From: Gammaproteobacteria bacterium | Lineage (GTDB): Bacteria; Pseudomonadota; Gammaproteobacteria; Ga0077536 | Direction of reading: 5' to 3' | Length of the DNA stretch: 64,000 nucleotides | Assembly (NCBI GenBank): GCA_016191285.1 | Contig: JACPPA010000016.1 | Coordinates: 248,001 to 312,000, forward strand | In this document: in pieces, positions 1-64,000 of the stretch | Numbering within the stretch: the first letter of the stretch is position 1 | Layout of the letters: every line of letters begins with the position of its first letter | Program-made: the position numbers and the translations under genes | Notes under the pieces: model-generated | The model's input: only the letters and a program-made list of their open reading frames with translations | Database searches by the model: none | Told to the model about the DNA's origin: nothing

Positions 1-20
1 AAGTCCTGAGCTCGTTTTCA

Positions 21-45
21 TGTGGGAGCGGATTTATCCGCGAAT
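21..45. repeat. REP-like palindrome, copy 1
   Basis: The sequence TGTGGGAGCGGATTTATCCG and its continuation form an imperfect stem. It is one of eleven loci in this window that share this core. It ends five bases before the chosen start codon of the next gene. Confidence 0.6.
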
Positions 46-49
46 CCTG

Positions 50-1030
50 ATGAAGCCTAAAATCGCCGTCAGCCTGCTCACCGGCTTTCTCGGCAGCGGC
101 AAGACCACCTTGCTCTCGCGGTTGCTCACGCAACCGGAGCTCGCGAACGCCGTCATCATCATTAATGAATTCGGCGCGGTTAGCATCGATCACTTGATCG
201 TCGCGAACTTAAGCGAATCCGTGGTGGAACTCAAAAACGGCTGCTTGTGTTGCACCATTCGGACTGATTTGGTCATGACCTTGCGCGATCTATTCCGGCA
301 ACGGCAGCTGGGAGAAATTCGACCCTTCGATCGCGTGATCGTCGAGACCAGTGGGTTGGCCAATCCCATTCCACTGCTACACACGCTGATGGCAAACCCG
401 CCGCTGATGCAAGTGTATGAAGTGGATTCGGTGGTGACAGTGGTCGATGCAGTCAACGCGGCCACTACCCTGCCGGCGCATCAAACGGCGAGCGATCAGG
501 TCGCGTTGGCAGATCTCATCGTCGTCAGCAAACAAGATATCGCGACGCCGGCTGAACTCGCAGCGACCGAAGCCCTGTTGGCGACGCTCAATCCACGGGC
601 GCTGCGCTACGTTGCCACGGGCGCTAATATTGCTTCGCAACAATTGTTCGGCCAACGTCTCTTTCAAGCGACGCTATCGTTGCTTAAGCGCGAACACGAC
701 CCGGCGCACGCGGGCCACGACCACGCTGCTCACCACTACGCGAGCCACGTGATCGTGCATCCGGCGCCGTTGAGTTTGGCCGGCACCACGGTCTTTTTGA
801 ATCGACTGGTCAACGAACAACGTGAGGAAATCCTGCGGATTAAGGGGATTGCTGGGTTTCGCGAGACAGGCGGACGCCCCGCCGTTATTCACGCGGTGCA
901 GAATAAGTTTTACCCGCTACAATGGCTGTCGGATTGGCCTGACAGCGATACCAGTTCTAGATTGGTCTTTATCGGGCGCACGCTAAATACATCGCGAATC
1001 AACGAACAATTTGCCGCGCTCAGCGTCTAA
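50..1030 (+). CDS. CobW/COG0523-family metallochaperone GTPase
   Basis: This is a P-loop GTPase of the CobW/P47K family, thought to insert or deliver metal ions (Zn or Co) to client proteins in the cytoplasm. The Walker A motif GFLGSGKTT lies at residues 12-20, the family CxCC motif (CLCC) at 65-68, and a His-rich stretch rich in HxH pairs at about 223-236 probably binds metal. At 326 residues it has typical length with the CobW C-terminal domain near 235-320. I chose the ATG at 50 rather than the upstream ATG at 20 because the extra ten residues would be encoded by the REP palindrome. The metal and the client are not evident from the neighbours. Confidence 0.9.
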   Translation: MKPKIAVSLLTGFLGSGKTTLLSRLLTQPELANAVIIINEFGAVSIDHLIVANLSESVVELKNGCLCCTIRTDLVMTLRDLFRQRQLGEIRPFDRVIVETSGLANPIPLLHTLMANPPLMQVYEVDSVVTVVDAVNAATTLPAHQTASDQVALADLIVVSKQDIATPAELAATEALLATLNPRALRYVATGANIASQQLFGQRLFQATLSLLKREHDPAHAGHDHAAHHYASHVIVHPAPLSLAGTTVFLNRLVNEQREEILRIKGIAGFRETGGRPAVIHAVQNKFYPLQWLSDWPDSDTSSRLVFIGRTLNTSRINEQFAALSV

Positions 1031-1127
1031 CCCTCATTAACCGATCGCCGGTGGCAGCGCAGCGCGCAGCCACGGGAACTCGCGCCGGCTAAAGAGTTCC
1101 GAACCTCGTCTTAACGGAGTGCTCATC

Positions 1128-2507
1128 ATGCGGATTCTCAAGTACGATTTTAATTACAGTCGGCGCCATTTCATCAAACAGACCGCGCGCGGCGTGCTGG
1201 GCGCTGGGGTGTTCGGCAGCGTCTGGGACGCGGTGGCTAAGAACGGGACCTTCGAGAACGTCTATCCTGACGAATTAATGTCGATCGAGATGTACACCAA
1301 GGGCAAATTCAAGCCCGGTGACATCATCGATGTGAACAATGTTGACGACGTCAAAGATCTGCTCGACCCGATTCGCTTCATGCAGATCAAGCAAATGGGC
1401 CGTAAACTCCAATTGGTCGATTCGGTTAAGGACATGACACGCTTGAGTCCCATCGACTACATCCAAGCGACTTTGCGCAATAAAGGCCAGGCGCAGCTCG
1501 ATGCCATCGGCAATATTTATACGAAAGAGGGCAAGCCGTGGATCGGCGGCAATCCATTCCCCGAACCGACCACCGGCGCCGAATGCTTCATTCCGATTAC
1601 CCTGTCGTGGGGGCGGCACGATGTGTCGTTCTACACGATCAAGGATTACGAAATCAGCGACGAGGGCGAGCAGACCCACCATTACGAAGTGTGCTGGTGC
1701 GAATACGCTGCGGTCGGCCGCGTGACGATTGATCCCAAACCTTACTTGACCGGCGCGGAAAATAAACTCCGCTATCAATCGGTGTTCTTTACGTACCCGA
1801 ACGATGCCAAAGGCACGTCATTCTTAAATATCTGGGAGTACGACCAAACCAAATTCCCTGAGTTGATGGGCTTCCTGCCGCAGTTCAAGCGGGTGCGGCG
1901 GTTCCCGTCGAGCCAGCGCTTCGAACCTTTGATTCCTGGCACCACGCTGTACTTATCGGATGCGTGGACCGCGGGCGATCCGTACCTCACATGGAGTAAT
2001 TACAAAATCATCGGTCGTGGACCGTTTTTATCAGGGCTCTCGCAAAACTGGCATAGTGGCCACGACAATTGGGAAGGCACGACGCATGGCGGACCGAAGG
2101 GCATTACGTTCTGGGACACCAAGGTCGAACTGATCCCAGAGACCATCGTGGTCGAAGCCGAGCCGACGGGTTATCCGCGCGCACCGGTGTCGAAGAAACG
2201 CGTGTGGTTCGATTCACGCACGATGTTGCCAGTCAATATGGTGACCTACGATCGGCGTGGCGAACCGTTTAAATCGTTCGATGGCACCTATTCGGTTTAC
2301 GAAAATGGTGACAAGAACGTGCAAGACGGCAAGCAAGGGCCGTATTGGTCATGGTGCAATGTCCATGCGCATGACGTGCAGAGCAATCGCATGACCCGTC
2401 TCGAGCAAGTGAAGTCGGTTGGCGGCGGTTACACCATGGGCGTTAATGATCCCAACATGTTTGACCAGTATCTGACGGAAGCCGCGATTCGGCGCTTGGG
2501 GACTTAA
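1128..2507 (+). CDS. DUF1838 family protein with Tat signal
   Basis: The 459-residue product starts with a twin-arginine signal (SRRHFIK near residue 11) followed by a hydrophobic, Gly/Ala-rich segment, so it is probably exported folded to the periplasm. The body resembles the DUF1838 family, whose function is unknown. The ATG at 1128 has GGAG eight bases upstream, whereas the GTG at 1119 overlaps that Shine-Dalgarno sequence, so I chose 1128. It is a single gene between the CobW gene and a convergent thiolase. The family call is from recognition of overall sequence character, so it is less certain than the Tat signal. Confidence 0.75.
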   Translation: MRILKYDFNYSRRHFIKQTARGVLGAGVFGSVWDAVAKNGTFENVYPDELMSIEMYTKGKFKPGDIIDVNNVDDVKDLLDPIRFMQIKQMGRKLQLVDSVKDMTRLSPIDYIQATLRNKGQAQLDAIGNIYTKEGKPWIGGNPFPEPTTGAECFIPITLSWGRHDVSFYTIKDYEISDEGEQTHHYEVCWCEYAAVGRVTIDPKPYLTGAENKLRYQSVFFTYPNDAKGTSFLNIWEYDQTKFPELMGFLPQFKRVRRFPSSQRFEPLIPGTTLYLSDAWTAGDPYLTWSNYKIIGRGPFLSGLSQNWHSGHDNWEGTTHGGPKGITFWDTKVELIPETIVVEAEPTGYPRAPVSKKRVWFDSRTMLPVNMVTYDRRGEPFKSFDGTYSVYENGDKNVQDGKQGPYWSWCNVHAHDVQSNRMTRLEQVKSVGGGYTMGVNDPNMFDQYLTEAAIRRLGT

Positions 2508-2515
2508 CCGATGAA

Positions 2516-2599
2516 GATTCGCCGCTGAAGCGGCTCCCACACGAGCAGTCCCGTGCATCGGAGCGTCTCTTGTGGGAGCGCGGATTTATCCGCGAATCT
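2516..2599. repeat. REP-like pair, copy 2
   Basis: Two inverted copies of the window's REP-like core face each other here, one ending in GCGGCTCCCACA and the other starting TGTGGGAGCG. They lie between the convergent stops of the DUF1838 and thiolase genes, where such a structure could act as a transcriptional buffer. Confidence 0.6.
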
Positions 2600-2618
2600 T
2601 TCGCGCAATGGCCTTAAG

Positions 2619-3857
2619 CTACGCCCCAATCATCGTCACGCACACCACCGCTTCTTCGACGCCAATAATGCCACCGCCATTCTGCGCCAGCCCAACGCGC
2701 GCCCGCTCAACCTGTCGCGCGCCGGCTTCGCCGCGGAGTTGCGTCACGAGTTCGTAGATCTGGCCGAGCCCGGTGGCGCCGATGGGATGTCCTTTTGATT
2801 CAAGGCCACCCGAAGGGTTAACCGGGATCCGGCCACCGAGACTTAAATCGCCGCGTTCGGCGGCGCGCCCGCATTCGCCCAGCGGGCATAAGCGTAGGGC
2901 TTCGACTTCGATGATCTCACCCATCGCGGTGGCGTCATGCACTTCAGCCACCGACACCGCGTCCGGCCCGAGGCCAGCCTGCGCATAAGCCCTATCAGCC
3001 GCCAGTCGCGTGACATGCTGGGCGTAATCGTCAGGTGCGCGTTGCCCGCCCGTTTGCAGCACCGAGGCGAGTACGCGCGTGGTGCGCCGCGCCGAGCTCT
3101 GTAATCGGCGTAGCCCTTCGCTACTACAGACAATCGCGGCGGCGGCGCCGTCACTCACCGGCGAACACATCGGAATCGTCAACGGAAACGTGATCGGTTG
3201 GGCGGCCAACACTTCCTCGATGCTAAAGGGACGTTGATATTGTGAACGCGGGTTATGCGCGGAGTGCTGATGATTCTTCGCGGCCACCGCGGCCAATTGC
3301 CGCTGCGTGGTGCCAAAGGTCTTCATGTGTAAGCGCGACAGTCCAGCGTACACGTCCATGAACACGCTGTAGGGTCGATCCGACGTGGTGCCGGGCGGCA
3401 CTTCAAAACCGTCACCCATCGCCACCAGCGTCTCGCGGCTCGATTCCACGGTATGCACATCCCATGCGCCATCGAAGGCACTGAACATGCGCGCCTTGTC
3501 CGTCGAATACATTTTTTCGACCCCGAGTGCGAGGACGACATCGGCGGCGCCCGCCTTGATGTAGTTCACCGCCATGTGAAACGCCGTGCTGGCCGTGGCA
3601 CAGGCGTTTTCAACATTGATGATCGGGATCCGCTCCACGCCACAGGCGCGCAACGCGATTTCGCCGCGGACCATGTCCTGTCCTTCCATATGCCCTTGCA
3701 CACAGTTGCCGAAGAAGGCGGCTTCCAGCCGGCGCGGCTCGCAGCCGGCGTCGGCCAACACGCCGATTAAGGCGTCCTGCGCCAGCTCCTTGAGCGAGCG
3801 GTTTAGGTGCTTACCGAAATGCGTCATGCTGACGCCGGCGACAAAAACTTCGCGCAT
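2619..3857 (-). CDS. Thiolase family protein (SCP-x/lipid-transfer-like acetyl-CoA acetyltransferase)
   Basis: The 412-residue protein is a thiolase-fold enzyme. The nucleophile-type cysteine is C86 in NVENACATAST, and the C-terminal GHPIGATG places a catalytic histidine at 357. A final glycine-rich motif (AQNGGGIIG) is also present. The sequence resembles the sterol-carrier-protein-x-like branch more than the FadA/AtoB branch, so cleavage of an acyl-CoA or a ketoacyl-CoA is likely but the substrate is unknown. The usual third motif cysteine (CxGxG) is not evident, as is common in SCP-x thiolases. It stands alone, divergent from the flavoenzyme gene at 4173. Confidence 0.85.
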   Translation of the reverse strand: MREVFVAGVSMTHFGKHLNRSLKELAQDALIGVLADAGCEPRRLEAAFFGNCVQGHMEGQDMVRGEIALRACGVERIPIINVENACATASTAFHMAVNYIKAGAADVVLALGVEKMYSTDKARMFSAFDGAWDVHTVESSRETLVAMGDGFEVPPGTTSDRPYSVFMDVYAGLSRLHMKTFGTTQRQLAAVAAKNHQHSAHNPRSQYQRPFSIEEVLAAQPITFPLTIPMCSPVSDGAAAAIVCSSEGLRRLQSSARRTTRVLASVLQTGGQRAPDDYAQHVTRLAADRAYAQAGLGPDAVSVAEVHDATAMGEIIEVEALRLCPLGECGRAAERGDLSLGGRIPVNPSGGLESKGHPIGATGLGQIYELVTQLRGEAGARQVERARVGLAQNGGGIIGVEEAVVCVTMIGA

Positions 3858-3983
3858 AGTTTGAGCTCCGAACGGGACGTTACCGCATCATAGCGCCCCG
3901 ACTTGGGTCGGTCGATGCGGTTTTGCCACAAGCTTCTAAGGCGCTGTCCCGCAATAAGCCTGCGGTAATCGACGCAACGCTTT

Positions 3984-4048
3984 TGTGGGAGCCGCTTTAG
4001 CGGCGAATGAGGTTCGATGAAGATTCGAAGCTCAAAGCGGCTCCCACA
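3984..4048. repeat. REP-like inverted pair, copy 3
   Basis: The 315-base gap between the divergent thiolase and flavoenzyme genes contains this element: TGTGGGAGCCGCTTTAGCGG on the left and AAAGCGGCTCCCACA on the right. I see nothing else definite in the gap, although it must hold the promoters of both genes. Confidence 0.65.
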
Positions 4049-4172
4049 CCCCTAGTCGCGATTTCTCCAAGTTAATTGCGGGACACCACACCCGGTTCGT
4101 CCTTAGCAGCAATGAAAATTGATGCAATAATCCAGCTAAATCACCCGCCAAAAGTGCCGGAGCTCATTGTTC

Positions 4173-6623
4173 ATGACCGATCGCCTGCCCACTTCGGCCC
4201 AAGTCGTGATTATCGGCGGCGGCGTCATCGGTTGCTCGATTGCTTATCATCTGACGAAACTGGGAATTCGCGATGTGGTGTTGCTGGAACGCAAACAGCT
4301 CACCAGCGGCACCACGTGGCATGCGGCGGGGCTGCTAACGACATTGCGTGACACGGAAGCGCAAACCAAGCTCGCGAAATACACCCAAGATCTGTATCGC
4401 GGGCTCGAGGCGGAAACCGGTCAAGCCACTGGGATCATCAATTGCGGTTCGATCCAATTGGCGATGACGGCCGACAAGGCGCTCGAGATGCGGCGCGGTT
4501 GCGCGTTGGCCCGGTGTTTCGATGTCGAAAGCCATGAAATCAGTCCCGCCGACGTGCAAGCCCTATGGCCGCTCGCCGACGTGTCGAATGTGCAAGCGGC
4601 GTTTCATTTTCCGCATGACGGACGCGTGAATCCAGCCGACGTCACGCAGGCATTGGCGAAGGGCGCGCGCCTGGGCGGTGCGCGCATTATTGAAAACACC
4701 AAAGTGACGGCCATTCATCGCGAAGACGGTCGGGTAATTGGTGTTGGCACTGAGCACGGCGATATTCGCGCCGAAACGGTCGTGAATTGCGCCGGCATGT
4801 GGGCGCGTGAAGTCGGGAAACTCGCCGGTGTCAACGTGCCGCTGCAAGCTGCTGAACATTACTACCTGATCTCGGAAGCGATCGAGGGCGTGCATCAAAG
4901 ACTGCCGATCTTGCGCGATCCGGGAAACAGCGCGTACTTGCGTGAAGAGGCGGGCAAGATCATGGTGGGTTTCTTCGAACCCGTGGCGAAGCCCTGGGGC
5001 ATGGCCGGGATCCCCGAAGGCTTCTGCTTCAATGATATTCAAGCTGATTGGGACCGCATGCTGCCGGTGGTGGAGAAGGCATTGTTGCGCGTCCCTAAAC
5101 TACTCGACACCGGCATCAAGCTCTTCTTCTGCGGCCCAGAATCTTTCACGCCCGACCACAATTATCTAATGGGCGAAGCGCCGAACTTTAAGAATTTTTT
5201 TGTCGCTGCCGGATTTAATTCACTCGGTATTCTTTCTGGCGGTGGCGCCGGCATGGTCATGGCACATTGGATTGAGAACGGACGCGCGCCGCTGGACCTG
5301 TGGTCGGTCGATATCCGGCGCGCCCATGCGTGGCAGGATAATGATCGTTATCTGCACGATCGCATCATCGAATCCCTCGGCATTGGCTACCAAGACCATT
5401 GGCCGTATCGACAATGGACCACGGCGCGCGGCGTTAAGAAAAGTATCCTCCATGATCGCCTCGCGGCTGCTGGCGCCTGTTTCGGTGAGTCCGCGGGTTG
5501 GGAACGCCCAAACTGGTATGCACGGAAAGGCGAAGTCGCTGAGTACCGCTACGCCTGGGGTCGACAAAACTGGTTCGCGAACAATGCCGTCGAACACCGC
5601 GCGGTGCGTGAAGCGGTCGGCGTTTTCGAACAAACGTCGTTTTCCAAATTGTTGGTGCAGGGCCGCGATGCGGAACGCGTGTTAAATCACCTCGCGACCA
5701 GTAATTTATCCGTGCCGATCGGTAAGGTGACGTACACGCAGTTTCTAAATCAGGCGGGCGGGATCGAAGCCGACGTGACCGTGACGCGCCTCGCCGAAGA
5801 CCAGTATTGGGTCGTAACCGCGGCGTTTACGCACACCCATGTGGAGGCGCATATCCGCAATCACATTCCGCGCGAGGCGTTCTGTGTGGTAACCGATGTC
5901 TCCGGTGCGTATTCAATGTTGAACGTGCAAGGTCCGAACTCGCGTGCATTATTACAAGATTTAAGTGCGACTGATTTTTCGCATGCCGGATTTCCGTTTG
6001 GCACGGCGCGTGAAATCCAAATTGGCTATCAATCCTTGCTGGCGCTACGGCTTACGTATACCGGTGAGTTGGGGTGGGAGCTTTATATTCCAACGGCCTT
6101 TACGCTCCCAGTCTATGATGCGCTGGTTGAGGCCGGGGGGCGCTTCGATCTGGCGCATTGCGGTTATCACACCTTGAATTCTTTGCGCATTGAAAAAGCC
6201 TATCGCGAATGGGCGCATGATATTGGTCCGCATGATTCCCCGCTCGAAGCCGGACTCGGCTTCACGTGTGCGTGGGACAAGCCGGGCGGATTTATCGGCC
6301 GTGACGCAGTGCTCGTCGCGCGTGAACAAGGGCGCTTGAAACGGCGCCTGGTGCAGTTTGTGCTCGAAGATCCCGCGCCGCTGCTCTATCACAATGAGCC
6401 GATTTATCGCGATGGGGAACTCAATAGCTACACTACGTCGGCGATGTACGGTCACACCCTGGGAGCGGCGGTGGCCATGGGGTATGTGACGAATCCGGAT
6501 GACGTTACTGACGAGTTCATCGCGTCTGGGCATTACGAAATCGAAATTGGCCACCGGCGATATTCCGCGCGCTGTTTGCTTAAGCCCGCGTATGATCCGA
6601 GTAACAGCCGGATCCGGTGTTGA
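4173..6623 (+). CDS. FAD-dependent oxidoreductase fused to GcvT-type aminomethyltransferase (sarcosine/dimethylglycine dehydrogenase-like)
   Basis: The 816-residue protein has an N-terminal DAO-type Rossmann fold (GGGVIGCSIAYHLTK at about 12-26), a substrate domain to about 430, and a C-terminal GcvT/aminomethyltransferase region from about 450. The motif TSGTTWHAAGL places His50 where mammalian dimethylglycine and sarcosine dehydrogenases attach FAD covalently. Such enzymes oxidatively demethylate N-methyl glycines and pass the one-carbon unit to tetrahydrofolate. I chose ATG 4173, which has GGAG upstream, over TTG 4167. A HyuA/HyuB pair follows on the same strand, suggesting N-methylated substrate catabolism, which is an inference. 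Confidence 0.88.
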   Translation: MTDRLPTSAQVVIIGGGVIGCSIAYHLTKLGIRDVVLLERKQLTSGTTWHAAGLLTTLRDTEAQTKLAKYTQDLYRGLEAETGQATGIINCGSIQLAMTADKALEMRRGCALARCFDVESHEISPADVQALWPLADVSNVQAAFHFPHDGRVNPADVTQALAKGARLGGARIIENTKVTAIHREDGRVIGVGTEHGDIRAETVVNCAGMWAREVGKLAGVNVPLQAAEHYYLISEAIEGVHQRLPILRDPGNSAYLREEAGKIMVGFFEPVAKPWGMAGIPEGFCFNDIQADWDRMLPVVEKALLRVPKLLDTGIKLFFCGPESFTPDHNYLMGEAPNFKNFFVAAGFNSLGILSGGGAGMVMAHWIENGRAPLDLWSVDIRRAHAWQDNDRYLHDRIIESLGIGYQDHWPYRQWTTARGVKKSILHDRLAAAGACFGESAGWERPNWYARKGEVAEYRYAWGRQNWFANNAVEHRAVREAVGVFEQTSFSKLLVQGRDAERVLNHLATSNLSVPIGKVTYTQFLNQAGGIEADVTVTRLAEDQYWVVTAAFTHTHVEAHIRNHIPREAFCVVTDVSGAYSMLNVQGPNSRALLQDLSATDFSHAGFPFGTAREIQIGYQSLLALRLTYTGELGWELYIPTAFTLPVYDALVEAGGRFDLAHCGYHTLNSLRIEKAYREWAHDIGPHDSPLEAGLGFTCAWDKPGGFIGRDAVLVAREQGRLKRRLVQFVLEDPAPLLYHNEPIYRDGELNSYTTSAMYGHTLGAAVAMGYVTNPDDVTDEFIASGHYEIEIGHRRYSARCLLKPAYDPSNSRIRC

Positions 6624-6636
6624 GTGTGAGCGAGTT

Positions 6637-6686
6637 CCCCCTCACCCCAGCCCTCTCCCGCGAGGGGAGAGGGCTGGGGTGAGGGG
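6637..6686. repeat. Long perfect palindrome (CCCCTCACCCCAGCCCTCTC type)
   Basis: A 50-base hairpin with a stem of about 22 bp reads CCCCTCACCCCAGCCC on one side and GGGCTGGGGTGAGGGG on the other. It lies 13 bases after the flavoenzyme stop codon. Palindromes of this kind are dispersed in many proteobacterial genomes. It could also terminate or stabilise the transcript 3' end. Confidence 0.7.
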
Positions 6687-6750
6687 CGATCAAAAGTAGG
6701 TTTGATTTCGAAGGGCTATAGTTACGAAGCACGAAGCAGAGGACACCCTA

Positions 6751-8793
6751 ATGTGGCGAGTAGGAATTGATGTGGGCGGCACCTTCACCGATCTCTTCGC
6801 GTGGGACGATAAGGGACGGCAGCAAACCACCTCCAAGGTGCTGACAACCAAACACGATCGCGCGCTTGGCGTAATCGACGCTATCAAGCAAGCCGGCATT
6901 CCGTTTAACGCGATTTCGCATCTCATGCATGGCACCACCACCGCCACCAATGCGTTGATCGAACGCAACTATCCAGATCCCGCCATGGTGACCACCGAAG
7001 GCTTTCGTGACACGATTGAAATTGGTCGCCAGCATCGCGAGCATCTCTACGATCCGTATCAAACCAAACCGAAGCCGATCATCAAGCGCCGTTATCGCTA
7101 CACCATCAACGAGCGCACCGATGTCGCCGGCAACGTGGTTCGCCCGCTCGATAAAGACGCGGCGCGCGCGATCGCGCACAAAATCAAGGACGCGCAGATC
7201 AAGTCTGTCGCCGTGGCCTTCATCAATTCGTACAAGAACGGCGTGCATGAGCACCTCATGCGCGAGCTGATTAAGGAAGTCTGCCCGGATACCTATGTGG
7301 TGTTGTCGTGCGAAACCCGGCCGGTCTTTCGCGAGCACGGACGCTTTACGACCACGGCCATTCGTGCCGCGACGGTTCCGGTGATGGAGGTCTATTTCGA
7401 TCGTTTGGCGGCCGCGCTGAAGCACGAAGGGTTCACCGGTTCGCTGCTGATCTTGAAAAGCTCGGGCGGCATCACCGGGGTCGACTATGCGAAACAGCAC
7501 CCCGAGGAATTGATTGAATCCGGTCCAGCGGGCGGTGTGGCTTACGCGGCCTATTTAAGCAAACTACTCGGGGCCTATCCCAACATCATTCACACCGACG
7601 TGGGCGGCACCAGTTACGACGTCTCGATCGTCGAAAACGGCAAGGGGTTGATCACGCGCGACCACGAGATCGAATGGGAGATCCCCTGCATCGTGCCGAT
7701 GTTGGATATCCACAGCGTCGGCGCCGGTGGTGGATCTATCGGCTGGGTCGACGAAGGTGGTTCGCTGCGTGTCGGGCCGCACAGCGCGGGGTCGAGCCCC
7801 GGGCCGGTGTGTTACGGCTTGGGCGGCGCCAAACCGACGATTACCGATGCGAATCTGCTGCTGGGTCGGATTGAACCGACCCTGGGCGGCAAAATGCAGC
7901 TCGATAAGAAAGCTGCCGAAGCGGCGATGGAAAACCTCGCCGCCGCATTTGGCCTCGGGGCGATCGAAACCGCCGACGGCATGATCCGCATCGGCTGCGA
8001 GAACATGGCGCAGGCCGTCAAAAAGGTGCTGGTCTCGCGCGGCCGCGATCCGCGCGATTTCATTCTGGCGAGCTTCGGTGGCGCGGGCGCGATGCACGCG
8101 TGTTTTGTCGCCGAATCGATGAATATTCCGAAAGTCATCATGCCTATTCACGCCGGCGTCGCCTCGGCCTTTGGCGCGACTGCCATGGATCTCCGGCATG
8201 ATCTGGAAGCGTTCTATTTTTCGCCGGTGGCGGCGGCCGATCTGGCCACGGTCAATGGTCTATACTCGGAGTTGGAAACACGCGCCGTACGCCTGTTGGA
8301 AGCCGATGGCGTGGCGCGCAAAGACATTGAACTGACGCGCAGCGCGCAGATGCGCTACGTTGGGCAGACTTACGAAGTGGAAACAGCGATGCCGGGCAAG
8401 GCGCTCGCCGCGGCCGATATCCCGCAGGTGGTGGCCACGTTTCATCAATGCCACGAGCGGGAATATGGGGTCAGTTCGAACGATTTCGCGCCCGCGTTTG
8501 TGGCGCTTGGCGTCACCGCCATCGGCAAAATGGAAGCGCCGCCGGCGGTCGAAGTCGGCGGCAGTGGCCGCCAAGCGTTAAAAGGCGAACGCCAGATTTA
8601 TTTCAATCGCGAATGGCATACGAGCCATGTATACGACGGCCATGCTTTGAAACCGGAGGCGAAAGTCGAAGGGCCGTGCATCGTCGAATACGCGCATGCG
8701 TGCGCGGTATTGCCACCCAACACTTGCGCGAATGTGGACCATTACGGAAATTTGATCATTGACTTAAGCCGCAATCTCGCGGCCATGGATTGA
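6751..8793 (+). CDS. Hydantoinase/oxoprolinase family subunit A (HyuA-like)
   Basis: The 680-residue protein has the N-terminal ASKHA-like ATPase start DVGGTFTDLFAW (about 6-17), the family motif MHGTTTATNALIERN, and a second nucleotide-binding region HTDVGGTSYDVS (about 282-293). HyuA proteins pair with HyuB to carry out ATP-dependent opening of hydantoin or oxoproline rings, or carboxylation of ketones. The gene ends 10 bases before HyuB, so they form an operon. A purine-rich AGAGGA precedes the start. N-methylhydantoin is an attractive substrate because a sarcosine-dehydrogenase-like gene lies directly upstream, but the sequence alone does not fix the substrate. Confidence 0.9.
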   Translation: MWRVGIDVGGTFTDLFAWDDKGRQQTTSKVLTTKHDRALGVIDAIKQAGIPFNAISHLMHGTTTATNALIERNYPDPAMVTTEGFRDTIEIGRQHREHLYDPYQTKPKPIIKRRYRYTINERTDVAGNVVRPLDKDAARAIAHKIKDAQIKSVAVAFINSYKNGVHEHLMRELIKEVCPDTYVVLSCETRPVFREHGRFTTTAIRAATVPVMEVYFDRLAAALKHEGFTGSLLILKSSGGITGVDYAKQHPEELIESGPAGGVAYAAYLSKLLGAYPNIIHTDVGGTSYDVSIVENGKGLITRDHEIEWEIPCIVPMLDIHSVGAGGGSIGWVDEGGSLRVGPHSAGSSPGPVCYGLGGAKPTITDANLLLGRIEPTLGGKMQLDKKAAEAAMENLAAAFGLGAIETADGMIRIGCENMAQAVKKVLVSRGRDPRDFILASFGGAGAMHACFVAESMNIPKVIMPIHAGVASAFGATAMDLRHDLEAFYFSPVAAADLATVNGLYSELETRAVRLLEADGVARKDIELTRSAQMRYVGQTYEVETAMPGKALAAADIPQVVATFHQCHEREYGVSSNDFAPAFVALGVTAIGKMEAPPAVEVGGSGRQALKGERQIYFNREWHTSHVYDGHALKPEAKVEGPCIVEYAHACAVLPPNTCANVDHYGNLIIDLSRNLAAMD

Positions 8794-8803
8794 GGAGCGG
8801 CGC

Positions 8804-10615
8804 ATGGACAAGAAAGTAAAAGTAGATATCTCGGTCATCGAGCAAACCAAGGTTGATCCGGTTACATTTGAAGTTCTCCGCAGCGTATTCGAATACGCGA
8901 GCGATCGCATGTCGACCGTCCTCCAACGGGCATCGTTCTCGCCCATCTTGGCGGACATGGTTGATTTCTCGAACGCGATTTACGACTACGACTGCCAATT
9001 GCTGAGCCAGGCCGCGAACTGCCCGATCCATCTCGCGGCGATGAAGTTTTCGGCCGAAGCCATCATCGAACAATTCGGCGTCGCGAACATTCACGAGGGC
9101 GATGTCATCTGCTTGAACGATCCGTACAAGGGCGGTACGCATATCAACGACATCACGTTTCTGACCCCTATTTACTTCGAAAAAGAGCTGGTCGGCTTCG
9201 CGGTCAGTCGCGGGCATTGGATGGATCTCGGCGGCGGGGCCGCCGGTGGTCAAGCGTTTACCGGCACCCATATTGCCGGCGAGGGACTGCGTCTGCCGCC
9301 GACCAAAATCTACGAGCGCGGTAAACCGCGTGAAGACATCATCGCAATCCTCGTCAACAACACGCGCACGCCGCACTTCGTCAAAGGCGATCTACAGGCG
9401 CATGTGGGCTGTTTACGCGCCGGCGAACAGGAGATGCAGCGCGCGTGCGCGAAGTACGGCATCGTGACCTTGAAAGCGGCGATGAAGCAATTGCAGGAAT
9501 ACACCGAACGGATCGTACGCAAGAGCATCAGCGAAATTCCGGACGGCGAGTATCCCGGCGAGGATTACGCCGATACCGATGGCTTTTCGGATAAGCCAAT
9601 CAAAATCAAGGTGAACCTGATCGTCAAGGGTTCCGAGATCACGGTTGATTTCAGCGGCTCGGATAAAACCGTCAAAGGCGCGATCAATTCGCCGTATGCG
9701 AACACCGCGTCGGCGACGCTGTACTCGCTGCAGTTCTTTCTCGCACCATATGCGCCGCAGAATCAAGGGATGTTTAATCCGATCAAAATCGTCATCCCCG
9801 AGGACTCCTGGCTCAATGCGAAATGGCCGGCGCCGACCATTGGTTGTACGACGTTGACTTCATCGAAAATCACCAGCGCGATTTGGCAGGCCCTGGCCAA
9901 AGCCTGTCCGGACAAGGCAACCGGATCGACCAGTGCGGACTGCAATTGGTTTGTGTCCTCGGTGGTCGCGCCGAATGGCGTCAGCGATGTGTTTTCCGAT
10001 CTCCCCGCGGGGGGCTGGGGCGCCACGCCGTTTGGCGACGGCATGAACGTCACCGAAGATCCGCTCGGCAATTGCATGAATATGCCGGCCGAGACCGCCG
10101 AATTGCTGTTCCCGATTGCCTACGAGGCCTTCGAACTCAGAACCGATAGCGCCGGCGCCGGCAAATATCGCGGTGGATTGGGCGCAATCTTCAAAGTGCG
10201 CTATCTCGCCGATGGCCAGTTGAGCATGGAAACCGCGCGCACGCTCGAAGGCAGTCCCGGGGTCGCCGGTGGCAAGCACTCTGCGGTACAGCGTCAAACC
10301 AAGATCTACACCGATGGCCACAATGAAGTCATCGGCGGCCTCGATGCTACCGGTGGTTGGCGCAGCCCGCTGCTCTGCGCCCATCCGTTTCGGTACGGCG
10401 AAACCTTTATGTTCGAGAGCACCGGCGGCGGCGGTTACGGCAGTCCGCTCGAGCGCGATCCGGAAGCCGTGCTCGAAGATGTGCTGGATGAATATATTTC
10501 GGCCCACGCGGCCCGCGAGCTCTATGGCGTGGTGTTGAACGAGGCGCTAACCGAAGTTGAGGTTATACCGACGCAGAAATTGCGCGCACAACTCACCACA
10601 GGCGCTAGTGCTTAG
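8804..10615 (+). CDS. Hydantoinase/oxoprolinase family subunit B (HyuB-like)
   Basis: This 603-residue protein is the partner of the HyuA encoded 10 bases upstream. It has the HyuB hallmarks: VDPVTFEVLRSVFEY near the N-terminus, NDPYKGGTHINDI (about 105-117), SRGHWMDLGG and the C-terminal glycine-rich GGGGYGSPLERDP. A strong Shine-Dalgarno sequence (GAGGAG) precedes the ATG. It would form the metal-dependent catalytic half of an ATP-dependent hydantoinase or carboxylase complex. It has no zinc-ribbon extension, unlike the HyuB at 17700-19982, which suggests that the two pairs have different substrates. Confidence 0.9.
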   Translation: MDKKVKVDISVIEQTKVDPVTFEVLRSVFEYASDRMSTVLQRASFSPILADMVDFSNAIYDYDCQLLSQAANCPIHLAAMKFSAEAIIEQFGVANIHEGDVICLNDPYKGGTHINDITFLTPIYFEKELVGFAVSRGHWMDLGGGAAGGQAFTGTHIAGEGLRLPPTKIYERGKPREDIIAILVNNTRTPHFVKGDLQAHVGCLRAGEQEMQRACAKYGIVTLKAAMKQLQEYTERIVRKSISEIPDGEYPGEDYADTDGFSDKPIKIKVNLIVKGSEITVDFSGSDKTVKGAINSPYANTASATLYSLQFFLAPYAPQNQGMFNPIKIVIPEDSWLNAKWPAPTIGCTTLTSSKITSAIWQALAKACPDKATGSTSADCNWFVSSVVAPNGVSDVFSDLPAGGWGATPFGDGMNVTEDPLGNCMNMPAETAELLFPIAYEAFELRTDSAGAGKYRGGLGAIFKVRYLADGQLSMETARTLEGSPGVAGGKHSAVQRQTKIYTDGHNEVIGGLDATGGWRSPLLCAHPFRYGETFMFESTGGGGYGSPLERDPEAVLEDVLDEYISAHAARELYGVVLNEALTEVEVIPTQKLRAQLTTGASA

Positions 10616-10623
10616 GTTGTAAA

Positions 10624-10690
10624 TTGTGGGAGCGACTTTAGTCGCGAATGGGTAGCGGTTGATGATTCGCGATTAAAATCGCTCCCACAA
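10624..10690. repeat. REP-like inverted pair, copy 4
   Basis: TTGTGGGAGCGACTTTAGTC and its inverted partner ending GCTCCCACAA enclose a 67-base element between the HyuB stop and the patatin gene. Confidence 0.6.
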
Positions 10691-10763
10691 AATCGTTTCG
10701 TCAGCTCCCGGAACGCGATGCCGCCGCCAAAATAATAAGACTTGATGGCTGTACGATGAACGC

Positions 10764-12524
10764 ATGCTAGACCTTGCCGAGATCCCGTTCTTCGCTGCCT
10801 TGTCGCCGGCCTCGGTGGCCAGGCTCAAGATTGCGATCCCCGTCCAACACTATTCGCAAGGAACCGTCATCGCGCGAGTCGGCGAGCCGGGGCGTTATTT
10901 TCAGGCCATCGCCGCGGGCGCGGTGCGCATTCAACCCGAGGCCGCCGGCGCACGCAGTTGGCGCGGGTTTATCTTGGGGCCGGGTCAGGTGTTCGGCGAA
11001 ATGTCATTGTTCACCGGCATGCCCGTCTCGGCGACTCTCGTCGCCGCGCGGGATACCAGCACGTATTGTTTGGATGGTCCGAAGTTTCTGCAATTGCTCG
11101 ACGAAGAACCCGCGCTTCACCGCAGTCTAACCCGTCTGCTGATCGATCGATTGCGCTACCAAACGCGCAACGAGACGCATAAACCCGCGCTCGCGTTGTT
11201 GACAAGCTCGGATCCAAAAATTGATCTCGTTAAATTCGCGCAGGCGATTGCCGGTGGCGTGATCTATTACGCCCCCGGTTCGGATCTCTGTCGGAATTTG
11301 CCGGAGGCGGACCGGCCGCGTGCACCGCTCGATCTCGCGCTGCTCGAGCAATGGCGGCAAAATGCGGCCGGCGGACAATATCTGGTCGTCGTCACCACTC
11401 CCGAAGGCATTCGTGAGTGCACCGCCATCTTGCAACCGGAAGATGTGGTGGTCGAGGTGCTCGAGCGGCCACCGGCCGGTGACCTGCCCAGCCGCTGGCG
11501 AACACTGGCTGGCGCTGCCGATATTACGCGGGTGTATTTCGGGCGCGCGCCGGGTGGCGATCCCGGGCGCTGGAATTTCAGTGTGCCGTGGGCCGAGCTT
11601 GATCATGCATTACAGGATCTCGGCCACTGGCACGCCACGAGTTATCCGCGGCTCGATCATGTCGTCCGTTATATTACGTTCAAGGAAGTCGGGGTGGCCT
11701 TAAGTTCGGGCGCGGCCCGCGGCTTCGCGCATGTCGGCGTATTGGAGACCTTGGAAGCGCATCGGATCCCGGTCGACTTCATGTGCGGCACGAGTATGGG
11801 CGGAATCGCCGCCTTAACCGTGGCGCGCGAGGCCAGTGCCGCGGAAGGCGCCAATCGCATGCGCGATTTTCTCGGTGGTAATCGCAAGATCCGCGACGCC
11901 GCGATGCTGCCACGGTCTTCACTGTTTACGGGACAAAAAATTGCGCGCGCGGCGCACAGTGTGTTCGGCGATATTACGTTCGCCGATTTGCGTTTACCGG
12001 TGGCGGTGGTGGCTTCCGATTTGGCGAGCGGCGAACGCGCGGTCATCGATAGCGGACCGGTCGGACCGGCGGTTCTCGGTACGTCGGCAATCCCAGGCTT
12101 CTTCCCGCCGATCGCGCATGGCTCCCGGCTAATCGTCGATGGCGCGCTGGTGTCGCGAGTGCCGGTCGATCTGCTCGATCGGCGGCGTTGCGGTCTACGG
12201 ATTGCGGTCAATGTCGTCGCCGCGCCACGCCAATCCGAGACGGCGTCGCAGGGACGCCTGGCGCGCCTGACCGATCGGTTTAAGGGGCCGTTCGGTCTGA
12301 AGCATGTGCTCGGGGCGTCGTGGGAGGTATTGGGTTCGTATGGCTCCACCTTGGAAGCGTTACGCGCCGATATCGTGATCACGCCGGAAACCCATAGTGC
12401 GGGTGGCGCGTTTGATTTTGATCGCTATGCCGCGATGATCGAATGTGGAAGGAACGCGGCGCTCGCGCGAATCGACGCTATCAGCGAAGCCGTTCGCGCG
12501 CTGCTCCGCGCCGGGTATCGTTAG
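10764..12524 (+). CDS. Patatin-like phospholipase with N-terminal cyclic-nucleotide-binding domain (NTE/RssA type)
   Basis: The 586-residue protein joins a cNMP-binding domain (about 5-125) to a patatin hydrolase domain (about 310-500). The catalytic dyad is visible: Ser344 in GTSMG and Asp459 in VDGA; the oxyanion motif SSGAARGFAH precedes them. The domain order matches bacterial homologues of neuropathy target esterase, which hydrolyse (lyso)phospholipids at the membrane. The phosphate-binding cassette reads FGEMSLFTGMPVSAT and lacks the arginine that contacts the cyclic phosphate in CRP, so it may not bind cAMP. The gene appears to be monocistronic or to lead into the MFS gene. Confidence 0.87.
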   Translation: MLDLAEIPFFAALSPASVARLKIAIPVQHYSQGTVIARVGEPGRYFQAIAAGAVRIQPEAAGARSWRGFILGPGQVFGEMSLFTGMPVSATLVAARDTSTYCLDGPKFLQLLDEEPALHRSLTRLLIDRLRYQTRNETHKPALALLTSSDPKIDLVKFAQAIAGGVIYYAPGSDLCRNLPEADRPRAPLDLALLEQWRQNAAGGQYLVVVTTPEGIRECTAILQPEDVVVEVLERPPAGDLPSRWRTLAGAADITRVYFGRAPGGDPGRWNFSVPWAELDHALQDLGHWHATSYPRLDHVVRYITFKEVGVALSSGAARGFAHVGVLETLEAHRIPVDFMCGTSMGGIAALTVAREASAAEGANRMRDFLGGNRKIRDAAMLPRSSLFTGQKIARAAHSVFGDITFADLRLPVAVVASDLASGERAVIDSGPVGPAVLGTSAIPGFFPPIAHGSRLIVDGALVSRVPVDLLDRRRCGLRIAVNVVAAPRQSETASQGRLARLTDRFKGPFGLKHVLGASWEVLGSYGSTLEALRADIVITPETHSAGGAFDFDRYAAMIECGRNAALARIDAISEAVRALLRAGYR

Positions 12525-12602
12525 CCATGGGGACAGATCACGATTTCACCTGACCGCGGGAAACCATTTTCGCTTTGGAATCGTCGACACCAGCGCTGGA
12601 TC

Positions 12603-13796
12603 ATGCTGTGGCCGCTCGCCGTGGCGCAGATGACCTCGTGGGGCACGTTGTACTACAGTTTTTCGTTGTTTGCCGGCCCCATGCAAGCAGAACTCGGTTG
12701 GTCGAACACCGCGCTGAACGGCGCGCTTACTTGCGGGCTTTTAGTCACCGGCGTGATGTCATACCCGGTGGGCGCACTACTCGATCGTCATGGTGGGCGC
12801 TGGCTAATGACCTTTGGCTCCTTCGGCGCCGGCGTGTTTTTATTGGCCTGGTCGCAAATCGAATCCTTGGCGCATTTCTATTTGATCTGGCTCGCGGTTG
12901 GCGTGTGTCTGGCGTGTTGTCTAATCGAGCCGATGCTCGCGGTGGTCAATCAAACCTTCGGTTCGGATGCGCGCCGCGGTATCACCGCGCTGACGATGGT
13001 AACGAGCTTAGCCGGCACCATTTACGTGCCGCTGATTGGTTATCTAATCCCGCACCTCGACTGGCGCACCACGCTCTGTGTATTAGCGCTATTGAACCTT
13101 TGCTATAGCGCGCCGGTCCACTGGTGGTTCGTGCCGCCGCGCCAGCGCCGCACGCAGGCGCCGAGCGCCATCGAGCGCGCGCGGGGTCGGGTGGTGATGC
13201 GCCGGCGCTTCCGCAATCCGGTGTTCTGGGGGCTTACGTTGTGGTACACCTCGTACAGCCTCACGGCGTCTAGTTTGATCTTTCAATTGGTCCCCTTGCT
13301 GCGCCATGAAGGCGTCGCGAATTCAGTGATCTTAACGACCTTCGCGTTGATTGGACCGGTGCAAGCGCTCGCGCGGTTAATCGTCGTCGGTATCGCGCCC
13401 GGCGCCTCAATCGCCAAACTTGGCGCGGGTACCTCGACGATTGTGCCTATCGCCATTCTGATTTTGATGTTCGCGCCGCACGAGATGCTGTGGTTGAGTC
13501 TATTCGCCGTGTGCTTCGGTGGCGGTCATGGGATTACCACTATCCTGCGTGGTATCGCACCCATCGAGTGGCTGGGCCGCGAATACTTCGCGCGCACCAT
13601 GGGCGCGATTGCACTGCCAATGATGTTCGCGATGGCGCTCGCGCCGTCGATCGCGGCGCAGGTGTGGTCGCGTACGGGTAGTAGCCGCACCATGCTGGCG
13701 ACGATTCTCGTCGGTTCGCTGATGGGCAGCGTGGGCTATTGGCTAGCCGTGTTGTCACGGCGCCCCGCGCGCATTCAACGTCCGAATTCCGTGTAA
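12603..13796 (+). CDS. MFS transporter
   Basis: The 397-residue protein is almost entirely hydrophobic with about 12 predicted membrane segments and the family loop motif GALLDRHGGRW after TM2 (about 58-68). It resembles the monocarboxylate-like branch of the major facilitator superfamily, but the substrate cannot be told. The ATG at 12603 falls just before TM1. The frame stays open upstream to 12525, and an ATT at 12543 has GGGGA nine bases before it, so the protein may start earlier with an extra basic N-terminus (residues such as NRRHQRW). The downstream gene is convergent, and the two reading frames overlap by about 20 bases. Confidence 0.85.
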   Translation: MLWPLAVAQMTSWGTLYYSFSLFAGPMQAELGWSNTALNGALTCGLLVTGVMSYPVGALLDRHGGRWLMTFGSFGAGVFLLAWSQIESLAHFYLIWLAVGVCLACCLIEPMLAVVNQTFGSDARRGITALTMVTSLAGTIYVPLIGYLIPHLDWRTTLCVLALLNLCYSAPVHWWFVPPRQRRTQAPSAIERARGRVVMRRRFRNPVFWGLTLWYTSYSLTASSLIFQLVPLLRHEGVANSVILTTFALIGPVQALARLIVVGIAPGASIAKLGAGTSTIVPIAILILMFAPHEMLWLSLFAVCFGGGHGITTILRGIAPIEWLGREYFARTMGAIALPMMFAMALAPSIAAQVWSRTGSSRTMLATILVGSLMGSVGYWLAVLSRRPARIQRPNSV

Positions 13797-14938
13797 ACCG
13801 CTTCCTCGAACGCATCGAGCAGGGCCATCGTGCCGTGATCGGCAAACGGTAGCACCTGCGTCATCAACAATCCGGCGAGGCCGTGAGTCGGATCAAACCA
13901 AAAATACGTATTGAACACGCCGGCCCAGCAGCCACTACCGATGGCGCGGCGATTGGGCCATTGCTCGCAATTAATCACATAGCCGAGCCCGTGCTTTTTG
14001 CGCATGCCGGGGAAAAATTCGGCGTCGTTGGTGTAAGGCGGCTGCACGGTTTTAAGGTTAGTGACCCAGAGCTCGCCGATATGATTCTGACCCAGGAGGT
14101 CGACGGTGTTGCTTTCGAGCACTCGCGCGCCATTGAAGGTGCCGCCATTCAGCAGCATCTGCAGAAAGCGCGCGTAGTCCGCGGCCGTTGAATGCAATCG
14201 ATGGCCGCCGTTCCACAACTCGTGTCCAGGCGGCCACTCAAAGGGTAGCGGCGACAAGCCGCCGCCGGCCTCGCGGGTCGCGAGTCCGGCCATGCGTGCG
14301 GTAAGGGCCGGCGCGGGATCGAAACTGGTTTCGTGCATCCCAAGCGGCGCGAGCAGGTGGTCTTGAAGATAGGTATCGAGCGTTTCGCCGCTAGCCGCTT
14401 CGACCATTCTGCCTACCCAGTCGGTGCCTCGGCCGTAGGTCCATGCAGCACCGGGGTCGTGCAGCAATGGGGTGCGCAAGGTTGAGAGTTGGCCCGAGAG
14501 AATCCCTGGCGTGCCGGTTACTTCAAGCCATTGTGTTAGCGGCGCACTCCAGAATTCGTAGCCTAAGCCCGAGGTGTGGGTGAGCAAATGCTTCAAGGTC
14601 ACTGGATGCGACGGCGGGCGGATGGCCGGTGTGTCGCCGTAGAATCCAGTCAGCACACCGAGTGCGCCGAATTCCGGCAGCACGCTCGCGACGGGCGTGT
14701 CGAGCGTGAGTTTGCCGCGTTCCACTAATTGCAGCGCGGCGGCCGACGTGATCGCTTTCGTCATCGACGCCAAACGAAACATCGTATCGACTTGCATCGG
14801 CGCGCCAGTCGCGAGATCGCGCACGCCAAACGCCCCCGCGTAGCGCGTGCTCGTTCGATCAACCACCATGGCCACACAGCCCGGGGCCTGCCCGCGCTCG
14901 ATGCCGGTGCCGAGCACGGAGTCGATTCGTTTGGTCAT
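13775..14938 (-). CDS. Serine hydrolase, class C beta-lactamase-like (EstB/CubicO family)
   Basis: The 387-residue protein has the SxxK motif at Ser58-Lys61 (SMTK) and a YxR/N-type tyrosine near 168 (AWTYGRGTDW), both typical of the class C beta-lactamase, DD-peptidase and EstB esterase family. No signal peptide is visible, which favours a cytoplasmic esterase rather than a periplasmic beta-lactamase. AAGGAGC lies upstream of the ATG at 14938. Its 3' end overlaps the convergent MFS gene by 22 bases. The substrate is unknown. Confidence 0.88.
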   Translation of the reverse strand: MTKRIDSVLGTGIERGQAPGCVAMVVDRTSTRYAGAFGVRDLATGAPMQVDTMFRLASMTKAITSAAALQLVERGKLTLDTPVASVLPEFGALGVLTGFYGDTPAIRPPSHPVTLKHLLTHTSGLGYEFWSAPLTQWLEVTGTPGILSGQLSTLRTPLLHDPGAAWTYGRGTDWVGRMVEAASGETLDTYLQDHLLAPLGMHETSFDPAPALTARMAGLATREAGGGLSPLPFEWPPGHELWNGGHRLHSTAADYARFLQMLLNGGTFNGARVLESNTVDLLGQNHIGELWVTNLKTVQPPYTNDAEFFPGMRKKHGLGYVINCEQWPNRRAIGSGCWAGVFNTYFWFDPTHGLAGLLMTQVLPFADHGTMALLDAFEEAVYTEFGR

Positions 14939-14984
14939 GGGTTGCTCCTTTTTTTGTATGTTGCGCGCACGTTCTCCCCTCCAT

Positions 14985-15190
14985 TACCCTAACCCTCCCG
15001 CGAGAAGAGGAATTGACTGTAATTGGTCGTCGATCGTTTTCCCCTCACTCTAGCCCTCTCCCGCGCGGGGAGAGCGGGAGAGGCGAACGCCCGGTCTATC
15101 CCCACTCCCGCGAGGGTGAGAGGGTAAAGCGAATGCTCGGTCTCTTCCCTCTCCCCTTGCGGGAGTGGGCTAGGGTGACGGGGTTTGTTC
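14985..15190. repeat. Cluster of degenerate CCCTCTCCC/GGGAGAGG palindromes
   Basis: The 306-base gap upstream of the serine hydrolase contains several copies and half-copies of the same pyrimidine/purine palindrome seen perfect at 6637-6686, for example CCCTCTCCCGCGCGGGGAGA and CCCTCTCCCCTTGCGGGAG. No gene is visible here. Confidence 0.6.
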
Positions 15191-15244
15191 GCACGTCATC
15201 GGTACCCCAAACCATAACGATTCCATCGCGAATTGACTACGGGT

Positions 15245-15685
15245 CTAGGGGCGCACGCTTTGGGTTAACGGAGGCTCGTGCCGAACAAATTCGAGTGGCG
15301 CCGATTCGGTCTCCAACCGCAATTGTTGCGCTTGACGCGCCAGCGGCACGCCGCGTTTGAGCGCCGTAATCAACGCTTGTTCGAGTTGTTGTTTAGCGGG
15401 ATTTGCGCATGCCGCGCGCGTAATGCGCAAATCGTGGGCGATTAACTTGCCGTTGTCGACTGTGTATCCGGCCGAGAATTGATTGCAGCCCGTGTAGCCC
15501 CACACTTGGCGCTGTTCGATGTGCAAGTCGGGGGGCGGAGTGTCGCCGCCGAGGTCGTGTCCTTCCCACCGCGCAAGTTGCCATGCGGTGTTATCGATCG
15601 GCAGCGTCGTGTTCGCGCAGCCGGCGAGGGTGATCGCCAGCGCGAGGGCATATCGTGGCGAAGCACGTGCGAAGTGCGGGTTCAT
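15245..15685 (-). CDS. META-domain lipoprotein (HslJ-like)
   Basis: The 146-residue product starts with a basic N-terminus, a hydrophobic stretch and the lipobox LAGC (Cys23), so it should be a lipidated envelope protein. The mature part resembles the META/HslJ domain (NTAWQLARWEG at the start and GYTGCNQFSAGYTVD in the middle). HslJ proteins are linked to heat and drug tolerance in E. coli. The ATG overlaps the stop codon of the upstream membrane-protein gene (ATGA), so the two are translationally coupled. Confidence 0.82.
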   Translation of the reverse strand: MNPHFARASPRYALALAITLAGCANTTLPIDNTAWQLARWEGHDLGGDTPPPDLHIEQRQVWGYTGCNQFSAGYTVDNGKLIAHDLRITRAACANPAKQQLEQALITALKRGVPLARQAQQLRLETESAPLEFVRHEPPLTQSVRP

Positions 15686-16056
15686 CGACGTCGCAATCCA
15701 GCGACGCGTTTCACCGCAAGCCAGTTACTGAAAACCAAAATCGCAGCCAGCACCATGCCCGATACTTCGAGTTTAGTAAGTGCATCGTTATCCATCGCGT
15801 TTAGAATCACGGCGGTTAAGAATCCGAGTGCGAGCCAGCGCGCGGCCACGGGTAAATAGGGCGCCGGCGATCGCCACGCCCGCCACAGCAGCAGGATGCT
15901 CGCGCCGCCGTACGACAGCGACAAAGCCCCGAAGGCGCGTAGCGTCAACGGGCTGCCGGCTGACGTGAGCATCTCGAAGCCGATCCAAATGAAGATCGCC
16001 GATGCCAACCCACTGATGAGCGAGACCATTCCGCCAACTAGGGCTCGTTGCCGCAT
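15682..16056 (-). CDS. Small four-helix membrane protein, function unknown
   Basis: The 124-residue protein has four hydrophobic segments (about 6-30, 38-60, 70-88 and 94-112) and ends with a basic tail (KRVAGLRRR). I do not recognise the family. It is coupled to the META lipoprotein by an ATGA overlap, and follows the GT-C-like gene by 38 bases, so the three probably form one leftward operon. Confidence 0.65.
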   Translation of the reverse strand: MRQRALVGGMVSLISGLASAIFIWIGFEMLTSAGSPLTLRAFGALSLSYGGASILLLWRAWRSPAPYLPVAARWLALGFLTAVILNAMDNDALTKLEVSGMVLAAILVFSNWLAVKRVAGLRRR

Positions 16057-16094
16057 GGGCGGAGTCTACCGCGAGACGCAGTGATTCGCTGCGG

Positions 16095-17681
16095 TCACTT
16101 GCAAGTTGCTGTAACCGGGCAACCACGATCCTGCGCCAATCGATCGCGCACCAACATTCCAATGACACGTCTGCGAGGATTCTGATCCCCCGGCCTGACA
16201 CTCAGCGAGTCGACGATCACGGCGCGCCTTCCGACCACATCGAGCGGATAGAACGGGGGTTCGCCATCGCCCGTATCCGCCAGTGCATGTACATAGGGGC
16301 AGGCCCATGGCGCCGGTTTCAACAGGTCTGCCGGTGGCGGGATAAGCCACGCGGTACGTTTGGCGCGATACATCGTGATCTGCGGATATTGCGTAAAGAG
16401 GCAGGCGTCGGCTGGCACGACTTCGGCCAGCCGTGGCAAATAATCGTGCAAGGCACCGAGGTTTTTGATCTGTTGTTCCGCGCTGGCGCGGCGCGTGAGG
16501 TCGATCCAATACCGTGTCGTGCGAAACCCGCTGAGTTTGGGATCATCCGGTGGCGTCGCCAGCGCTTGCACGGTATGCATCCACGCGGGTAGCAGCAGAC
16601 AGGCTAGGAACGCGATGAACGCCGTGCCGGCGCGTGCATGTATTTTCACCGCCGCATGGTAAGCAAAGTAGAGCAATGGACCGGCGAGTGGCATTACAAA
16701 GCGTTCCATGAAATTCGCGAACGGCCACAGCAGCACGATACCGAGATACGCGACGACGTAGCAGCTAAGCAATTGTCGGCGCCGGATCAAATCAAACATG
16801 CCACCGATCCCAAGTCCCAGTAGTAACATCAATGAAAGATTTCGCCACGGTGCGTGGACGTCGCGCCACTGGAATAAACCGTACGGCAATGCGCCGTGGA
16901 GCGCGGTGCTGGCGTCGTTGAGCTGTTGACCCAAGACAGCGAACGGCGCGACGCGGTATTGATCCATTGCGATTTGAAAATAAGAAGGCGCCGCGTCTCC
17001 CGCCGACAGTCGAGTGAGTGGTAACGCGAGACACACGAATCCAATTACCACTAGCGATGAGCGCCGCCATCCAAGGCGAGGCGCTAACATCGCCAGTGCC
17101 GGCAGTAACGCAATCCCAATCGTGCGCGTGCCGACCGCGCAGCCCGCCACAACCCCTAGCGCCAGCAACAACGGCCAGCGGGGCCGGATGGCGATGCGGT
17201 CGGCGGTAAGCAAGATCAGCCAGCACAGCGCGAGGTATAGGCCTTCGCTGAAGACATCCACCACCAAGAGTAAGGTGCCCGGCAGTAGGCCGACGACGAG
17301 GGCGAGACCGAGCGCGTGCCATGGACTTGCTGTGCGCCGGAGTAGCCACCATCCAAACAAACCATTAGCGAAGGCCATGGCCGTGGCGACCACCACGCGT
17401 GCCGGCGCCAAATGCTCCGTGCCGCCGCCGGCAAGCGAAATAATGAGTGGGAAAAACGGTGGTAAATGACTGTAGCCGCGAATATGCGCATAGACCGCAC
17501 CGACCGCGTGGTGCAGCGGCGAGTAGAGGTCGGCCATCAGCAGATACACCGCGTCGTCAGCGACAAACCCAACGTAGGGATTACTGACCCCGAGCCATAG
17601 ATAAAACGCCCACGCCGCGCCGAACGTGAGCGCCGCCACCGCGCGAAAGACGCCGGACAGCGGCGGCAAGGCGGCGTCCAT
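16095..17681 (-). CDS. Polytopic membrane protein, GT-C glycosyltransferase-like
   Basis: The 528-residue protein has about ten to twelve hydrophobic segments in its first 390 residues and a soluble C-terminal domain. An Asp-Asp pair in the first periplasmic loop (FVADDAVYLLMADLYSP, about 39-55) is what the GT-C fold (ArnT/PMT type, using polyprenyl-phosphate sugars) places at its active site. The acceptor is unknown and no lipid A or glycan genes are adjacent. The C-terminal part is Pro- and Arg-rich and ends in a basic stretch. Confidence 0.7.
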   Translation of the reverse strand: MDAALPPLSGVFRAVAALTFGAAWAFYLWLGVSNPYVGFVADDAVYLLMADLYSPLHHAVGAVYAHIRGYSHLPPFFPLIISLAGGGTEHLAPARVVVATAMAFANGLFGWWLLRRTASPWHALGLALVVGLLPGTLLLVVDVFSEGLYLALCWLILLTADRIAIRPRWPLLLALGVVAGCAVGTRTIGIALLPALAMLAPRLGWRRSSLVVIGFVCLALPLTRLSAGDAAPSYFQIAMDQYRVAPFAVLGQQLNDASTALHGALPYGLFQWRDVHAPWRNLSLMLLLGLGIGGMFDLIRRRQLLSCYVVAYLGIVLLWPFANFMERFVMPLAGPLLYFAYHAAVKIHARAGTAFIAFLACLLLPAWMHTVQALATPPDDPKLSGFRTTRYWIDLTRRASAEQQIKNLGALHDYLPRLAEVVPADACLFTQYPQITMYRAKRTAWLIPPPADLLKPAPWACPYVHALADTGDGEPPFYPLDVVGRRAVIVDSLSVRPGDQNPRRRVIGMLVRDRLAQDRGCPVTATCK

Positions 17682-17699
17682 CCGAGCGTCCGGGACGCG

Positions 17700-19982
17700 T
17701 TAAGTTACGACGCTGATATCGTGCAGCACCGCATCGCGCTGTACGGCAATTTCGTTATCGATTTGCGTGCCGCAGTTTGGACAAAAGAATTGGCGGAAGG
17801 CGACTGCATCATCGATGAAGCGCGAGGGTTCGCCAATTAAAGGATTAGCACTGCTCACCGGATGATCTTCGCGGATGCAGCAGTCTTTGTAGTTCGCCGT
17901 GGTGGGTCCCAGATCGGCGGCGCATTTCGCGCAGGCCCAGAATGTACCCGTCGCGTCGCGTTTGATGTGCAGCGCCACACTGCTTTCCGTGAGCAAGGCG
18001 CCGGCGCGGGGGCGGCTGGGATTGGCATGGCGGGTCACGCGTGTCGCGCGTACGCCTCCACGATGTTCGCGGGTGGCGTCCACATCGACGTGCTGCTGTT
18101 TATCCAGCACCGCGCCATAAATCGCGAGCCCGGCATCCGGTGTGATGGCGAAGTCTTCCAGATCGCGTTCGATGTCCTCGATAGTGCGCTCGAACGGATC
18201 GCCAAAGCCACCGCCACCGGTCCAGCGCACGGCATACACATCGGCTTTATGTTGCACGAAGTTCTGTTGGCGCAATTCCAGATGCTCCGCTTCGCCGGTG
18301 ACTTCCGACACATCCTCGATCAAGGACGACACGCGCATGCGTTCCAAGATATTGCTGTTACGAATAAAGGTGTAGGCGTTGGTGGTCGATGGGTAGCCAC
18401 CCATCATGCCGGTGGAGGTTGGGGTGGCGTTGCCGGAGGACAGCGTGTCCTGAATGATGTGATCGGTGTTGTGCGGAATGAAGCAGCTTTCCGCTGATAG
18501 ACCACCGCGGTACTGACCGGCGCCGCCCGAATCCGGTAATTCCTTACGGTACAGAAACAGCACCGGGAAACTTTGTTCGGTGTGCTCGATATTCGGCAAT
18601 TGACAAATCGGCGTGCGCGATTGACCGCCGGTATTAATGCCATCGCCATGCGCAAACGCGCCGATGGCGCCACCAATGGGGTCGATCAATAAATACCCAT
18701 AGCGCTCGCCCCATTGATCGATGCCGCGGAACAGGGTTGCCGGCCATTGGCTGGTGCCGCCGATACACATGATGTCGCGACGCATGTCGGCATCCGGATA
18801 GATCATCTTCGACAGCACGTTGTAGGCCGGATAGAGCGATATTTCCATCGATTGAATCGGCGCGGTGGACACCGACGCGGGGAAGTTGGCGCAGTTCAGC
18901 GTGCCTGGCGTGGGATCGAAATTGATATGGCGGAGCGCACCGCCCACCGCGAAATATTGGTCCCAGCACAGGAGTTCGGTCACCGCGACCATGATGGCGC
19001 CACGCCAGCCGGAATAAGTAGCGTTCATCGCGCCTTCTTGACCGGCCGAACCATCGTTCGAGAACACCAGCTGGTGGCCTTCCTTGCGCAATTGAATTTG
19101 CACGCGATGCGTACGGCGATCGCCGGGCCGGCACGCCTCGATATAGGTGCGGTCCTGCCACAGGCCATCGGGCAGTCGCGCCATCTTTTCGAGATAAGCT
19201 TTCTCGGAGTTATCGATGATTTTTTTCATCACGCCTTTGACCGTAGTCGGGCCATAGCGGCGGATCAGTTCCAGCACCCGATCGCGCGCGGTCGAATTGC
19301 CGGCCATCTGTGCGCGAAAGTCGAGCGCGACCAGTTGCGGTTTGCGCGAGGCACGCAGGTACACCGCTTCGATGTCGCGGCGAATTTCGCCATTTTCGAT
19401 GATTTTGATCGGCGGCAGCATGATGCCCTCGTCGTACACGGATTCCGCCGACGGGCAAAAGCTGCCGGGTGTCATGCCGCCGATGTCGTACTGATGCAGA
19501 CAATTGGTGACCCAGCAGAACAGCTCGCCTTGCCAAAACACCGGGCATAACAGCATGACGTCTTGCTGATGCGCGGCGCCGACCCACGGATCGTTGGCGA
19601 GAAACATATCGCCTTCGTTGATCCCGGGATTGTCCGATCGATTTTCGAGCGTCCACTTCACCTGGGTGTCGGTGACGCCGGACATGTACTGCATATACGG
19701 ACCGAAGTAGACAAACTCGGCATCTTCGGTGAGCAACGATGGATTGAGATCGAGTGCGTACATGGCCACGGGCGAACCCGACAGCCGTTGAATAGTCGCG
19801 CCATGTTCCTCGTTGATCTGCCACAGGTTGTGACGAATAACTTCGTACGTCACCGGATCAATGGTGGTGTCCCAGGTGCGGTGCAATTTCAACTTGGGTG
19901 AAATGCGTAACACCGCGGGCGGCACATACGGATGATTGACGCCATCGAATTCAATGTCGGTGATTTCGCTAATGCGTGGCAT
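17700..19982 (-). CDS. HyuB-like subunit fused to an acetone-carboxylase-gamma-like zinc domain
   Basis: The 760-residue protein is a HyuB/acetone carboxylase alpha-type subunit (DPVTYEVIRHNLWQINEEHG near 42-61, NDPWVGAAHQQD near 147) with an extra C-terminal domain from about 660. That domain has two CxxC pairs, C684/C687 (CAKC) and C734/C737 (CPNC), and ends like the acetone carboxylase gamma subunit (FCPNCGTQID). In acetone carboxylase the gamma chain is a separate small zinc protein, so this looks like an alpha-gamma fusion. It follows its HyuA partner by 155 bases that include a REP-like pair. ATP-dependent carboxylation of a ketone is the best inference. Confidence 0.85.
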   Translation of the reverse strand: MPRISEITDIEFDGVNHPYVPPAVLRISPKLKLHRTWDTTIDPVTYEVIRHNLWQINEEHGATIQRLSGSPVAMYALDLNPSLLTEDAEFVYFGPYMQYMSGVTDTQVKWTLENRSDNPGINEGDMFLANDPWVGAAHQQDVMLLCPVFWQGELFCWVTNCLHQYDIGGMTPGSFCPSAESVYDEGIMLPPIKIIENGEIRRDIEAVYLRASRKPQLVALDFRAQMAGNSTARDRVLELIRRYGPTTVKGVMKKIIDNSEKAYLEKMARLPDGLWQDRTYIEACRPGDRRTHRVQIQLRKEGHQLVFSNDGSAGQEGAMNATYSGWRGAIMVAVTELLCWDQYFAVGGALRHINFDPTPGTLNCANFPASVSTAPIQSMEISLYPAYNVLSKMIYPDADMRRDIMCIGGTSQWPATLFRGIDQWGERYGYLLIDPIGGAIGAFAHGDGINTGGQSRTPICQLPNIEHTEQSFPVLFLYRKELPDSGGAGQYRGGLSAESCFIPHNTDHIIQDTLSSGNATPTSTGMMGGYPSTTNAYTFIRNSNILERMRVSSLIEDVSEVTGEAEHLELRQQNFVQHKADVYAVRWTGGGGFGDPFERTIEDIERDLEDFAITPDAGLAIYGAVLDKQQHVDVDATREHRGGVRATRVTRHANPSRPRAGALLTESSVALHIKRDATGTFWACAKCAADLGPTTANYKDCCIREDHPVSSANPLIGEPSRFIDDAVAFRQFFCPNCGTQIDNEIAVQRDAVLHDISVVT

Positions 19983-20033
19983 GGGAAAATCCTCTTAGGC
20001 ATTTAAACCAGAACCCGTTCTACTGACGCCGCT

Positions 20034-20101
20034 TTTGTGGGAGCCGCTTTAGCGGCGAAAAATCGAAAAATATGGATTCGCGGCTAAAGCCGCTCCCACA
20101 A
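20034..20101. repeat. REP-like inverted pair, copy 5
   Basis: TTTGTGGGAGCCGCTTTAGC and its mirror ending AAAGCCGCTCCCACA sit between the second HyuA and HyuB genes, inside what is probably one transcript. REP pairs in such positions can alter the relative abundance of upstream and downstream message. Confidence 0.65.
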
Positions 20102-20137
20102 TAACCACGCCTCGATTCATGAAGGTTCATTGCAGGA

Positions 20138-22243
20138 TCACGCACTAGTGTCGATTACAAAATTGCCGAGCGCGTCCATGCTCACCGCTTGGCCAGGATG
20201 CACCACAATCGACGTGGTCGCGGTTTCAATGACGCATGGGCCATTGAGTTGATTCCCCGGCGCAAGAAGATAGCCATCGTAAATCGGCGTGGTGGTCAGG
20301 CGCTTCGCTTCGGCCCAGTAAATCTCGCGTTCGCCGGTTTTCACGGCGGGCGGAATCTCCGCGGTTAGCGTGGTGGCCGCAACGAGTCGCGGTTTGCGCG
20401 AGACAGCACTCGCGCGCACGCGGAACGTGACGCATTCGAGCCGTGCGCCGGGTAACGAAGCGCCGCGACCATAGAGCTGTTCGTAGCGCCGCACAAAGCG
20501 CGCGCGCAAGCCGTCGAGATCGTCAGGTTTGAATTCACGTTGCTCGAACTCAACTTCGACTTCGTTGATCTGTCCGCGATGGCGGAGATCGATCGAGTAT
20601 CGAAAGTGTTGGCGCTCGGGCGGGATGCCATCCTCGGCCAATTCGGCGCGACCCTTGGCTTCCAGTTCAGCGAGCAGCGCGTTGATGTGCGTAACATCGA
20701 ACGGCGACGCCATGATTCGCACCTGTTCATTCACGTGCAAGGTATCGGCGGACGCGGCGCCGAAGGCACACCAGGTCGAGGCCGTGTCGCCCTGCGGCAC
20801 GATCACACGCTTGATGCCGGCCTCGCGCGCCGTGACCGCCATGTGTACAGGGCCCGCGCCACCGAAGGCGAACAGCACGAAGTCGCGCGGATCCAGCCCT
20901 TTTTGGATGGTGGCTTTGCGCACCAGATCGGCCATTTGAAATTCGGCGATTTGCGCGACACCACTGGCGAGTTCGAGGAGACTCATGTCGAGTTCATTCG
21001 CCAAGGCCTGTAATCCGGCCGCGGCGCCAGCACGATCGAGTCGCATGGTGCCGCCGGCGAAATTCTCCGCATCGAGGTAGCCGAGCACGACATCGGCGTC
21101 GGTGGTGGTTGGCGCGGTGCCGCCGCGGCCATAACAAATCGGGCCGGGATCGGCGCCTGCGCTTTGTGGACCGACGCGGAGCGTGCGCGTGGTTTTATCG
21201 ATCCATACCTTGCTGCCGCCGCCAGTGCCCATGGTTTGCACATCAACCTTGGGCAGAAAATATTCGTATTGATGGACCAGACTTTTATACGAAACGACGG
21301 CTTTGGCGTCATGGATCACGCCGACATCGAAGGACGTCCCGCCCATATCGGTGGTGATGATGTTGGGTTCGTTCATCACCGAACCGAGGTAGAGCGAGCC
21401 GGTAACGCCGGAAACCGGGCCTGAATCCAACGTAAGCAACGGCGCGTCGCAGGCTTTCCGTACCGAGATCGTGCCGCCCGCGCATTGCGTGATCTGTAGG
21501 GGAGGCCGGTAGCCGAGTGCCTTGAGCTGCGCGTCCAAGCGACTTAAGTAGCCGACGGTGAGCGGTCCGATATATGCGTTCAAGGCCACCGCGGTGGTGC
21601 GCTCATACTCACCCCACTTGGGGGCTAATTCATACGAGCAACTGAGATAGAGATGCGGCGCGATCTCGGCCGCGATTTCTTTCATGCGCCGCTCATGTCG
21701 CGGTTCGAGAAACGACCACAGAAAACAGATCGCGAGCGCCTCGACGCCTGCCGCGACGAGTTCGTGCACGGCCTGACGGGCCTCGGCTTCGTTGAGTTCC
21801 ACCACCACCTTGCCAAAGCAATCGACGCGTTCGGACACGCCCCGGATCAGGCGCTTGGGAATAATCGGATCGGGCTTGCTGCTCTCGGGGATATGTACGA
21901 TGAGTTTGATGTCCTGACCCGAGAGTCCGCGCGAACCGCGCATGATGTGGATGACATCGTTATGGCCACGGGTCGTCAGCAAGCCGACTTTCCCGCCGCG
22001 GCGCTGGATGATGGCATTGGTGCCCGCGGTGGTGCCATGGTTCAACATCGTGATTGCCCCGAGTAGTGCGGGCAGCTCAAGCCCCACGCGCTTGCCCGCG
22101 CGCCGCAGCGCTTCGAGGACGCCATCGGCGAAGTTCTTGGGGGTCGACGGTGCTTTTGAAATCGTCAGACGGCCAGTCTCGTCGATGAGGACGCAGTCGG
22201 TAAAGGTGCCGCCAATATCGAGGCCGCAGAGAAAAGAAGGCAT
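20138..22243 (-). CDS. HyuA/acetone carboxylase beta-like subunit
   Basis: The 701-residue protein carries CGLDIGGTFTDCVLI at its N-terminus, the MLNHGTTAGTNAIIQRRG motif (about 80-97) and a second phosphate-binding region ITTDMGGTSFDVG. It is the ATPase half of a hydantoinase/oxoprolinase-family complex, and the length fits acetone carboxylase beta chains. I chose the ATG at 22243, nine bases after an AGGA, instead of the GTG at 22282. It is divergent from the cNMP-rhodanese operon across 199 bases that hold an operator-like palindrome at 22349-22368. Confidence 0.88.
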   Translation of the reverse strand: MPSFLCGLDIGGTFTDCVLIDETGRLTISKAPSTPKNFADGVLEALRRAGKRVGLELPALLGAITMLNHGTTAGTNAIIQRRGGKVGLLTTRGHNDVIHIMRGSRGLSGQDIKLIVHIPESSKPDPIIPKRLIRGVSERVDCFGKVVVELNEAEARQAVHELVAAGVEALAICFLWSFLEPRHERRMKEIAAEIAPHLYLSCSYELAPKWGEYERTTAVALNAYIGPLTVGYLSRLDAQLKALGYRPPLQITQCAGGTISVRKACDAPLLTLDSGPVSGVTGSLYLGSVMNEPNIITTDMGGTSFDVGVIHDAKAVVSYKSLVHQYEYFLPKVDVQTMGTGGGSKVWIDKTTRTLRVGPQSAGADPGPICYGRGGTAPTTTDADVVLGYLDAENFAGGTMRLDRAGAAAGLQALANELDMSLLELASGVAQIAEFQMADLVRKATIQKGLDPRDFVLFAFGGAGPVHMAVTAREAGIKRVIVPQGDTASTWCAFGAASADTLHVNEQVRIMASPFDVTHINALLAELEAKGRAELAEDGIPPERQHFRYSIDLRHRGQINEVEVEFEQREFKPDDLDGLRARFVRRYEQLYGRGASLPGARLECVTFRVRASAVSRKPRLVAATTLTAEIPPAVKTGEREIYWAEAKRLTTTPIYDGYLLAPGNQLNGPCVIETATTSIVVHPGQAVSMDALGNFVIDTSA

Positions 22244-22348
22244 TGCGATATCCTGAGGAGGAGCGGTTAAAGGGTTAGGCACGGTGCGGCGCTAGCGCGT
22301 CGGCGACCCCGACGCGCCATGCTCGCGTGCTATGCTTTGGGCTAAGTG

Positions 22349-22368
22349 TTAAACGAACGTTCAACTAA
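22349..22368. promoter_or_regulatory. TetR-type operator-like palindrome
   Basis: The 20-base TTAAACGAACGTTCAACTAA has an 8-base perfect core (GAACGTTC) and matching TTA/TAA ends. Palindromes of this size and AT-flanked shape are typical of TetR-family binding sites. It lies between the divergent HyuA and cNMP-rhodanese transcripts. No regulator gene is encoded nearby, so the protein that binds is unknown. Confidence 0.35.
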
Positions 22369-22442
22369 GATCAAGCGCCGGTGACAGCCCTCGGCACCGG
22401 CATTTTGCGAACTCGGAACGCTGGACCAGGAGGGTCTGGGCG

Positions 22443-22685
22443 ATGCAGTTCAACCACCCGGTGGCGGTGGCGTTTATGACCAAATTAAAACGTATCCTAC
22501 CTGCGGCCGCTATTGATGATCTCGACTGGGGATCCCCGTTCTTGTTAGGGTCTATCACGATGACATTTGCAGAGACTGGCCGGATCGATGCGCTTTCCGC
22601 GGACGCCCGCGACACTATGTATCAGCGCCTGCACGTTTCTGGCGGCCGGCTTCCGCCTGCTCGCGACACGCGGCGCCTAGCCTGA
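22443..22685 (+). CDS. Small hypothetical protein coupled to the cNMP-rhodanese gene
   Basis: An 80-residue reading frame starts at an ATG preceded by AGGAGGG nine bases upstream, and its TGA overlaps the next ATG (TGATG). Ribosome-binding-site strength and overlap favour translation. The sequence matches no family I know; it has no clear membrane segment or signal peptide. It could be a leader peptide for translational coupling rather than a functional protein. Confidence 0.42.
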   Translation: MQFNHPVAVAFMTKLKRILPAAAIDDLDWGSPFLLGSITMTFAETGRIDALSADARDTMYQRLHVSGGRLPPARDTRRLA

Positions 22686-24202
22686 TGAACTCGGCGCTCG
22701 TCAGTCCCCAACCGATGCCCGATCGCAACATGCTCGGCGCGCGGTTATCCCTCGTCCGTGAATTGGCCGACGCGCATCGCGAGCAAGTGCTGGCGGCGGG
22801 TGAAAGTTTAACGGTTCGCGCCGGCGCCACCTTTTGTCAGGATAAACGCGAACACGAGTGGGTCTATTATTTAATTAGCGGCGCGCTGACCGCGACCGGC
22901 GTCGATCGGGTAGTGCGCGAACTCGACGCCGTCAGCAGCGGCATTGTCGAAGCCTTCCACAGCCCCGGACACGGCGTGATTAGCGCGCGGGCGCGGACCG
23001 AAGTGCGCGTGTTCCGGATCCCGGTCGCGATTCTTGGGCGCTTTATCAACATCGCCAATATGACCAATGCGGCGGCCTTGCTCGATGTGGTCGAACTCGG
23101 CGGTGAAGAAACCGGGGATGGTCTCGAACTCGCCTTAGGCGTCGGCGTGCTCTCGCGTTTAGCGGCCGACGATATTCAACGGCTGTTGCAGCGGGTCGAA
23201 GAAGTGCCGGTGCGCGGCGGCGAAATCATTATTGAACAAGGCCAAAGCGCCGACTGCTGCTACATCGTCAAGGCGGGAGTCGCGGAAGTGGATGTTGAAC
23301 GCCACGGCGGGACGCAGTACCGCGTGGCCTTCAAAGGTCCCGGTGATTTTTTCGGTGAAGAGGCACTGATCACTCACGCGCCGCGCCGGGCTACGGTGCG
23401 GATGCGCGCGGACGGTGTGTTATTACGCATCGCGGACCAAGATTTTCAGTCGCTGATTTTGCCGAGCCATGTGCGCGCGGTAACGCGGCGCGAAGCGGAA
23501 ACGCTGATCAACGCGGACGCGATGTGGCTCGATATGCGCGAAGCGGCCGAATTTCAACATGGCGCGTTGCCCGGTGCGATCAATCTTCCGGAATCCATTT
23601 TGCGCCTGCGCGCGACCAGTCTCGATCCACGGCGCCCTTTTATTGTGTGTAGCTCGAACCCACGGCAGAGCGCCCTCGGTAATTTCATGTTGACCGTGGC
23701 GGGCTTGGACGCCTTTTATTTAGACGAGTCGATCAACAAAACCGAAGCGACGCAACGCCTGGTCTTCGCCGACGAGATTGCCAGGGTAATCGACGCGCCA
23801 GCCGCGGACGATGACTTTGGCGCGGACGTGGACGAGCCCCTGGTGGATTTCGCGTCGACTCTCGATTTAGGAACTAAATCCGCATTCTTATCGCAAGAAG
23901 CAATCCAAATTGGGCTTGAAGATGTGCGTAACGCCGAACGCCAACGCTATCGTCGGCGCTTGCGCAAACTGCGCATCGAATTAATCGCGGAGGCCGATGC
24001 GCGGGTGCGTGCCGCGGTGCAAGAAGTTGAGCTTAGCTACCTGACCGAGCTTGAAAATAAACATCGGCAAGTGCTCGAATTGAAGCGCAAGGTCGCACTC
24101 CAACATCGGGAGCTGTGGAAACTCAAACGCGCGCAGGACCGCGAAGATGCCGCGGCGCTCGAAGGGCGATGGTTGCCGGAGGTTAGCCCTGATAGTGTGT
24201 AA
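22685..24202 (+). CDS. Dual cNMP-binding, rhodanese and coiled-coil protein
   Basis: The 505-residue protein has a degenerate cNMP-like domain (about 25-130), a second, better one (about 155-265) with the cassette FGEEALITHAPRRATV that keeps the phosphate-contacting arginine, a rhodanese domain (about 268-360) with Cys322 in VCSSNPRQ, and a charged coiled coil from about 415 to 490. No DNA-binding domain is visible, so it is not a CRP-type regulator. It may sense a nucleotide and act on sulfur transfer or a protein partner. The SAM hydroxide adenosyltransferase gene follows by 37 bases, probably in the same transcript. Confidence 0.8.
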   Translation: MNSALVSPQPMPDRNMLGARLSLVRELADAHREQVLAAGESLTVRAGATFCQDKREHEWVYYLISGALTATGVDRVVRELDAVSSGIVEAFHSPGHGVISARARTEVRVFRIPVAILGRFINIANMTNAAALLDVVELGGEETGDGLELALGVGVLSRLAADDIQRLLQRVEEVPVRGGEIIIEQGQSADCCYIVKAGVAEVDVERHGGTQYRVAFKGPGDFFGEEALITHAPRRATVRMRADGVLLRIADQDFQSLILPSHVRAVTRREAETLINADAMWLDMREAAEFQHGALPGAINLPESILRLRATSLDPRRPFIVCSSNPRQSALGNFMLTVAGLDAFYLDESINKTEATQRLVFADEIARVIDAPAADDDFGADVDEPLVDFASTLDLGTKSAFLSQEAIQIGLEDVRNAERQRYRRRLRKLRIELIAEADARVRAAVQEVELSYLTELENKHRQVLELKRKVALQHRELWKLKRAQDREDAAALEGRWLPEVSPDSV

Positions 24203-24239
24203 TCGCTCATAGCGTCATTAATAGTGCGGGAGGGGGGCG

Positions 24240-25046
24240 ATGACCATTGAATTCAATCCCTGCGGCGTGATCACGGTGACCACGGACTTTGGTCATCGCG
24301 GACCGTTTGTCGGGACCATGAAGGGAGTGATGATTGCGCGCTTTCCGAACGCGCGCATCATCGATCTCACCCACGAAGTTTATGTACATTGGCCGGCTGA
24401 AGCCGGCTTTTGGCTGGAACGTTCTTATCATTATTTCCCAGCGGGCACCGTGCACCTCGCGGTGGTCGATCCGGGGGTAGGCACGGCGCGCAGCGTCTTG
24501 ATGGTCGTGGGTCGAGGCCATCTCTTCCTGGCGCCGGATAACGGTTTGCTGGCGGGTGTCGTCGACCGCATCGAGGGCACCGCGATCGGCGTCGATCATG
24601 CGCGGTTGGTGGGCTTGGGCATCGATCGCCTGAGCGCAACCTTCCACGGTCGCGATTTATTCGCGCCGCTCGCCGCCGAACTCGCGGCTGGTCGGGCGCG
24701 GCCGAACGCACTCGGGGCGCCGACCGCGGATTACATTCCGTCCTTAATCGAGGCCCCCGAGCGCCGCGGTAATGAGCTGCACGGTGTGGTCATCACCACC
24801 GATCATTTCGGTAATTTGATCACCAACATCGAAGGCGCCGAACTGGCGCGCTTCAAGCGGCCGGTCGTGCGCGCCGCGGGCCACGAGATCGGCCTCTACC
24901 GAACCTATGCCGACGTCGCGCCCGGCAGCCTCCTCGCGCTGGTTAATTCCTTTGATGTGCTGGAAGTCGCGTGTGCGGAAACAAATGCCGCCGAGATGTT
25001 GGGCCTCGGTCGCGGCGGGCCGGTCTCAATTATTGAAACGCGCTAG
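24240..25046 (+). CDS. SAM hydroxide adenosyltransferase (DUF62 family)
   Basis: The 268-residue protein belongs to the DUF62/chlorinase-fluorinase superfamily, whose housekeeping members hydrolyse S-adenosyl-L-methionine to adenosine and methionine. The N-terminal TTDFGHRGPFVGTMKGV (about 14-30) supplies the Asp that binds the ribose. VDPGVGTARS (about 77-86) and the C-terminal TTDHFGNLITNI are typical. The size matches the hydrolase branch rather than the halogenases. GGAGGGGGG precedes the ATG. It lies downstream of the cNMP-rhodanese gene. Confidence 0.9.
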   Translation: MTIEFNPCGVITVTTDFGHRGPFVGTMKGVMIARFPNARIIDLTHEVYVHWPAEAGFWLERSYHYFPAGTVHLAVVDPGVGTARSVLMVVGRGHLFLAPDNGLLAGVVDRIEGTAIGVDHARLVGLGIDRLSATFHGRDLFAPLAAELAAGRARPNALGAPTADYIPSLIEAPERRGNELHGVVITTDHFGNLITNIEGAELARFKRPVVRAAGHEIGLYRTYADVAPGSLLALVNSFDVLEVACAETNAAEMLGLGRGGPVSIIETR

Positions 25047-25078
25047 TCTCCTGCTAAGCCAACACGTCGCAAGATTTA

Positions 25079-25143
25079 TGTGGGAGCGGCTTTAGCCGCG
25101 AATAGCCTCCATGAAGATTCGAAGCTCAAAGCGGCTCCCACAA
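25079..25143. repeat. REP-like inverted pair, copy 6
   Basis: TGTGGGAGCGGCTTTAGCCG and the inverted AAAGCGGCTCCCACA lie between the convergent SAM-hydrolase and DUF1993 genes. Confidence 0.65.
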
Positions 25144-25188
25144 TGCGCCAACTGCTATAGGCGAATTGTGCAAGATTTTTGTCGGCCG

Positions 25189-25695
25189 CTAAATCTCCCC
25201 GAGGAAATCAAATTTCCCAATCGGGACGCCATTGTGCCGGAGCAAATTGTAGGCCGTGGTGACATGGAAGTAGAAATTAGGGACGGCCCAGTGCAGGAGG
25301 AATGCTTTACCCGTGAAGGAAAACGGCCGTACCGGCGTCTTGATTTCAATCGAACGCGTCTCGGCATTTTGAAATTGAGCGACGGTAAATCCGTTCAAGA
25401 AATCCAAGGCTTTTTTGATTCGCGCCTGAAGTTCATCCACTGTCGTTTCGGTATCGTCCCACTTCGGCGGATCGATCCCCGCCAAGCGCGCGACAGCACC
25501 CTTGGCGAAGTCGGTGGCTAATTGAACCTGCCGCGCCAGTGCAAACATGTCCGGAAATAGCCGCGCGGTCAGCAGCACATTGGGATCGAATTTATTGGCC
25601 GCGGCGTGGGCCGCGGCCTTATCCAACAGCGCCGACAGATTCTTCAGCGACTGACCGAAGCCGACAACAACTTGATCGTGGACGGTGAGAGTCAT
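25189..25695 (-). CDS. DUF1993 family protein
   Basis: The 168-residue protein matches the DUF1993 pattern: an N-terminal helix, FPDMFALARQVQLATDFAKG (about 47-66), and LHWAVPNFYFHVTTAYNLLR (about 132-151). The predicted fold is a DinB-like four-helix bundle. Its function is unknown. It is 16 bases downstream of the PuuB-like oxidase stop and shares its strand, so co-transcription is likely. Confidence 0.85.
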   Translation of the reverse strand: MTLTVHDQVVVGFGQSLKNLSALLDKAAAHAAANKFDPNVLLTARLFPDMFALARQVQLATDFAKGAVARLAGIDPPKWDDTETTVDELQARIKKALDFLNGFTVAQFQNAETRSIEIKTPVRPFSFTGKAFLLHWAVPNFYFHVTTAYNLLRHNGVPIGKFDFLGEI

Positions 25696-25711
25696 GGTTT
25701 GTTCCTTTTAG

Positions 25712-26989
25712 TTAGAGTAAATCACGGAGTCGATAATACGCAGTGCCCAACAATAAAGCGGGGATCCTGAATAAGGCGCCACCCGGAAAATCGCGATGCG
25801 GTATTCGCGCAAACACATCGAAGCGCTCGGCGGCGCCGGCTACCGCTTCAGCGATTAATTTGCCTGCCAGGCCGGTCAACGCAATGCCATGACCGGAGAA
25901 GCCTTGCGCGAAATAAATATCGCGAGTCAGACGCCCGAAGTGCGGGAGGCGATTGAACGAAATGTCGACCAGTCCGCCCCACGCATGGTCGATTTGGGTG
26001 GCATCAAGTTGCGGGAACACCCGCTTCATTCGTGCGCGCATCGTCGCGATCAAATCGCGCGGGGTGCGCGCGGTGTAGCTCACGCGCCCCCCAAACAGCA
26101 AACGGTGATCACTCGACAGCCGAAAATAATCGAGCACGTAATTGATATCCGTCACCGCCATGTCATTGCCGATCAGCGATTTCGCGCGCGCTTCGCCGAG
26201 CGGTTCGGTGGCGACGATATAGGTGCCAACGGGCATGATTTTCCGCGCCAAACTCGGAACCAGATTGGCGAGATACGCATTGCCCGCGAACACGACCTGG
26301 CGGGCCTTGATGCGGCCCGTTGCCGTCATCACCATTGGAGTCGGCGACGCCGTATACCGTTCGACGCGTGAATTCTCGAATACGCGGACGCCGGCACGGC
26401 GCGCGGCGGCCGCGAGCCCCAGCGTGTAATTCAACGGATGGAGATGGCCCGACCGGCCGTCATACAGCCCGGCGATATAGCGCGCCGAATGCAACAGCGT
26501 GTGTAAGTCGTCGTCCTCCACCAGGTCGAGCGAATAGTCATAAGTGTTGGCGAGTAGGCGCTGATACTCGCGCAGCTCCACCCGCTGGCGCTCCTTGATC
26601 GCGACATGAATTTGGCCGGCGCGCCAATCGCAAGCAATGCCGTGTTTCGCGATTAATGCCTTTACCAGCTGCACGCCTTCGAGCGCGAGATCCCATAGCC
26701 GTCGCGCATCTTCGGCACCCACCAGACGTGCGATGCGATCGATGTCACGCGCAAAACCGAAAATCACTTGCGCCCCACTGCGTCCCGATGCACCCCACCC
26801 GATGCTATTGCCTTCAACCAGCACCACGTCATAGCCGCGCTCAGCCAGGTGTAGCGCACTCGAACAACCCGTGATGCCACCGCCCACCACACACACATCA
26901 CACTCAATATCGCCAGCGACACGTGGGCCGGTGTCCCACGGCTGGGCGGTGGCGGCGTAATACGAATGGGTGTGCGTGGCGCGGGTCAT
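25712..26989 (-). CDS. puuB: FAD-dependent amine oxidoreductase (PuuB-like gamma-glutamylputrescine oxidase)
   Basis: The 425-residue DAO-family protein has the dinucleotide motif CVVGGGITGCSSALHLAERG (about 31-50) and the C-terminal FSGHGIALTGLAGKLIAE, both usual in PuuB/OrdL oxidases. PuuB oxidises gamma-glutamylputrescine to an aldehyde in the Puu pathway of putrescine use. The assignment rests on overall similarity and on the PuuA-like ligase, aminotransferase and polyamine importer genes 6 kb to the right. The gene lies beside the 3' end of the decayed integron integrase, so the integron separates it from the rest of the locus. Confidence 0.8.
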   Translation of the reverse strand: MTRATHTHSYYAATAQPWDTGPRVAGDIECDVCVVGGGITGCSSALHLAERGYDVVLVEGNSIGWGASGRSGAQVIFGFARDIDRIARLVGAEDARRLWDLALEGVQLVKALIAKHGIACDWRAGQIHVAIKERQRVELREYQRLLANTYDYSLDLVEDDDLHTLLHSARYIAGLYDGRSGHLHPLNYTLGLAAAARRAGVRVFENSRVERYTASPTPMVMTATGRIKARQVVFAGNAYLANLVPSLARKIMPVGTYIVATEPLGEARAKSLIGNDMAVTDINYVLDYFRLSSDHRLLFGGRVSYTARTPRDLIATMRARMKRVFPQLDATQIDHAWGGLVDISFNRLPHFGRLTRDIYFAQGFSGHGIALTGLAGKLIAEAVAGAAERFDVFARIPHRDFPGGALFRIPALLLGTAYYRLRDLL

Positions 26990-27194
26990 GGTCGATTTGC
27001 AAACTTGTCCGCGTCTATCCTAGCCGAAGGCCGGGGCACAACGCACTCGACTCGTCGGGTAAGGGGTTTGTAGAACAGCATCAATGGCAACCAGCACGCA
27101 GAGATTCGGCGCGCGACAGGGAACGCATGCGGCCTAGACACAGCGCCGCAGTAATTGCGAGTGCAACGACCAAGCAATCCAGCCTGCAGCTCAA

Positions 27195-28007
27195 GAGGGA
27201 TTGCGGTGCTTACGCTCACACGCCTGATGCCGTGGGTATAGATCTGCGTGGTGCGAACATCGCGATGCCCGAGTTGCTCTTGCACCGTGCGGATGTCCGC
27301 GCCGCGCGGATCATCGGATAAGTCATCGGCTGGAAAGACGTACTGCCACCCCCACTCAGTTGGCGCACGCGGATATTTGCGCGCGAGCGCATGGGGCAGA
27401 GACCGTGCCGTTGCCCGCCGCGACAACGGTCGAACAGGGTGCAGCGTACCGCGAGGTGGCGTTCGAGCGGCACGATTAATTTATCAGGCATCGTGACGAC
27501 CCGATCGCGGCACCCTTTACCTTCGCGGACGAGAATGGCGCATGGTCAAAATCGAGATCCTTAATCCGCAAACGAACACTCTCGAGCAAGCGTAAACCCG
27601 AGCCGTACTGCGGGCAGGCCACGAGCCGGATCCGATTCGGTAGCTGCGCCAGCAAGCGGCCGACTTCATCGATCGTTAACACCACCGAGCCGCTCGCACC
27701 GCTTGGCGCGCACAATGCCACCGGTCTCGCCGAGTGGCCGATCCAACACGGCGCGATCCACGAACACGAGCGCATTGAGCGCTTGGTTTTGCGTCGCCGG
27801 CGCCACCTCACGCCGAACCGCGAGGCGGCTCAAGAAAGCGGCAACCTCTGTTTCGCCCAATCTTTCCGGATCGCGACGCCCATGAAATACGATAAACCGG
27901 CGCACCCAGTGCAGGTACGCCTGCTCGGTGCGGAGGCTGTAGTGACGAACCCGGATCGCCGCGCGCACACGCTCAAGGAAAGGTGAAAGGTGAGGAAGAA
28001 GCCACAC
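27195..28007 (-). pseudogene. intI: Integron integrase pseudogene (intI)
   Basis: Fragments in at least three frames together resemble an integron tyrosine recombinase. The N-terminal part (RHYSLRTEQAYLHWVRRF, 27.7-28.0 kb) shifts frame near 27.69 kb into VVLTIDEVGRLLAQLP and YGSGLRLLE (box I arginine), then near 27.5 kb into MPDKLIVPLERHLA, then into the IntI-specific RKYPRAPTEWGWQYVFPA. The protein then jumps straight to GADIRTVQEQLGHRDVRTTQ, so about 45 residues including the HxxR box are deleted. The enzyme must be dead. The gene is transcribed away from the cassette array, as usual. The 5' start (GTG at 28007) and 3' end are approximate. Confidence 0.88.
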
Positions 28008-28214
28008 CCATGTGCCTCCGTTCTATTGGCGAGCCAAATTACCTGAACGGAACACTCCATGGCAACGGGCGCCAGAGCCATCACAGCGAACAGCGATGGC
28101 TCGGCGTCATGTCGACTTATTTCGACGAAACGAGGGGTGGCTATTGACTAGCCCACCGCCGGATCTCGTGGTACAAAACACTGGACGCAAACAGGATTTT
28201 TACAACGATGACCT

Positions 28215-28285
28215 GGTTACAGAAAAACCCGCAACGAATGAGCGCCGCGGAAACACGTTAGTTTGACGGCGACTACTTGTTGGGC
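28215..28285 (+). other. Candidate attI region
   Basis: The 296 bases between the intI start and the first cassette gene hold no convincing gene. They end in GTTGGGC (28279-28285), which fits the GTTRRRY core where cassettes join, and the first cassette gene starts 18 bases later. The left limit is arbitrary because attI sequences differ between integrons. The Pc promoter was not identifiable. Confidence 0.4.
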
Positions 28286-28303
28286 GTCACGAAGGGGAGC
28301 CTC

Positions 28304-28858
28304 ATGAAAGGTCGTGTTGTTGTAACCGTAATTCCTGCTGCGCTGCTATGGGTGAGTGCGACGTGGCCTGGAGATGCTGTACTGTCGAGCGCGATTCCCT
28401 CTGCAGACGGCAGCGGGAAAGCCAACATATATTACTGCGACGCATTAATTGGTAGCGTGATTCAAGGTTGGTCGAACAAGGCAGCGGATCGATTTCCGCT
28501 TTTATCCAAAGAGAGTCCACCGCCAAACACAATGCAAGCGTTGTCCATGCATCCAACTGACCGTATCGTGCTTATCATCGAATCAGATCAAAAAACGCTT
28601 TCTATGAGTTCGCGCCGTGATTTCGAAACCGGAGGTAACGGCGTGGCCGCGCCATCTCCTTACGACATTCTCGAACTGGACGATAACTATATTGTTGGCT
28701 TTGCTGCTGGGGCTGCTGGAGTCAACAGTTCAAGTCTGATCACCATCGATCGAAAGCAGGGCCTCGGTACGTGGTCAACTACGTTGACGCGCGACGTCAT
28801 CAGCGGAGTTCCGCGAGTTGATTCCATGGTGTTGTCGTGTGGCAGCCGGCGCCCGTAA
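28304..28858 (+). CDS. Integron cassette 1: hypothetical exported protein
   Basis: The 184-residue product begins with a basic residue pair and a hydrophobic stretch ending near AVLSSA, a likely signal peptide. I do not recognise the mature protein; it contains one internal cysteine near residue 41 (IYYCDAL) and one near the C-terminus (VLSCG). GGGGAG lies eight bases before the ATG. It is bounded on the left by the candidate attI core and on the right by attC 1, which begins six bases after its stop. Confidence 0.7.
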   Translation: MKGRVVVTVIPAALLWVSATWPGDAVLSSAIPSADGSGKANIYYCDALIGSVIQGWSNKAADRFPLLSKESPPPNTMQALSMHPTDRIVLIIESDQKTLSMSSRRDFETGGNGVAAPSPYDILELDDNYIVGFAAGAAGVNSSSLITIDRKQGLGTWSTTLTRDVISGVPRVDSMVLSCGSRRP

Positions 28859-28863
28859 GAGTG

Positions 28864-28926
28864 CCGCCCAAGCCAATGGAGCGGACGCCTCTGCGCGCTT
28901 CGGCGCTGCTCAGCGGCGCGTTGGGC
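28864..28926 (+). repeat. attC site 1
   Basis: The 63-base element begins GCCCAAG and ends GTTGGGC, a nearly perfect inverted pair of R''/R' boxes. The inner GGAGCGGACGCC and AGCGGCGCG segments supply the imperfect stem. It starts just after the stop codon of cassette 1. Confidence 0.7.
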
Positions 28927-28940
28927 GTCCAGTAAATCCA

Positions 28941-29207
28941 ATGGCTAGTACTTATGAATCGATAAGTGCTGGTATCCGAATCGCCGGGAGCGCGATGCAA
29001 TTCCTCGAATATTTGAGAAACATTGCTGAGGCGAATGTCATTTCTGCGTACTTCAAATTTGACGGTACTCACATCGAAGGAAGCACCAAAATCGACATCG
29101 AAATTACGGTGGACGAGAGCCGAAACGATGTCTTCTGGCTAAACGTCAAACAGATTAAAGACTACGTATTCTTCAAGGGGTCAGAGTCGTTGATTCTAGA
29201 TGTATGA
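28941..29207 (+). CDS. Integron cassette 2: hypothetical protein
   Basis: An 88-residue reading frame starts 15 bases after attC 1. There is no clear Shine-Dalgarno sequence, as in many cassette genes. The protein is soluble and acidic (IDIEITVDESRNDVFW in the middle), and I know no family. Its last nine or so codons lie in the left arm of a perfect 26-base inverted repeat (29172-29254), so the original 3' end was probably replaced when that repeat arose, and no attC follows. Confidence 0.55.
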   Translation: MASTYESISAGIRIAGSAMQFLEYLRNIAEANVISAYFKFDGTHIEGSTKIDIEITVDESRNDVFWLNVKQIKDYVFFKGSESLILDV

Positions 29208-29254
29208 GGGTGGAGGCCCCCATTCAAGAGAATCAACGACTCTGACCCCTTGAA
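29172..29254. repeat. 26-bp perfect inverted repeat
   Basis: The 26 bases at 29172-29197 (starting TTCAAGGGGTCAGAGTCG) are exactly complementary to 29229-29254 (ending GACTCTGACCCCTTGAA), with a 31-base spacer. Arms this long and perfect suggest a mobile-element end or a recent inversion. Confidence 0.85.
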
Positions 29255-29298
29255 CCTTGACCCCTTGAACCTCGAACCTCCGGACCCCTTGAACCTCC
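29244..29298. repeat. Tandem CCCCTTGAACCT repeats
   Basis: Three copies of CCCCTTGAACCT follow each other with short variable spacers (TGA.., CGAACCTCCGGA..). The first copy is the end of the 26-base inverted repeat, and the last abuts the open part of a BrnT gene. Confidence 0.75.
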
Positions 29299-29547
29299 GA
29301 TAAAGCTCGAGGAAATGAGCGTAAGCACGGCGTTTCTTTTCAAGAGGCGCTAGAAGTGTTTAGCGACGACCTGTCTTCAAGCGTCCCCGACCCCGACCAC
29401 TCCGAAAATGAAAGTCGGTATCTGATATTCGGTCAATCAGCAGCGCGCAGATATATTGTAGTGTCCTATACTGAGCGTGCTGATCGAATTCGACTGATTT
29501 CCGCAAGAGAAATGACGCCACGTGAGCAAAAAGCCTATGAACAGTGA
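29299..29547 (+). pseudogene. brnT: Integron cassette 3a: N-terminally truncated BrnT toxin
   Basis: The frame from 29299 encodes DKARGNERKHGVSFQEALEV and, near the end, FGQSAARRYIVVSYTERADR, matching the body of BrnT RelE-like ribonuclease toxins. The normal first residues (Met to the conserved Trp-Asp) are absent; the frame hits a stop three codons upstream inside the CCCCTTGAACCT repeats. A GTG at 29356 could start a 63-residue fragment, but that would lose the first helix and strand. A nonfunctional toxin is the likely reading. Confidence 0.72.
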
Positions 29548-29740
29548 AAACGACGAATTGCGCCCGGAGTATCCCGGGGAACTAATAAAATCTGGGGTTA
29601 GGGGGAAGTACGCCTCGCGATACCGCGAGGATAGTAACGTGGTGTTAATCGATCCTGACCTACATAAATTGTTTCCCGACTCAGCGTCAGTGAATCGGGC
29701 ACTTCGAGAGCATGTGGCGCATAACCAAAGAGCAACCTAA
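29537..29740 (+). CDS. Integron cassette 3b: BrnT-associated antitoxin
   Basis: The 67-residue protein (72 from the GTG at 29522) has the pattern ELRPEYPGELIKSGVRGKYA and VVLIDPDLHKLFPDSASVN, which I associate with antitoxins paired with BrnT-type toxins. It overlaps the truncated BrnT reading frame, in the usual toxin-then-antitoxin order. Its stop codon lies inside the first bases of attC 2. Confidence 0.65.
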   Translation: MNSENDELRPEYPGELIKSGVRGKYASRYREDSNVVLIDPDLHKLFPDSASVNRALREHVAHNQRAT

Positions 29741-29794
29741 CAAGCGCATCGAGGGCGATGCGCTGACGCGCGCGCCTCATGCGTTGCGTTGGGC
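29735..29794 (+). repeat. attC site 2
   Basis: The 60-base element begins ACCTAAC (RYYYAAC consensus) and ends GTTGGGC (GTTRRRY). CAAGCGCATCGAGG near the left pairs with CCTCATGCGTTG near the right, leaving one extrahelical base, which is the classic attC arrangement. Confidence 0.85.
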
Positions 29795-29850
29795 ATCATC
29801 AAAAGAACGCGTAGCAAATTGACGGCCGAGGAGACAGGGAGCGAAAGGCT

Positions 29851-30171
29851 ATGGCGATTGACATCGATGAGCTGACGGAGTCAGAGCTGATTGACTTGAA
29901 TAATCGAGTCGTAGCCCGCTTGAACTTCCTACAGCAAATGCGCGCTCATTCGCACATGCTTGGATTTAGCATCGGTGAGAAGGTGTCTTTCCAACCGGAG
30001 GGCCATCCCGAATTAAGCGGCATCATCACAAAGTACAATCGAAAGACCGTTACGATCATTACAGAGCATGGTCAGCGGTGGAACGTCGCGCCGACATTCT
30101 TGCGTAAATTTGTATCTCCGAGCACTTCCGTCGTGCAGTTTGCAACCGTTCTGAACATGCCGAATAAATGA
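29851..30171 (+). CDS. Integron cassette 4: hypothetical protein
   Basis: The 106-residue protein starts 57 bases after attC 2. The N-terminal half is helical and charged (MAIDIDELTESELIDLNNRV), and the C-terminal half contains FSIGEKVSFQPEG and RKTVTIITEHGQRWNVAP, which looks like a small beta-barrel such as a KOW or SH3 fold. The family is not known to me. Confidence 0.7.
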   Translation: MAIDIDELTESELIDLNNRVVARLNFLQQMRAHSHMLGFSIGEKVSFQPEGHPELSGIITKYNRKTVTIITEHGQRWNVAPTFLRKFVSPSTSVVQFATVLNMPNK

Positions 30172-30189
30172 AATTTATTCCCATGATGT

Positions 30190-30280
30190 CCAGCAATCGC
30201 ATCGAGCTGACGCCGGGAAGCGTCTCGTGGCGCTACGCGGTGCCCTTCAGCGGCCGGCGCGGCTTAGCAGCGCGTTAGCT
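30190..30280 (+). repeat. Degenerate attC site 3
   Basis: The right end GCGCGTTAGCT gives a near-consensus R' box with GCGCGGCTTAGCAGC before it. The left part (AGCAATCGCATCGAGCTGAC) pairs with it imperfectly. It stands where a cassette boundary is expected, between cassette 4 and the toxin-antitoxin cassette. Confidence 0.45.
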
Positions 30281-30290
30281 TTCATTGTGC

Positions 30291-30319
30291 TTGCACGCGA
30301 TCCAGTGCTACTTTAGTAT
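30291..30319 (+). promoter_or_regulatory. Sigma70-type promoter of the YefM/ParE cassette
   Basis: TTGCAC at 30291-30296 and TAGTAT at 30314-30319 are separated by exactly 17 bases. Transcription would start close to the ATG at 30326, so the antitoxin message may be leaderless, in keeping with the lack of a Shine-Dalgarno sequence. Confidence 0.5.
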
Positions 30320-30325
30320 CAGAAA

Positions 30326-30583
30326 ATGCGTACCGAACTTGTTACAACGCTGAAGCGTAAAGCGACGGATCTACTATCCGATTTGGAACGGGATAGAGAG
30401 CCGATATTGATTACACAACACGGGTTGCCGTCGGCATATCTAATTGATGTAGATAGCTACGAGAAACTCCGGGGCCGCATTAAGCTGCTAGAAGGCATTG
30501 CTCGTGGGGAGCAGGCTATCGACGACGGTCGAACCATTTCCCATAAGCAGGCGAAATCCAGAATGTCCCGATGGCTCGAATAG
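30326..30583 (+). CDS. Integron cassette 5a: YefM/Phd-type antitoxin
   Basis: The 85-residue protein has the Phd/YefM layout: an N-terminal DNA-binding fold (ELVTTLKRKATDLLSDLERD, then EPILITQHGLPSAYLIDVDS) and a charged C-terminal helix for toxin binding. It would neutralise the downstream ParE-type toxin and repress the operon. The stop codon overlaps the toxin start by 13 bases. A putative promoter lies just upstream inside the cassette. Confidence 0.88.
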   Translation: MRTELVTTLKRKATDLLSDLERDREPILITQHGLPSAYLIDVDSYEKLRGRIKLLEGIARGEQAIDDGRTISHKQAKSRMSRWLE

Positions 30584-30885
30584 TTTGGACGGACCCAGCG
30601 CTTTCTGACCTAGAAGCAATCGCAGACTACATCGCATTAGATAACCCAGCAGCAGCCCAAAAACTTGTACGGCGGGTTTTTGAGCACGTAGATCAGTTGG
30701 AAGCTTATCCCGATAGCGGTTCGAAGCCGCCCGAACTCAAAGGTTGGGCTTACCGGCAGATCGTGGAGCCGCCTTGTCGCGTGTTCTACCGACATGAGCG
30801 CCAAACCGCATACATTCTTCACGTAATACGCAGTGAGCAGCGATTGCGGCGAAGCAAGCTGACGAGCCGAAAAAATGAAAGCTAA
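30571..30885 (+). CDS. Integron cassette 5b: RelE/ParE-family toxin
   Basis: The 104-residue protein fits the ParE/RelE superfamily: WTDPALSDLEAIADYIALDN at the N-terminus and YRQIVEPPCRVFYRHERQTA followed by a hydrophobic strand and RSEQRLRR. ParE members poison gyrase and RelE members cut ribosomal mRNA; the sequence looks closer to ParE. It overlaps the antitoxin gene by 13 bases, and its stop lies in attC 4. Such pairs are known to stabilise cassette arrays. Confidence 0.88.
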   Translation: MARIVWTDPALSDLEAIADYIALDNPAAAQKLVRRVFEHVDQLEAYPDSGSKPPELKGWAYRQIVEPPCRVFYRHERQTAYILHVIRSEQRLRRSKLTSRKNES

Positions 30886-30964
30886 CCAATCGAACCGACG
30901 CGGTGACGGACCGGCATCCAAGTTTTGGTGCAGTGGCCCGCGCGGCTCATCGGCGGCGTTAGGT
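30880..30964 (+). repeat. attC site 4
   Basis: The 85-base site starts AGCTAAC and ends GTTAGGT. CAATCGAACCGACGCGG pairs with CGCGCGGCTCATCGGCGG. It is very similar to attC 6. Confidence 0.8.
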
Positions 30965-31082
30965 CTCTCGTCGGCAACCAACCAAGCCAACGCGCTTCGC
31001 CTCGGACTGTCACCTCGATATTGATCCCACACATTGCAGGCTAGGAGCTACTCGCTAGAACTACCAAAAAGGGAGGGAAGAT

Positions 31083-31421
31083 ATGACATTCGTTGACTCT
31101 ATTCGAACGTGCTTCACCAAGTACGCTGACTTCAATGGCTATGCCAGTCGGTCTGAGTTCTGGTGGTGGGCACTGTTCAATCTTATTACCACCATTGCGC
31201 TTAGCGTCATTAGCGACAAGCTTTCCATAGCATTCACGCTCGCCACACTTCTGCCGTACTTCGCGGTTACAGCACGGCGACTTCACGACACAGACCGAAG
31301 CGGCTGGCTCCAACTATTAGGTTTCATCCCAATCATCGGTTGGATACTGCTAATCGTCTGGTGCGCGCAAGAAGGCAAGCGCTCGACCCGCTACTCACAG
31401 TCAGTAGTAGCAGAGGCCTAA
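31083..31421 (+). CDS. Integron cassette 6: DUF805 membrane protein
   Basis: The 112-residue protein has the DUF805 signature (GYASRSEFWWWALFNLI, about 19-35; ARRLHDTDRSGWLQLLGFIP, about 64-83) and three hydrophobic segments. DUF805 proteins are small inner-membrane proteins without a firm function. GGGAGGG lies eight bases before the ATG. DUF805 genes occur in other integron arrays, as I recall. Confidence 0.88.
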   Translation: MTFVDSIRTCFTKYADFNGYASRSEFWWWALFNLITTIALSVISDKLSIAFTLATLLPYFAVTARRLHDTDRSGWLQLLGFIPIIGWILLIVWCAQEGKRSTRYSQSVVAEA

Positions 31422-31445
31422 CCCTTCCATCGAGGGGATGCCTAA
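31416..31445 (+). repeat. Partial attC (site 5, left half only)
   Basis: GCCTAAC overlaps the DUF805 stop codon as an R'' box normally does, but I find no GTTRRRY partner in the next 90 bases. The right half was probably lost by deletion, fusing this cassette to the BrnA cassette. Confidence 0.4.
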
Positions 31446-31515
31446 AAGGTTTCAATAGTGCATACGGAAACTACGGCACGTATACACATCATTTTCTTTC
31501 GTAAGGCTACTCGAA

Positions 31516-31794
31516 ATGAAGAAGTCATCCTCTTCGAAAACATCCAAAACTGATTGGGCGCGGGTACGCGCACCAGGTGAGCGCGCTATCAAGCTCACGG
31601 CTGAACATCCGCAAGCCCAAGTTAAACATATCGTCCGGGGAATCGCTCGGCGGGGTCTAAAACCGAGCCCGCCAAAGGCATCGATTGCGTTACGTGTCGA
31701 CGCGGATGTTATAGAGTGGTTTCGGTCTCAAGGCCCCGGTTATCAAACCAGGATAAACGCGGTGCTTCGTGCGTTCAAAGAAGCCTCGCTCTAA
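31516..31794 (+). CDS. brnA: Integron cassette 7: BrnA-family antitoxin, orphan
   Basis: The 92-residue protein ends in a ribbon-helix-helix segment (SIALRVDADVIEWFRSQGPG followed by YQTRINAVLRAF) that is characteristic of BrnA. BrnA normally represses and neutralises BrnT encoded just upstream. No BrnT is present between the broken attC and this gene, so it stands alone. It might have lost its toxin in the deletion that removed half of attC 5. Confidence 0.85.
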   Translation: MKKSSSSKTSKTDWARVRAPGERAIKLTAEHPQAQVKHIVRGIARRGLKPSPPKASIALRVDADVIEWFRSQGPGYQTRINAVLRAFKEASL

Positions 31795-31869
31795 CCGGCC
31801 AATCGAGCCGACGCGGTGACATTCCGGCATCGAAATGGTGGCCCGCGCGGCTCATCGGCGGCGTTAGGC
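31789..31869 (+). repeat. attC site 6
   Basis: The 81-base site starts CTCTAAC at the BrnA stop and ends GTTAGGC. CCAATCGAGCCGACGCGG pairs with CCGCGCGGCTCATCGG. It differs from attC 4 at few positions. Confidence 0.82.
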
Positions 31870-31959
31870 GTCGCAAGAGCGTGCGCGGCCGACGGTGTAG
31901 AGTATCTTTCGTAATTCAGTGATCGCTGCTGATTAAGTCGCTCGCAGAGAGGTTACGAA

Positions 31960-32208
31960 ATGCCAGTCGAACAGAACTACTGGTTTCCCGCAAAGCGCTA
32001 CGGTTGGGGTTGGGGCCTGCCGAATGCCTGGCAAGGCTGGGTTGTCATGACCATCTTCGTCTGCCTACTCCTCGGCGGCGCTGTAGAGTTGCTGCCAAGT
32101 CGTGGGCCTGGTGCGTTCGTTGCTTATTCAGCATTTCTTTGTGTACTGCTGGTCGCAGTATGTTGGGTGAAAGGCGAGCGCCCCAGCTGGCGTTGGGGCG
32201 GGAAATGA
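31960..32208 (+). CDS. Integron cassette 8: small two-helix membrane protein
   Basis: The 82-residue protein has an aromatic N-terminus (WFPAKRYGWGWGLPNAWQGW) and two hydrophobic segments (about 26-44 and 51-68). I do not know its function, but this type of small protein is frequent in integron arrays. It lies between attC 6 and attC 7. Confidence 0.7.
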   Translation: MPVEQNYWFPAKRYGWGWGLPNAWQGWVVMTIFVCLLLGGAVELLPSRGPGAFVAYSAFLCVLLVAVCWVKGERPSWRWGGK

Positions 32209-32215
32209 CGGCGCC

Positions 32216-32309
32216 GCCTAACCACGCAGTCGGCCTGATGCCGGGATCAAGTCGGTAGAGCTGCGCGGTTGTGGTCAGTGGCCGGCGCAGGTCACTGCGA
32301 GCGTTAGGC
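32216..32309 (+). repeat. attC site 7
   Basis: The 94-base site begins GCCTAAC and ends GTTAGGC, a perfect inverted pair of outer boxes. Internal CAGTCGGCCTGATGCC and GTGGCCGGCGCAGGTCACTGC form the imperfect stem. Confidence 0.85.
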
Positions 32310-32315
32310 CTCGCG

Positions 32316-32507
32316 ATTGAAGAGGAGATATCCCTTGAATACATTCCGCGCTTTGGGTTGCATGGCGATGAATTCTCGGTAGCAGGGCTCATCCTCGCGC
32401 TACTTGCGGCAGTCGGTGGCAGCCTGTTTCTCACAACTTACCTCCTTGTACTTAGCTGGCAAACAAAGGGAAACGTCCACCAAATACTTCTCGGCCCGAA
32501 CCGTTAG
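32316..32507 (+). CDS. Integron cassette 9: putative short membrane protein, start uncertain
   Basis: After attC 7 one frame stays open to a stop at 32505. It encodes an acidic N-terminus and a hydrophobic segment (GLILALLAAVGGSLFLTTYL). No ATG, GTG or well-placed TTG serves as a start; ATT at 32316 and a TTG at about 32352 are the options. It may be a decayed gene. GTTAGGG at the stop codon could be a remnant of another attC. Confidence 0.35.
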   Translation: MEEEISLEYIPRFGLHGDEFSVAGLILALLAAVGGSLFLTTYLLVLSWQTKGNVHQILLGPNR

Positions 32508-32881
32508 GGCTGAGTTCTCACATCAAGCGCAAAGCCCAAGGAACATCAATCAGTGAGTAACTCATGTTGATCATTGGACTCAGGCGCGCTATTCGGAGCA
32601 GCAAATATCCGTAGTACTGATCGAAGGTTACGCGTACTTAGTCCCCTTCCTTGGATCGGTGCAACGAGATTTTTTTGAAGACGATTATTCAGAGTCGAAA
32701 AGCGTCCAAACGATACATTGCAAGCGACTGCGTCACTGCGGGAAGCGCAGAAGCCGCACTCTCGGCTCGACCGGCTTCAAGTACTAGAGCTATGATGCCA
32801 ACTGCGCGCGCGTCTACTTAAAAGCGCCGTGATAACCGAAAGGAGCGGCGACGGACCCTTAGCGGATCCGCCGCCATATGC
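32508..32881. other. 374-base noncoding gap after the cassette array
   Basis: I see no reading frame with good coding character and no clear attC site. The gap must hold the promoter for the putrescine gene block that starts at 32882, and a purine-rich AAAGGAGCGG lies near 32840. The right boundary of the integron cannot be placed exactly inside it. Confidence 0.4.
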
Positions 32882-34246
32882 ATGACGAGCCCAGAAGACA
32901 CCGCGCCAACGCGAACCGAATCGCTCGAAAAATGGTTACGCGAGCGCAATTGCACCGAAGTTGAATGCATTATTCCCGATTTTTCCGGCATTGCGCGCGG
33001 GAAAATCATGCCGGCGAGCAAGTTTTGGAAAGAAGAACGTTTACGCCTGCCCGAAGGCGTGTTTGTGCAGACGGTGACTGGTGAGTATCCCGAAGACGAC
33101 GTCACCGATCCCACCGAGCCAGATATGTTGTTACGGCCCGATGTCTCGACGATTCGACTGGTGCCGTGGGCCGCCGAGCCTACCGCGCAAGTCATCCACG
33201 ATTGCTATTACAACGACGGCCGGCCGGTTGATTTGGCGCCGCGCACGGTGCTGCGGCGAGTGTTGGATCTCTATGCGCGACGCGGCTGGAAACCGATCGT
33301 CGCGCCTGAGCTCGAATTTTTTCTGGTTGAAAAAAACATCGATCCCGATCTGCCGTTAAAACCCCCGATCGGCCGCTCCGGTCGCCCGGAAACCGCGCGC
33401 CAGGCCTATGGTATCGATGCGGTTAACGAATTCGATCCACTGTTCGAAGACATCTATGCTTATTGCGAGATCCAAGAACTCGATATCGATACGCTCATCC
33501 ACGAATCGGGCGCGGCGCAGATGGAGATCAATTTTCTACATGGGGATCCGATGGACCTCGCAGATCAGGCGTTCCTGTTCAAACGCACCTGCCGCGAGGC
33601 CGCTTATCGGCATGGCATTTATGCCACCTTCATGGCCAAACCCTTGAAGGACGAACCGGGTAGCGCCATGCATATCCATCAAAGCGTGGTCGATGTCAAA
33701 ACCGGCGAGAACATTTTTGCCACGGCCGATGGCAAGTTAACCGATTTATTTCTGTCGCACATCGCCGGCCTGCAGAAATACCTGCCGCCGGCCATGTCGT
33801 TTTTTGCGCCGAATGTGAACTCCTATCGGCGTTTGGCGGCCGGCGATTTCGCGCCGATGAATGTGCAATGGGGCTATGACAATCGCACGGTGGGCCTGCG
33901 TGTGCCGGTGTCGGAGCCGCAGGCCACGCGCGTCGAGAATCGCGTGGCGGGGGCCGATGTGAATCCTTATCTCGCGATTGCGTTGTCGCTCGCCTGTGGG
34001 TATCTCGGCATGATCGAAGGTCTGCGACCGTCGTCGCCGCTCAGCGAAAGTGGATACGACCTCGGCTACCAGCTGCCGCGTAATCTCGAAGACGCTTTAA
34101 AATTATTAGAATCCTGTGGCGCGTTGAAGGAAATTATTGGCGAGCGCTTTATCAAATGCTACGCCGCCGTCAAACAGAAAGAATACGCCACGTTTTTCCA
34201 TGTGATCAGTTCCTGGGAACGCGAATTCTTGCTGCTCAACGTGTGA
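32882..34246 (+). CDS. puuA: Glutamine-synthetase-family ligase (PuuA-like gamma-glutamylputrescine synthetase)
   Basis: The 454-residue protein has the glutamine synthetase catalytic layout: CIIPDFSGIARGKIMP at the N-terminus, APELEFFLVEK (about 139-149), and the ATP-binding region ending MHIHQSVVD near 262. It has no adenylylation loop. PuuA-type enzymes join glutamate to putrescine as the first step of the Puu pathway. The aminotransferase gene follows 8 bases later and a PotFGHI importer after it. It is a paralogue of the ligase at 42631-43989, with which it may share or divide polyamine substrates. Confidence 0.87.
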   Translation: MTSPEDTAPTRTESLEKWLRERNCTEVECIIPDFSGIARGKIMPASKFWKEERLRLPEGVFVQTVTGEYPEDDVTDPTEPDMLLRPDVSTIRLVPWAAEPTAQVIHDCYYNDGRPVDLAPRTVLRRVLDLYARRGWKPIVAPELEFFLVEKNIDPDLPLKPPIGRSGRPETARQAYGIDAVNEFDPLFEDIYAYCEIQELDIDTLIHESGAAQMEINFLHGDPMDLADQAFLFKRTCREAAYRHGIYATFMAKPLKDEPGSAMHIHQSVVDVKTGENIFATADGKLTDLFLSHIAGLQKYLPPAMSFFAPNVNSYRRLAAGDFAPMNVQWGYDNRTVGLRVPVSEPQATRVENRVAGADVNPYLAIALSLACGYLGMIEGLRPSSPLSESGYDLGYQLPRNLEDALKLLESCGALKEIIGERFIKCYAAVKQKEYATFFHVISSWEREFLLLNV

Positions 34247-34254
34247 GTCCCGCC

Positions 34255-35622
34255 ATGCAACGCACCACCGCCGAATGGCAGGCCATCGACCGCCAGCATT
34301 ACTTGCATCCGTTTAGCGATCCCAAGGCGCTACATGAGTCTGGTACGCGCATCATCACGCGCGCCGAAGGCGTGTGGTTGTGGGATTCCGACGGCAATCG
34401 AATTCTCGATGGCATGGCCGGCCTGTGGTGCGTCAACGTCGGCTACGGCCGTCGCGAATTGGTGGAGGCCGCGACCGCGCAGATGACGGAACTCCCGTAC
34501 TACAACAATTTTTTCAAGACCGCGACGCCGCCGGTACTCGAACTGTCAGCGTTGCTCGCCGAAGTGACGCCGCCGCAGTTCAATCACGTCTATTTTTCGA
34601 ATTCTGGTTCCGAGGCGAATGACACCGTGGTGCGTTTGGTGCGCCGCTACTGGGATGTGCTGGGTGAGCCGCAACGCAAAATCGTTATCAGCCGCTGGCA
34701 GGGCTACCATGGCAGCACGATGGCGGGCGCCAGCTTGGGCGGCATGCCGGCGATGCACGCACAAGGCGATCTGCCGATCCCAGGCATCGTGCATATCGAT
34801 CCACCTTACTGGTATGGCCTTGGTGGCACGTTGAGCCCGGAAGAATTCGGACTCAACGCCGCGGGGTGGTTGGAACGCAAGATCCTAGAGCTCGGACCGG
34901 ATCGCGTCGCAGCGTTCATCGGCGAACCCATTCAAGGTGCGGGCGGGGTGATCATTCCGCCGGCGACCTACTGGCCTGAAATCGAGCGCATCTGCAAAAA
35001 ATACGCTGTGCTGCTGGTGTCGGATGAAGTCATCTGCGGCTTCGGCCGCACGGGGCGGTGGTTTGGTTGCGAGACCTTTGGCTTCGAGCCCGATCTGATG
35101 ACCATCGCGAAGGGCATGTCGTCGGGTTATCTCCCGATCGGTGGCGTCATGGTCGGCGACAAAATCGCCACCGTCATGATCGAGTCGGGCGGCGAATTCA
35201 ATCATGGCTATACGTATTCCGGGCACCCGACCTGCTGCGCGGTGGCGGAACGCAATATTCGAATACTGCGCGACGAAAAGATAATCGAAACCGTCGCGGC
35301 CGATGCGGGGCCGTACCTGCAAAATCGCTGGCGTGAGTTGGCCGACCATCCGTTGGTGGGTGAGGTGCGGGGAATCGGCCTTATCGGCGCGCTTGAATTA
35401 GTTAAAGATAAGCTGACTCGCGGGCGCTTTGCGCCACTGGGCGAGGTCGGCACGGTGTGCCGCGATTTTTGCTTTCAACAGGGGTTAATCATGCGGGCGG
35501 TCGGCGACACCATGATTATTGCACCGCCATTGATCATTACGCATGAGGAGATCGACGAACTCGCACTACGCGCGCGCCGCTGCTTGGATTTAACAGCCGC
35601 GGTGCTCGGCATCGCCAACTGA
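34255..35622 (+). CDS. spuC: Class III aminotransferase (putrescine:pyruvate aminotransferase, SpuC-like)
   Basis: The 455-residue PLP enzyme has LWDSDGNRILDGMAGLWCVN (about 41-60), the PLP phosphate-binding SNSGSEANDT, the aspartate in LLVSDEVICGFGRTGRWFG, and the lysine in TIAKGMSSGYLP. The sequence fits the SpuC/putrescine-pyruvate group, which converts putrescine to 4-aminobutanal using pyruvate. I chose the ATG at 34255, eight bases after the PuuA stop, because upstream starts overlap PuuA. Its location between PuuA and PotF supports polyamine use. Confidence 0.9.
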   Translation: MQRTTAEWQAIDRQHYLHPFSDPKALHESGTRIITRAEGVWLWDSDGNRILDGMAGLWCVNVGYGRRELVEAATAQMTELPYYNNFFKTATPPVLELSALLAEVTPPQFNHVYFSNSGSEANDTVVRLVRRYWDVLGEPQRKIVISRWQGYHGSTMAGASLGGMPAMHAQGDLPIPGIVHIDPPYWYGLGGTLSPEEFGLNAAGWLERKILELGPDRVAAFIGEPIQGAGGVIIPPATYWPEIERICKKYAVLLVSDEVICGFGRTGRWFGCETFGFEPDLMTIAKGMSSGYLPIGGVMVGDKIATVMIESGGEFNHGYTYSGHPTCCAVAERNIRILRDEKIIETVAADAGPYLQNRWRELADHPLVGEVRGIGLIGALELVKDKLTRGRFAPLGEVGTVCRDFCFQQGLIMRAVGDTMIIAPPLIITHEEIDELALRARRCLDLTAAVLGIAN

Positions 35623-35753
35623 CGTGCTAAATCATTATCGCAAAAACCGGTTGCGGCCCGTCCGTGGAATCGCGTAAGGTCAAACGCAGGGCCGAAGGCG
35701 CCGTCAAATAGCAACAGCTCGCACCCAATCGTTATCGCTTGAGGAGAATCCGC

Positions 35754-36977
35754 ATGGAATTATTCTTGTGTCGACGCGCGTTACTAGTCGGCTTCATCGT
35801 TGGACTCGCCGGTTGCGGCGGTGGCAATGGCGATCAGCAGGCGGCGACCGAAAAAGCTACTACCGAGGCGGCTAGTGCCAGCAATGCGCCAGCCGCCGCG
35901 AGCACCACGCCGGCGGCGACTCCTGCGCCCACCGCACCGGCGGCCAGCGACGGCGAGCAAGTCCTCAACATTTACAATTGGTCGGACTATATCGCCGAAG
36001 ACACCATCGCTAATTTCGAAAAGGAAACCGGCATTAAGGTCCGCTATGATGTTTTCGATTCGAACGAAGTCCTCGAAGCGAAATTACTCGCCGGCAACAC
36101 GGGCTACGACATCGTGGTGCCGTCGGCGAGCTTCGTTGCCCGTCAAATTCAAGCGGGAGTATTCCAAGCGCTCGATAAGAGCAAGCTGCCGAATTACAAA
36201 AATCTCGACCCCGACATCATGAAGGTGCTGGCCGGGTATGACCCCGATAATCAACACGTGCTGCCGTGGATGTGGGGGACTACCGGGATTGGCTATAACG
36301 TGAAGATGATCAAGGACCGCATGCCGGACGCCCCGCTCGGCAGCTGGGACATGATTTTCAAGCCCGAGATCGTCGCCAAATTTAAGGACTGCGGGGTCTC
36401 GACCCTGGATGCGCCGAGCGAAGTCTTTCCGACCGCTTTGCGCTATCTCGGGTTACCGACCGGTAGCCAGACCGAAGAGAACTTGAAAAAAGCCGAAACG
36501 CTGGTCATGGGACTGCGGCCATCGGTCAAGTATTTTCATTCCTCGCAATACATCAATGATCTCGCCAACGGCGAACTCTGTCTGGTGCTGGGCTGGAGTG
36601 GCGACATCATCCAGGCCCGCGCGCGCGCTGTCGAAGCGAAGAATGGCCACGACATTGCGTACTTCATTCCCAAGGAAGGCGCATTGCTGTGGGTGGATAC
36701 GATGGCGATCCCGAAGGATGCCAAACACACCGACAACGCCTACAAGTTCCTCGACTATGCCTTGCGCCCGGCAGTCATCGCCGCCGTGTCTAATTTCGTG
36801 CATTACGCGAACGGTAATGCAGCCGCGACACCGCTGGTTGATGAAGCCATTCGCACGGATGTGTCGGTGTATCCCACCGCGGAAACCAAGGCCAAGCTGT
36901 TCCCAAATGTGGTCAACACCCCCGAATATGATCGCCTCGTCACGCGAACCTGGACGCGCATTAAAACCAATCAATAA
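35754..36977 (+). CDS. potF: Polyamine ABC transporter substrate-binding lipoprotein (PotF/SpuD-like)
   Basis: The 407-residue protein has a lipobox (LAGCGG) near residue 18, a low-complexity Ala/Thr/Pro linker (about 25-60), then the PotF-like start VLNIYNWSDYIAEDTIANFE. The MWGTTGIGYN and PTALRYLGLP segments match putrescine binders. In an organism with an outer membrane the protein would be anchored in the periplasm, an unusual but known variant of the usual free PotF. GAGGAG precedes the ATG at 35754. It is the first gene of a PotFGHI unit. Confidence 0.9.
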   Translation: MELFLCRRALLVGFIVGLAGCGGGNGDQQAATEKATTEAASASNAPAAASTTPAATPAPTAPAASDGEQVLNIYNWSDYIAEDTIANFEKETGIKVRYDVFDSNEVLEAKLLAGNTGYDIVVPSASFVARQIQAGVFQALDKSKLPNYKNLDPDIMKVLAGYDPDNQHVLPWMWGTTGIGYNVKMIKDRMPDAPLGSWDMIFKPEIVAKFKDCGVSTLDAPSEVFPTALRYLGLPTGSQTEENLKKAETLVMGLRPSVKYFHSSQYINDLANGELCLVLGWSGDIIQARARAVEAKNGHDIAYFIPKEGALLWVDTMAIPKDAKHTDNAYKFLDYALRPAVIAAVSNFVHYANGNAAATPLVDEAIRTDVSVYPTAETKAKLFPNVVNTPEYDRLVTRTWTRIKTNQ

Positions 36978-37019
36978 CGCGCGACTTTAACGCTACCGAC
37001 TACGGGGGGGAGGGGGCTG

Positions 37020-38165
37020 ATGACCGAAGGTAAGCATCCCGAGGCGCCGGTGTCCGAGCCGTGGAAGGATCCGCACGCCACGCCCTATATCCGCATACAA
37101 AATGTCACTAAAAAATTCGGTGACTTCACCGCGGTCAACAATGTTTCGCTGAATATCTATCAGCAGGAGCTATTTTGTTTACTCGGCGGGTCGGGGTGCG
37201 GCAAGAGCACCTTGCTCCGAATGCTGGCCGGCTTTGAAGAACCCGATGGCGGTCAGCTCTTTATCGACGGCCAAGACATGGCCGGGATCCCGCCGTATCA
37301 ACGGCCGGTCAACATGATGTTTCAATCCTATGCGTTGTTTCCGCACATGACGGTGCAAGACAACGTGGCATTTGGCTTGAAGCAAGATAACACGCCAAAA
37401 AGCGAACTCTGGGAGCGCGTTAAAGCCATGTTGGAGATGGTGAAGCTGGGATCGTTCGCGAGCCGTAAGCCGCACCAGCTTTCGGGCGGGCAACGCCAGC
37501 GCGTGGCGCTGGCGCGTTCACTGATCAAGCAGCCGAAGCTCTTGCTGCTCGATGAACCGCTGGGCGCGTTGGACAAGAAGCTGCGTGAATCGACGCAATT
37601 TGAATTGATGAACATTCAAGAGAAGCTCGGCGTGACCTTCGTGGTGGTGACTCACGATCAAGAAGAAGCGATGACGCTGTCGACGCGCATCGGCGTCATG
37701 AATGCGGGGCAAATCGTGCAAGTTGGCACTCCGACCGAGATCTACGAATTCCCCACCAGCCGTTTCGTCGCCGATTTCATTGGCTCGGTCAATATGTTTC
37801 AGGGACGAATCGTCGATGAAGATAACGATTACGTGCGAATCAGTTCAGATGAAGCGGGTTGCACGATCTTTATCAATCACGGCGTGGCGGCCCCGCCCAG
37901 TGCCGCGCTCGCGGTGGCCTTACGTCCCGAAAAAATCGTGATCTCGCGCGAGGCGCCGGCCGACACGACGGAGAACTGCACCCACGGCGTGGTTGAAGGC
38001 ATCGCCTACATGGGCGATGTGTCGGTGTACAACGTACGCCTGCACACCGGTAAGCTCGCGAAAGTGACACAACCGAATTTAGTGCGCCATGCCGATACGA
38101 TTAACTGGGATGACCACGTGTATTTACATTGGCATGCGGCGAGCGGGATCGTGCTGACTGTATGA
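37020..38165 (+). CDS. potG: Polyamine ABC transporter ATP-binding protein (PotG-like)
   Basis: The 381-residue ATPase has Walker A GGSGCGKSTLL (about 59-69), the signature LSGGQRQRVALARSL (about 155-169), Walker B LLLLDEPLGALD and the TOBE domain from about 300. It powers uptake with PotH and PotI. A G-rich stretch (GGGGGGGAGGGGG) precedes the ATG. Its stop codon overlaps the PotH start (ATGA). Confidence 0.93.
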   Translation: MTEGKHPEAPVSEPWKDPHATPYIRIQNVTKKFGDFTAVNNVSLNIYQQELFCLLGGSGCGKSTLLRMLAGFEEPDGGQLFIDGQDMAGIPPYQRPVNMMFQSYALFPHMTVQDNVAFGLKQDNTPKSELWERVKAMLEMVKLGSFASRKPHQLSGGQRQRVALARSLIKQPKLLLLDEPLGALDKKLRESTQFELMNIQEKLGVTFVVVTHDQEEAMTLSTRIGVMNAGQIVQVGTPTEIYEFPTSRFVADFIGSVNMFQGRIVDEDNDYVRISSDEAGCTIFINHGVAAPPSAALAVALRPEKIVISREAPADTTENCTHGVVEGIAYMGDVSVYNVRLHTGKLAKVTQPNLVRHADTINWDDHVYLHWHAASGIVLTV

Positions 38166-39160
38166 GTCGCGTCGGCTATCTACCGCTCGGCGACCGGCTC
38201 GCGATGTCCGCCGAACCACTGGTGCGGACTTTGGTGAATATTCCGCCCATTCGGCTGCTACTTAATTTCCTGGGGAGATTCGCGCCCGGCGGTCGCGGTC
38301 TTGTGATTTTAGTTCCCTACGCGTGGCTCGCGTTTTTCTTTTTGATCCCGTTCGTGATCGTGCTCAAGATTTCGGTGGCGGATCAGATCATCGCGCAGCC
38401 GCCGTACAGCGCCCTTTATGAGATAACCGAAAAGGGTTATCTCATGATCAAATTGAACTTAAGCAATTATAAATTTTTGCTCGACGATGCGCTGTATTGG
38501 AAGGCGTATCTGAATTCGGTCAAGATTGCTTTCTTCTCCGCGCTCATGTGCCTCATCATTGGTTACCCGATGGCCTATGGTATGGCGCGCGCGCAGCCCG
38601 CGTGGCGCAATGTGTTGTTGATGCTCGTGGTATTACCGTTCTGGACGTCGTTTTTGTTACGGGTGTACGCATGGATCGGACTGCTGAACAACAACGGCAT
38701 CATCAACAATATCTTGCTCGGCTTAGGATTAATCGATCGTCCGATAGTGATGATGAAAACCGATTTCGCCGTATATGTCGGCATTGTGTATTCGTATCTG
38801 CCGTTCATGATTTTGCCGCTTTACACCGCGCTCGAAAAAATGGATATGACCTTGCTCGAGGCGGCAGCCGATTTAGGGTGCCGGCCGTTCAAGGCCTTCG
38901 TGACGATCACCGTGCCGCTGTCACTGCCCGGCATCATCGCCGGATTTTCATTGGTCTTTATTCCGGCGTTGGGCGAATTCGTTATCCCGGATCTTCTGGG
39001 CGGGACCGATACCTTGATGATCGGTCACGTGCTGTGGGATGAGTTCTTCTCGAATCGCGCGTGGCCGGTGGCGTCCGCGGTCGCGATCGCCATGTTGTCC
39101 TTGGTGCTAGTTATCATGTTCGTGCAAAACCGCCTACAACGCCGCGCGGAGGCCGCGTAA
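38162..39160 (+). CDS. potH: Polyamine ABC transporter permease (PotH-like)
   Basis: The 332-residue permease has about six hydrophobic segments and the EAA loop (EAAADLGCRPFKAFVTITVP, about 237-256) that contacts the ATPase. A 40-residue N-terminal extension precedes TM1. I chose the ATG at 38162, which overlaps the PotG stop, over the upstream TTG. The next gene starts at its stop codon (TAATG). Confidence 0.92.
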   Translation: MSRVGYLPLGDRLAMSAEPLVRTLVNIPPIRLLLNFLGRFAPGGRGLVILVPYAWLAFFFLIPFVIVLKISVADQIIAQPPYSALYEITEKGYLMIKLNLSNYKFLLDDALYWKAYLNSVKIAFFSALMCLIIGYPMAYGMARAQPAWRNVLLMLVVLPFWTSFLLRVYAWIGLLNNNGIINNILLGLGLIDRPIVMMKTDFAVYVGIVYSYLPFMILPLYTALEKMDMTLLEAAADLGCRPFKAFVTITVPLSLPGIIAGFSLVFIPALGEFVIPDLLGGTDTLMIGHVLWDEFFSNRAWPVASAVAIAMLSLVLVIMFVQNRLQRRAEAA

Positions 39161-40005
39161 TGGGCGGCGCCAATCGCTCACCCTTTGTCACGGGATGGAT
39201 GTGGGCCGGTTTCGCGTTCTTATACATTCCGATCCTCTCGCTCGTTATTTTCTCGTTTAATTCGAACAAGCTCGTGACGGTGTGGGCCGGCTTTTCCACC
39301 AAATGGTATGTCGCGCTGATGCAGAACCGGCAGATCTTGGACGCGGCCTGGTTGAGTTTGAAAGTCGGGCTTGCGAACGCGACGATTGCGGTCATTTTGG
39401 GCACGCTGGTGGCGCTGTGTCTCGCACGGTTTGGACCCTTTCGCGGACGCGCCCTGTTATCGGGTCTGGCCACCGCGCCACTGGTCATGCCGGAAGTGAT
39501 CACCGGGCTATCGTTACTTTTATTGTTTGTCGCGATGGAGCAAGCGCTAGGCTGGCCGGCGGGTCGCGGCGTGCTCACCATCATCATCGCGCATGCGACG
39601 TTCTCGATGGCGTATGTCGCGGTGGTGGTGCAATCGCGACTAACGGGGATGGATCCGTCGATCGAAGAAGCGGCGATGGATCTAGGCGCGAAACCGGCCA
39701 AGGTATTTTTTGTGATCACCCTGCCGATCATCGCGCCGGCCTTGGTCTCGGGCTGGTTGCTCGCGTTTACCTTGTCGCTTGATGATCTAGTCATCGCTAG
39801 CTTTGTGTCCGGACCTGGGGCCAGCACGCTACCGATGGTGATCTATTCCAAGGTGCGTCTCGGATTGTCGCCCGAGATCAATGCGCTGGCGACATTACTA
39901 GTCGTGATTGTCGCGCTCGGCGTCATCACGGCGGGGATTTTGATGGCGCACCAAGAGCGTGTCCGGCAGCGCGACATCCAGCTCGCGATCGCCGGCAATA
40001 AATAG
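39160..40005 (+). CDS. potI: Polyamine ABC transporter permease (PotI-like)
   Basis: The 281-residue permease has six hydrophobic segments and an EAA loop (EEAAMDLGAKPAKVFFVITL, about 168-187). It pairs with PotH to form the channel. The ATG overlaps the PotH stop by one base, so translation is coupled. The next gene, a cNMP-domain protein, is convergent and ends seven bases away. Confidence 0.92.
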   Translation: MGGANRSPFVTGWMWAGFAFLYIPILSLVIFSFNSNKLVTVWAGFSTKWYVALMQNRQILDAAWLSLKVGLANATIAVILGTLVALCLARFGPFRGRALLSGLATAPLVMPEVITGLSLLLLFVAMEQALGWPAGRGVLTIIIAHATFSMAYVAVVVQSRLTGMDPSIEEAAMDLGAKPAKVFFVITLPIIAPALVSGWLLAFTLSLDDLVIASFVSGPGASTLPMVIYSKVRLGLSPEINALATLLVVIVALGVITAGILMAHQERVRQRDIQLAIAGNK

Positions 40006-40012
40006 CGCGCGT

Positions 40013-41164
40013 CTATTCCGGCGCGGCCGTATTCTCGTCCGGGATCATGCCTTCCAAATCGTTCAATTGCCGGGTCACGTTCAAACCGATCTGCGCGAGT
40101 TCGTTATGCACCTGCTCGGCTAGCCGTAACTTGTCCTCGAGCTGACGCCGCGCTTGATAGATGGCCGCTTTCTGGCGCGTGACGGTATTGGTTAGCGTGA
40201 TCAAATGGCCGTAGCGTTCACGCAGTTTCCGTTCTTTCGCGAGGTACGCTTCGTGATAGCGGTCGCGAATCGTTTCCACCTTACCGCGCAATTGCTGTTC
40301 CGCAAGTTTCTGTAGACGTTTAACGTGCACCTGTAATTGTGCTTGAGCGCGTCTGCGTTCCTCGCTGCGCACCACGTCGACATAGCGACGAAAACGTCCT
40401 TCCAACTCACGCGTGAAGCGACTGATTTCGTCGTTGATTTCATCGTGCGAGGGCAGCGTCGGCGGCGGCGCGGCTTCGACCGCAGGGGGTACGCTTGGTG
40501 TCAGTTCGGACACAATCGAGTCCAAGCGCACGCCAAGTGTATTTTCACCAAACTTAACCTCATCGCGCGGTGGCGTCCCGCCGGCGGTCTCCGCGGCGAG
40601 TCCTTTGCGATCAGCATGCAGAGCGTCTACGAGCTGGGCCAGCTGCTCGCCGGAATAAGTGTGCGCATACAGCTCGCGCGGCACGTCGTCTTCTCTGCTG
40701 TCTTCCGGCGCCGCCGGCGTGGCGGTCCGTCCGCTCAATCGCGCATGCGGAATGCGGAAAATTCGCGATGGAATCAAAACGGTGACGGTGTGACTTTTGG
40801 TCCCTGCATCATCCAACGGCAGCAGCGCCGCTTCCTGGTAGGCGTATAAAGTATGCGCGGGTGCGCCTTCTCCCAGAATCGACACGGCGCCTTCGAGCAG
40901 ATAATGAATCCGATCGTCTTGATCGCCCACCGCAAAGACGTGTTGTCCGCCATCGAGGCGGAGGACCTCGCCGGCGGCGATCAACGCCTGCTGTTCTTCA
41001 TGCTGGAGCTGATTGAACGGCACGCGTTCACGGATCCGCCGGGCATCGATCAAGTCGTTAACGTCGGCGGTGCTTGATCCCACTAGGTTATTCACGGTGC
41101 GCTCCAATACGGCTTTTTCGCGCGACCGGCGCGCTTGGTCGAGGGCATCTTTAATTCGTTCCAT
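40013..41164 (-). CDS. cNMP-binding-domain protein with long C-terminal coiled coil
   Basis: The 383-residue protein has a cyclic-nucleotide-binding-like beta roll at about 45-145 (LIAAGEVLRLDGGQHVFAVG, YLLEGAVSILGEG), an acidic/Pro-rich linker (about 155-240), and a charged helical region (about 245-370, with many RxxE and KxxE pairs) likely to form a coiled coil. The usual phosphate-binding cassette (FGE..RxA) is not evident and no DNA-binding domain exists. It resembles in layout the cNMP-rhodanese protein at 22685-24202. It lies between the Pot importer and agmatine deiminase genes, and a link to polyamines is a guess. Confidence 0.72.
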   Translation of the reverse strand: MERIKDALDQARRSREKAVLERTVNNLVGSSTADVNDLIDARRIRERVPFNQLQHEEQQALIAAGEVLRLDGGQHVFAVGDQDDRIHYLLEGAVSILGEGAPAHTLYAYQEAALLPLDDAGTKSHTVTVLIPSRIFRIPHARLSGRTATPAAPEDSREDDVPRELYAHTYSGEQLAQLVDALHADRKGLAAETAGGTPPRDEVKFGENTLGVRLDSIVSELTPSVPPAVEAAPPPTLPSHDEINDEISRFTRELEGRFRRYVDVVRSEERRRAQAQLQVHVKRLQKLAEQQLRGKVETIRDRYHEAYLAKERKLRERYGHLITLTNTVTRQKAAIYQARRQLEDKLRLAEQVHNELAQIGLNVTRQLNDLEGMIPDENTAAPE

Positions 41165-41215
41165 AGGTCACGCTGCTAGGGGCCATTACGAAATCTAATA
41201 ACCGAGTCACGGTTC

Positions 41216-42319
41216 TCAGGCGCGCTTCGCTGGCTGCTGCTGCGTAATGCAGTGCACGTTGCCACCACCCAGCAGGATCTCTCGGCTGGAAACCAGGTGA
41301 ACTTTACGGCCGGGAAACTGTTCTTCCAAGATCGCGACCGCACGGGCATCGTGCGGGTCGTTAAACTGCGGCACGATCACGCCGCCATTGACCAACAAAA
41401 AATTGATATAGGACGCCGCCAACCGGGTCCCGGCGGTGCGCGGCTGGGCGCCCTCGGCGCGTTCGATTCCATTGCTCTCAGCCGCCGTCATTGACAGGGG
41501 CGTCTGCGGCACCGGGATTTCGACTACTTCCAAGACGCGCCCGCGCGCATCGCGCGCCGCCTTAAGCCGGGCGCGCGCGTCCGCCGAGATCCGGTATTGG
41601 GGGTCGGCCGGGTTGGTGCAGGTGGCTAAAGCGACCACGCCTGGCCGCAAAAAACAGCACAGATTGTCGACATGCCCATCGGTCTCGTCGTTATAGATCC
41701 CTTCACTCAACCACACCACCGTCTCGACACCAAGGTATTCACACAGGGCATTTTCGAGTTCAATACGGGTTAGGTCCGGATTGCGATTGGGATTGAGCAA
41801 GCATTGTTCGGTGGTCAGGCAGGTCCCTTCGCCATCCACATGAATCGCCCCGCCTTCCATGACGAAGGGCGCGCGGTATCGCGCGACACCTTCGATCTCG
41901 GCAATCTTGCTCGCGACTTGATCGTCCGCGTCCCACGGCGAATAAAGTCCGCCGCGGTGACCGCCCCAGGCATTGAATGCCCAGTCGACGGCGCGAACCT
42001 CGTGCCTGGCGTCGCGGACGAAGGTCGGCCCAATATCGCGCATCCAGGCATCGTTGGTCGTTATCTCGACCACGCGTACGGCGCTACTCAGCATGCGCCG
42101 CGCAAGAGCAAACTGCTGGTAAGAAACGCAGACCGTTACCGCTTCGTGCTCGGCCACGAGGTTGGCCACCGTGGCGAAGGCGATCTGCGCTGGCTTGGAG
42201 TTCAGGCGCCAGGTATCGGGGCGTTCCGGCCATGCCATCCAGCAGGCGGCCTGCGGCGCCCATTCCGCCGGCATCGCGAAGCCGTCGGCGCGCGGCGTGG
42301 TAGATAACGGTACTGCCAT
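41216..42319 (-). CDS. aguA: Agmatine deiminase
   Basis: The 367-residue protein is a guanidine-group-modifying enzyme that converts agmatine to N-carbamoylputrescine and ammonia. It has MPAEWAPQAACWMAWPERPD near the N-terminus, NDAWMRDIGPTFV with the substrate-binding Asp, EGGAIHVDGEGT, and the C-terminal GGGNVHCITQQ that carries the catalytic Cys. I chose the ATG at 42319 over the TTG nine bases upstream. It pairs functionally with the AguB-like amidase at 44626-45483. Confidence 0.93.
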   Translation of the reverse strand: MAVPLSTTPRADGFAMPAEWAPQAACWMAWPERPDTWRLNSKPAQIAFATVANLVAEHEAVTVCVSYQQFALARRMLSSAVRVVEITTNDAWMRDIGPTFVRDARHEVRAVDWAFNAWGGHRGGLYSPWDADDQVASKIAEIEGVARYRAPFVMEGGAIHVDGEGTCLTTEQCLLNPNRNPDLTRIELENALCEYLGVETVVWLSEGIYNDETDGHVDNLCCFLRPGVVALATCTNPADPQYRISADARARLKAARDARGRVLEVVEIPVPQTPLSMTAAESNGIERAEGAQPRTAGTRLAASYINFLLVNGGVIVPQFNDPHDARAVAILEEQFPGRKVHLVSSREILLGGGNVHCITQQQPAKRA

Positions 42320-42513
42320 GGGGAGCAACCCAGCGTCATTCTTATAATCCCGTCACGCTACCACACCGCCCCCGAACGGCCCAAGCCTGCGGCGACCTTG
42401 AACGTAAAATTTTGCGGCCTGCACAGCAAGTGGGATTAGTGTGCTGTCTTGCGATGAACCTGCATAATTCGCCTGCTGCCGGCGGCGCAACCCCGTGTTA
42501 GGCGAAAGCCGCA

Positions 42514-42576
42514 TTGTGGGAGCCGCTTTAGCGGCGAATATTTATTGAACAATTCGCGGCTAAAGTCGCGCCCACG
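42514..42576. repeat. REP-like inverted pair, copy 7
   Basis: TTGTGGGAGCCGCTTTAGCG and the inverted AATTCGCGGCTAAAGTCGCG form the element in the gap between divergent agmatine deiminase and PuuA-like genes. Confidence 0.6.
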
Positions 42577-42630
42577 GCAGCTAAACATCGATTTACCGAT
42601 GATTATTCCGTCAAAGCACAAGGTGATCTG

Positions 42631-43989
42631 ATGCAAACACGCGGTACGCTCGAGGAAGCAACGGAGTTCCTCGCCAGGCACCCGGATATCCGGCATATCC
42701 AGATCATGCTCACCGATAACAACGGCGTGCTGCGAGGAAAATCGATCAGACCATCAGAACTCACCGCTGTCTATGCGCGTGGCCGACCGCTGCCCAGTTC
42801 GATCGCTGCGCTGACCTTGAACGGCGAAGACGCCGACGAAACCGGTCTCCTGTGGGAAGTGGGAGACATGGATTGTTTGGTGTTTCCGGTCGCCGGCACC
42901 TTGGTGCGTTGCCCGTGGCTTAACACGCCGACCGCGCAAGTGTTGGTCATGCTCGATGCCGAACTCGGCCTCCCCGCCGCCATGGCGGATCCGCGCCTGG
43001 CCACCGCGCGCGTCGTCAATAAATTGATCGCGGACGGATTCCATCCGGTGATGGCCGCTGAACTCGAGTTTTATCTCATGGATGGCGCAAGCGTGCATGA
43101 AAGACCGCCGCGCCCCGTGATCCCGCGCGGCAAACATCCGCATGTCTACAGCATCGAAGAGGTCGAAGCGCTCGAAGGTTTTTTCGATGATCTCTATCGT
43201 TGTTGTGACGTGCAAGGATTGCCCGCCGAAACGGCTATCTCGGAATTCGGACCCGGACAACTGGAAATTACGCTGACCCATCGTGCGGACTGCATGCGCG
43301 CGTTGGATGAAGCGATTATGTATCGTCGGCTCGTCAAGGGCGTGGCGGCGAAGCATGGACTGCTCGCCTGTTTCATGGCTAAACCTTTTGCTAATTATTC
43401 CGGCTCCGGCATGCACCTGCATTTAAGTCTGACCGATAAGCATGGCGACAATGTGTTTGCCGCGGACGATCCGGCCGGGACGCCGCTGCTGCGTCACGTG
43501 ATCGCGGGCATGGCTAAAACCGCCGCCGATGGCATGGCGATGTTCGCGCCGCACGCGAATTCATATCGTCGTTTCACCACCAATAGCTACGCGCCGGTCG
43601 CGCCAACCTGGGGTGTCAACAACCGGACGGTATCACTACGCGTGCCCACCGGCCCCGCGTCGACGCGACATATCGAACACCGCATCGCGGGCGCCGATGC
43701 GAATGCCTATCTCACCGCCGCCACGGTGTTGGCGGGCGCGCATCACGGACTGAAATATCACCTCGATCCCGGCGCACCCACCACCGGCGATGGCTATCAC
43801 ACCAGCGCACCGCCGCTACCGCGCCAATGGCTGGCCGCGATCGAACAATGCGGTCACTCGCCCTTCATGCGCGAATATTTCAGCGATCGTTTTATCGAAA
43901 TTTACACCGCCGTCAAGCGGACCGAATACAAGCGCTTCATGAGCGAAGTGACCGCGCAGGATTACGATTGGTATTTGCAGATGGTGTGA
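42631..43989 (+). CDS. Second glutamine-synthetase-family ligase (PuuA-like)
   Basis: The 452-residue protein has the same catalytic layout as the ligase at 32882-34246: MLTDNNGVLRGKSIRPSEL (about 26-44), AAELEFYLMDGAS (about 143-155), EFGPGQLEITL, and SGSGMHLHLSL. It would form an amide between glutamate and an amine, most likely putrescine or another polyamine. The proteins diverge enough to have different substrates. It stands between divergent AguA and a SnoaL-like gene. Confidence 0.86.
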   Translation: MQTRGTLEEATEFLARHPDIRHIQIMLTDNNGVLRGKSIRPSELTAVYARGRPLPSSIAALTLNGEDADETGLLWEVGDMDCLVFPVAGTLVRCPWLNTPTAQVLVMLDAELGLPAAMADPRLATARVVNKLIADGFHPVMAAELEFYLMDGASVHERPPRPVIPRGKHPHVYSIEEVEALEGFFDDLYRCCDVQGLPAETAISEFGPGQLEITLTHRADCMRALDEAIMYRRLVKGVAAKHGLLACFMAKPFANYSGSGMHLHLSLTDKHGDNVFAADDPAGTPLLRHVIAGMAKTAADGMAMFAPHANSYRRFTTNSYAPVAPTWGVNNRTVSLRVPTGPASTRHIEHRIAGADANAYLTAATVLAGAHHGLKYHLDPGAPTTGDGYHTSAPPLPRQWLAAIEQCGHSPFMREYFSDRFIEIYTAVKRTEYKRFMSEVTAQDYDWYLQMV

Positions 43990-44064
43990 GCGTATGCCGC
44001 CGCGCGGGCATACCAGCACGCAGTCTTGATAACCAGACGAGCGAATCACAACAGGAGGACAGTC

Positions 44065-44439
44065 ATGACGGGAACCGAACAACGCAATCTTCAAACCGCC
44101 GAGCGATATGAAACGCTTTACAACACCGATATCGACCGTTTTGTACGCGAGGTCTACACGGCGGATTGCACGGTGCATTGCATGGGTGGGCCGACGATCC
44201 GCGGCAGTGAGGAATTTTTAAAGGTTGAGCGCGCAGTGCTCAACGCCGCGCCACAACGTCGGATGCGAGTCGTGCACCGACATGCCAGCGGCGATGCCGT
44301 GGTCGTCGAGGCGGTGGTGACCGATCCCGCCCGCGGCGCGGAATGGGAATTGCCGTTCGTCGCGATCTTGAAGTGCCGGGATGGCAAAATTGAAACCGAT
44401 CGCAGTTATGCCGATTGGTCGCGCTGGCCGGGTTTGTAG
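44065..44439 (+). CDS. SnoaL/NTF2-like small protein
   Basis: The 124-residue protein has the nuclear-transport-factor-2-like cone fold pattern: ERYETLYNTDIDRFVREVYT (about 13-32), then a strand-rich half ending with AILKCRDGKIETDRSYADWS. Members are polyketide cyclases or steroid isomerases, or bind small molecules. The ATG at 44065 has AGGAGG seven bases before it. It follows the second PuuA-like gene by 75 bases on the same strand. Function unknown. Confidence 0.75.
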   Translation: MTGTEQRNLQTAERYETLYNTDIDRFVREVYTADCTVHCMGGPTIRGSEEFLKVERAVLNAAPQRRMRVVHRHASGDAVVVEAVVTDPARGAEWELPFVAILKCRDGKIETDRSYADWSRWPGL

Positions 44440-44455
44440 CACGGCACCCAAGGAA

Positions 44456-44625
44456 ACTCTGAATAAGTCCCTTCCTGACTTTCGTCAGGACAGGCTCTGG
44501 ACTTTTCAGAGTACGGAAAACAAAAAGTGTGATTTTTGTTTTCCTTCATTTTCAACGGTCTTCGACCATCGAAAATGGCGGCACATCCGTGTGCCGCAGG
44601 AATCTCTGCCCATTGCAGAGATTCC
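44456..44625. repeat. Array of five contiguous hairpins
   Basis: Five stem-loops follow with gaps of two bases or less: A (44456-44512, an outer 14-bp stem with inner TCCTGAC/GTCAGGA), B (44515-44544, perfect 12-bp stem GGAAAACAAAAA), C (44547-44577), D (44578-44597, 8-bp stem with TCCG loop) and E (44599-44625, perfect 11-bp stem GGAATCTCTGC). The ends AAGGAAACTCTGA and TGCAGAGATTCCCT are near-inverted repeats, so the array could be a small mobile (MITE-like) unit or a bidirectional terminator between the convergent SnoaL and AguB genes. Confidence 0.75.
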
Positions 44626-45483
44626 CTAACGCGCAACTAATGCTTGGTACAACTCCGGCCGCCGATCGCGGAACACACCCCAGGCCGCGCGCTGCTCGCG
44701 TATTGCGTCGAGATCGAAGCTCGCGCTGATTATCATCTCTTCGGCACGACCCGCTTGGGCGACAATTTCGCCGGTCGGACCGGCGATGAACGATCCGCCG
44801 TAAAAGGTCAGCGAACACGAGACGCCGCGTTCGGTCCCGATCCGATTCGCGGCCACTAGCGGGGTTAAATTCGCGGCTGCGTGACCCTGCATCGTGCACT
44901 GCCAATGATCATGCGAATCGAGCGCTGGGTCATGGGGTTCGGAGCCGATGGCGGTTGGATACAGCAGCACCTCGGCCCCCATTAGCACCATCGCCCGCGC
45001 CGCTTCCGGGAACCATTGATCCCAGCAGATGCCGACTCCAATCGACGCCACCTTGGTGTGCCACACTTGAAAGCCGGTATCGCCGGGTGTGAAGTAATAT
45101 TTCTCGGCGTAACCAGGCCCTTGTGGAATGTGCGATTTGCGATAAATTCCGAGCGTCTTGCCGTCGGCATCGATGATTGCGACTGAATTAAAGTATGCGG
45201 TGCCGGCGACTTCGAAGAAGCTGATCGGCAACACCACTTCAAGTTCTGCCGCCAGCTCGGACATCAGGTGCAACAGCGGATTGGCCGCGGACGGCTTGGC
45301 CAGCGCGAAATGACTCGGCGCTTGATCCTTGCAAAAGTAGGGCGTTTCAAATAATTCTTGGAGCAAGATGATCTGCGCGCCTTGCGCATGGGCCGCGCGC
45401 ACTAGGCGTTCCGCGCGGGCGATGTTGGCGGCGATATCCCATTCACAGGCCATTTGGGTCGCCGCAATTTTGATTATCGGCAT
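44626..45483 (-). CDS. aguB: N-carbamoylputrescine amidase
   Basis: The 285-residue nitrilase-superfamily enzyme hydrolyses N-carbamoylputrescine to putrescine, carbon dioxide and ammonia. The catalytic triad is visible: Glu in ILLQELFETPYFC (about 41-53), Lys in YRKSHIPQG (near 116), and Cys in GVGICWDQWFPE (near 153). The protein has the AguB length and lacks a signal. With AguA it completes the agmatine to putrescine route. It ends at the edge of the hairpin array. Confidence 0.93.
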   Translation of the reverse strand: MPIIKIAATQMACEWDIAANIARAERLVRAAHAQGAQIILLQELFETPYFCKDQAPSHFALAKPSAANPLLHLMSELAAELEVVLPISFFEVAGTAYFNSVAIIDADGKTLGIYRKSHIPQGPGYAEKYYFTPGDTGFQVWHTKVASIGVGICWDQWFPEAARAMVLMGAEVLLYPTAIGSEPHDPALDSHDHWQCTMQGHAAANLTPLVAANRIGTERGVSCSLTFYGGSFIAGPTGEIVAQAGRAEEMIISASFDLDAIREQRAAWGVFRDRRPELYQALVAR

Positions 45484-45609
45484 CGGTGGCTCTCCGTTAG
45501 TTCAATCACCGGTTGCAACGCGCGCAATTCGCGCGCTGTCGTGGAATTTACTCTAAATAGCGAAGCGGAAATACTGACCGCTTCGAGCACCGCGCTGGCC
45601 ATCTCCACC

Positions 45610-45681
45610 GTCATTCCGGCGCAAGCCGGAATCCAGGATCCGCACTTGTTTGACTGGATCCCGGCCTTCGCCGGGATGACG
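45610..45681. repeat. Inverted repeat GTCATTCCGGCG...CGCCGGGATGAC
   Basis: GTCATTCCGGCGCAAGCCGG and the mirror CCGGCCTTCGCCGGGATGAC enclose a 72-base palindromic element. The 358-base gap between AguB and the next gene holds no other clear feature. Palindromes of this consensus are dispersed in many proteobacterial genomes. Confidence 0.7.
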
Positions 45682-45841
45682 TCCGTCACCGCTTTACACT
45701 TGTCGCTATGTATGCCCGTCTATTTATGCGCCACGAGGAACGGTCTCGGCCGCAAGCGATTTCGTCTTGCGGATTGACGCTCATGCACTAAGATACGGGT
45801 GCACTTATCTCAATCGTTTGGCTTATACCGAAGGGGACTCA

Positions 45842-46423
45842 ATGAAGTCGCAACCAGCCTATGTCATGGCGCTAGATATTCCCTTGCCGCCGCGCGCCGA
45901 ACTGCCGGAGGACATTCAAAAATATTTCTCCAAGTGCGACGCCAAGTTAGGAATGCTGCCGAATGTGCTCGCGGCGTATAGCCACAACGTCGAGCAGCTG
46001 CGAACATTCTCGCGTTTCTATAACACGCTGATGGTCGGCGAATCTGGCTTGACCGAACTCGAGCGCGAAATGATCGCGGTGGCGGTCTCGTCGACGAATC
46101 ATTGCTTCTACTGTCAAGTCGCGCATGGCGCCGGTGTCCGTGAGTACTCTTGCGATCCCGTATTGGGCGAACTCATGGTCATGAACTACCGCGCGGCCGA
46201 TCTCGAACCGCGGCAACGCGCGATGCTCGATTTCGCGATCAAAATGACGGTTGCGAGCTACACCATCGTCGAGAGCGATCGCCAGGCGCTAAGAGACGTG
46301 GGCTTTAGCGACAAGGACATCTGGGACATCGCTAACGTCGCGGGCTTCTACAACATGACGAACCGCGTCGCGAGCGCGACGAACATGCAGCCGAATCCCG
46401 AATACCATAAGCTTTATCGGTGA
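45842..46423 (+). CDS. AhpD-like carboxymuconolactone decarboxylase-family protein (peroxidase-related)
   Basis: The 193-residue protein has the AhpD-type motif NHCFYCQVAHG (about 91-101), with two cysteines three residues apart and a histidine, and a preceding LTELEREMIAVAVSS. AhpD members transfer electrons in alkylhydroperoxide reduction; uncharacterised paralogues include peroxidase-related enzymes. The upstream AAGGGG before the ATG at 45842 favours this start over the earlier one. It is not clearly part of the polyamine path. Confidence 0.82.
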   Translation: MKSQPAYVMALDIPLPPRAELPEDIQKYFSKCDAKLGMLPNVLAAYSHNVEQLRTFSRFYNTLMVGESGLTELEREMIAVAVSSTNHCFYCQVAHGAGVREYSCDPVLGELMVMNYRAADLEPRQRAMLDFAIKMTVASYTIVESDRQALRDVGFSDKDIWDIANVAGFYNMTNRVASATNMQPNPEYHKLYR

Positions 46424-46475
46424 GCGATGCGCCGCCGCGAGCGTTATTATTCGGCTTAAATCAGACGTGTCGCTG

Positions 46476-47891
46476 ATGTGCTTTCGGCGCCTGGTCATCG
46501 GTGGCGTGTTCCTCATTGCAACTGCCGCTGGTGCGGACCCACTTGGACCGCTTGCGCCGGCGGCGCAGCGCTTAAAGATTCCGGATACGGCACTTAGCGT
46601 ACTGGTGCAAGCCATCGATTCGCCGGCGCCGCTGCTCAGTGTGAATGCCAAGGTGCCGCGTAATCCAGCGTCCACGATTAAACTATTGACCACCTTTGTC
46701 GCGCTCGATCTGCTCGGTCCAACGTACTCGTGGCCCACCGAGATTTATACCCTGGGCTCCATTAAGGACGGCGTGCTGACCGGCGATCTACTGCTGCGTG
46801 GACAGGGCGATCCGTTCCTCGTCGTCGAACAGATGTGGAAGATGCTCGGCGAGTTGCGTGCGCGGGGCTTACGCGAAATCACCGGCGATCTGATCATCGA
46901 CGACACTTATTTCGCGCCCGTCGCCGCCAATCCGGGTGAGTTCGATGGCGAGGCCTATCGTCTCTATAACGTGTTGCCGAACGCTTTATTGGTCAATTTC
47001 AAAGCGGTAACGTTTATCTTCACGCCCGGGGCCGACGCGCGAAGCGTCGACATTCGGATCGATCCCGCGCTGCCGAATCTCATCGTCGAGAATCATCTCC
47101 GCTTGGTCCCGGGGCATTGCCGTGGCGTGCTCACTAGCTTTCAAATGTCGGTGCCGGACCCGGTAGCCGAGGATCGCGTCGTGTTTAGTGGCGACTACCA
47201 GGCGAGCTGCGGCGAACAAGCGTTGCCGCGCACGCTGCTGCAACCCGCGGACTACACCTTCGGATTATTTAAATTGTTATGGGCGCAGTGGGGTGGCGTG
47301 TTAAATGGCGGCGTGAGGCGTGGTAGCGCGCCGCTCGATGCGCCCCCCTTTTATCGCTGGGAATCACCGCCGCTCGCCGAGGTAGTGCGCCCCCTCAACA
47401 AATGGAGTAATAACGTCATGGCCAATGCGTTTCTGTATGCCATCGGCGGCAGCACATTCAAACCACCCCTGACACCCGCGCAGGGCGTCGCCGTGGTGCA
47501 GCGCTACCTTGTTGAACGCAAGATCCCGACGCAAGGACTGGTGCTTGAAAACGGCTCTGGGTTATCGCGCAACACGCGCATTTCGGCGTACACGTTGTCG
47601 GAAGTCTTGCGCTACGCGTACGGCAGCCGCTACATGCCGGAATATCTGGCATCGTTATCCATCGTTGGCGTTGACGGCACCACGCGGAAACACTTTCCGC
47701 GCGCGCCCGAAACCGGTTGGATGCATTTGAAAACTGGCCATATCAATGGCGTCGCCGCGATCGCCGGATACGTGCGCGCCAAAAGCGGCCGGATGTATAG
47801 CGTGGCTTTTCTCGCGAACCATCCGCGCATGAATTTTTGGTCCGGCAATGTCTTAAGCGACGCATTGCTGCGCTGGGTGTATCAACACTAG
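46476..47891 (+). CDS. dacB: D-alanyl-D-alanine carboxypeptidase/endopeptidase (PBP4, DacB-like)
   Basis: The protein of about 471 residues has a signal peptide (LVIGGVFLIATAAGA, about 7-20) and class C penicillin-binding motifs: SxxK as STIK near residue 65 (NPASTIKLLTTF), SxN as SNN in LNKWSNNVMAN, and KTG in LKTGHINGVA. DacB trims peptidoglycan stem peptides and cuts cross-links in the periplasm. The start could also be the GTG at 46467. The gene is single, followed by a REP cluster. Confidence 0.9.
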   Translation: MCFRRLVIGGVFLIATAAGADPLGPLAPAAQRLKIPDTALSVLVQAIDSPAPLLSVNAKVPRNPASTIKLLTTFVALDLLGPTYSWPTEIYTLGSIKDGVLTGDLLLRGQGDPFLVVEQMWKMLGELRARGLREITGDLIIDDTYFAPVAANPGEFDGEAYRLYNVLPNALLVNFKAVTFIFTPGADARSVDIRIDPALPNLIVENHLRLVPGHCRGVLTSFQMSVPDPVAEDRVVFSGDYQASCGEQALPRTLLQPADYTFGLFKLLWAQWGGVLNGGVRRGSAPLDAPPFYRWESPPLAEVVRPLNKWSNNVMANAFLYAIGGSTFKPPLTPAQGVAVVQRYLVERKIPTQGLVLENGSGLSRNTRISAYTLSEVLRYAYGSRYMPEYLASLSIVGVDGTTRKHFPRAPETGWMHLKTGHINGVAAIAGYVRAKSGRMYSVAFLANHPRMNFWSGNVLSDALLRWVYQH

Positions 47892-47933
47892 TGCGTTGTC
47901 CCATCCGCAACTTCGATAAATCGAGGCTAGGTT

Positions 47934-48079
47934 TTGTGCGAGCGGCTTCAGCCGCGAATCTTTTAAGACTAGGCCCTGCAAAGATTCGAAGCTCAAAGCG
48001 GCTCCCACAGGCGGCACCTGGCATCAAAGGTCATCGGATGTGGGAGTGGATATTGTGGGAGCGGATTTATCCGCGAATT
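47934..48079. repeat. REP-like cluster of three elements, copy 8
   Basis: A pair (TTTGTGCGAGCGGCTTCAGC to AAAGCGGCTCCCACA) is followed by a third copy (TTGTGGGAGCGGATTTATCC). The 372-base gap between the DacB gene and the APC cluster contains only this and a short run up to the Shine-Dalgarno sequence of the next gene. Confidence 0.65.
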
Positions 48080-48263
48080 TTTTAAGGAAGGTCTGAGAAA
48101 GTAACGTTGCGTAGCATCGGTGCCACCATCACCTTGACTTTCTGCCGATCGCAATGATACACAAGCAAGAAACCAGTTGCCTGAAAGTTAAAGAGTTCTG
48201 GGTCTCGGGCAGTTGAGAATACTAAGGTGGGCCCATGAGGCTTGCCCGAACAAGGGGGGAGCA

Positions 48264-48548
48264 ATGTCAGACCTCAATCAGCGGATTGAAACCATGGTCC
48301 GGCGCGATAAGCTGGGCGCATGGCTACTCGTGGTTCTGCTGTGGATCACCATCAGCACAGTGCTGTTGCTGTCATGGCCGTACGTGCCTGACCGCGGCGT
48401 GCGCGTCGTGCTCGTCATAGGCGCACTCTCAGTCCTGATCTTCAACACCGCGTCGATCGCCGCGATGCTGAGGCATTACGCCGTCGACAAACAGTTCATC
48501 TATGGCCTCGATATTAAGGCCCTCGATGCAATGAAGGCCCGGAAATAA
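48264..48548 (+). CDS. Small two-helix membrane protein of the APC cluster
   Basis: The 94-residue protein has two hydrophobic segments (about 18-38 and 46-66) between charged ends. The start has AAGGGGGGAG before it. I know no named family. The next gene follows by 14 bases, so it begins a cluster with an APC permease. It could be an accessory subunit of that transporter. Confidence 0.7.
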   Translation: MSDLNQRIETMVRRDKLGAWLLVVLLWITISTVLLLSWPYVPDRGVRVVLVIGALSVLIFNTASIAAMLRHYAVDKQFIYGLDIKALDAMKARK

Positions 48549-48562
48549 CGCGGGAGATACCC

Positions 48563-48943
48563 ATGACCCGATACACGCCGCCGGAGCAGAGCCGGACGAT
48601 GCAATTCGTCGACATCATCTTTCTGCTCGTCGCGATCTTCGTCGCCTTGTGGCTGCCACTCAAACTCGGCCTCGCCGGCGCGGCTAAGGAAGTCACGAAG
48701 ATCGAGAACCCGACTTGGGAAGCGCTGCAGCAGACCGCCGGTCAAGTTGTGCAGTGGGAAAAGCTTGGCTACGACCCCGCGAAAGCGCACGACGTGATCC
48801 AGAACAGATTCAACTACGAACTGGACTGGATGGCGGGCGGGCTCATGGCTGGCGTGCTGATCGGCTATTTCGTGTTTCTGTTTCGCGCCTCCGAAAAGGA
48901 ATACCGGGAAGTGATCGCGGAGAAATTCCCGGACAGTAAGTAA
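48563..48943 (+). CDS. Two-helix membrane protein of the APC cluster
   Basis: The 126-residue protein has a TM segment at about 14-34 (FVDIIFLLVAIFVALWLPL) and another at about 91-109 (MAGGLMAGVLIGYFVFLF), joined by an 56-residue charged loop that would lie outside the membrane. No family known. It overlaps nothing, but spacing (14 and 79 bases) and strand fit one operon. Confidence 0.7.
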   Translation: MTRYTPPEQSRTMQFVDIIFLLVAIFVALWLPLKLGLAGAAKEVTKIENPTWEALQQTAGQVVQWEKLGYDPAKAHDVIQNRFNYELDWMAGGLMAGVLIGYFVFLFRASEKEYREVIAEKFPDSK

Positions 48944-49022
48944 GCAGCGCAGCAGCAACGACCGCACGGCCGTTCGAAATAAGTCCAAGTATCGCGGAAG
49001 AAACCGCGAGGGGGGTAACGCA

Positions 49023-49196
49023 ATGTGGGCCACCTTTTCCTATCTGTCCTGGGGTATCTCGGCCGCACTGGTCATATGGATGATCCTGGATTGGATGCAG
49101 ACTGATAGTTCCTATTCCGAAGAGCAGCTGACGTCCTCTCGGGAAGGCGAAATAGAGGCCTTGTCGGAGCGACACGATATCAGGGAGACACGCTGA
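49023..49196 (+). CDS. 57-residue single-helix membrane protein of the APC cluster
   Basis: A small gene with Shine-Dalgarno-like GAGGGGGG upstream encodes MWATFSYLSWGISAALVIWM followed by an acidic tail (SSREGEIEALSERHD). The stop TGA overlaps the permease ATG (TGATG), so the two are translationally coupled. A single N-terminal helix with a soluble C-terminus fits a small transporter accessory subunit. Confidence 0.65.
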   Translation: MWATFSYLSWGISAALVIWMILDWMQTDSSYSEEQLTSSREGEIEALSERHDIRETR

Positions 49197-50601
49197 TGAG
49201 CTCTGAAACTCTCGCTCCTAGCGAACACGGCCACCAAGTATCGTTGCTACGCGTTCTCGGTCCCGCGCATATTTGGGCGTTGGGTGTGGGCATCGTGCTC
49301 GTCGGCGAATTCACCGGTTGGAACTTCTCCGCCGACAAGGGCGGTGCATTGGCGGCGTTGGTCGTGTGCTGGTTCGTCGGCCTTCTCTATACCTGCGTCG
49401 CCATGATCGACTCGGAGGTGACCTCCACGGTGGCCGCTGCGGGCGGACAGTACGCGCAGGCGAAGCACATCGTGGGGCCCCGATGGCGTTCAACGTCGCG
49501 CTCTATCTCGTCTTCGCGTACACGATGCTGGAGGTCTCTGACGCGATCCTCGCCGGCGATCTGATTACGCAGGTGGCGACCGAGGCCGGCGCACAGGGGC
49601 TCACTCACAACCCGTTCATCGTTCTGACTATCGTCGTACTCGTGTGGCTCAACTATCGCGGCGTGCTGATGACCCTGAACGTGAACTTCGTGATCACCGC
49701 GCTGGCGTACGCGTCCATCGTGGTGCTGTTCTTCGCGGTGCAGCCGTGGAGCCAGGGCGTGGTACTCAAGCTCGGCGAGATGGTGACGCCGCAAAACGCG
49801 CTGCCCTACGGCTGGATCGGCGTCATCGCCGCCTTCCAGTTCGGTATCTGGTACTACCTCGGTATCGAGGGCACGACCCAGGCGGCGGAGGAGGTGCGTT
49901 CACCGGCGCGCTCGCTCCCGCTCGGTACGATGTCCGGCATGATCACGCTGCTGATCGCGGCGGCGCTGACGTGGTATGTCTGCGCGAGCCTACTGCCCTG
50001 GCAACACCTCGGCGTGACGTTCTTCCCGCTATACGATGCGGCAGTGGTGACCGGCAGCCCGGTACTGAAATTCCTGCTGTTCTGGGGCACGGTGTTGTCG
50101 GCCGTGGCCTCCGCCAACGGCTGTATCAACGATGCGTCGCGCGCCTGGTTCTCGCTCGGTCGCGACCGCTATCTGCCGACGTGGTTCTCGGCGGTGCATC
50201 CGAAGTACCGCACGCCGTATCGCTCGCTGCTGTTCCTGATGCCGATCGCGCTGGCGTTTGCGTTCATCTCCGACCTGAATCAGGCAATCACCTTCTCGAT
50301 TCTATCGGGCGTGCTGCAGTACACGTTCATGAGCATCAACATCATGATGTTCCGCAACCGCTGGCCGGTGGGGTCGATCCGCCGCGGCTATACGCACCCG
50401 TTCCATCCGCTGCCGGCGCTACTGCTGTTTTTTCTCTGCGTGGTGACGTTCTTCGCGATCTTCCTCGGCTACGGCACCCAACTGATCGCGATGGTCTCCT
50501 TCTATATCATCGTGTCGTTGTGGTTCCACTTCTACCGCTACAAATACGTGCGACGCGGTGATCAGTTCACGATGCCGTGGCCCAAGCCAAAGGGCTATTG
50601 A
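49196..50601 (+). pseudogene. APC-family amino acid/amine permease (ethanolamine-permease-like), with frameshift
   Basis: The frame starting at 49196 encodes HIWALGVGIVLVGEFTGWNF and continues to about 49480, where it must shift by one base into the frame that gives MAFNVALYLVFAYTMLEVSD and the rest of a 12-helix transporter to 50601. The switch lies at a GGGGCCCC run (49474-49481), where one base appears to be missing. The join would restore an APC transporter of about 469 residues close to the ethanolamine permease group. It may be a real inactivating mutation, a sequencing error or a programmed shift; I cannot tell. Confidence 0.82.
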
Positions 50602-50616
50602 CGCTCCGGCGGAATA

Positions 50617-51294
50617 TTGAGAGCCCTGGTCGGAGTCTGCGTCGCCCTCGTGTTGGCGGCGCAACTGTGGCGGCGCTGGCGGCGGGAGCGGGCCGTGCGA
50701 GCGAACGCGCCACGCCAGCTGTTTGGGCGGGTGATCGGACTGCTCGACAACGCGACGTTCAAGCCCACCGATAATGTCGGCTATCCGCGCCTTGCCGGGC
50801 TTTACGCGGGCCTTCCGGTGCAAGTGTTGCCGGTGGTCGATACGCTTGCGGTGCGACGTTTGCCGGCTCTGTGGTTACTGGTGACCTTGCAGGCTCGGCT
50901 ACCGATTGCGGCGAAGCTGGATTTGATGATGCGGCCGAACGGCGCGACGACATTCTCCAATTTCGACCTGCTATCACATACGCTAGAGCTTCCGGCCGGA
51001 TTTCCGGAGTACGCGGTGCTACGCACGGATGATCCTGGGCGCGCGGAGCCAGGCGACTGGCTGACGGGACATCTCGACGTGTTCGACAATACGCGCGCCA
51101 AGGAGCTGTTGATCACAGCACAGGGGCTGCGGTTTGTATGGCTGCTGGCAGAGGCAGAGCGCGCGCGTTATGGCGTATTCCGGCAGGCCGAGTTCGGTCC
51201 GGTCGACATCGACCCGGCGCTGCTCAAGGATCTGCTGGAGCGCTTGCTGGCGCTACGAGCGTCAATTATGGCACGCGCCGTAACCAGGCCATGA
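50617..51294 (+). CDS. Hypothetical membrane-anchored protein of the APC cluster
   Basis: The 225-residue protein starts (TTG at 50617, CGGCGGAAT before it) with one hydrophobic segment (about 3-16) and a basic run (RRWRRERAVR), then a soluble domain (about 40-210) with strand-rich character. No family known to me. It follows the permease by 15 bases, and its stop overlaps the next start (ATGA). Confidence 0.62.
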   Translation: MRALVGVCVALVLAAQLWRRWRRERAVRANAPRQLFGRVIGLLDNATFKPTDNVGYPRLAGLYAGLPVQVLPVVDTLAVRRLPALWLLVTLQARLPIAAKLDLMMRPNGATTFSNFDLLSHTLELPAGFPEYAVLRTDDPGRAEPGDWLTGHLDVFDNTRAKELLITAQGLRFVWLLAEAERARYGVFRQAEFGPVDIDPALLKDLLERLLALRASIMARAVTRP

Positions 51295-51590
51295 CCCGGC
51301 CGATACACCCTTATGCAGTGCTGGCAGCCGCCATCCTGCTACCGGGCACCGGACAGGTCTTGAACGGCACACCGCCGCGCGGCCTCACGTTCCTGTTCTT
51401 CATGATCATGCTCGGCTGGGTCAGCATCAACCTGATGCCGGAACACGGTTCTTTCGTCAGCCGCACCTTCGGCGGTGTGTTCATCTACGGTCTGTCGGTG
51501 ATCGACGCGTACAAGTGCGCACGTGTCAACTTCGAGCGGTGGCGCCACCCAAGATTCGAATTACCCGACCTTGATTGCAACGACAGGTGA
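51291..51590 (+). CDS. Small membrane protein of the APC cluster
   Basis: The 99-residue protein has three hydrophobic stretches (about 9-22, 29-46 and 58-72), including AAILLPGTGQVLNGTPPRGL, a pattern like DUF5683- or TM2-type proteins. It overlaps the previous gene (ATGA). It ends the cluster 8 bases before the convergent MalY gene stop. Function unknown. Confidence 0.65.
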   Translation: MTRPIHPYAVLAAAILLPGTGQVLNGTPPRGLTFLFFMIMLGWVSINLMPEHGSFVSRTFGGVFIYGLSVIDAYKCARVNFERWRHPRFELPDLDCNDR

Positions 51591-51598
51591 CACTATTG

Positions 51599-52756
51599 CT
51601 ATCGCGCCTTAAGTGCCGCCTCCATGCGGGTCAGCACTTCGTCCAAAATCGTTGGACTCGTCGCGAAATTCAAGCGCGTAAATCCGCGGCCTGCTTCGCC
51701 AAAAGCGGGTCCCTCGCTCAAAGCGACGCGCGCGCGATTCAAAAAGAATTTAAATGGTTCGGCGCCAAGCCTTAATTCGCGACAATCGAGCCAGGCCAGA
51801 TAGGTTGCTTCAGGCGGTGCATGACGTACTGTCGGCCAATGGGACGCGACGAAGCCGGCCACGCGCGTGCGATTGGCGCGGAGTTTCGCCAACGTTTCGT
51901 CCAACCAGGGTTGGCCCGCGGTCCATGCGGCGCGCGCGGCTTGGATGCCGAGCGCGCTCCGGCCGCCGCGCACGTGCGCAGGGATTGTCGCGAATCGACG
52001 CTTCAGCGCGTCGCTGCCAAAGACCGCGCAGGCGAGACAGAGTCCAGCGATATTGAATGGTTTACTGGGCGAGGTCAGCGTAATCGTCCGCGCCGCGATC
52101 TCGGGACCGAGTGATGCAAACGGTATATGCGGGCGCGCATCCAGCATTAAATCGGCGTGAATCTCATCGGCGATCACGATGAGATCATGCTTGAGTGCGA
52201 GCGCGGCCAAGGCCATCAGTTCATCACGATTGAAGGCGCGACCGGTCGGATTATGCGGATGGCACAGCAAGAGCAGTTTAGTGCCGGCATCGATGCGCGC
52301 CGCGAGTGCGTCGAAGTCAATGGCGTAGCTCGCGGCGCCTTGGACCAATGGACTAATCACCGCGCGCCGACCGGTTTCCGCGACTGACGTTAGAAACGGT
52401 GGATAGATCGGCGTTTGAATGACGACCCCGTCGCCCGGCTGCGTCAAATTCAGCAATGACAGATAAATCGTCTGGACCACGTCGCTGAAAAATTCGACCT
52501 GTCGGGGTTCAATGTGCCAATTGAAGCGCGTTTGCATCCGCGTACAGAACACTTCGTCGAGGCCACTGCGTGCGTACGGTAACGGGTAGCCGAGATCGCT
52601 CCGCGCCACCGCGTCGGTTAACGCCTCGCGAATCGCCGGCGCGATGTCGAAATCCATATCCGCGACCCACGCTGGGATCACATCGGGTGCATAGGTGCGC
52701 CACTTCATGCTGGCGCGGCGCAGCGCGCGGGTACTATCGAATGAATTAGACGTCAT
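51599..52756 (-). CDS. MalY/PatB-family PLP-dependent aminotransferase or C-S lyase
   Basis: The 385-residue class I/II PLP enzyme has IPAWVADMDFDIAPAIREAL (about 27-46), LCHPHNPTGRAF, IADEIHADL with the pyridine Asp, and TSPSKPFNIAGL with the PLP lysine. PatB-type enzymes cleave cystathionine or other cysteine conjugates, and MalY also regulates maltose genes in E. coli. I chose the start at 52756, with GGAAG upstream, not the earlier ATGs. The ZIP transporter gene precedes it on the same strand. Confidence 0.88.
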   Translation of the reverse strand: MTSNSFDSTRALRRASMKWRTYAPDVIPAWVADMDFDIAPAIREALTDAVARSDLGYPLPYARSGLDEVFCTRMQTRFNWHIEPRQVEFFSDVVQTIYLSLLNLTQPGDGVVIQTPIYPPFLTSVAETGRRAVISPLVQGAASYAIDFDALAARIDAGTKLLLLCHPHNPTGRAFNRDELMALAALALKHDLIVIADEIHADLMLDARPHIPFASLGPEIAARTITLTSPSKPFNIAGLCLACAVFGSDALKRRFATIPAHVRGGRSALGIQAARAAWTAGQPWLDETLAKLRANRTRVAGFVASHWPTVRHAPPEATYLAWLDCRELRLGAEPFKFFLNRARVALSEGPAFGEAGRGFTRLNFATSPTILDEVLTRMEAALKAR

Positions 52757-52767
52757 CTGGCTTCCGT

Positions 52768-53565
52768 TCATTCCGCACCGTGCAGCAGCACCACCGCGGT
52801 GACGCCGCACACCATCAGGATCAGTTGCGCGAGACTATCGCGAAGCCGCACGCCGCGGTGCAGACTGGGAATGAGATCGGCCACGGCGATATAAATAAAG
52901 CTCGCGCTCGTGAAGGCGAGCACATCCGGTAAGTAGGACTTGATCGCGTCGATCCACCACCAGGCGACCAACGCGCCCACGATCATCGCCACACTCGACA
53001 AGGCATTGAGCGCGAAGGCGCGTAGACGCGGAAATCCGCTGCGCAGCATGATCGCGAAATCGCCGAGCTCTTGGGGGATTTCGTGTGCGATCACCGCAAT
53101 CCCGGTAACGATGCCGAGCTGCAAATCGGTGACGAACACGGCGGTAAGCAGTATGCCATCCAAAAAATTATGGAAGGTGTCGCCCACCATGATGAGCGCG
53201 CCAGCGTTCGCCCCGTGATGGTGGCGATGATGATCCGAAGTGCCAGGGAGGTGATGCGCATGGCGCCAGATCAACGCTTTTTCCAGGATGAAAAATACAA
53301 AGATGCCGACCAATACAACCACCATGATCCGTTCCGCGCCGCGGGCTCCGTTAAGCGCCAGCGCCTGCGGGAGGAGGTCGAGGAAGGCGACGCCCAGTAG
53401 CGTGCCGGTTGCAAAGCTCACGAAGTGGCCGAGCGAGAGATCGCGATAGCGCTCCGGCAGCAGTAAATAGGCTGCCACCGCCGCCAAGCTAAGCACGCAG
53501 GCCAGCCCGGTGAAGGCCAGAATATAGACCAGAATGGAAGGATCGGTGGCGATGAGCGATGGCAT
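52768..53565 (-). CDS. ZIP-family divalent metal transporter
   Basis: The 265-residue protein has the ZIP core: DTFHNFLDGILLTA (TM4) and HEIPQELGDFAIML (TM5), which form the metal site, with about eight hydrophobic segments. A His-rich loop (HAHH..DHHRHHH, about 127-142) lies between TM3 and TM4. It probably imports zinc or iron across the inner membrane. The start at 53565 places TM1 correctly; earlier ATGs lie in the region of the next gene. Confidence 0.9.
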   Translation of the reverse strand: MPSLIATDPSILVYILAFTGLACVLSLAAVAAYLLLPERYRDLSLGHFVSFATGTLLGVAFLDLLPQALALNGARGAERIMVVVLVGIFVFFILEKALIWRHAHHLPGTSDHHRHHHGANAGALIMVGDTFHNFLDGILLTAVFVTDLQLGIVTGIAVIAHEIPQELGDFAIMLRSGFPRLRAFALNALSSVAMIVGALVAWWWIDAIKSYLPDVLAFTSASFIYIAVADLIPSLHRGVRLRDSLAQLILMVCGVTAVVLLHGAE

Positions 53566-53582
53566 CAAGTTGCTCGAAGGGT

Positions 53583-53981
53583 CTACGCCTCGAGGCTCGA
53601 AAAATAGACCTTCATCGGTTTGAAATAGTGGGTCACCCAACCGGTTTTATATTGCACGCCATGCGGCGGCAGCGCGCTGTGATGGAGCGTGATCCGCATG
53701 CGTTCGCCGTACGGCTTGAAGATGACCTCAAGGCGCGAGTCAGGTTCCGCAGCGGCGAAATGCGCGGTGCGCCAAGCTTGAACGATCCGTGTCCCGCGCT
53801 CCAGCGTTAAGTTGCGCCCTTCGATGTAGCCGTCCCAGGCGCTGAAGGTCTCGCCCTCTTTCGCGCTTACCTTAGCCTTCGAGCCAGTCATTCGACTGTG
53901 CCCGGTTGAACTTAACCATGCCTTATAGACGTCCAGCGGTGAGGCGTCGATGACGCAGCCAATCGTGAATTCAAGTGGCAT
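53583..53981 (-). CDS. SRPBCC/AHSA1-type protein
   Basis: The 132-residue protein has the START/AHSA1 pattern (DASPLDVYKAWLSSTGHSRM, about 13-32; GYIEGRNLTLERGTRIVQAW, about 51-70; GWVTHYFKPMKVYF at the end). The fold binds a hydrophobic ligand or Hsp90. AAGGAG lies upstream of the ATG at 53981. It is on the same strand as the ZIP gene, with a 17-base gap. Confidence 0.85.
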   Translation of the reverse strand: MPLEFTIGCVIDASPLDVYKAWLSSTGHSRMTGSKAKVSAKEGETFSAWDGYIEGRNLTLERGTRIVQAWRTAHFAAAEPDSRLEVIFKPYGERMRITLHHSALPPHGVQYKTGWVTHYFKPMKVYFSSLEA

Positions 53982-54043
53982 CGAGTGACTCCTTAAAAGA
54001 TCCGGATTTGTATTCGTGCCCCGTCCCGCACTGACTTTCAATA

Positions 54044-54134
54044 TTGTGGGAGCCGCTTTGAGCTTCGACTCTTTGCAGGCGCCTAGATTTGAAAGATTCG
54101 CGGATAAATCCGCTCCCACAATATCCGCTCCCAC
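54044..54134. repeat. REP-like inverted pair, copy 9
   Basis: TTGTGGGAGCCGCTTTGAGC and two inverted copies ending GCTCCCACAATATCCGCTCC lie upstream of the SRPBCC gene, between it and the CoA-transferase stop. Confidence 0.6.
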
Positions 54135-54172
54135 GACGCGGCTCACCAAGCCGCACTCGGGACCAGGCGACT

Positions 54173-55384
54173 TTAAACAATTCCTGCGGCTTTCAACTCA
54201 GCAAGCTCGCCCGCGCTCATGCCGAGCAAATCTTGATAGACCTCCGCATTGTGCGCGCCTAACATCGCGCCCGGCCAGTCGGTGCGGCCGGGCGTATCGG
54301 CCAAGCGCGGAATAATCGCCGGAATTTTTAGGGTTTCGCCGTCGACGATAACTTCTTCGAATAAACCGCGCGCCTGGTACTGCGGATCCGCCACCATGTC
54401 GGCCACGCTGTAGATGGGACCCGCGGCGACCCCCGCCGCTTCGAGTTTGGCGAGGACTTCGGTCGCGGTCATCGCGCCGGTCCAGCGTCCAATCAAACCG
54501 TCAAGTTCGGTTTGGTGTTCCACACGATTGCTGTTCTCTTTGTAGCGCGGGTCCTGCGCCATGCCCGCGTCGCCCATCAGTTCACACAGCCGCTGAAACA
54601 TGGAGTTGGTATTGGCGCCGATGATAATCGTCTTGCCGTCCTTGGTCGGATAGATATTCGACGGCACGATCCCGGTCAGCGTGGAGCCGGAAGCTTCGCG
54701 GATGACTCCAGCGCCGTCGTATTCCGGAACGACGCCTTCCATCATGTTGTAAATCGATTCAAAGATCGCGACGTCGACGACTTGTCCCGCGCCGTGCGTG
54801 ACGCGGCCGCGCGCGATGTAGGCCAGCAGGATCCCGAACGCGGCATGCACACCGGCCAAGGTATCGCCGATACTTAAATTGGGGCGCACCGATGGCTGCC
54901 CCGGAAAGCCGTTGACGTAACGAAATCCACCGAAGCCTTCACACACCGACGCAAAGCCCGGGCGCGGCGCGTAAGGTCCGGTTTGGCCGTAGCCTGAGAC
55001 TCGCGAATAGATCAGGGCCGGATTGGAGTGCTTAAATTCCGCGGGACCCAAGTCCCATTTTTCCAGCGTGCCGGGCCGGAAATTTTCGATCAGCACATCC
55101 GATCGATTGACCAGCGCGCGCAGGATGTCGCGCCCGCGCGGTTGACGCAGATCGAGCGTCACGCACTTTTTGTTGCGCGCAATGCTGTACCACCACAATG
55201 AGGTCTCGTTCTTCACGATGCGCCAGCGTCGAATCGGATCGCCGCCCTCTGGCGGCTCGACCTTGATCACTTCGGCGCCGTAGTACCCGAGAATAGTGGC
55301 GGCAAATGGGCCGGCTAACAATTGACCGACCTCAATGACGCGCAGGCCCTCAAGTGGGCGTGGCGGACGCGCCGTAGCTTCCAT
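54173..55384 (-). CDS. CaiB/BaiF-type CoA transferase (family III)
   Basis: The 403-residue protein has LEGLRVIEVGQLLAGPFAAT (about 10-29), VKVEPPEGGDPIRRW-like segments and VLIENFRPGTLEKW that mark family III CoA transferases; the catalytic Asp is expected about 170 residues in, in the SIGDTLAGVHA region. Such enzymes move CoA between carboxylic acids. The donor and acceptor are not evident. I chose ATG 55384. Confidence 0.87.
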   Translation of the reverse strand: MEATARPPRPLEGLRVIEVGQLLAGPFAATILGYYGAEVIKVEPPEGGDPIRRWRIVKNETSLWWYSIARNKKCVTLDLRQPRGRDILRALVNRSDVLIENFRPGTLEKWDLGPAEFKHSNPALIYSRVSGYGQTGPYAPRPGFASVCEGFGGFRYVNGFPGQPSVRPNLSIGDTLAGVHAAFGILLAYIARGRVTHGAGQVVDVAIFESIYNMMEGVVPEYDGAGVIREASGSTLTGIVPSNIYPTKDGKTIIIGANTNSMFQRLCELMGDAGMAQDPRYKENSNRVEHQTELDGLIGRWTGAMTATEVLAKLEAAGVAAGPIYSVADMVADPQYQARGLFEEVIVDGETLKIPAIIPRLADTPGRTDWPGAMLGAHNAEVYQDLLGMSAGELAELKAAGIV

Positions 55385-55407
55385 GACGGGGGATCTCCGA
55401 GAATGAA

Positions 55408-55794
55408 CTAGTAGGGCCGGTATTCTGCGTGGCGAAAGGGCGGGAATCCAGTCGGCGTTTTGGTCGCGGCAAAAATTCCGAGCAGAATGCCGCACACATC
55501 CGCGAGTTCATCGGCCAGCGACGCCGTACGATCCGGGGTCAAGGATTGCAAGCCTTCGATCACCAAGCCTAAGACCGCAAACCCGATCGCAATGGTTAGC
55601 CATTGGTGACGTCGATAGCCGACCGCGAACCACCACATCAACGAGGCATAGGCGAACGCGTGATAGAGCTTATCGCTGTTATCGAAGCCGGCGAGCATCA
55701 AAGCGGGTGACGGAATCAACGAAAGGATAATCAAGCACACGACTCCAAGCCACCCAATGCGCTGCCAGCCGTGGCGGGTTATCCAATCTTGCAT
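55408..55794 (-). CDS. VanZ-like small membrane protein
   Basis: The 128-residue protein has four hydrophobic segments and resembles the VanZ-like family (DNSDKLYHAFAYASLMWWFA, about 41-60; GLQSLTPDRTASLADELADV near the end). VanZ in enterococci is linked to teicoplanin resistance, but most homologues have no known role. The start at 55794 is preferred because residues further upstream lack a signal or good ribosome binding site. Confidence 0.78.
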   Translation of the reverse strand: MQDWITRHGWQRIGWLGVVCLIILSLIPSPALMLAGFDNSDKLYHAFAYASLMWWFAVGYRRHQWLTIAIGFAVLGLVIEGLQSLTPDRTASLADELADVCGILLGIFAATKTPTGFPPFRHAEYRPY

Positions 55795-55871
55795 CGTCGG
55801 AGAATAGCAGACGGCCGCTACAAAAAAGGCCCGCGCCTTCGGTACGGATGTTCCCGCCGATGCGGAGCGAT

Positions 55872-55937
55872 TTGTGGGAGCGGCTTTAGCTGCTGAATGT
55901 TTATTGAGGTCCATTCGCGGCTAAAGCCGTTCCCACC
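55872..55937. repeat. REP-like inverted pair, copy 10
   Basis: TTGTGGGAGCGGCTTTAGCT and the inverted TTCGCGGCTAAAGCCGTTCC lie between the CBS-domain gene and the VanZ gene. Confidence 0.6.
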
Positions 55938-55997
55938 GGACTAGGGCATCGATTTATGCACGTTTATTGTGGGACAGCGCCCTAGGAATGGAATGGC

Positions 55998-56417
55998 TTA
56001 ATTGGCTGTGGTGCGCTCAACGATGTAGCGGAATAAATCCGATTCCGAAAGGATACCGCGCAACTCACCGTCCTGATCGACCACCGGCAGTCCACTCACT
56101 TTGAGCTGCAACATAGTCTTAGCGGCCAGGCCGACGGTGGCGGTCTCGGGAATGGTGATCGGGTTCGGGGTCATGATCGTCCCGACGGTCGGTGCGGTCA
56201 CGAATTCGGCGCGATCCGCCGATGCAGTGGCTTTCGCCGCGCGCACGTCGCCTTGGCTCAAGATCCCCGCCAAGTCATCACCTTCGATAACGGCGAGTCG
56301 TCGGATGCCGCGATTTTGCATGATGAGATCGGCTTCATCGATCGAGGCGGACGGGGGTACGGAAATGATGTTCGCCGTCATCCAATCGCGGACTAATTCG
56401 TTCACTGCGGCCTCCAT
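55998..56417 (-). CDS. Tandem CBS-domain protein
   Basis: The 139-residue protein is two CBS domains (about 8-62 and 78-130; DWMTANIISVPPSASIDEAD and IMTPNPITIPETATVGLAAK). A CBS pair binds adenine nucleotides and often regulates enzymes or channels. It is not fused to a catalytic part. It is divergent from the Sel1-repeat gene. Confidence 0.88.
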   Translation of the reverse strand: MEAAVNELVRDWMTANIISVPPSASIDEADLIMQNRGIRRLAVIEGDDLAGILSQGDVRAAKATASADRAEFVTAPTVGTIMTPNPITIPETATVGLAAKTMLQLKVSGLPVVDQDGELRGILSESDLFRYIVERTTAN

Positions 56418-56487
56418 TCGGTGTTCGGGATCTTGATTAGCGGCGCCACGCGCCGAAGATTTAAGCCGCGTTGCCGCTACACTGCGC

Positions 56488-57612
56488 ATGCGAATGATCT
56501 CTGACGCGCGATTCCTCGATTTCCCCGGATGGCGGGTGTTGTGTGCCGTGGTCGTGGTGTTTTGTGGCCTGGCCGAAGAAGGCATGGCGGCCGATTTTGC
56601 CGCTGGCGTCGCGGCTTACAAGCGCGCTGATTATGCGGGCGCGCTGGCGGTGTTTAGTGACAGCGCGGGTCGCGGCGACGCGCGCGCGCAGTTCGCGCTG
56701 GGACTCATGGTCCAGAATGGCGAAGGCGTCGCGGCCAATCCAGCGCTGGCGCTCAAATGGTTCGGACAAAGTGGCGAGCAAGGCTACGCCAAGGCCCAAT
56801 ATCAACTGGGTTTGATCTATTTAAAAGGCCAGGGCGTGACGCGCGACGACAACCTCGCGCGGGAGTGGTTCGCGCGCGCCGCTGAAGGCGGCGATACCGA
56901 TGCCGTCGCGCGTTACCGGCAATTCGCCGAAGACGGCGACATCGAAGCCCAATACAACGTGGCGCTGATGTATTTGCGCGGCAGTGGCATCGCGCGCGAT
57001 CCGAAAGCCGCGGCCGGCTGGTTGCAACGCGCGTCAAGCCGCGGCCACCTCGGCGCCACGTTCGCTTATGCGCGACTGTTCGAATCCGGGCGTGGGGTTG
57101 CGCGTTCCTATGTCGAGGCCGCCAACTGGTACGACCGGGCGGCCGGTCAGGGCGACGCGCGTGCCGCCTACAATTTGGCGCGGCTTTATCGCACCGGGCA
57201 GGGCGTGCCCCAGGATCAGACCAAAGCGGAGGCGCTATACGTGCGCGCGGCGGATGCCGGCTATACCCCGGCGGCACTGACGTTGGCGCTGCTGTTCGAA
57301 CGCGGCGAAGCGTGGCCGAAAGATCTCGCGCGCGCCGTGCAGTGGTATACGCGCGCGGCGGAACACGGCAATACCGATGCCGAAATCAATCTCGGCTATC
57401 TCTACGCCGAAGGCCAGGGTGTAGAACAAGATCTGGAGTCGGCCTATGCGTGGTTTTACACCGCGCAACAGCTCAATCATCCGCGGGCGCCCGCTAATCT
57501 CGCGTTGGTCACCGCCCAGCTCGACGCTACTGGCATCGCCGCGGCGCAAGCCCTGGGCTTACAGTATCTTGAAGGCGTACAAACCAAGTTGAACGTTCAG
57601 TCCTCACATTGA
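56488..57612 (+). CDS. Sel1-repeat protein, exported
   Basis: The 374-residue protein has a signal peptide ([20 protein letters not shown], about 12-31) and about seven Sel1-type TPR repeats of 36 residues ([40 protein letters not shown], and so on). Sel1 repeats form protein-binding solenoids, so it is probably a periplasmic scaffold. The 3' end overlaps the convergent ubiA gene by 9 bases. Confidence 0.88.
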
Positions 57613-58500
57613 GGGCGGATAACGCCAATAGCTGACAACAATCCCGACAAAGATTGCGAGCCCAACCCAGTTATTGTTCATAAACGCGGCGAAGCAGCGC
57701 GCCGGTTCGCGGCGATAAATTAACATTTGCTGATAGCCAAACAGCGCGCTGGCAACGGCCAGGCTTAGGTAGAACGGACTCGCCATCTCGGATTGGCGGC
57801 CAATTAATATCAAATCGAGAATAAACAGTCCTTGCAGCGCGCCGATGATGACGCGATCAGCATCCTCAAACAGAATGGCGGTGGATTTAATGCCGATTTT
57901 TAAATCGTCGGCCCGATCGACCATCGCATATTCGGTGTCATAAACGAGCACCCACAGAATCACCGCCGTTAGCATCAACCACGCGAGTGGCGGCACGCCT
58001 CCCGTCACTGCCGCGAACGCCATCGGCACCGCCCAGCCAAACGCCGCACCCAAATAAACCTGCGGTAAGTACGTGTAGCGTTTCATGAACGGGTAGATGA
58101 CGGCCAAGGCCACCGCCGCGAATGACAAATAGAGCGTCGCGCGATTGAGCGTGAGGACGAGCAGTCCCGACGCGGCAATCAGCGCCGTGAACAGGCGCGC
58201 CGCTTCCCGCTCCGAGACGACTCCCGTCGCCAACGGGCGTTTAGCCGTGCGCGCCACGCGACCATCGAACTCACGATCGGCGAAATCATTGATTACGCAC
58301 CCCGCCGAGCGCATCAGCACCGTGCCGAGCAAAAACGCCCCGAGTACATACGGATCCGGTACGCCGTGCGCCGCAATCCATAACGCCCACAGCGCTGGCC
58401 ATAACAGCAACAACACGCCGATCGGTCGATGCAGCCGCATCAGTTCGGCATACGCCCGCGCGCGTTCGCCCAAATGCCAGCGCGGGCGAGCGTAATTCAT
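57604..58500 (-). CDS. ubiA: 4-hydroxybenzoate polyprenyltransferase
   Basis: The 298-residue integral membrane enzyme attaches a polyprenyl chain to 4-hydroxybenzoate in ubiquinone synthesis. The two Asp-rich motifs are [10 protein letters not shown] (about 71-80), which binds the polyprenyl diphosphate through magnesium, and [16 protein letters not shown] (about 189-204). About eight hydrophobic segments are present. The ATG overlaps the RecG stop (ATGA), so they are coupled. Confidence 0.94.
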
Positions 58501-60602
58501 ACCTTGGCGTAGTCCACGCGGTCGACCAACCAGCGCCGAATCAACCGATCCGCCAAGTTCGGCGCGCTAGACAACACGCGATCGGCGAGCTCGCGAACCA
58601 TCGGCAACAGGCCACGATCGCGGCTTAAATCCGCGATTTTGAACTCCGCCATTCCGGTTTGACGCGTGCCGAGCACTTCGCCGGGGCCGCGGAGTGTCAG
58701 ATCGCGCTCGGCGATTTCGAAGCCATCGTTGGTTTCGCGCATGGTCTGCAGGCGATGGCGCGCGGTGTCGCTGAGTGGCCCTTTGTAGAGCAGGACGCAG
58801 GCGGATTGCGCGTTACCGCGCCCGACTCGGCCGCGCAGTTGATGCAGCTGCGATAAGCCCAGTCGTTCGGCGTTTTCGATGATCATTAAACTGGCATTGG
58901 CGACATCGACGCCAACCTCGATCACGGTGGTCGCCACTAGCAGGTCGATCGCGCCGTGGATGAAGGCCTGCATCACGTCGAGCTTGGCGGCTTCTTTCAA
59001 GCGACCATGAATGAGCCCGACGCGTAACGGGGTGAGCGCGGTCTTGAGTTCGGCCGCGGTGTCGGTCGCGGCTTGCGAGTCGAGTACGTCGGATTCGTCG
59101 ATTAAGGGGCAGACCCAGTAAGTCTGGCGGCCCTGGGCGCTCGCATCGCGCACCCGCGCGATCACTTCATCGCGGCGCGTCTCCGGGATCACGGTGGTGG
59201 TGACCGGCCGCCGATTCGGCGGTAGTTGGTCTAGAATCGAAATATCGAGATCGGCGTAAGCCGTCATCGCCAAGGTGCGTGGGATTGGCGTCGCGGTCAT
59301 GATCAATTGGTGCGGGCGAAAATTTCCTTGCGCGCCTTTCTCCAACAGCGCCAAGCGTTGATCAACGCCGAAGCGGTGCTGCTCATCCACGATGACGAGT
59401 CCGAGCCGCGCGAATTCCACCGCCGATTGAAACAGCGCATGCGTGCCGACCACCAAGCGCGGTGCCGGTTCCTTGAGCAGGTTTTGATGTTGGCGCTTGA
59501 GGCCGCCACGCAGCCGGCCCGTTAGCGGTAAAACGTCGATCGCGCTCGGCGTGAACCAACGCTTCAACGTGCGCGTATGTTGCTCGGCCAAGAGTTCGGT
59601 CGGCGCCATCAGCGCGACTTGATAGCCTGACGTGAGCGCGCGAGTCGCCGCCATGGCCGCCACGGCAGTCTTGCCGGCGCCCACATCGCCTTGCAATAAC
59701 CGCAGCATCGGCACTGCGCGCGACAGGTCGCGATCGATCTCGCCGATCACGCGCGCTTGCGCCTTGGTTAGTTTAAAACCGAAGGCCTCTTGTACCTGCC
59801 GCCGCAAGTCCGGCGCACTCGCGAACCGCGGTGCGCTAAGCCGCTTAGTCCGTTGCCGCAAGCGGCGCAAACTCAGTTGATGCGCGAGCAACTCTTCGAT
59901 CGCGAGACGTTGCTGCGCCGGATGCGAGCCCTGCCATAATTCATCGAGCGGGGCGCCGGGCGGTGGCCGGTGCACGAATACCAAAGCGCGAGTCAAGGTG
60001 GGCAGCCGAACATCGCGCTTTAGCAGTTCACGCAACAATCCGTCTAATTGATCGGAATCGCCAGTGTCGTTGACCAATACCTCGAGTGCGAGTGTCGTCA
60101 ATTTACGCAATAACGCTTGATGCAACCCGTCGGTGCTGGGATAGATCGGCGTCAGGCGGGCGTCGAGCGCGGCAGTTGATGATTCGTCGAGCACACGGCA
60201 TTCGGGGTGAATCAATTCCAGCGAATGCGGGCCGCGCCGTACCTCGCCGAAACAGCGCACGGTGCGACCCACCACGAAACGCAGCTGCTGTTCCCGATTG
60301 AAATAGAAGAAGCGTAGGACCGCGACGCCAGTCGAATCGGCGACGCTCACCACCAATGAACGCCGCCGCCCAAATTGCACTTGGCTGTGTTCGACGGCGC
60401 CCTCGATCACGACCTCGAGCTTGGGCCGCAAGGCGCCAATGGGTGTTACGCGAGTTCGATCCTGATAGCGCAGCGGCAGGTGATAAACCAGATCGCGAAT
60501 CACCGTGATGCCGAGCCGCGCGAGGCGTTCGGCGATCCGTGGACCCACGCCAGCGAGCGTGGTGACGGGCTCGTCGAGGGTGCGTTTACCGAGTACTGCC
60601 AC
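58497..60602 (-). CDS. recG: ATP-dependent DNA helicase RecG
   Basis: The 701-residue protein has the wedge/OB fold at the N-terminus, the helicase motif [12 protein letters not shown] (near 296), DExH box VDEQHRFG, and motif [12 protein letters not shown]. RecG reverses stalled forks and processes R-loops and junctions. It starts at a GTG (60602) that overlaps the RidA stop by one base and ends coupled to ubiA. Confidence 0.95.
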
Positions 60603-60982
60603 TAGTGGACAAGGATCGCATCGATCTCAACTAAGGCGCCTTTCGGCAAGGCAGAAATCTGCACGGTCGCGCGTGCCGGATACGGTGCGGTGAAATACTC
60701 CGCCATGAGTGCATTCACGGCTGGAAAATTCGCGAGATCGGTTAGATACACGGTGAGCTTGACGATGTCATTTAAGTTGCCACCGGCGGCGGTTGCCACG
60801 GCCTGCAGATTTTCGAACACCTGCCTGATCTGCGCGCGAATGTCGCCGCCGACGAGTTCCATGGTGGCCGGCGCCAGCGGGATTTGACCCGATAAGTAGA
60901 CGGTTTGACCGACGCGCACTGCCTGTGAATAGGCGCCGATGGCGCGCGGCGCCGCTGGGGTATCGATGACGGATTTACTCAT
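60602..60982 (-). CDS. ridA: RidA family reactive intermediate deaminase
   Basis: The 126-residue protein has the RidA signature ([20 protein letters not shown], about 30-49) and a conserved Arg in [20 protein letters not shown]. It hydrolyses toxic enamine/imine intermediates from PLP enzymes. The gene lies where E. coli has trmH in this operon. I chose the ATG at 60982 over the earlier start. Confidence 0.92.
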
Positions 60983-61004
60983 ACATAAAGTCGGCAATTA
61001 GGTT

Positions 61005-61030
61005 TTGTGGGAGCCGCGTTAGCGGCGAAT
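61005..61030. repeat. REP-like half element, copy 11
   Basis: TTTGTGGGAGCCGCGTTAGCG followed by GCGAAT, one arm only, lies in the gap between spoT and ridA. Confidence 0.55.
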
Positions 61031-61057
61031 TAAACAGCAAATCGTTACCGCCGCACG

Positions 61058-63220
61058 CTACGTTTTACGCCGCACCACGCGCACGACCGTCTGAATCAGC
61101 CGCAACGCCCGGATCACATCGGCTAAGTGTTTGCGATCGCGCACGCTGATCACGACGCGGATATTCGAATTCCGTGCATTGCGTTCGCTGATTTCGACTT
61201 CTTCGATGTTCGCGTTGGCGTCCGCAATCGCCGAGGCTACCGTCGCGAGCACCCCGCGTCGATTGATCACATCGAGCGATAACTCCGCGCTGAAATCGCG
61301 CTCGACCGTCGCCGCCCACTGCACATCGACCCACTTGTCCGGCGCACTCCGATATTCGGCGACATTGGGGCACGAATGTTGATGCACGACGATACCGCGG
61401 CCGGCGGACAGGAAACCGATAATGGAGTCGCCCGGGATTGGATAGCAGCACTTGGGAAAATTGACGACCATCCCTTCGGTTCCGCGGATCACCAACGGCG
61501 GCGCTGCCGAGGTTACTTCGAGGTCGGCCTTGCGCCGACGCTTGGGGCCGGCGCCGAGGTCGGGTTGTTCGTGGCTGAGCGAGCGCGCGACCAGTGGCGC
61601 TAGCCGGTTGCCCAGGCCGATTTCAGCGTATAGACGATCCAGGCCGTCGAGTTTAAAAGTTGTTAGCGCCGCTTCCACGTGCTGCGCGTCAAGACGCTCC
61701 ACGCTCAGTCCCTGACTGCTGAGTTCGCGTTCCAACATGCGCTTGCCGAGCGCGCGGGCTTCATCGAGCTGGAGGTTTTTAAGGTAATGCCGAATGGTCG
61801 CGCGGGCTTTACCGCTGACGACGAAATTGAGCCACGACGGATTCGGACGCGCGCCCGGTGCGGTGACGATCTCGACGGTTTGCCCGGTTTCAAGCGGCGT
61901 TCTGAGCGGCGCCAGACGGCGATTGATGCGACACGCCACACAGCTGTTGCCGAGATCGGTGTGGATGGCGTACGCGAAATCGACCGCGGTAGCGCCGCGC
62001 GGCATGGTCATGATTTCACCCTTCGGCGTGAACACATAGACCTCGTCCGGAAACAAATCGATTTTTACGGCTTCGAGAAATTCCTGCGAGTTACCCGCCT
62101 GCTGCTGCATTTCGAGAATGCCGCGCAGCCATTCGCGCGCGCGCTTCTGCGCGCTCTTTGCCGCGCCATCGCCGCTCTTGTATAACCAATGCGCCGCGAT
62201 ACCGGCTTCCGCGACCTGATCCATCTCGCTGGTGCGGATTTGGATTTCGATCGGCACGCCGAACGGTCCGAACAAGACCGTATGCAACGACTGATAGCCA
62301 TTGGCCTTGGGGATGGCGATGTAGTCTTTGAATTTTCCAGGAACGGGTTTATACAAACTATGTAGAACGCCGAGTGCGCGATAACAGGTATCCACGGTAT
62401 CGACGATCACGCGAAACGCGTAGACATCATGCACATCCGAGAATCCCAAATTTTTTTCGCGCATCTTGTTGTAGATGCTGTACAGATGTTTCTCGCGGCC
62501 GTGCACATTCGCGAGCAGGCGTTCCTGGCGCAGGTGGCGTTTAATGCGGTCTTTGATTTTATCGACGATTTCCTTGCGGTTGCCCCGAATGCGGTGGATC
62601 TCTTTTTTGATAACGCGATAGCGCAGCGGATAGAGTGCGGCGAAACCGAGTTCTTCGAATTCGAGCCGAATGGTGTTGATGCCGAGGCGCTGCGCGATAG
62701 GGGCATAGATCTCAAGCGTCTCGCGCGCAATCCGCCGCCGTTTAGGCGCGGCGAGGGCGCTCAACGTGCGCATGTTGTGCAGACGATCGGCCAATTTGAC
62801 CAGAATGACGCGAATATCCGCCGCCATCGCCATCAGCATGCGTTGAAAGTTGCGCGCCTGGGTTTCCGCGTGCGATTCAAATTCGATATGCGTGAGCTTC
62901 GATAGGCCATCAACAATCGCCGCCACTTCACCGCCAAACTCTAGCGCGATGCGATCCTTGCCGATCGGCGTGTCCTCGATTACATCGTGCAGCACGGCCG
63001 CGATTAGCGTTTCGTGGTCCATGTGCATGTCGGCGAGGATGCACGCCACGGCCAGCGGATGTTGGATGTAGGGCTCGCCCGATACGCGCAATTGGCCAGC
63101 GTGAGCGGTGGCGCCGAATTCGTACGCGCGGCGCACGTCCGCGAGCTGTGCGGGGTTGAGATACGCCGCCGCGCGGTTGCAGAGATCGTCGAGTTGGGTT
63201 AATTCGGCAGCGGCGAGCAT
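61058..63220 (-). CDS. spoT: Bifunctional (p)ppGpp synthetase/hydrolase SpoT
   Basis: The 720-residue protein has the HD hydrolase domain with AAVLHDVIEDTP (near 77), the synthetase domain with YNKMREKNLGF, GKFKDYIAIPKANGYQSLHT (near 310), a TGS domain with EVYVFTPKGEIMTMPRGATA (about 395-415), a helical region and CC-type zinc motif (CCYPIPGD), and a C-terminal ACT domain. It hydrolyses and makes (p)ppGpp to control the stringent response. The position downstream of rpoZ is standard. Confidence 0.95.
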   Translation of the reverse strand: MLAAAELTQLDDLCNRAAAYLNPAQLADVRRAYEFGATAHAGQLRVSGEPYIQHPLAVACILADMHMDHETLIAAVLHDVIEDTPIGKDRIALEFGGEVAAIVDGLSKLTHIEFESHAETQARNFQRMLMAMAADIRVILVKLADRLHNMRTLSALAAPKRRRIARETLEIYAPIAQRLGINTIRLEFEELGFAALYPLRYRVIKKEIHRIRGNRKEIVDKIKDRIKRHLRQERLLANVHGREKHLYSIYNKMREKNLGFSDVHDVYAFRVIVDTVDTCYRALGVLHSLYKPVPGKFKDYIAIPKANGYQSLHTVLFGPFGVPIEIQIRTSEMDQVAEAGIAAHWLYKSGDGAAKSAQKRAREWLRGILEMQQQAGNSQEFLEAVKIDLFPDEVYVFTPKGEIMTMPRGATAVDFAYAIHTDLGNSCVACRINRRLAPLRTPLETGQTVEIVTAPGARPNPSWLNFVVSGKARATIRHYLKNLQLDEARALGKRMLERELSSQGLSVERLDAQHVEAALTTFKLDGLDRLYAEIGLGNRLAPLVARSLSHEQPDLGAGPKRRRKADLEVTSAAPPLVIRGTEGMVVNFPKCCYPIPGDSIIGFLSAGRGIVVHQHSCPNVAEYRSAPDKWVDVQWAATVERDFSAELSLDVINRRGVLATVASAIADANANIEEVEISERNARNSNIRVVISVRDRKHLADVIRALRLIQTVVRVVRRKT

Positions 63221-63310
63221 GCGGGCGGTTCAGGGTTTGGCCAACGCTGAACGATCGATACGATCAGCAATTCCTCGACAGCGCACGGGGGAATTGCACG
63301 GAGGAGCAGG

Positions 63311-63589
63311 TCAGGGATATTCGGGCGGCGTGGGTTCGGCGAGGAATTCGGCGGCGAGCTCGAATTCTTCTGCGGCTCGCTGTTTGGCCTCGATCTCGTC
63401 GAGTATTTGTTTGTTCATGAGGCCGGCGGCGATCTCGCGCAGCGCCACGACCGTGGGCTTATCGCCATCTTCGGGGACCAGCGGTGTGGCGCCGCGGGCG
63501 ATTTGCCGCGCGCGGCGACTGGCGGCAACGACTAAATCGAAGCGATTATCGACGAACGGCAGACAGTCTTGGACAGTGATTCGGGCCAT
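63311..63589 (-). CDS. rpoZ: RNA polymerase omega subunit
   Basis: The 92-residue protein starts [20 protein letters not shown] and has the omega pattern ([20 protein letters not shown], about 25-44; [13 protein letters not shown]). It chaperones assembly of the beta' subunit and mediates ppGpp binding with it. It precedes spoT in the usual gammaproteobacterial order. Confidence 0.95.
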
Positions 63590-63647
63590 GCTTGATTACT
63601 CTCGTCAAGTTCTTGATATGGATGCCGAAAGAATAACAGAGCGAGGT

Positions 63648-64000
63648 CTAGGACGCCACGAGCTCGTGAAGCACCGCAGCCTGCGCGACGATCTGCGCAC
63701 GCTGGCTTAGGCGCACCGCCCGCACAATCGCCCGCAGGTCATCGAGCGCCTGGGCAAAGACGTCGTTGACGATCAAATATTCATACTCCGCGTAATGCGA
63801 CATTTCCGCGCGCGCCTCGTGCATCCGGCGTTCGATCGCCGGCGGCGGGTCTTCGCCGCGCAATTCGAGGCGCTTCTGCAATTCGCCGATCGAGGGCGGG
63901 ACAATAAAAATCGTGGTCGCCTGCGGATAAAGCGTGCGGATCCGCCGCGCCCCCTGCCAATCGATTTCGAGCACCACGTCGTGACCCGCGCGCAATGCGT
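63648..64000 (-). CDS. gmk: Guanylate kinase, 3' part
   Basis: The C-terminal 115 or more residues of guanylate kinase are present: DVVLEIDWQGARRIRTLYPQ, ERRMHEARAEMSHYAEYEYL and the C-terminal VRLSQRAQIV. The N-terminal P-loop and GMP-binding residues lie beyond the right edge of the window. It converts GMP to GDP. It is 58 bases upstream of rpoZ on the same strand. Confidence 0.92.
   Translation of the reverse strand, partial: ALRAGHDVVLEIDWQGARRIRTLYPQATTIFIVPPSIGELQKRLELRGEDPPPAIERRMHEARAEMSHYAEYEYLIVNDVFAQALDDLRAIVRAVRLSQRAQIVAQAAVLHELVAS

Follow-up and report, generated by a model that had tools for sequence, protein, structure and literature searches.

A dispersed IS5-type MITE with five covarying hairpins and candidate CsrA/RsmA-binding loops in Gammaproteobacteria

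Organization of the locus

The window is the 64,000-nucleotide stretch of contig JACPPA010000016.1 (positions 248,001 to 312,000) from the gammaproteobacterial assembly GCA_016191285.1 that was analyzed here, and all window coordinates are counted from its first letter. A plus-strand gene for a SnoaL-like protein (44026 to 44439; PF12680, E 8.2e-15; start codon uncertain) is followed on the minus strand by aguB, encoding N-carbamoylputrescine amidase (44626 to 45483; TIGR03381, E 2.2e-140, above the cut-off). The intergenic region between the convergent stops (approximately 44440 to 44632; 170 bp) holds five consecutive hairpins; the initial annotation had described them as five stem-loops, and they map as H1 to H5 within positions 44456 to 44625. 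The 174-bp element itself covers positions 44452 to 44625, or 44448 to 44629 with both flanking tetranucleotides, and over the latter span it is matched on the plus strand by the covariance model R1 with 157.1 bits (E 1e-44). The sole other R1 match in the window, with 30.3 bits, is on the opposite strand at the same place. The left tetranucleotide, CCAA (44448 to 44451), is identical in 3 of 4 positions to the right one, CTAA (44626 to 44629), which overlaps the TAG stop of the minus-strand gene, so that the window copy is flanked by an imperfect target duplication. The 3' end of aguB abuts the element, and read-through from this gene would therefore give minus-strand RNA.

The transposon has the termini GGAAACTCTG... 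and ...CAGAGATTCC, which are the outermost ends noted earlier as near inverted repeats. At 44452 to 44470 (plus strand) lies the left terminal inverted repeat, GGAAACTCTGAATAAGTCC, which has genome-wide counterparts matching the pattern GGAAMCTCTGAATAAGTCC, whereas the right one is contained in H5 (44599 to 44625), a hairpin with a perfect 11-bp stem. H1 (44456 to 44512) differs from that of other copies in having an additional nested hairpin, CCTGACTTTCGTCAGG (44474 to 44489), in place of its apex, so that the usual minus-strand GGA apical loop is not freely exposed. This hairpin belongs to an insertion, about 24 bases long, that is carried by the window copy alone among 41 aligned copies; the copy in locus L091 has an extra hairpin too. 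H2 (44515 to 44544; covarying helix 2) has a perfect 12-bp stem, and H3 (44547 to 44577; covarying helix 3) has a stem that is interrupted on the plus strand. H4 (44578 to 44597) reads GCGGCAC-ACGGAT-GTGCCGC on the minus strand, which combines an ANGGAN loop sequence with a G-C-rich stem and makes it a putative CsrA/RsmE-type site; in its minimum-energy fold the A is additionally paired with the final T, which reduces the loop to CGGA. This site (ACGGAT) is the only one that the window copy cleanly retains. The perfect stems of 12, 8, and 11 bp reported previously are those of H2, H4 (8 bp in the predicted fold), and H5.

Folding of positions 44440 to 44640 gave, for each strand, an energy well outside the range expected by chance: -87.7 kcal/mol on the plus strand, compared to -47.3 (standard deviation, 4.1) for shuffled sequences, and -99.6 kcal/mol on the minus strand, compared to -54.9 (standard deviation, 4.5). 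None of 200 shuffles was as good in either case, and z was about -10 for each strand. Nearby, an open reading frame on the plus strand (window positions 45454 to 45777) contains VIPAQAGIQ...WIPAFAGMT in its translation, which we take to be the translation of another well-known dispersed palindromic repeat.

Copies, ends, and target duplications

A nucleotide search of the same genome (hereafter G000) returned at least 41 long matches, including the window copy, and at least 10 short pieces, with 40 of the 113 candidates scored. When up to 2 mismatches are allowed, the left end pattern GGAAMCTCTGAATAAGTCC has 84 occurrences in this genome, of which 66 are exact and 18 differ by 1 or 2 bases; the right end pattern, with up to 1 mismatch allowed, has 86, whereas the reversed control patterns of both ends have 0 matches there. 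These copy counts, from the genome search that the initial annotation had suggested, rule out a single-copy curiosity. Fifty-one left and right ends form pairs less than 3 kb apart, 28 of them 151 to 152 bp in length. Without the tetranucleotides, the 51 pairs fall into length clusters of 80 to 88 bp (n = 9), 138 to 158 bp (n = 32), 165 to 179 bp (n = 4), and 218 to 246 bp (n = 6), so that the family is short (80 to 246 bp, too short for a transposase gene) as well as multicopy. The remaining ends are unpaired at this stringency, and they include the window copy because its right loop differs from the pattern. The alignment of 41 copies resolves two subfamilies, A and B.

Exact 4-bp duplications are found just outside the terminal GGAA...TTCC in 23 of 31 intact copies in G000, and 22 of these 23 are CTAA, CTAG, TTAA, or TTAG (YTAR). 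In a single-contig relative (G159), 55 of 61 intact copies have exact duplications, 46 of them being one of the same four tetranucleotides. A 4-bp YTAR target duplication is characteristic of the IS5 subgroup of the IS5 family, and the duplications in both genomes conform to it. A 1,191-bp IS5-family element is present in G000 on contig C48 (locus L139, positions 993 to 2183), between CTAA and CTAA. Its ends are GGAAGCTCTGCAAAAG and GGAAGGTCTGAAAAG (also given as GGAAGCTCTGCAAAAGTC and GGAAGGTCTGAAAAGC), and the first 16 bases of its left end are those of the right end of MITE (miniature inverted-repeat transposable element) subfamily B. Two adjacent matches on C48, among ten PF01609 matches in the genome, belong to this element; its transposase is frameshifted and is covered in two frames by NF033581 with E values of 5.4e-62 (above the cut-off) and 8.7e-29 (below the curated cut-off). 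The short elements thus have terminal inverted repeats, target duplications, and ends in common with an autonomous-type element of the same genome, albeit one with a frameshifted transposase. We consider it close to certain that they represent a non-autonomous IS5-type MITE, one of the options raised in the initial annotation and the one that multiple copies with target duplications bear out. IS5-family elements and the MITEs share the NF033581/PF01609 transposase type, similar ends, the 4-bp duplication, and the same genome; in contrast, the five covarying hairpins of the MITE were not seen, by eye, beyond the ends of the IS5 copy.

The size and anatomy of the element rule out a REP sequence. 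REP/BIME and the enterobacterial RU/ERIC repeats (PMC3733652, PMC2759123) are likewise dispersed intergenic repeats, and REP sequences are palindromic; however, REP sequences are described in these sources as single palindromes of 20 to 40 bp, whereas the present element has about 150 bp, five hairpins, and target duplications of the DDE type.

Several unusual arrangements were seen. In locus L026 (about 2029 to 2213), two head-to-head inverted copies have one right hairpin in common, the second copy being shortened, and form a long palindrome. Loci L065 and L335 (genome G054) contain tandem runs of the element, repeated regularly about every 124 bp. Several insertions are adjoined by a REP-like repeat, GTGGGAGCCGCTTTAGCGGCGA, or its variants (in the flanks in L045, L050/L114, and L101), and the TTAG or CTAA of this repeat seems to have been used as an insertion target. 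Conversely, in L164 (773 to 984), a long REP-like hairpin (TGTGGGAGCGC...GGGCTCCCACA) is inserted in H2, a repeat nested in a repeat.

Half copies

Many copies in G000 end at a hairpin loop. Among the 51 copies recovered with both loop regions in the loci examined (a count that leaves out partial matches in L030, L041, L043, L073, L081, L094, and L120), 16 break off at the H1 loop and have no left arm, whereas 9 have no right arm and break off at the H5 loop or a few bases from it. Two of these 25 half copies (L020 and L031) are at contig ends, and the count excludes L041 and the window copy, both of which carry insertions. The half copies are found in loci L016 to L048 and L075 to L131, where long open frames often run into the junction. 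In L051 (about 2045 to 2166), a half copy lies inside an adenylate cyclase/AAA-like gene, with pieces resembling the same gene, by eye, on both sides. The pattern suggests either cleavage at hairpin loops by an SbcCD-like activity or an assembly effect. In G159, 73 copies were found and 70 were examined: 62 are full length (including L410, missed by the pattern), 3 are short, 5 are right-truncated (L359, L360, L377, L407, and L411), and none is left-truncated; in two of the right-truncated copies the break falls at the H4 loop. Since truncation near loops occurs in this single-contig genome, it is not solely an assembly effect of G000. The exact half-copy pattern of G000 goes beyond what G159 explains.

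Distribution across genomes

The nucleotide search detected the element in at least 10 of 58 genomes, G000 included, with at most 14 candidates scored per genome. In a sample of 369 genomes spread evenly over the class, the covariance model R1, built from 17 copies, matched 76, in 56 of 272 genera; in the phylum, it matched 46 of 398 genomes, 43 of these 46 being outside the class; G000 is counted in both samples. The loop-masked model R2 (see below) matched 65 of the 369 class genomes. Carriers were named from a pattern scan (80 of 112 loci, among the matches listed) and confirmed by R1 at an E value of 0.01 or less. Among the matches listed, those with 59 to 152 bits are the Olavius algarvensis Gamma 3 endosymbiont, Thiotrichales and Sedimenticola metagenome-assembled genomes (MAGs), a Lysobacteraceae isolate, a Marinobacter MAG, and Thioalkalivibrio sp. 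ALJ21, and weaker ones (28 to 39 bits) are Halomonas cupida, H. beimenensis, and Microbulbifer. Halobium and Selenomonadaceae loci from the same scan had no R1 match and look like chance.

Among the open-access journal papers listed, covered as titles and abstract starts, neither such an element nor a CsrA-binding transposable element was found described. The sole entry that joined CsrA, miniature inverted-repeat, and transposable was, in the part of the record covered, the Rfam 12 database paper; the Thiomargarita MITEs, as presented in PMC4853749, are other elements.

Covariation of the hairpin stems

The stem sequences vary from genome to genome, and pairing was evaluated in three alignments, A1 (17 copies), A3 (49 distinct rows), and A5 (31 R2 matches in 30 loci), the last two fitted to their own models. 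Double changes were found in 25 of 56 pairs in A1 (12.4 in shuffles), in 48 of 56 pairs in A3 (25.7 in shuffles; 95.3% of cells paired), and in 40 of 57 pairs in A5 (21.8 in shuffles; 96.0% paired). None of 500 shuffles, which retain the relatedness of the copies, reached the observed double-change count in any of the three, and slid partners gave 13 to 23 double-change pairs in A3 and A5. Compensatory changes thus exceed the shuffled control in the way expected of a structured RNA. There is very good support for conservation of the five-hairpin architecture, and the covariation check proposed in the initial annotation, which had also raised a structured noncoding RNA, bears out that option with respect to conserved single-strand structure. 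A MITE and a conserved single-strand structure are compatible readings of this element, not alternatives.

Conserved GGA loops

The GGA/TCC loops went unmentioned in the initial annotation. Because R1 knew the loops, and because 14 named A3 loci had been chosen by a TCC-in-H4 pattern, loop counts based on R1 (GGA in 50 of 50 for both H1 and H4) are circular and were excluded as evidence. A second model, R2, was therefore built with every loop masked with N in seven seed sequences, and the class sample was searched again; R2 fixes the loop lengths, the genomes searched are the same, and A5 consists of the top-scoring matches from 30 carriers out of 65. In A5, minus-strand GGA (in the loop plus two bases on either side) was found in H1 in 31 of 31 sequences and in H4 in 30 of 31, compared to 0 of 31 in H2, 3 of 31 in H3, and 1 of 31 in H5. 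H4 has an ANGGAN hexaloop in 29 of 31 sequences and a C-G closing pair in all 31; its A, G, G, and A are invariant or nearly so, whereas the two N positions vary, with entropies of 1.26 and 1.54 bits. In 32 lower-ranked or more distant copies (alignment A6; 32 of 45 rows, after 13 opposite-strand matches overlapping a better one were dropped), GGA is found 30 times in H4 and 25 times in H1, and in 70 copies from G159 the H1 loop is AGGAT in 64 and the H4 loop is AGGGAT in 54. ANGGA occurs on average 3.13 times per minus strand, compared to 0.83 in dinucleotide shuffles (highest, 1.29), and 1.0 times per plus strand, compared to 0.63. The H2 loop mostly has an R-Y-G-Y-G-R apex (TGTGA-like) across genomes in A3 and A5.

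Length variants differ in their complement of loops. Short forms of about 86 bp (L084 and L086 among the nine in G000; L414 to L416 in G159) retain the H1, H4, and H5 positions and are without H2 and H3. By eye, H4 contains GGA in L084, L414, and L415, GGGGAA rather than ANGGAN in L086, and no GGA in L416. The minus strand of the long forms L030 and L043 carries a further GCCTCAGGATGAGGC, in an additional hairpin that contains CAGGATG, and L041 has CAGGATG twice in H1.

Template switching in DNA can change both arms of a hairpin together, imitating covariation, and it could be the source of part of the signal seen here. It is the basis of the leading alternative, in which an ordinary IS5-type MITE owes its perfect hairpins to quasipalindrome correction, without selection for an RNA function. 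This explanation agrees with the MITE anatomy (ends, lengths, and target duplications), but it leaves unexplained both why the five hairpins keep one order in many families and why GGA is retained in 31 of 31 and 30 of 31 sequences while the H3 and H5 loops vary and H2 keeps another motif. We regard it as unlikely.

The conserved strand might also be DNA, with extruded hairpins recognized by the transposition machinery or by a replication or repair protein and the TCC/GGA loops being the recognized feature. The terminal repeats do lie in H1 and H5, and 25 of the 51 G000 copies are cut at the H1 or H5 loop, as they would be by hairpin cleavage; further, GGA in a DNA hairpin loop has been reported to bind CsrA (PMC4005645). 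Mismatches bear on this point. On the plus strand, A-C mismatches outnumber G-T mismatches by 84 to 40 in A3, 47 to 24 in A5, and 61 to 38 in A6 (the alignments overlap and their cells are not independent), an excess that fits tolerated wobble in a minus-strand RNA rather than a DNA structure; in well-paired positions, the ratios of 46:34, 23:15, and 29:20 are not significant (p 0.22 to 0.26). Nor are IS5-family DDE transposases known to need such hairpins. On balance, recognition as DNA appears improbable, somewhat more so than quasipalindrome correction.

A bidirectional terminator or mRNA 3'-end stabilizer between convergent genes is very improbable: the window copy does sit between convergent genes and has terminator-like matches at H4 (minus strand) and H2 (plus strand), 2 being found for 0.5 expected, but the copies in G000 are in 8 convergent, 12 co-directional, and 2 divergent contexts and 8 locus edges (n = 30), those in G159 are in 8 convergent, 17 co-directional, and 8 divergent contexts and 4 locus edges (n = 37), and the GGA loops would be left unexplained.

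Comparison with CsrA/RsmA sites

The SELEX consensus for CsrA, RUACARGGAUGU, came mostly from hairpins with six-base loops in which AC and GU are paired, and CsrB has the motif CAGGA(U/A/C)G in hairpin loops (both as summarized in PMC7652899). The high-affinity consensus outlined in PMC4005645 is an ANGGAX hexaloop that sits immediately on top of a stem and leaves N and X unconstrained, and ACGGAU, the RNA equivalent of the window copy's H4 loop, is given there as the loop of two RsmE targets. According to PMC3856055, a spacing of at least 18 nt lets one CsrA dimer bridge two sites; the distance from H1 to H4 exceeds 18 nt. The commonest minus-strand forms of H4 (GGCAC-AGGGAT-GTGCC) and H1 (CC-AGGAT-GG) fit the CsrA/RsmE rules at the level of sequence, and the R2 alignment has GGA in hairpin loops and the ANGGAN hexaloop that these rules predict. 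Judged by this match, the conserved loops probably serve CsrA/RsmA.

The small regulatory RNAs CsrB/CsrC, RsmX/Y/Z, and McaS similarly present GGA in hairpin loops, the counterparts here being ANGGAN in H4 and, in its commonest form, CAGGAUG in H1. However, they are sRNA genes, whereas the present element is multicopy and mobile, has two loop sites in its main form, and, unlike the CsrB/Rsm sRNAs, has no known promoter and no Rfam match at the gathering score. In the window, no CsrB-clan match reached that score; RsmV scored 12.3 bits (gathering score, 100; E 0.31), and this match, at first sight suggestive, was not repeated in 10 relatives and is therefore discounted. With nothing in Rfam at the gathering score, the element is not filed as a member of a known RNA family of the CsrB/RsmZ type. 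In a simple promoter scan, the window copy had no match, and the one sigma-70-like match lay outside the element (44708 to 44736, plus strand).

Other results bear against the CsrA reading or leave it unaided. Among those given above, the lower retention of GGA in H1 in the A6 copies, the mixed H4 loops of the short forms, and the single clean site of the window copy count against it. In the phylum sample, csrA (PF02599) is found in 220 of 398 genomes, and it is present in 44 of the 46 element carriers and in 176 of the 352 others (p 2e-10), an association that follows clades; the two carriers without csrA, G609 and G660, are 74% and 69% complete. In the class sample, the association is not significant (68 of 76 carriers, 244 of 293 others; p 0.21). 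For five of the eight csrA-less class carriers (G127, G198, G217, G230, and G375), csrA is found in another sampled genome of the family, and G043 has no family mate among the matches listed. In family f123, both sampled members (G157 and G271) carry the element without a csrA match, one of them being just 55% complete. G000 has one csrA. No orientation bias was seen: the minus strand lies downstream of a gene in 9 copies in G000 and 11 in G159, and the plus strand does so in 5 and 12, respectively; a separate count in G159 (28 of 30 loci placed) gave plus 14 and minus 10. With a simple gene caller, no predicted gene extended across any of 67 intact copies, 12 of which are at locus edges. Moreover, hairpins from the SELEX experiment mostly had no more than 4 contiguous pairs (as summarized in PMC7652899), and the stable stems of the element may, by analogy, weaken CsrA binding.

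The closest bacterial MITEs that we could compare are the Coxiella burnetii elements QMITE1 and QMITE2, for which strong RNA structure is likewise predicted and of which some copies are expressed as small RNAs (PMC5896051). They differ from the present element in being described in one species, in a report whose main text does not mention CsrA, and QMITE2 further differs in its 7- to 9-bp duplications (as outlined in PMC10969869), compared to the 4-bp YTAR duplication here.

Proposed mechanism and implications

With these points weighed, a MITE whose minus-strand RNA binds CsrA/RsmA, as a set of dispersed sites or as a sponge, is our preferred reading, at somewhat better than even odds. An IS5-family transposase acting in trans would recognize ends of the type GGAA[A/C/G]CTCTG..., and the element would be inserted at 4-bp, mostly YTAR, sites, mostly between genes. 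Its single strand is constrained to five hairpins, because the stems stay paired through double changes. Minus-strand RNA would be produced by read-through of neighboring genes or from a separate promoter, H1 and H4 of this RNA would present GGA in loops, H4 as a C-G-closed ANGGAN hexaloop, and CsrA/RsmA dimers would bind these loops. Tens of copies per genome would then constitute dispersed CsrA sites or a diffuse CsrA sponge, with a possible benefit to the element or to the host.

More tentatively, and with a probability that we place short of even, this proteobacterial family of transposable elements may keep high-affinity CsrA sites through the evolution of its own hairpins, making it a mobile CsrA sponge or tagging module that is selected as RNA and moves as DNA, each new insertion altering the wiring of the Csr network. 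MITEs are commonly regarded as passive debris; here, a MITE found in about one-fifth of the sampled genomes of the class has covarying stems and two loops that match the CsrA rule, H4 position by position. If the proposal is true, it would explain the retention of structure, reveal a source of CsrA sites that can move, and connect transposition with a global post-transcriptional regulator, providing a directly testable case of a transposon that exploits or loads a regulatory protein of its host.
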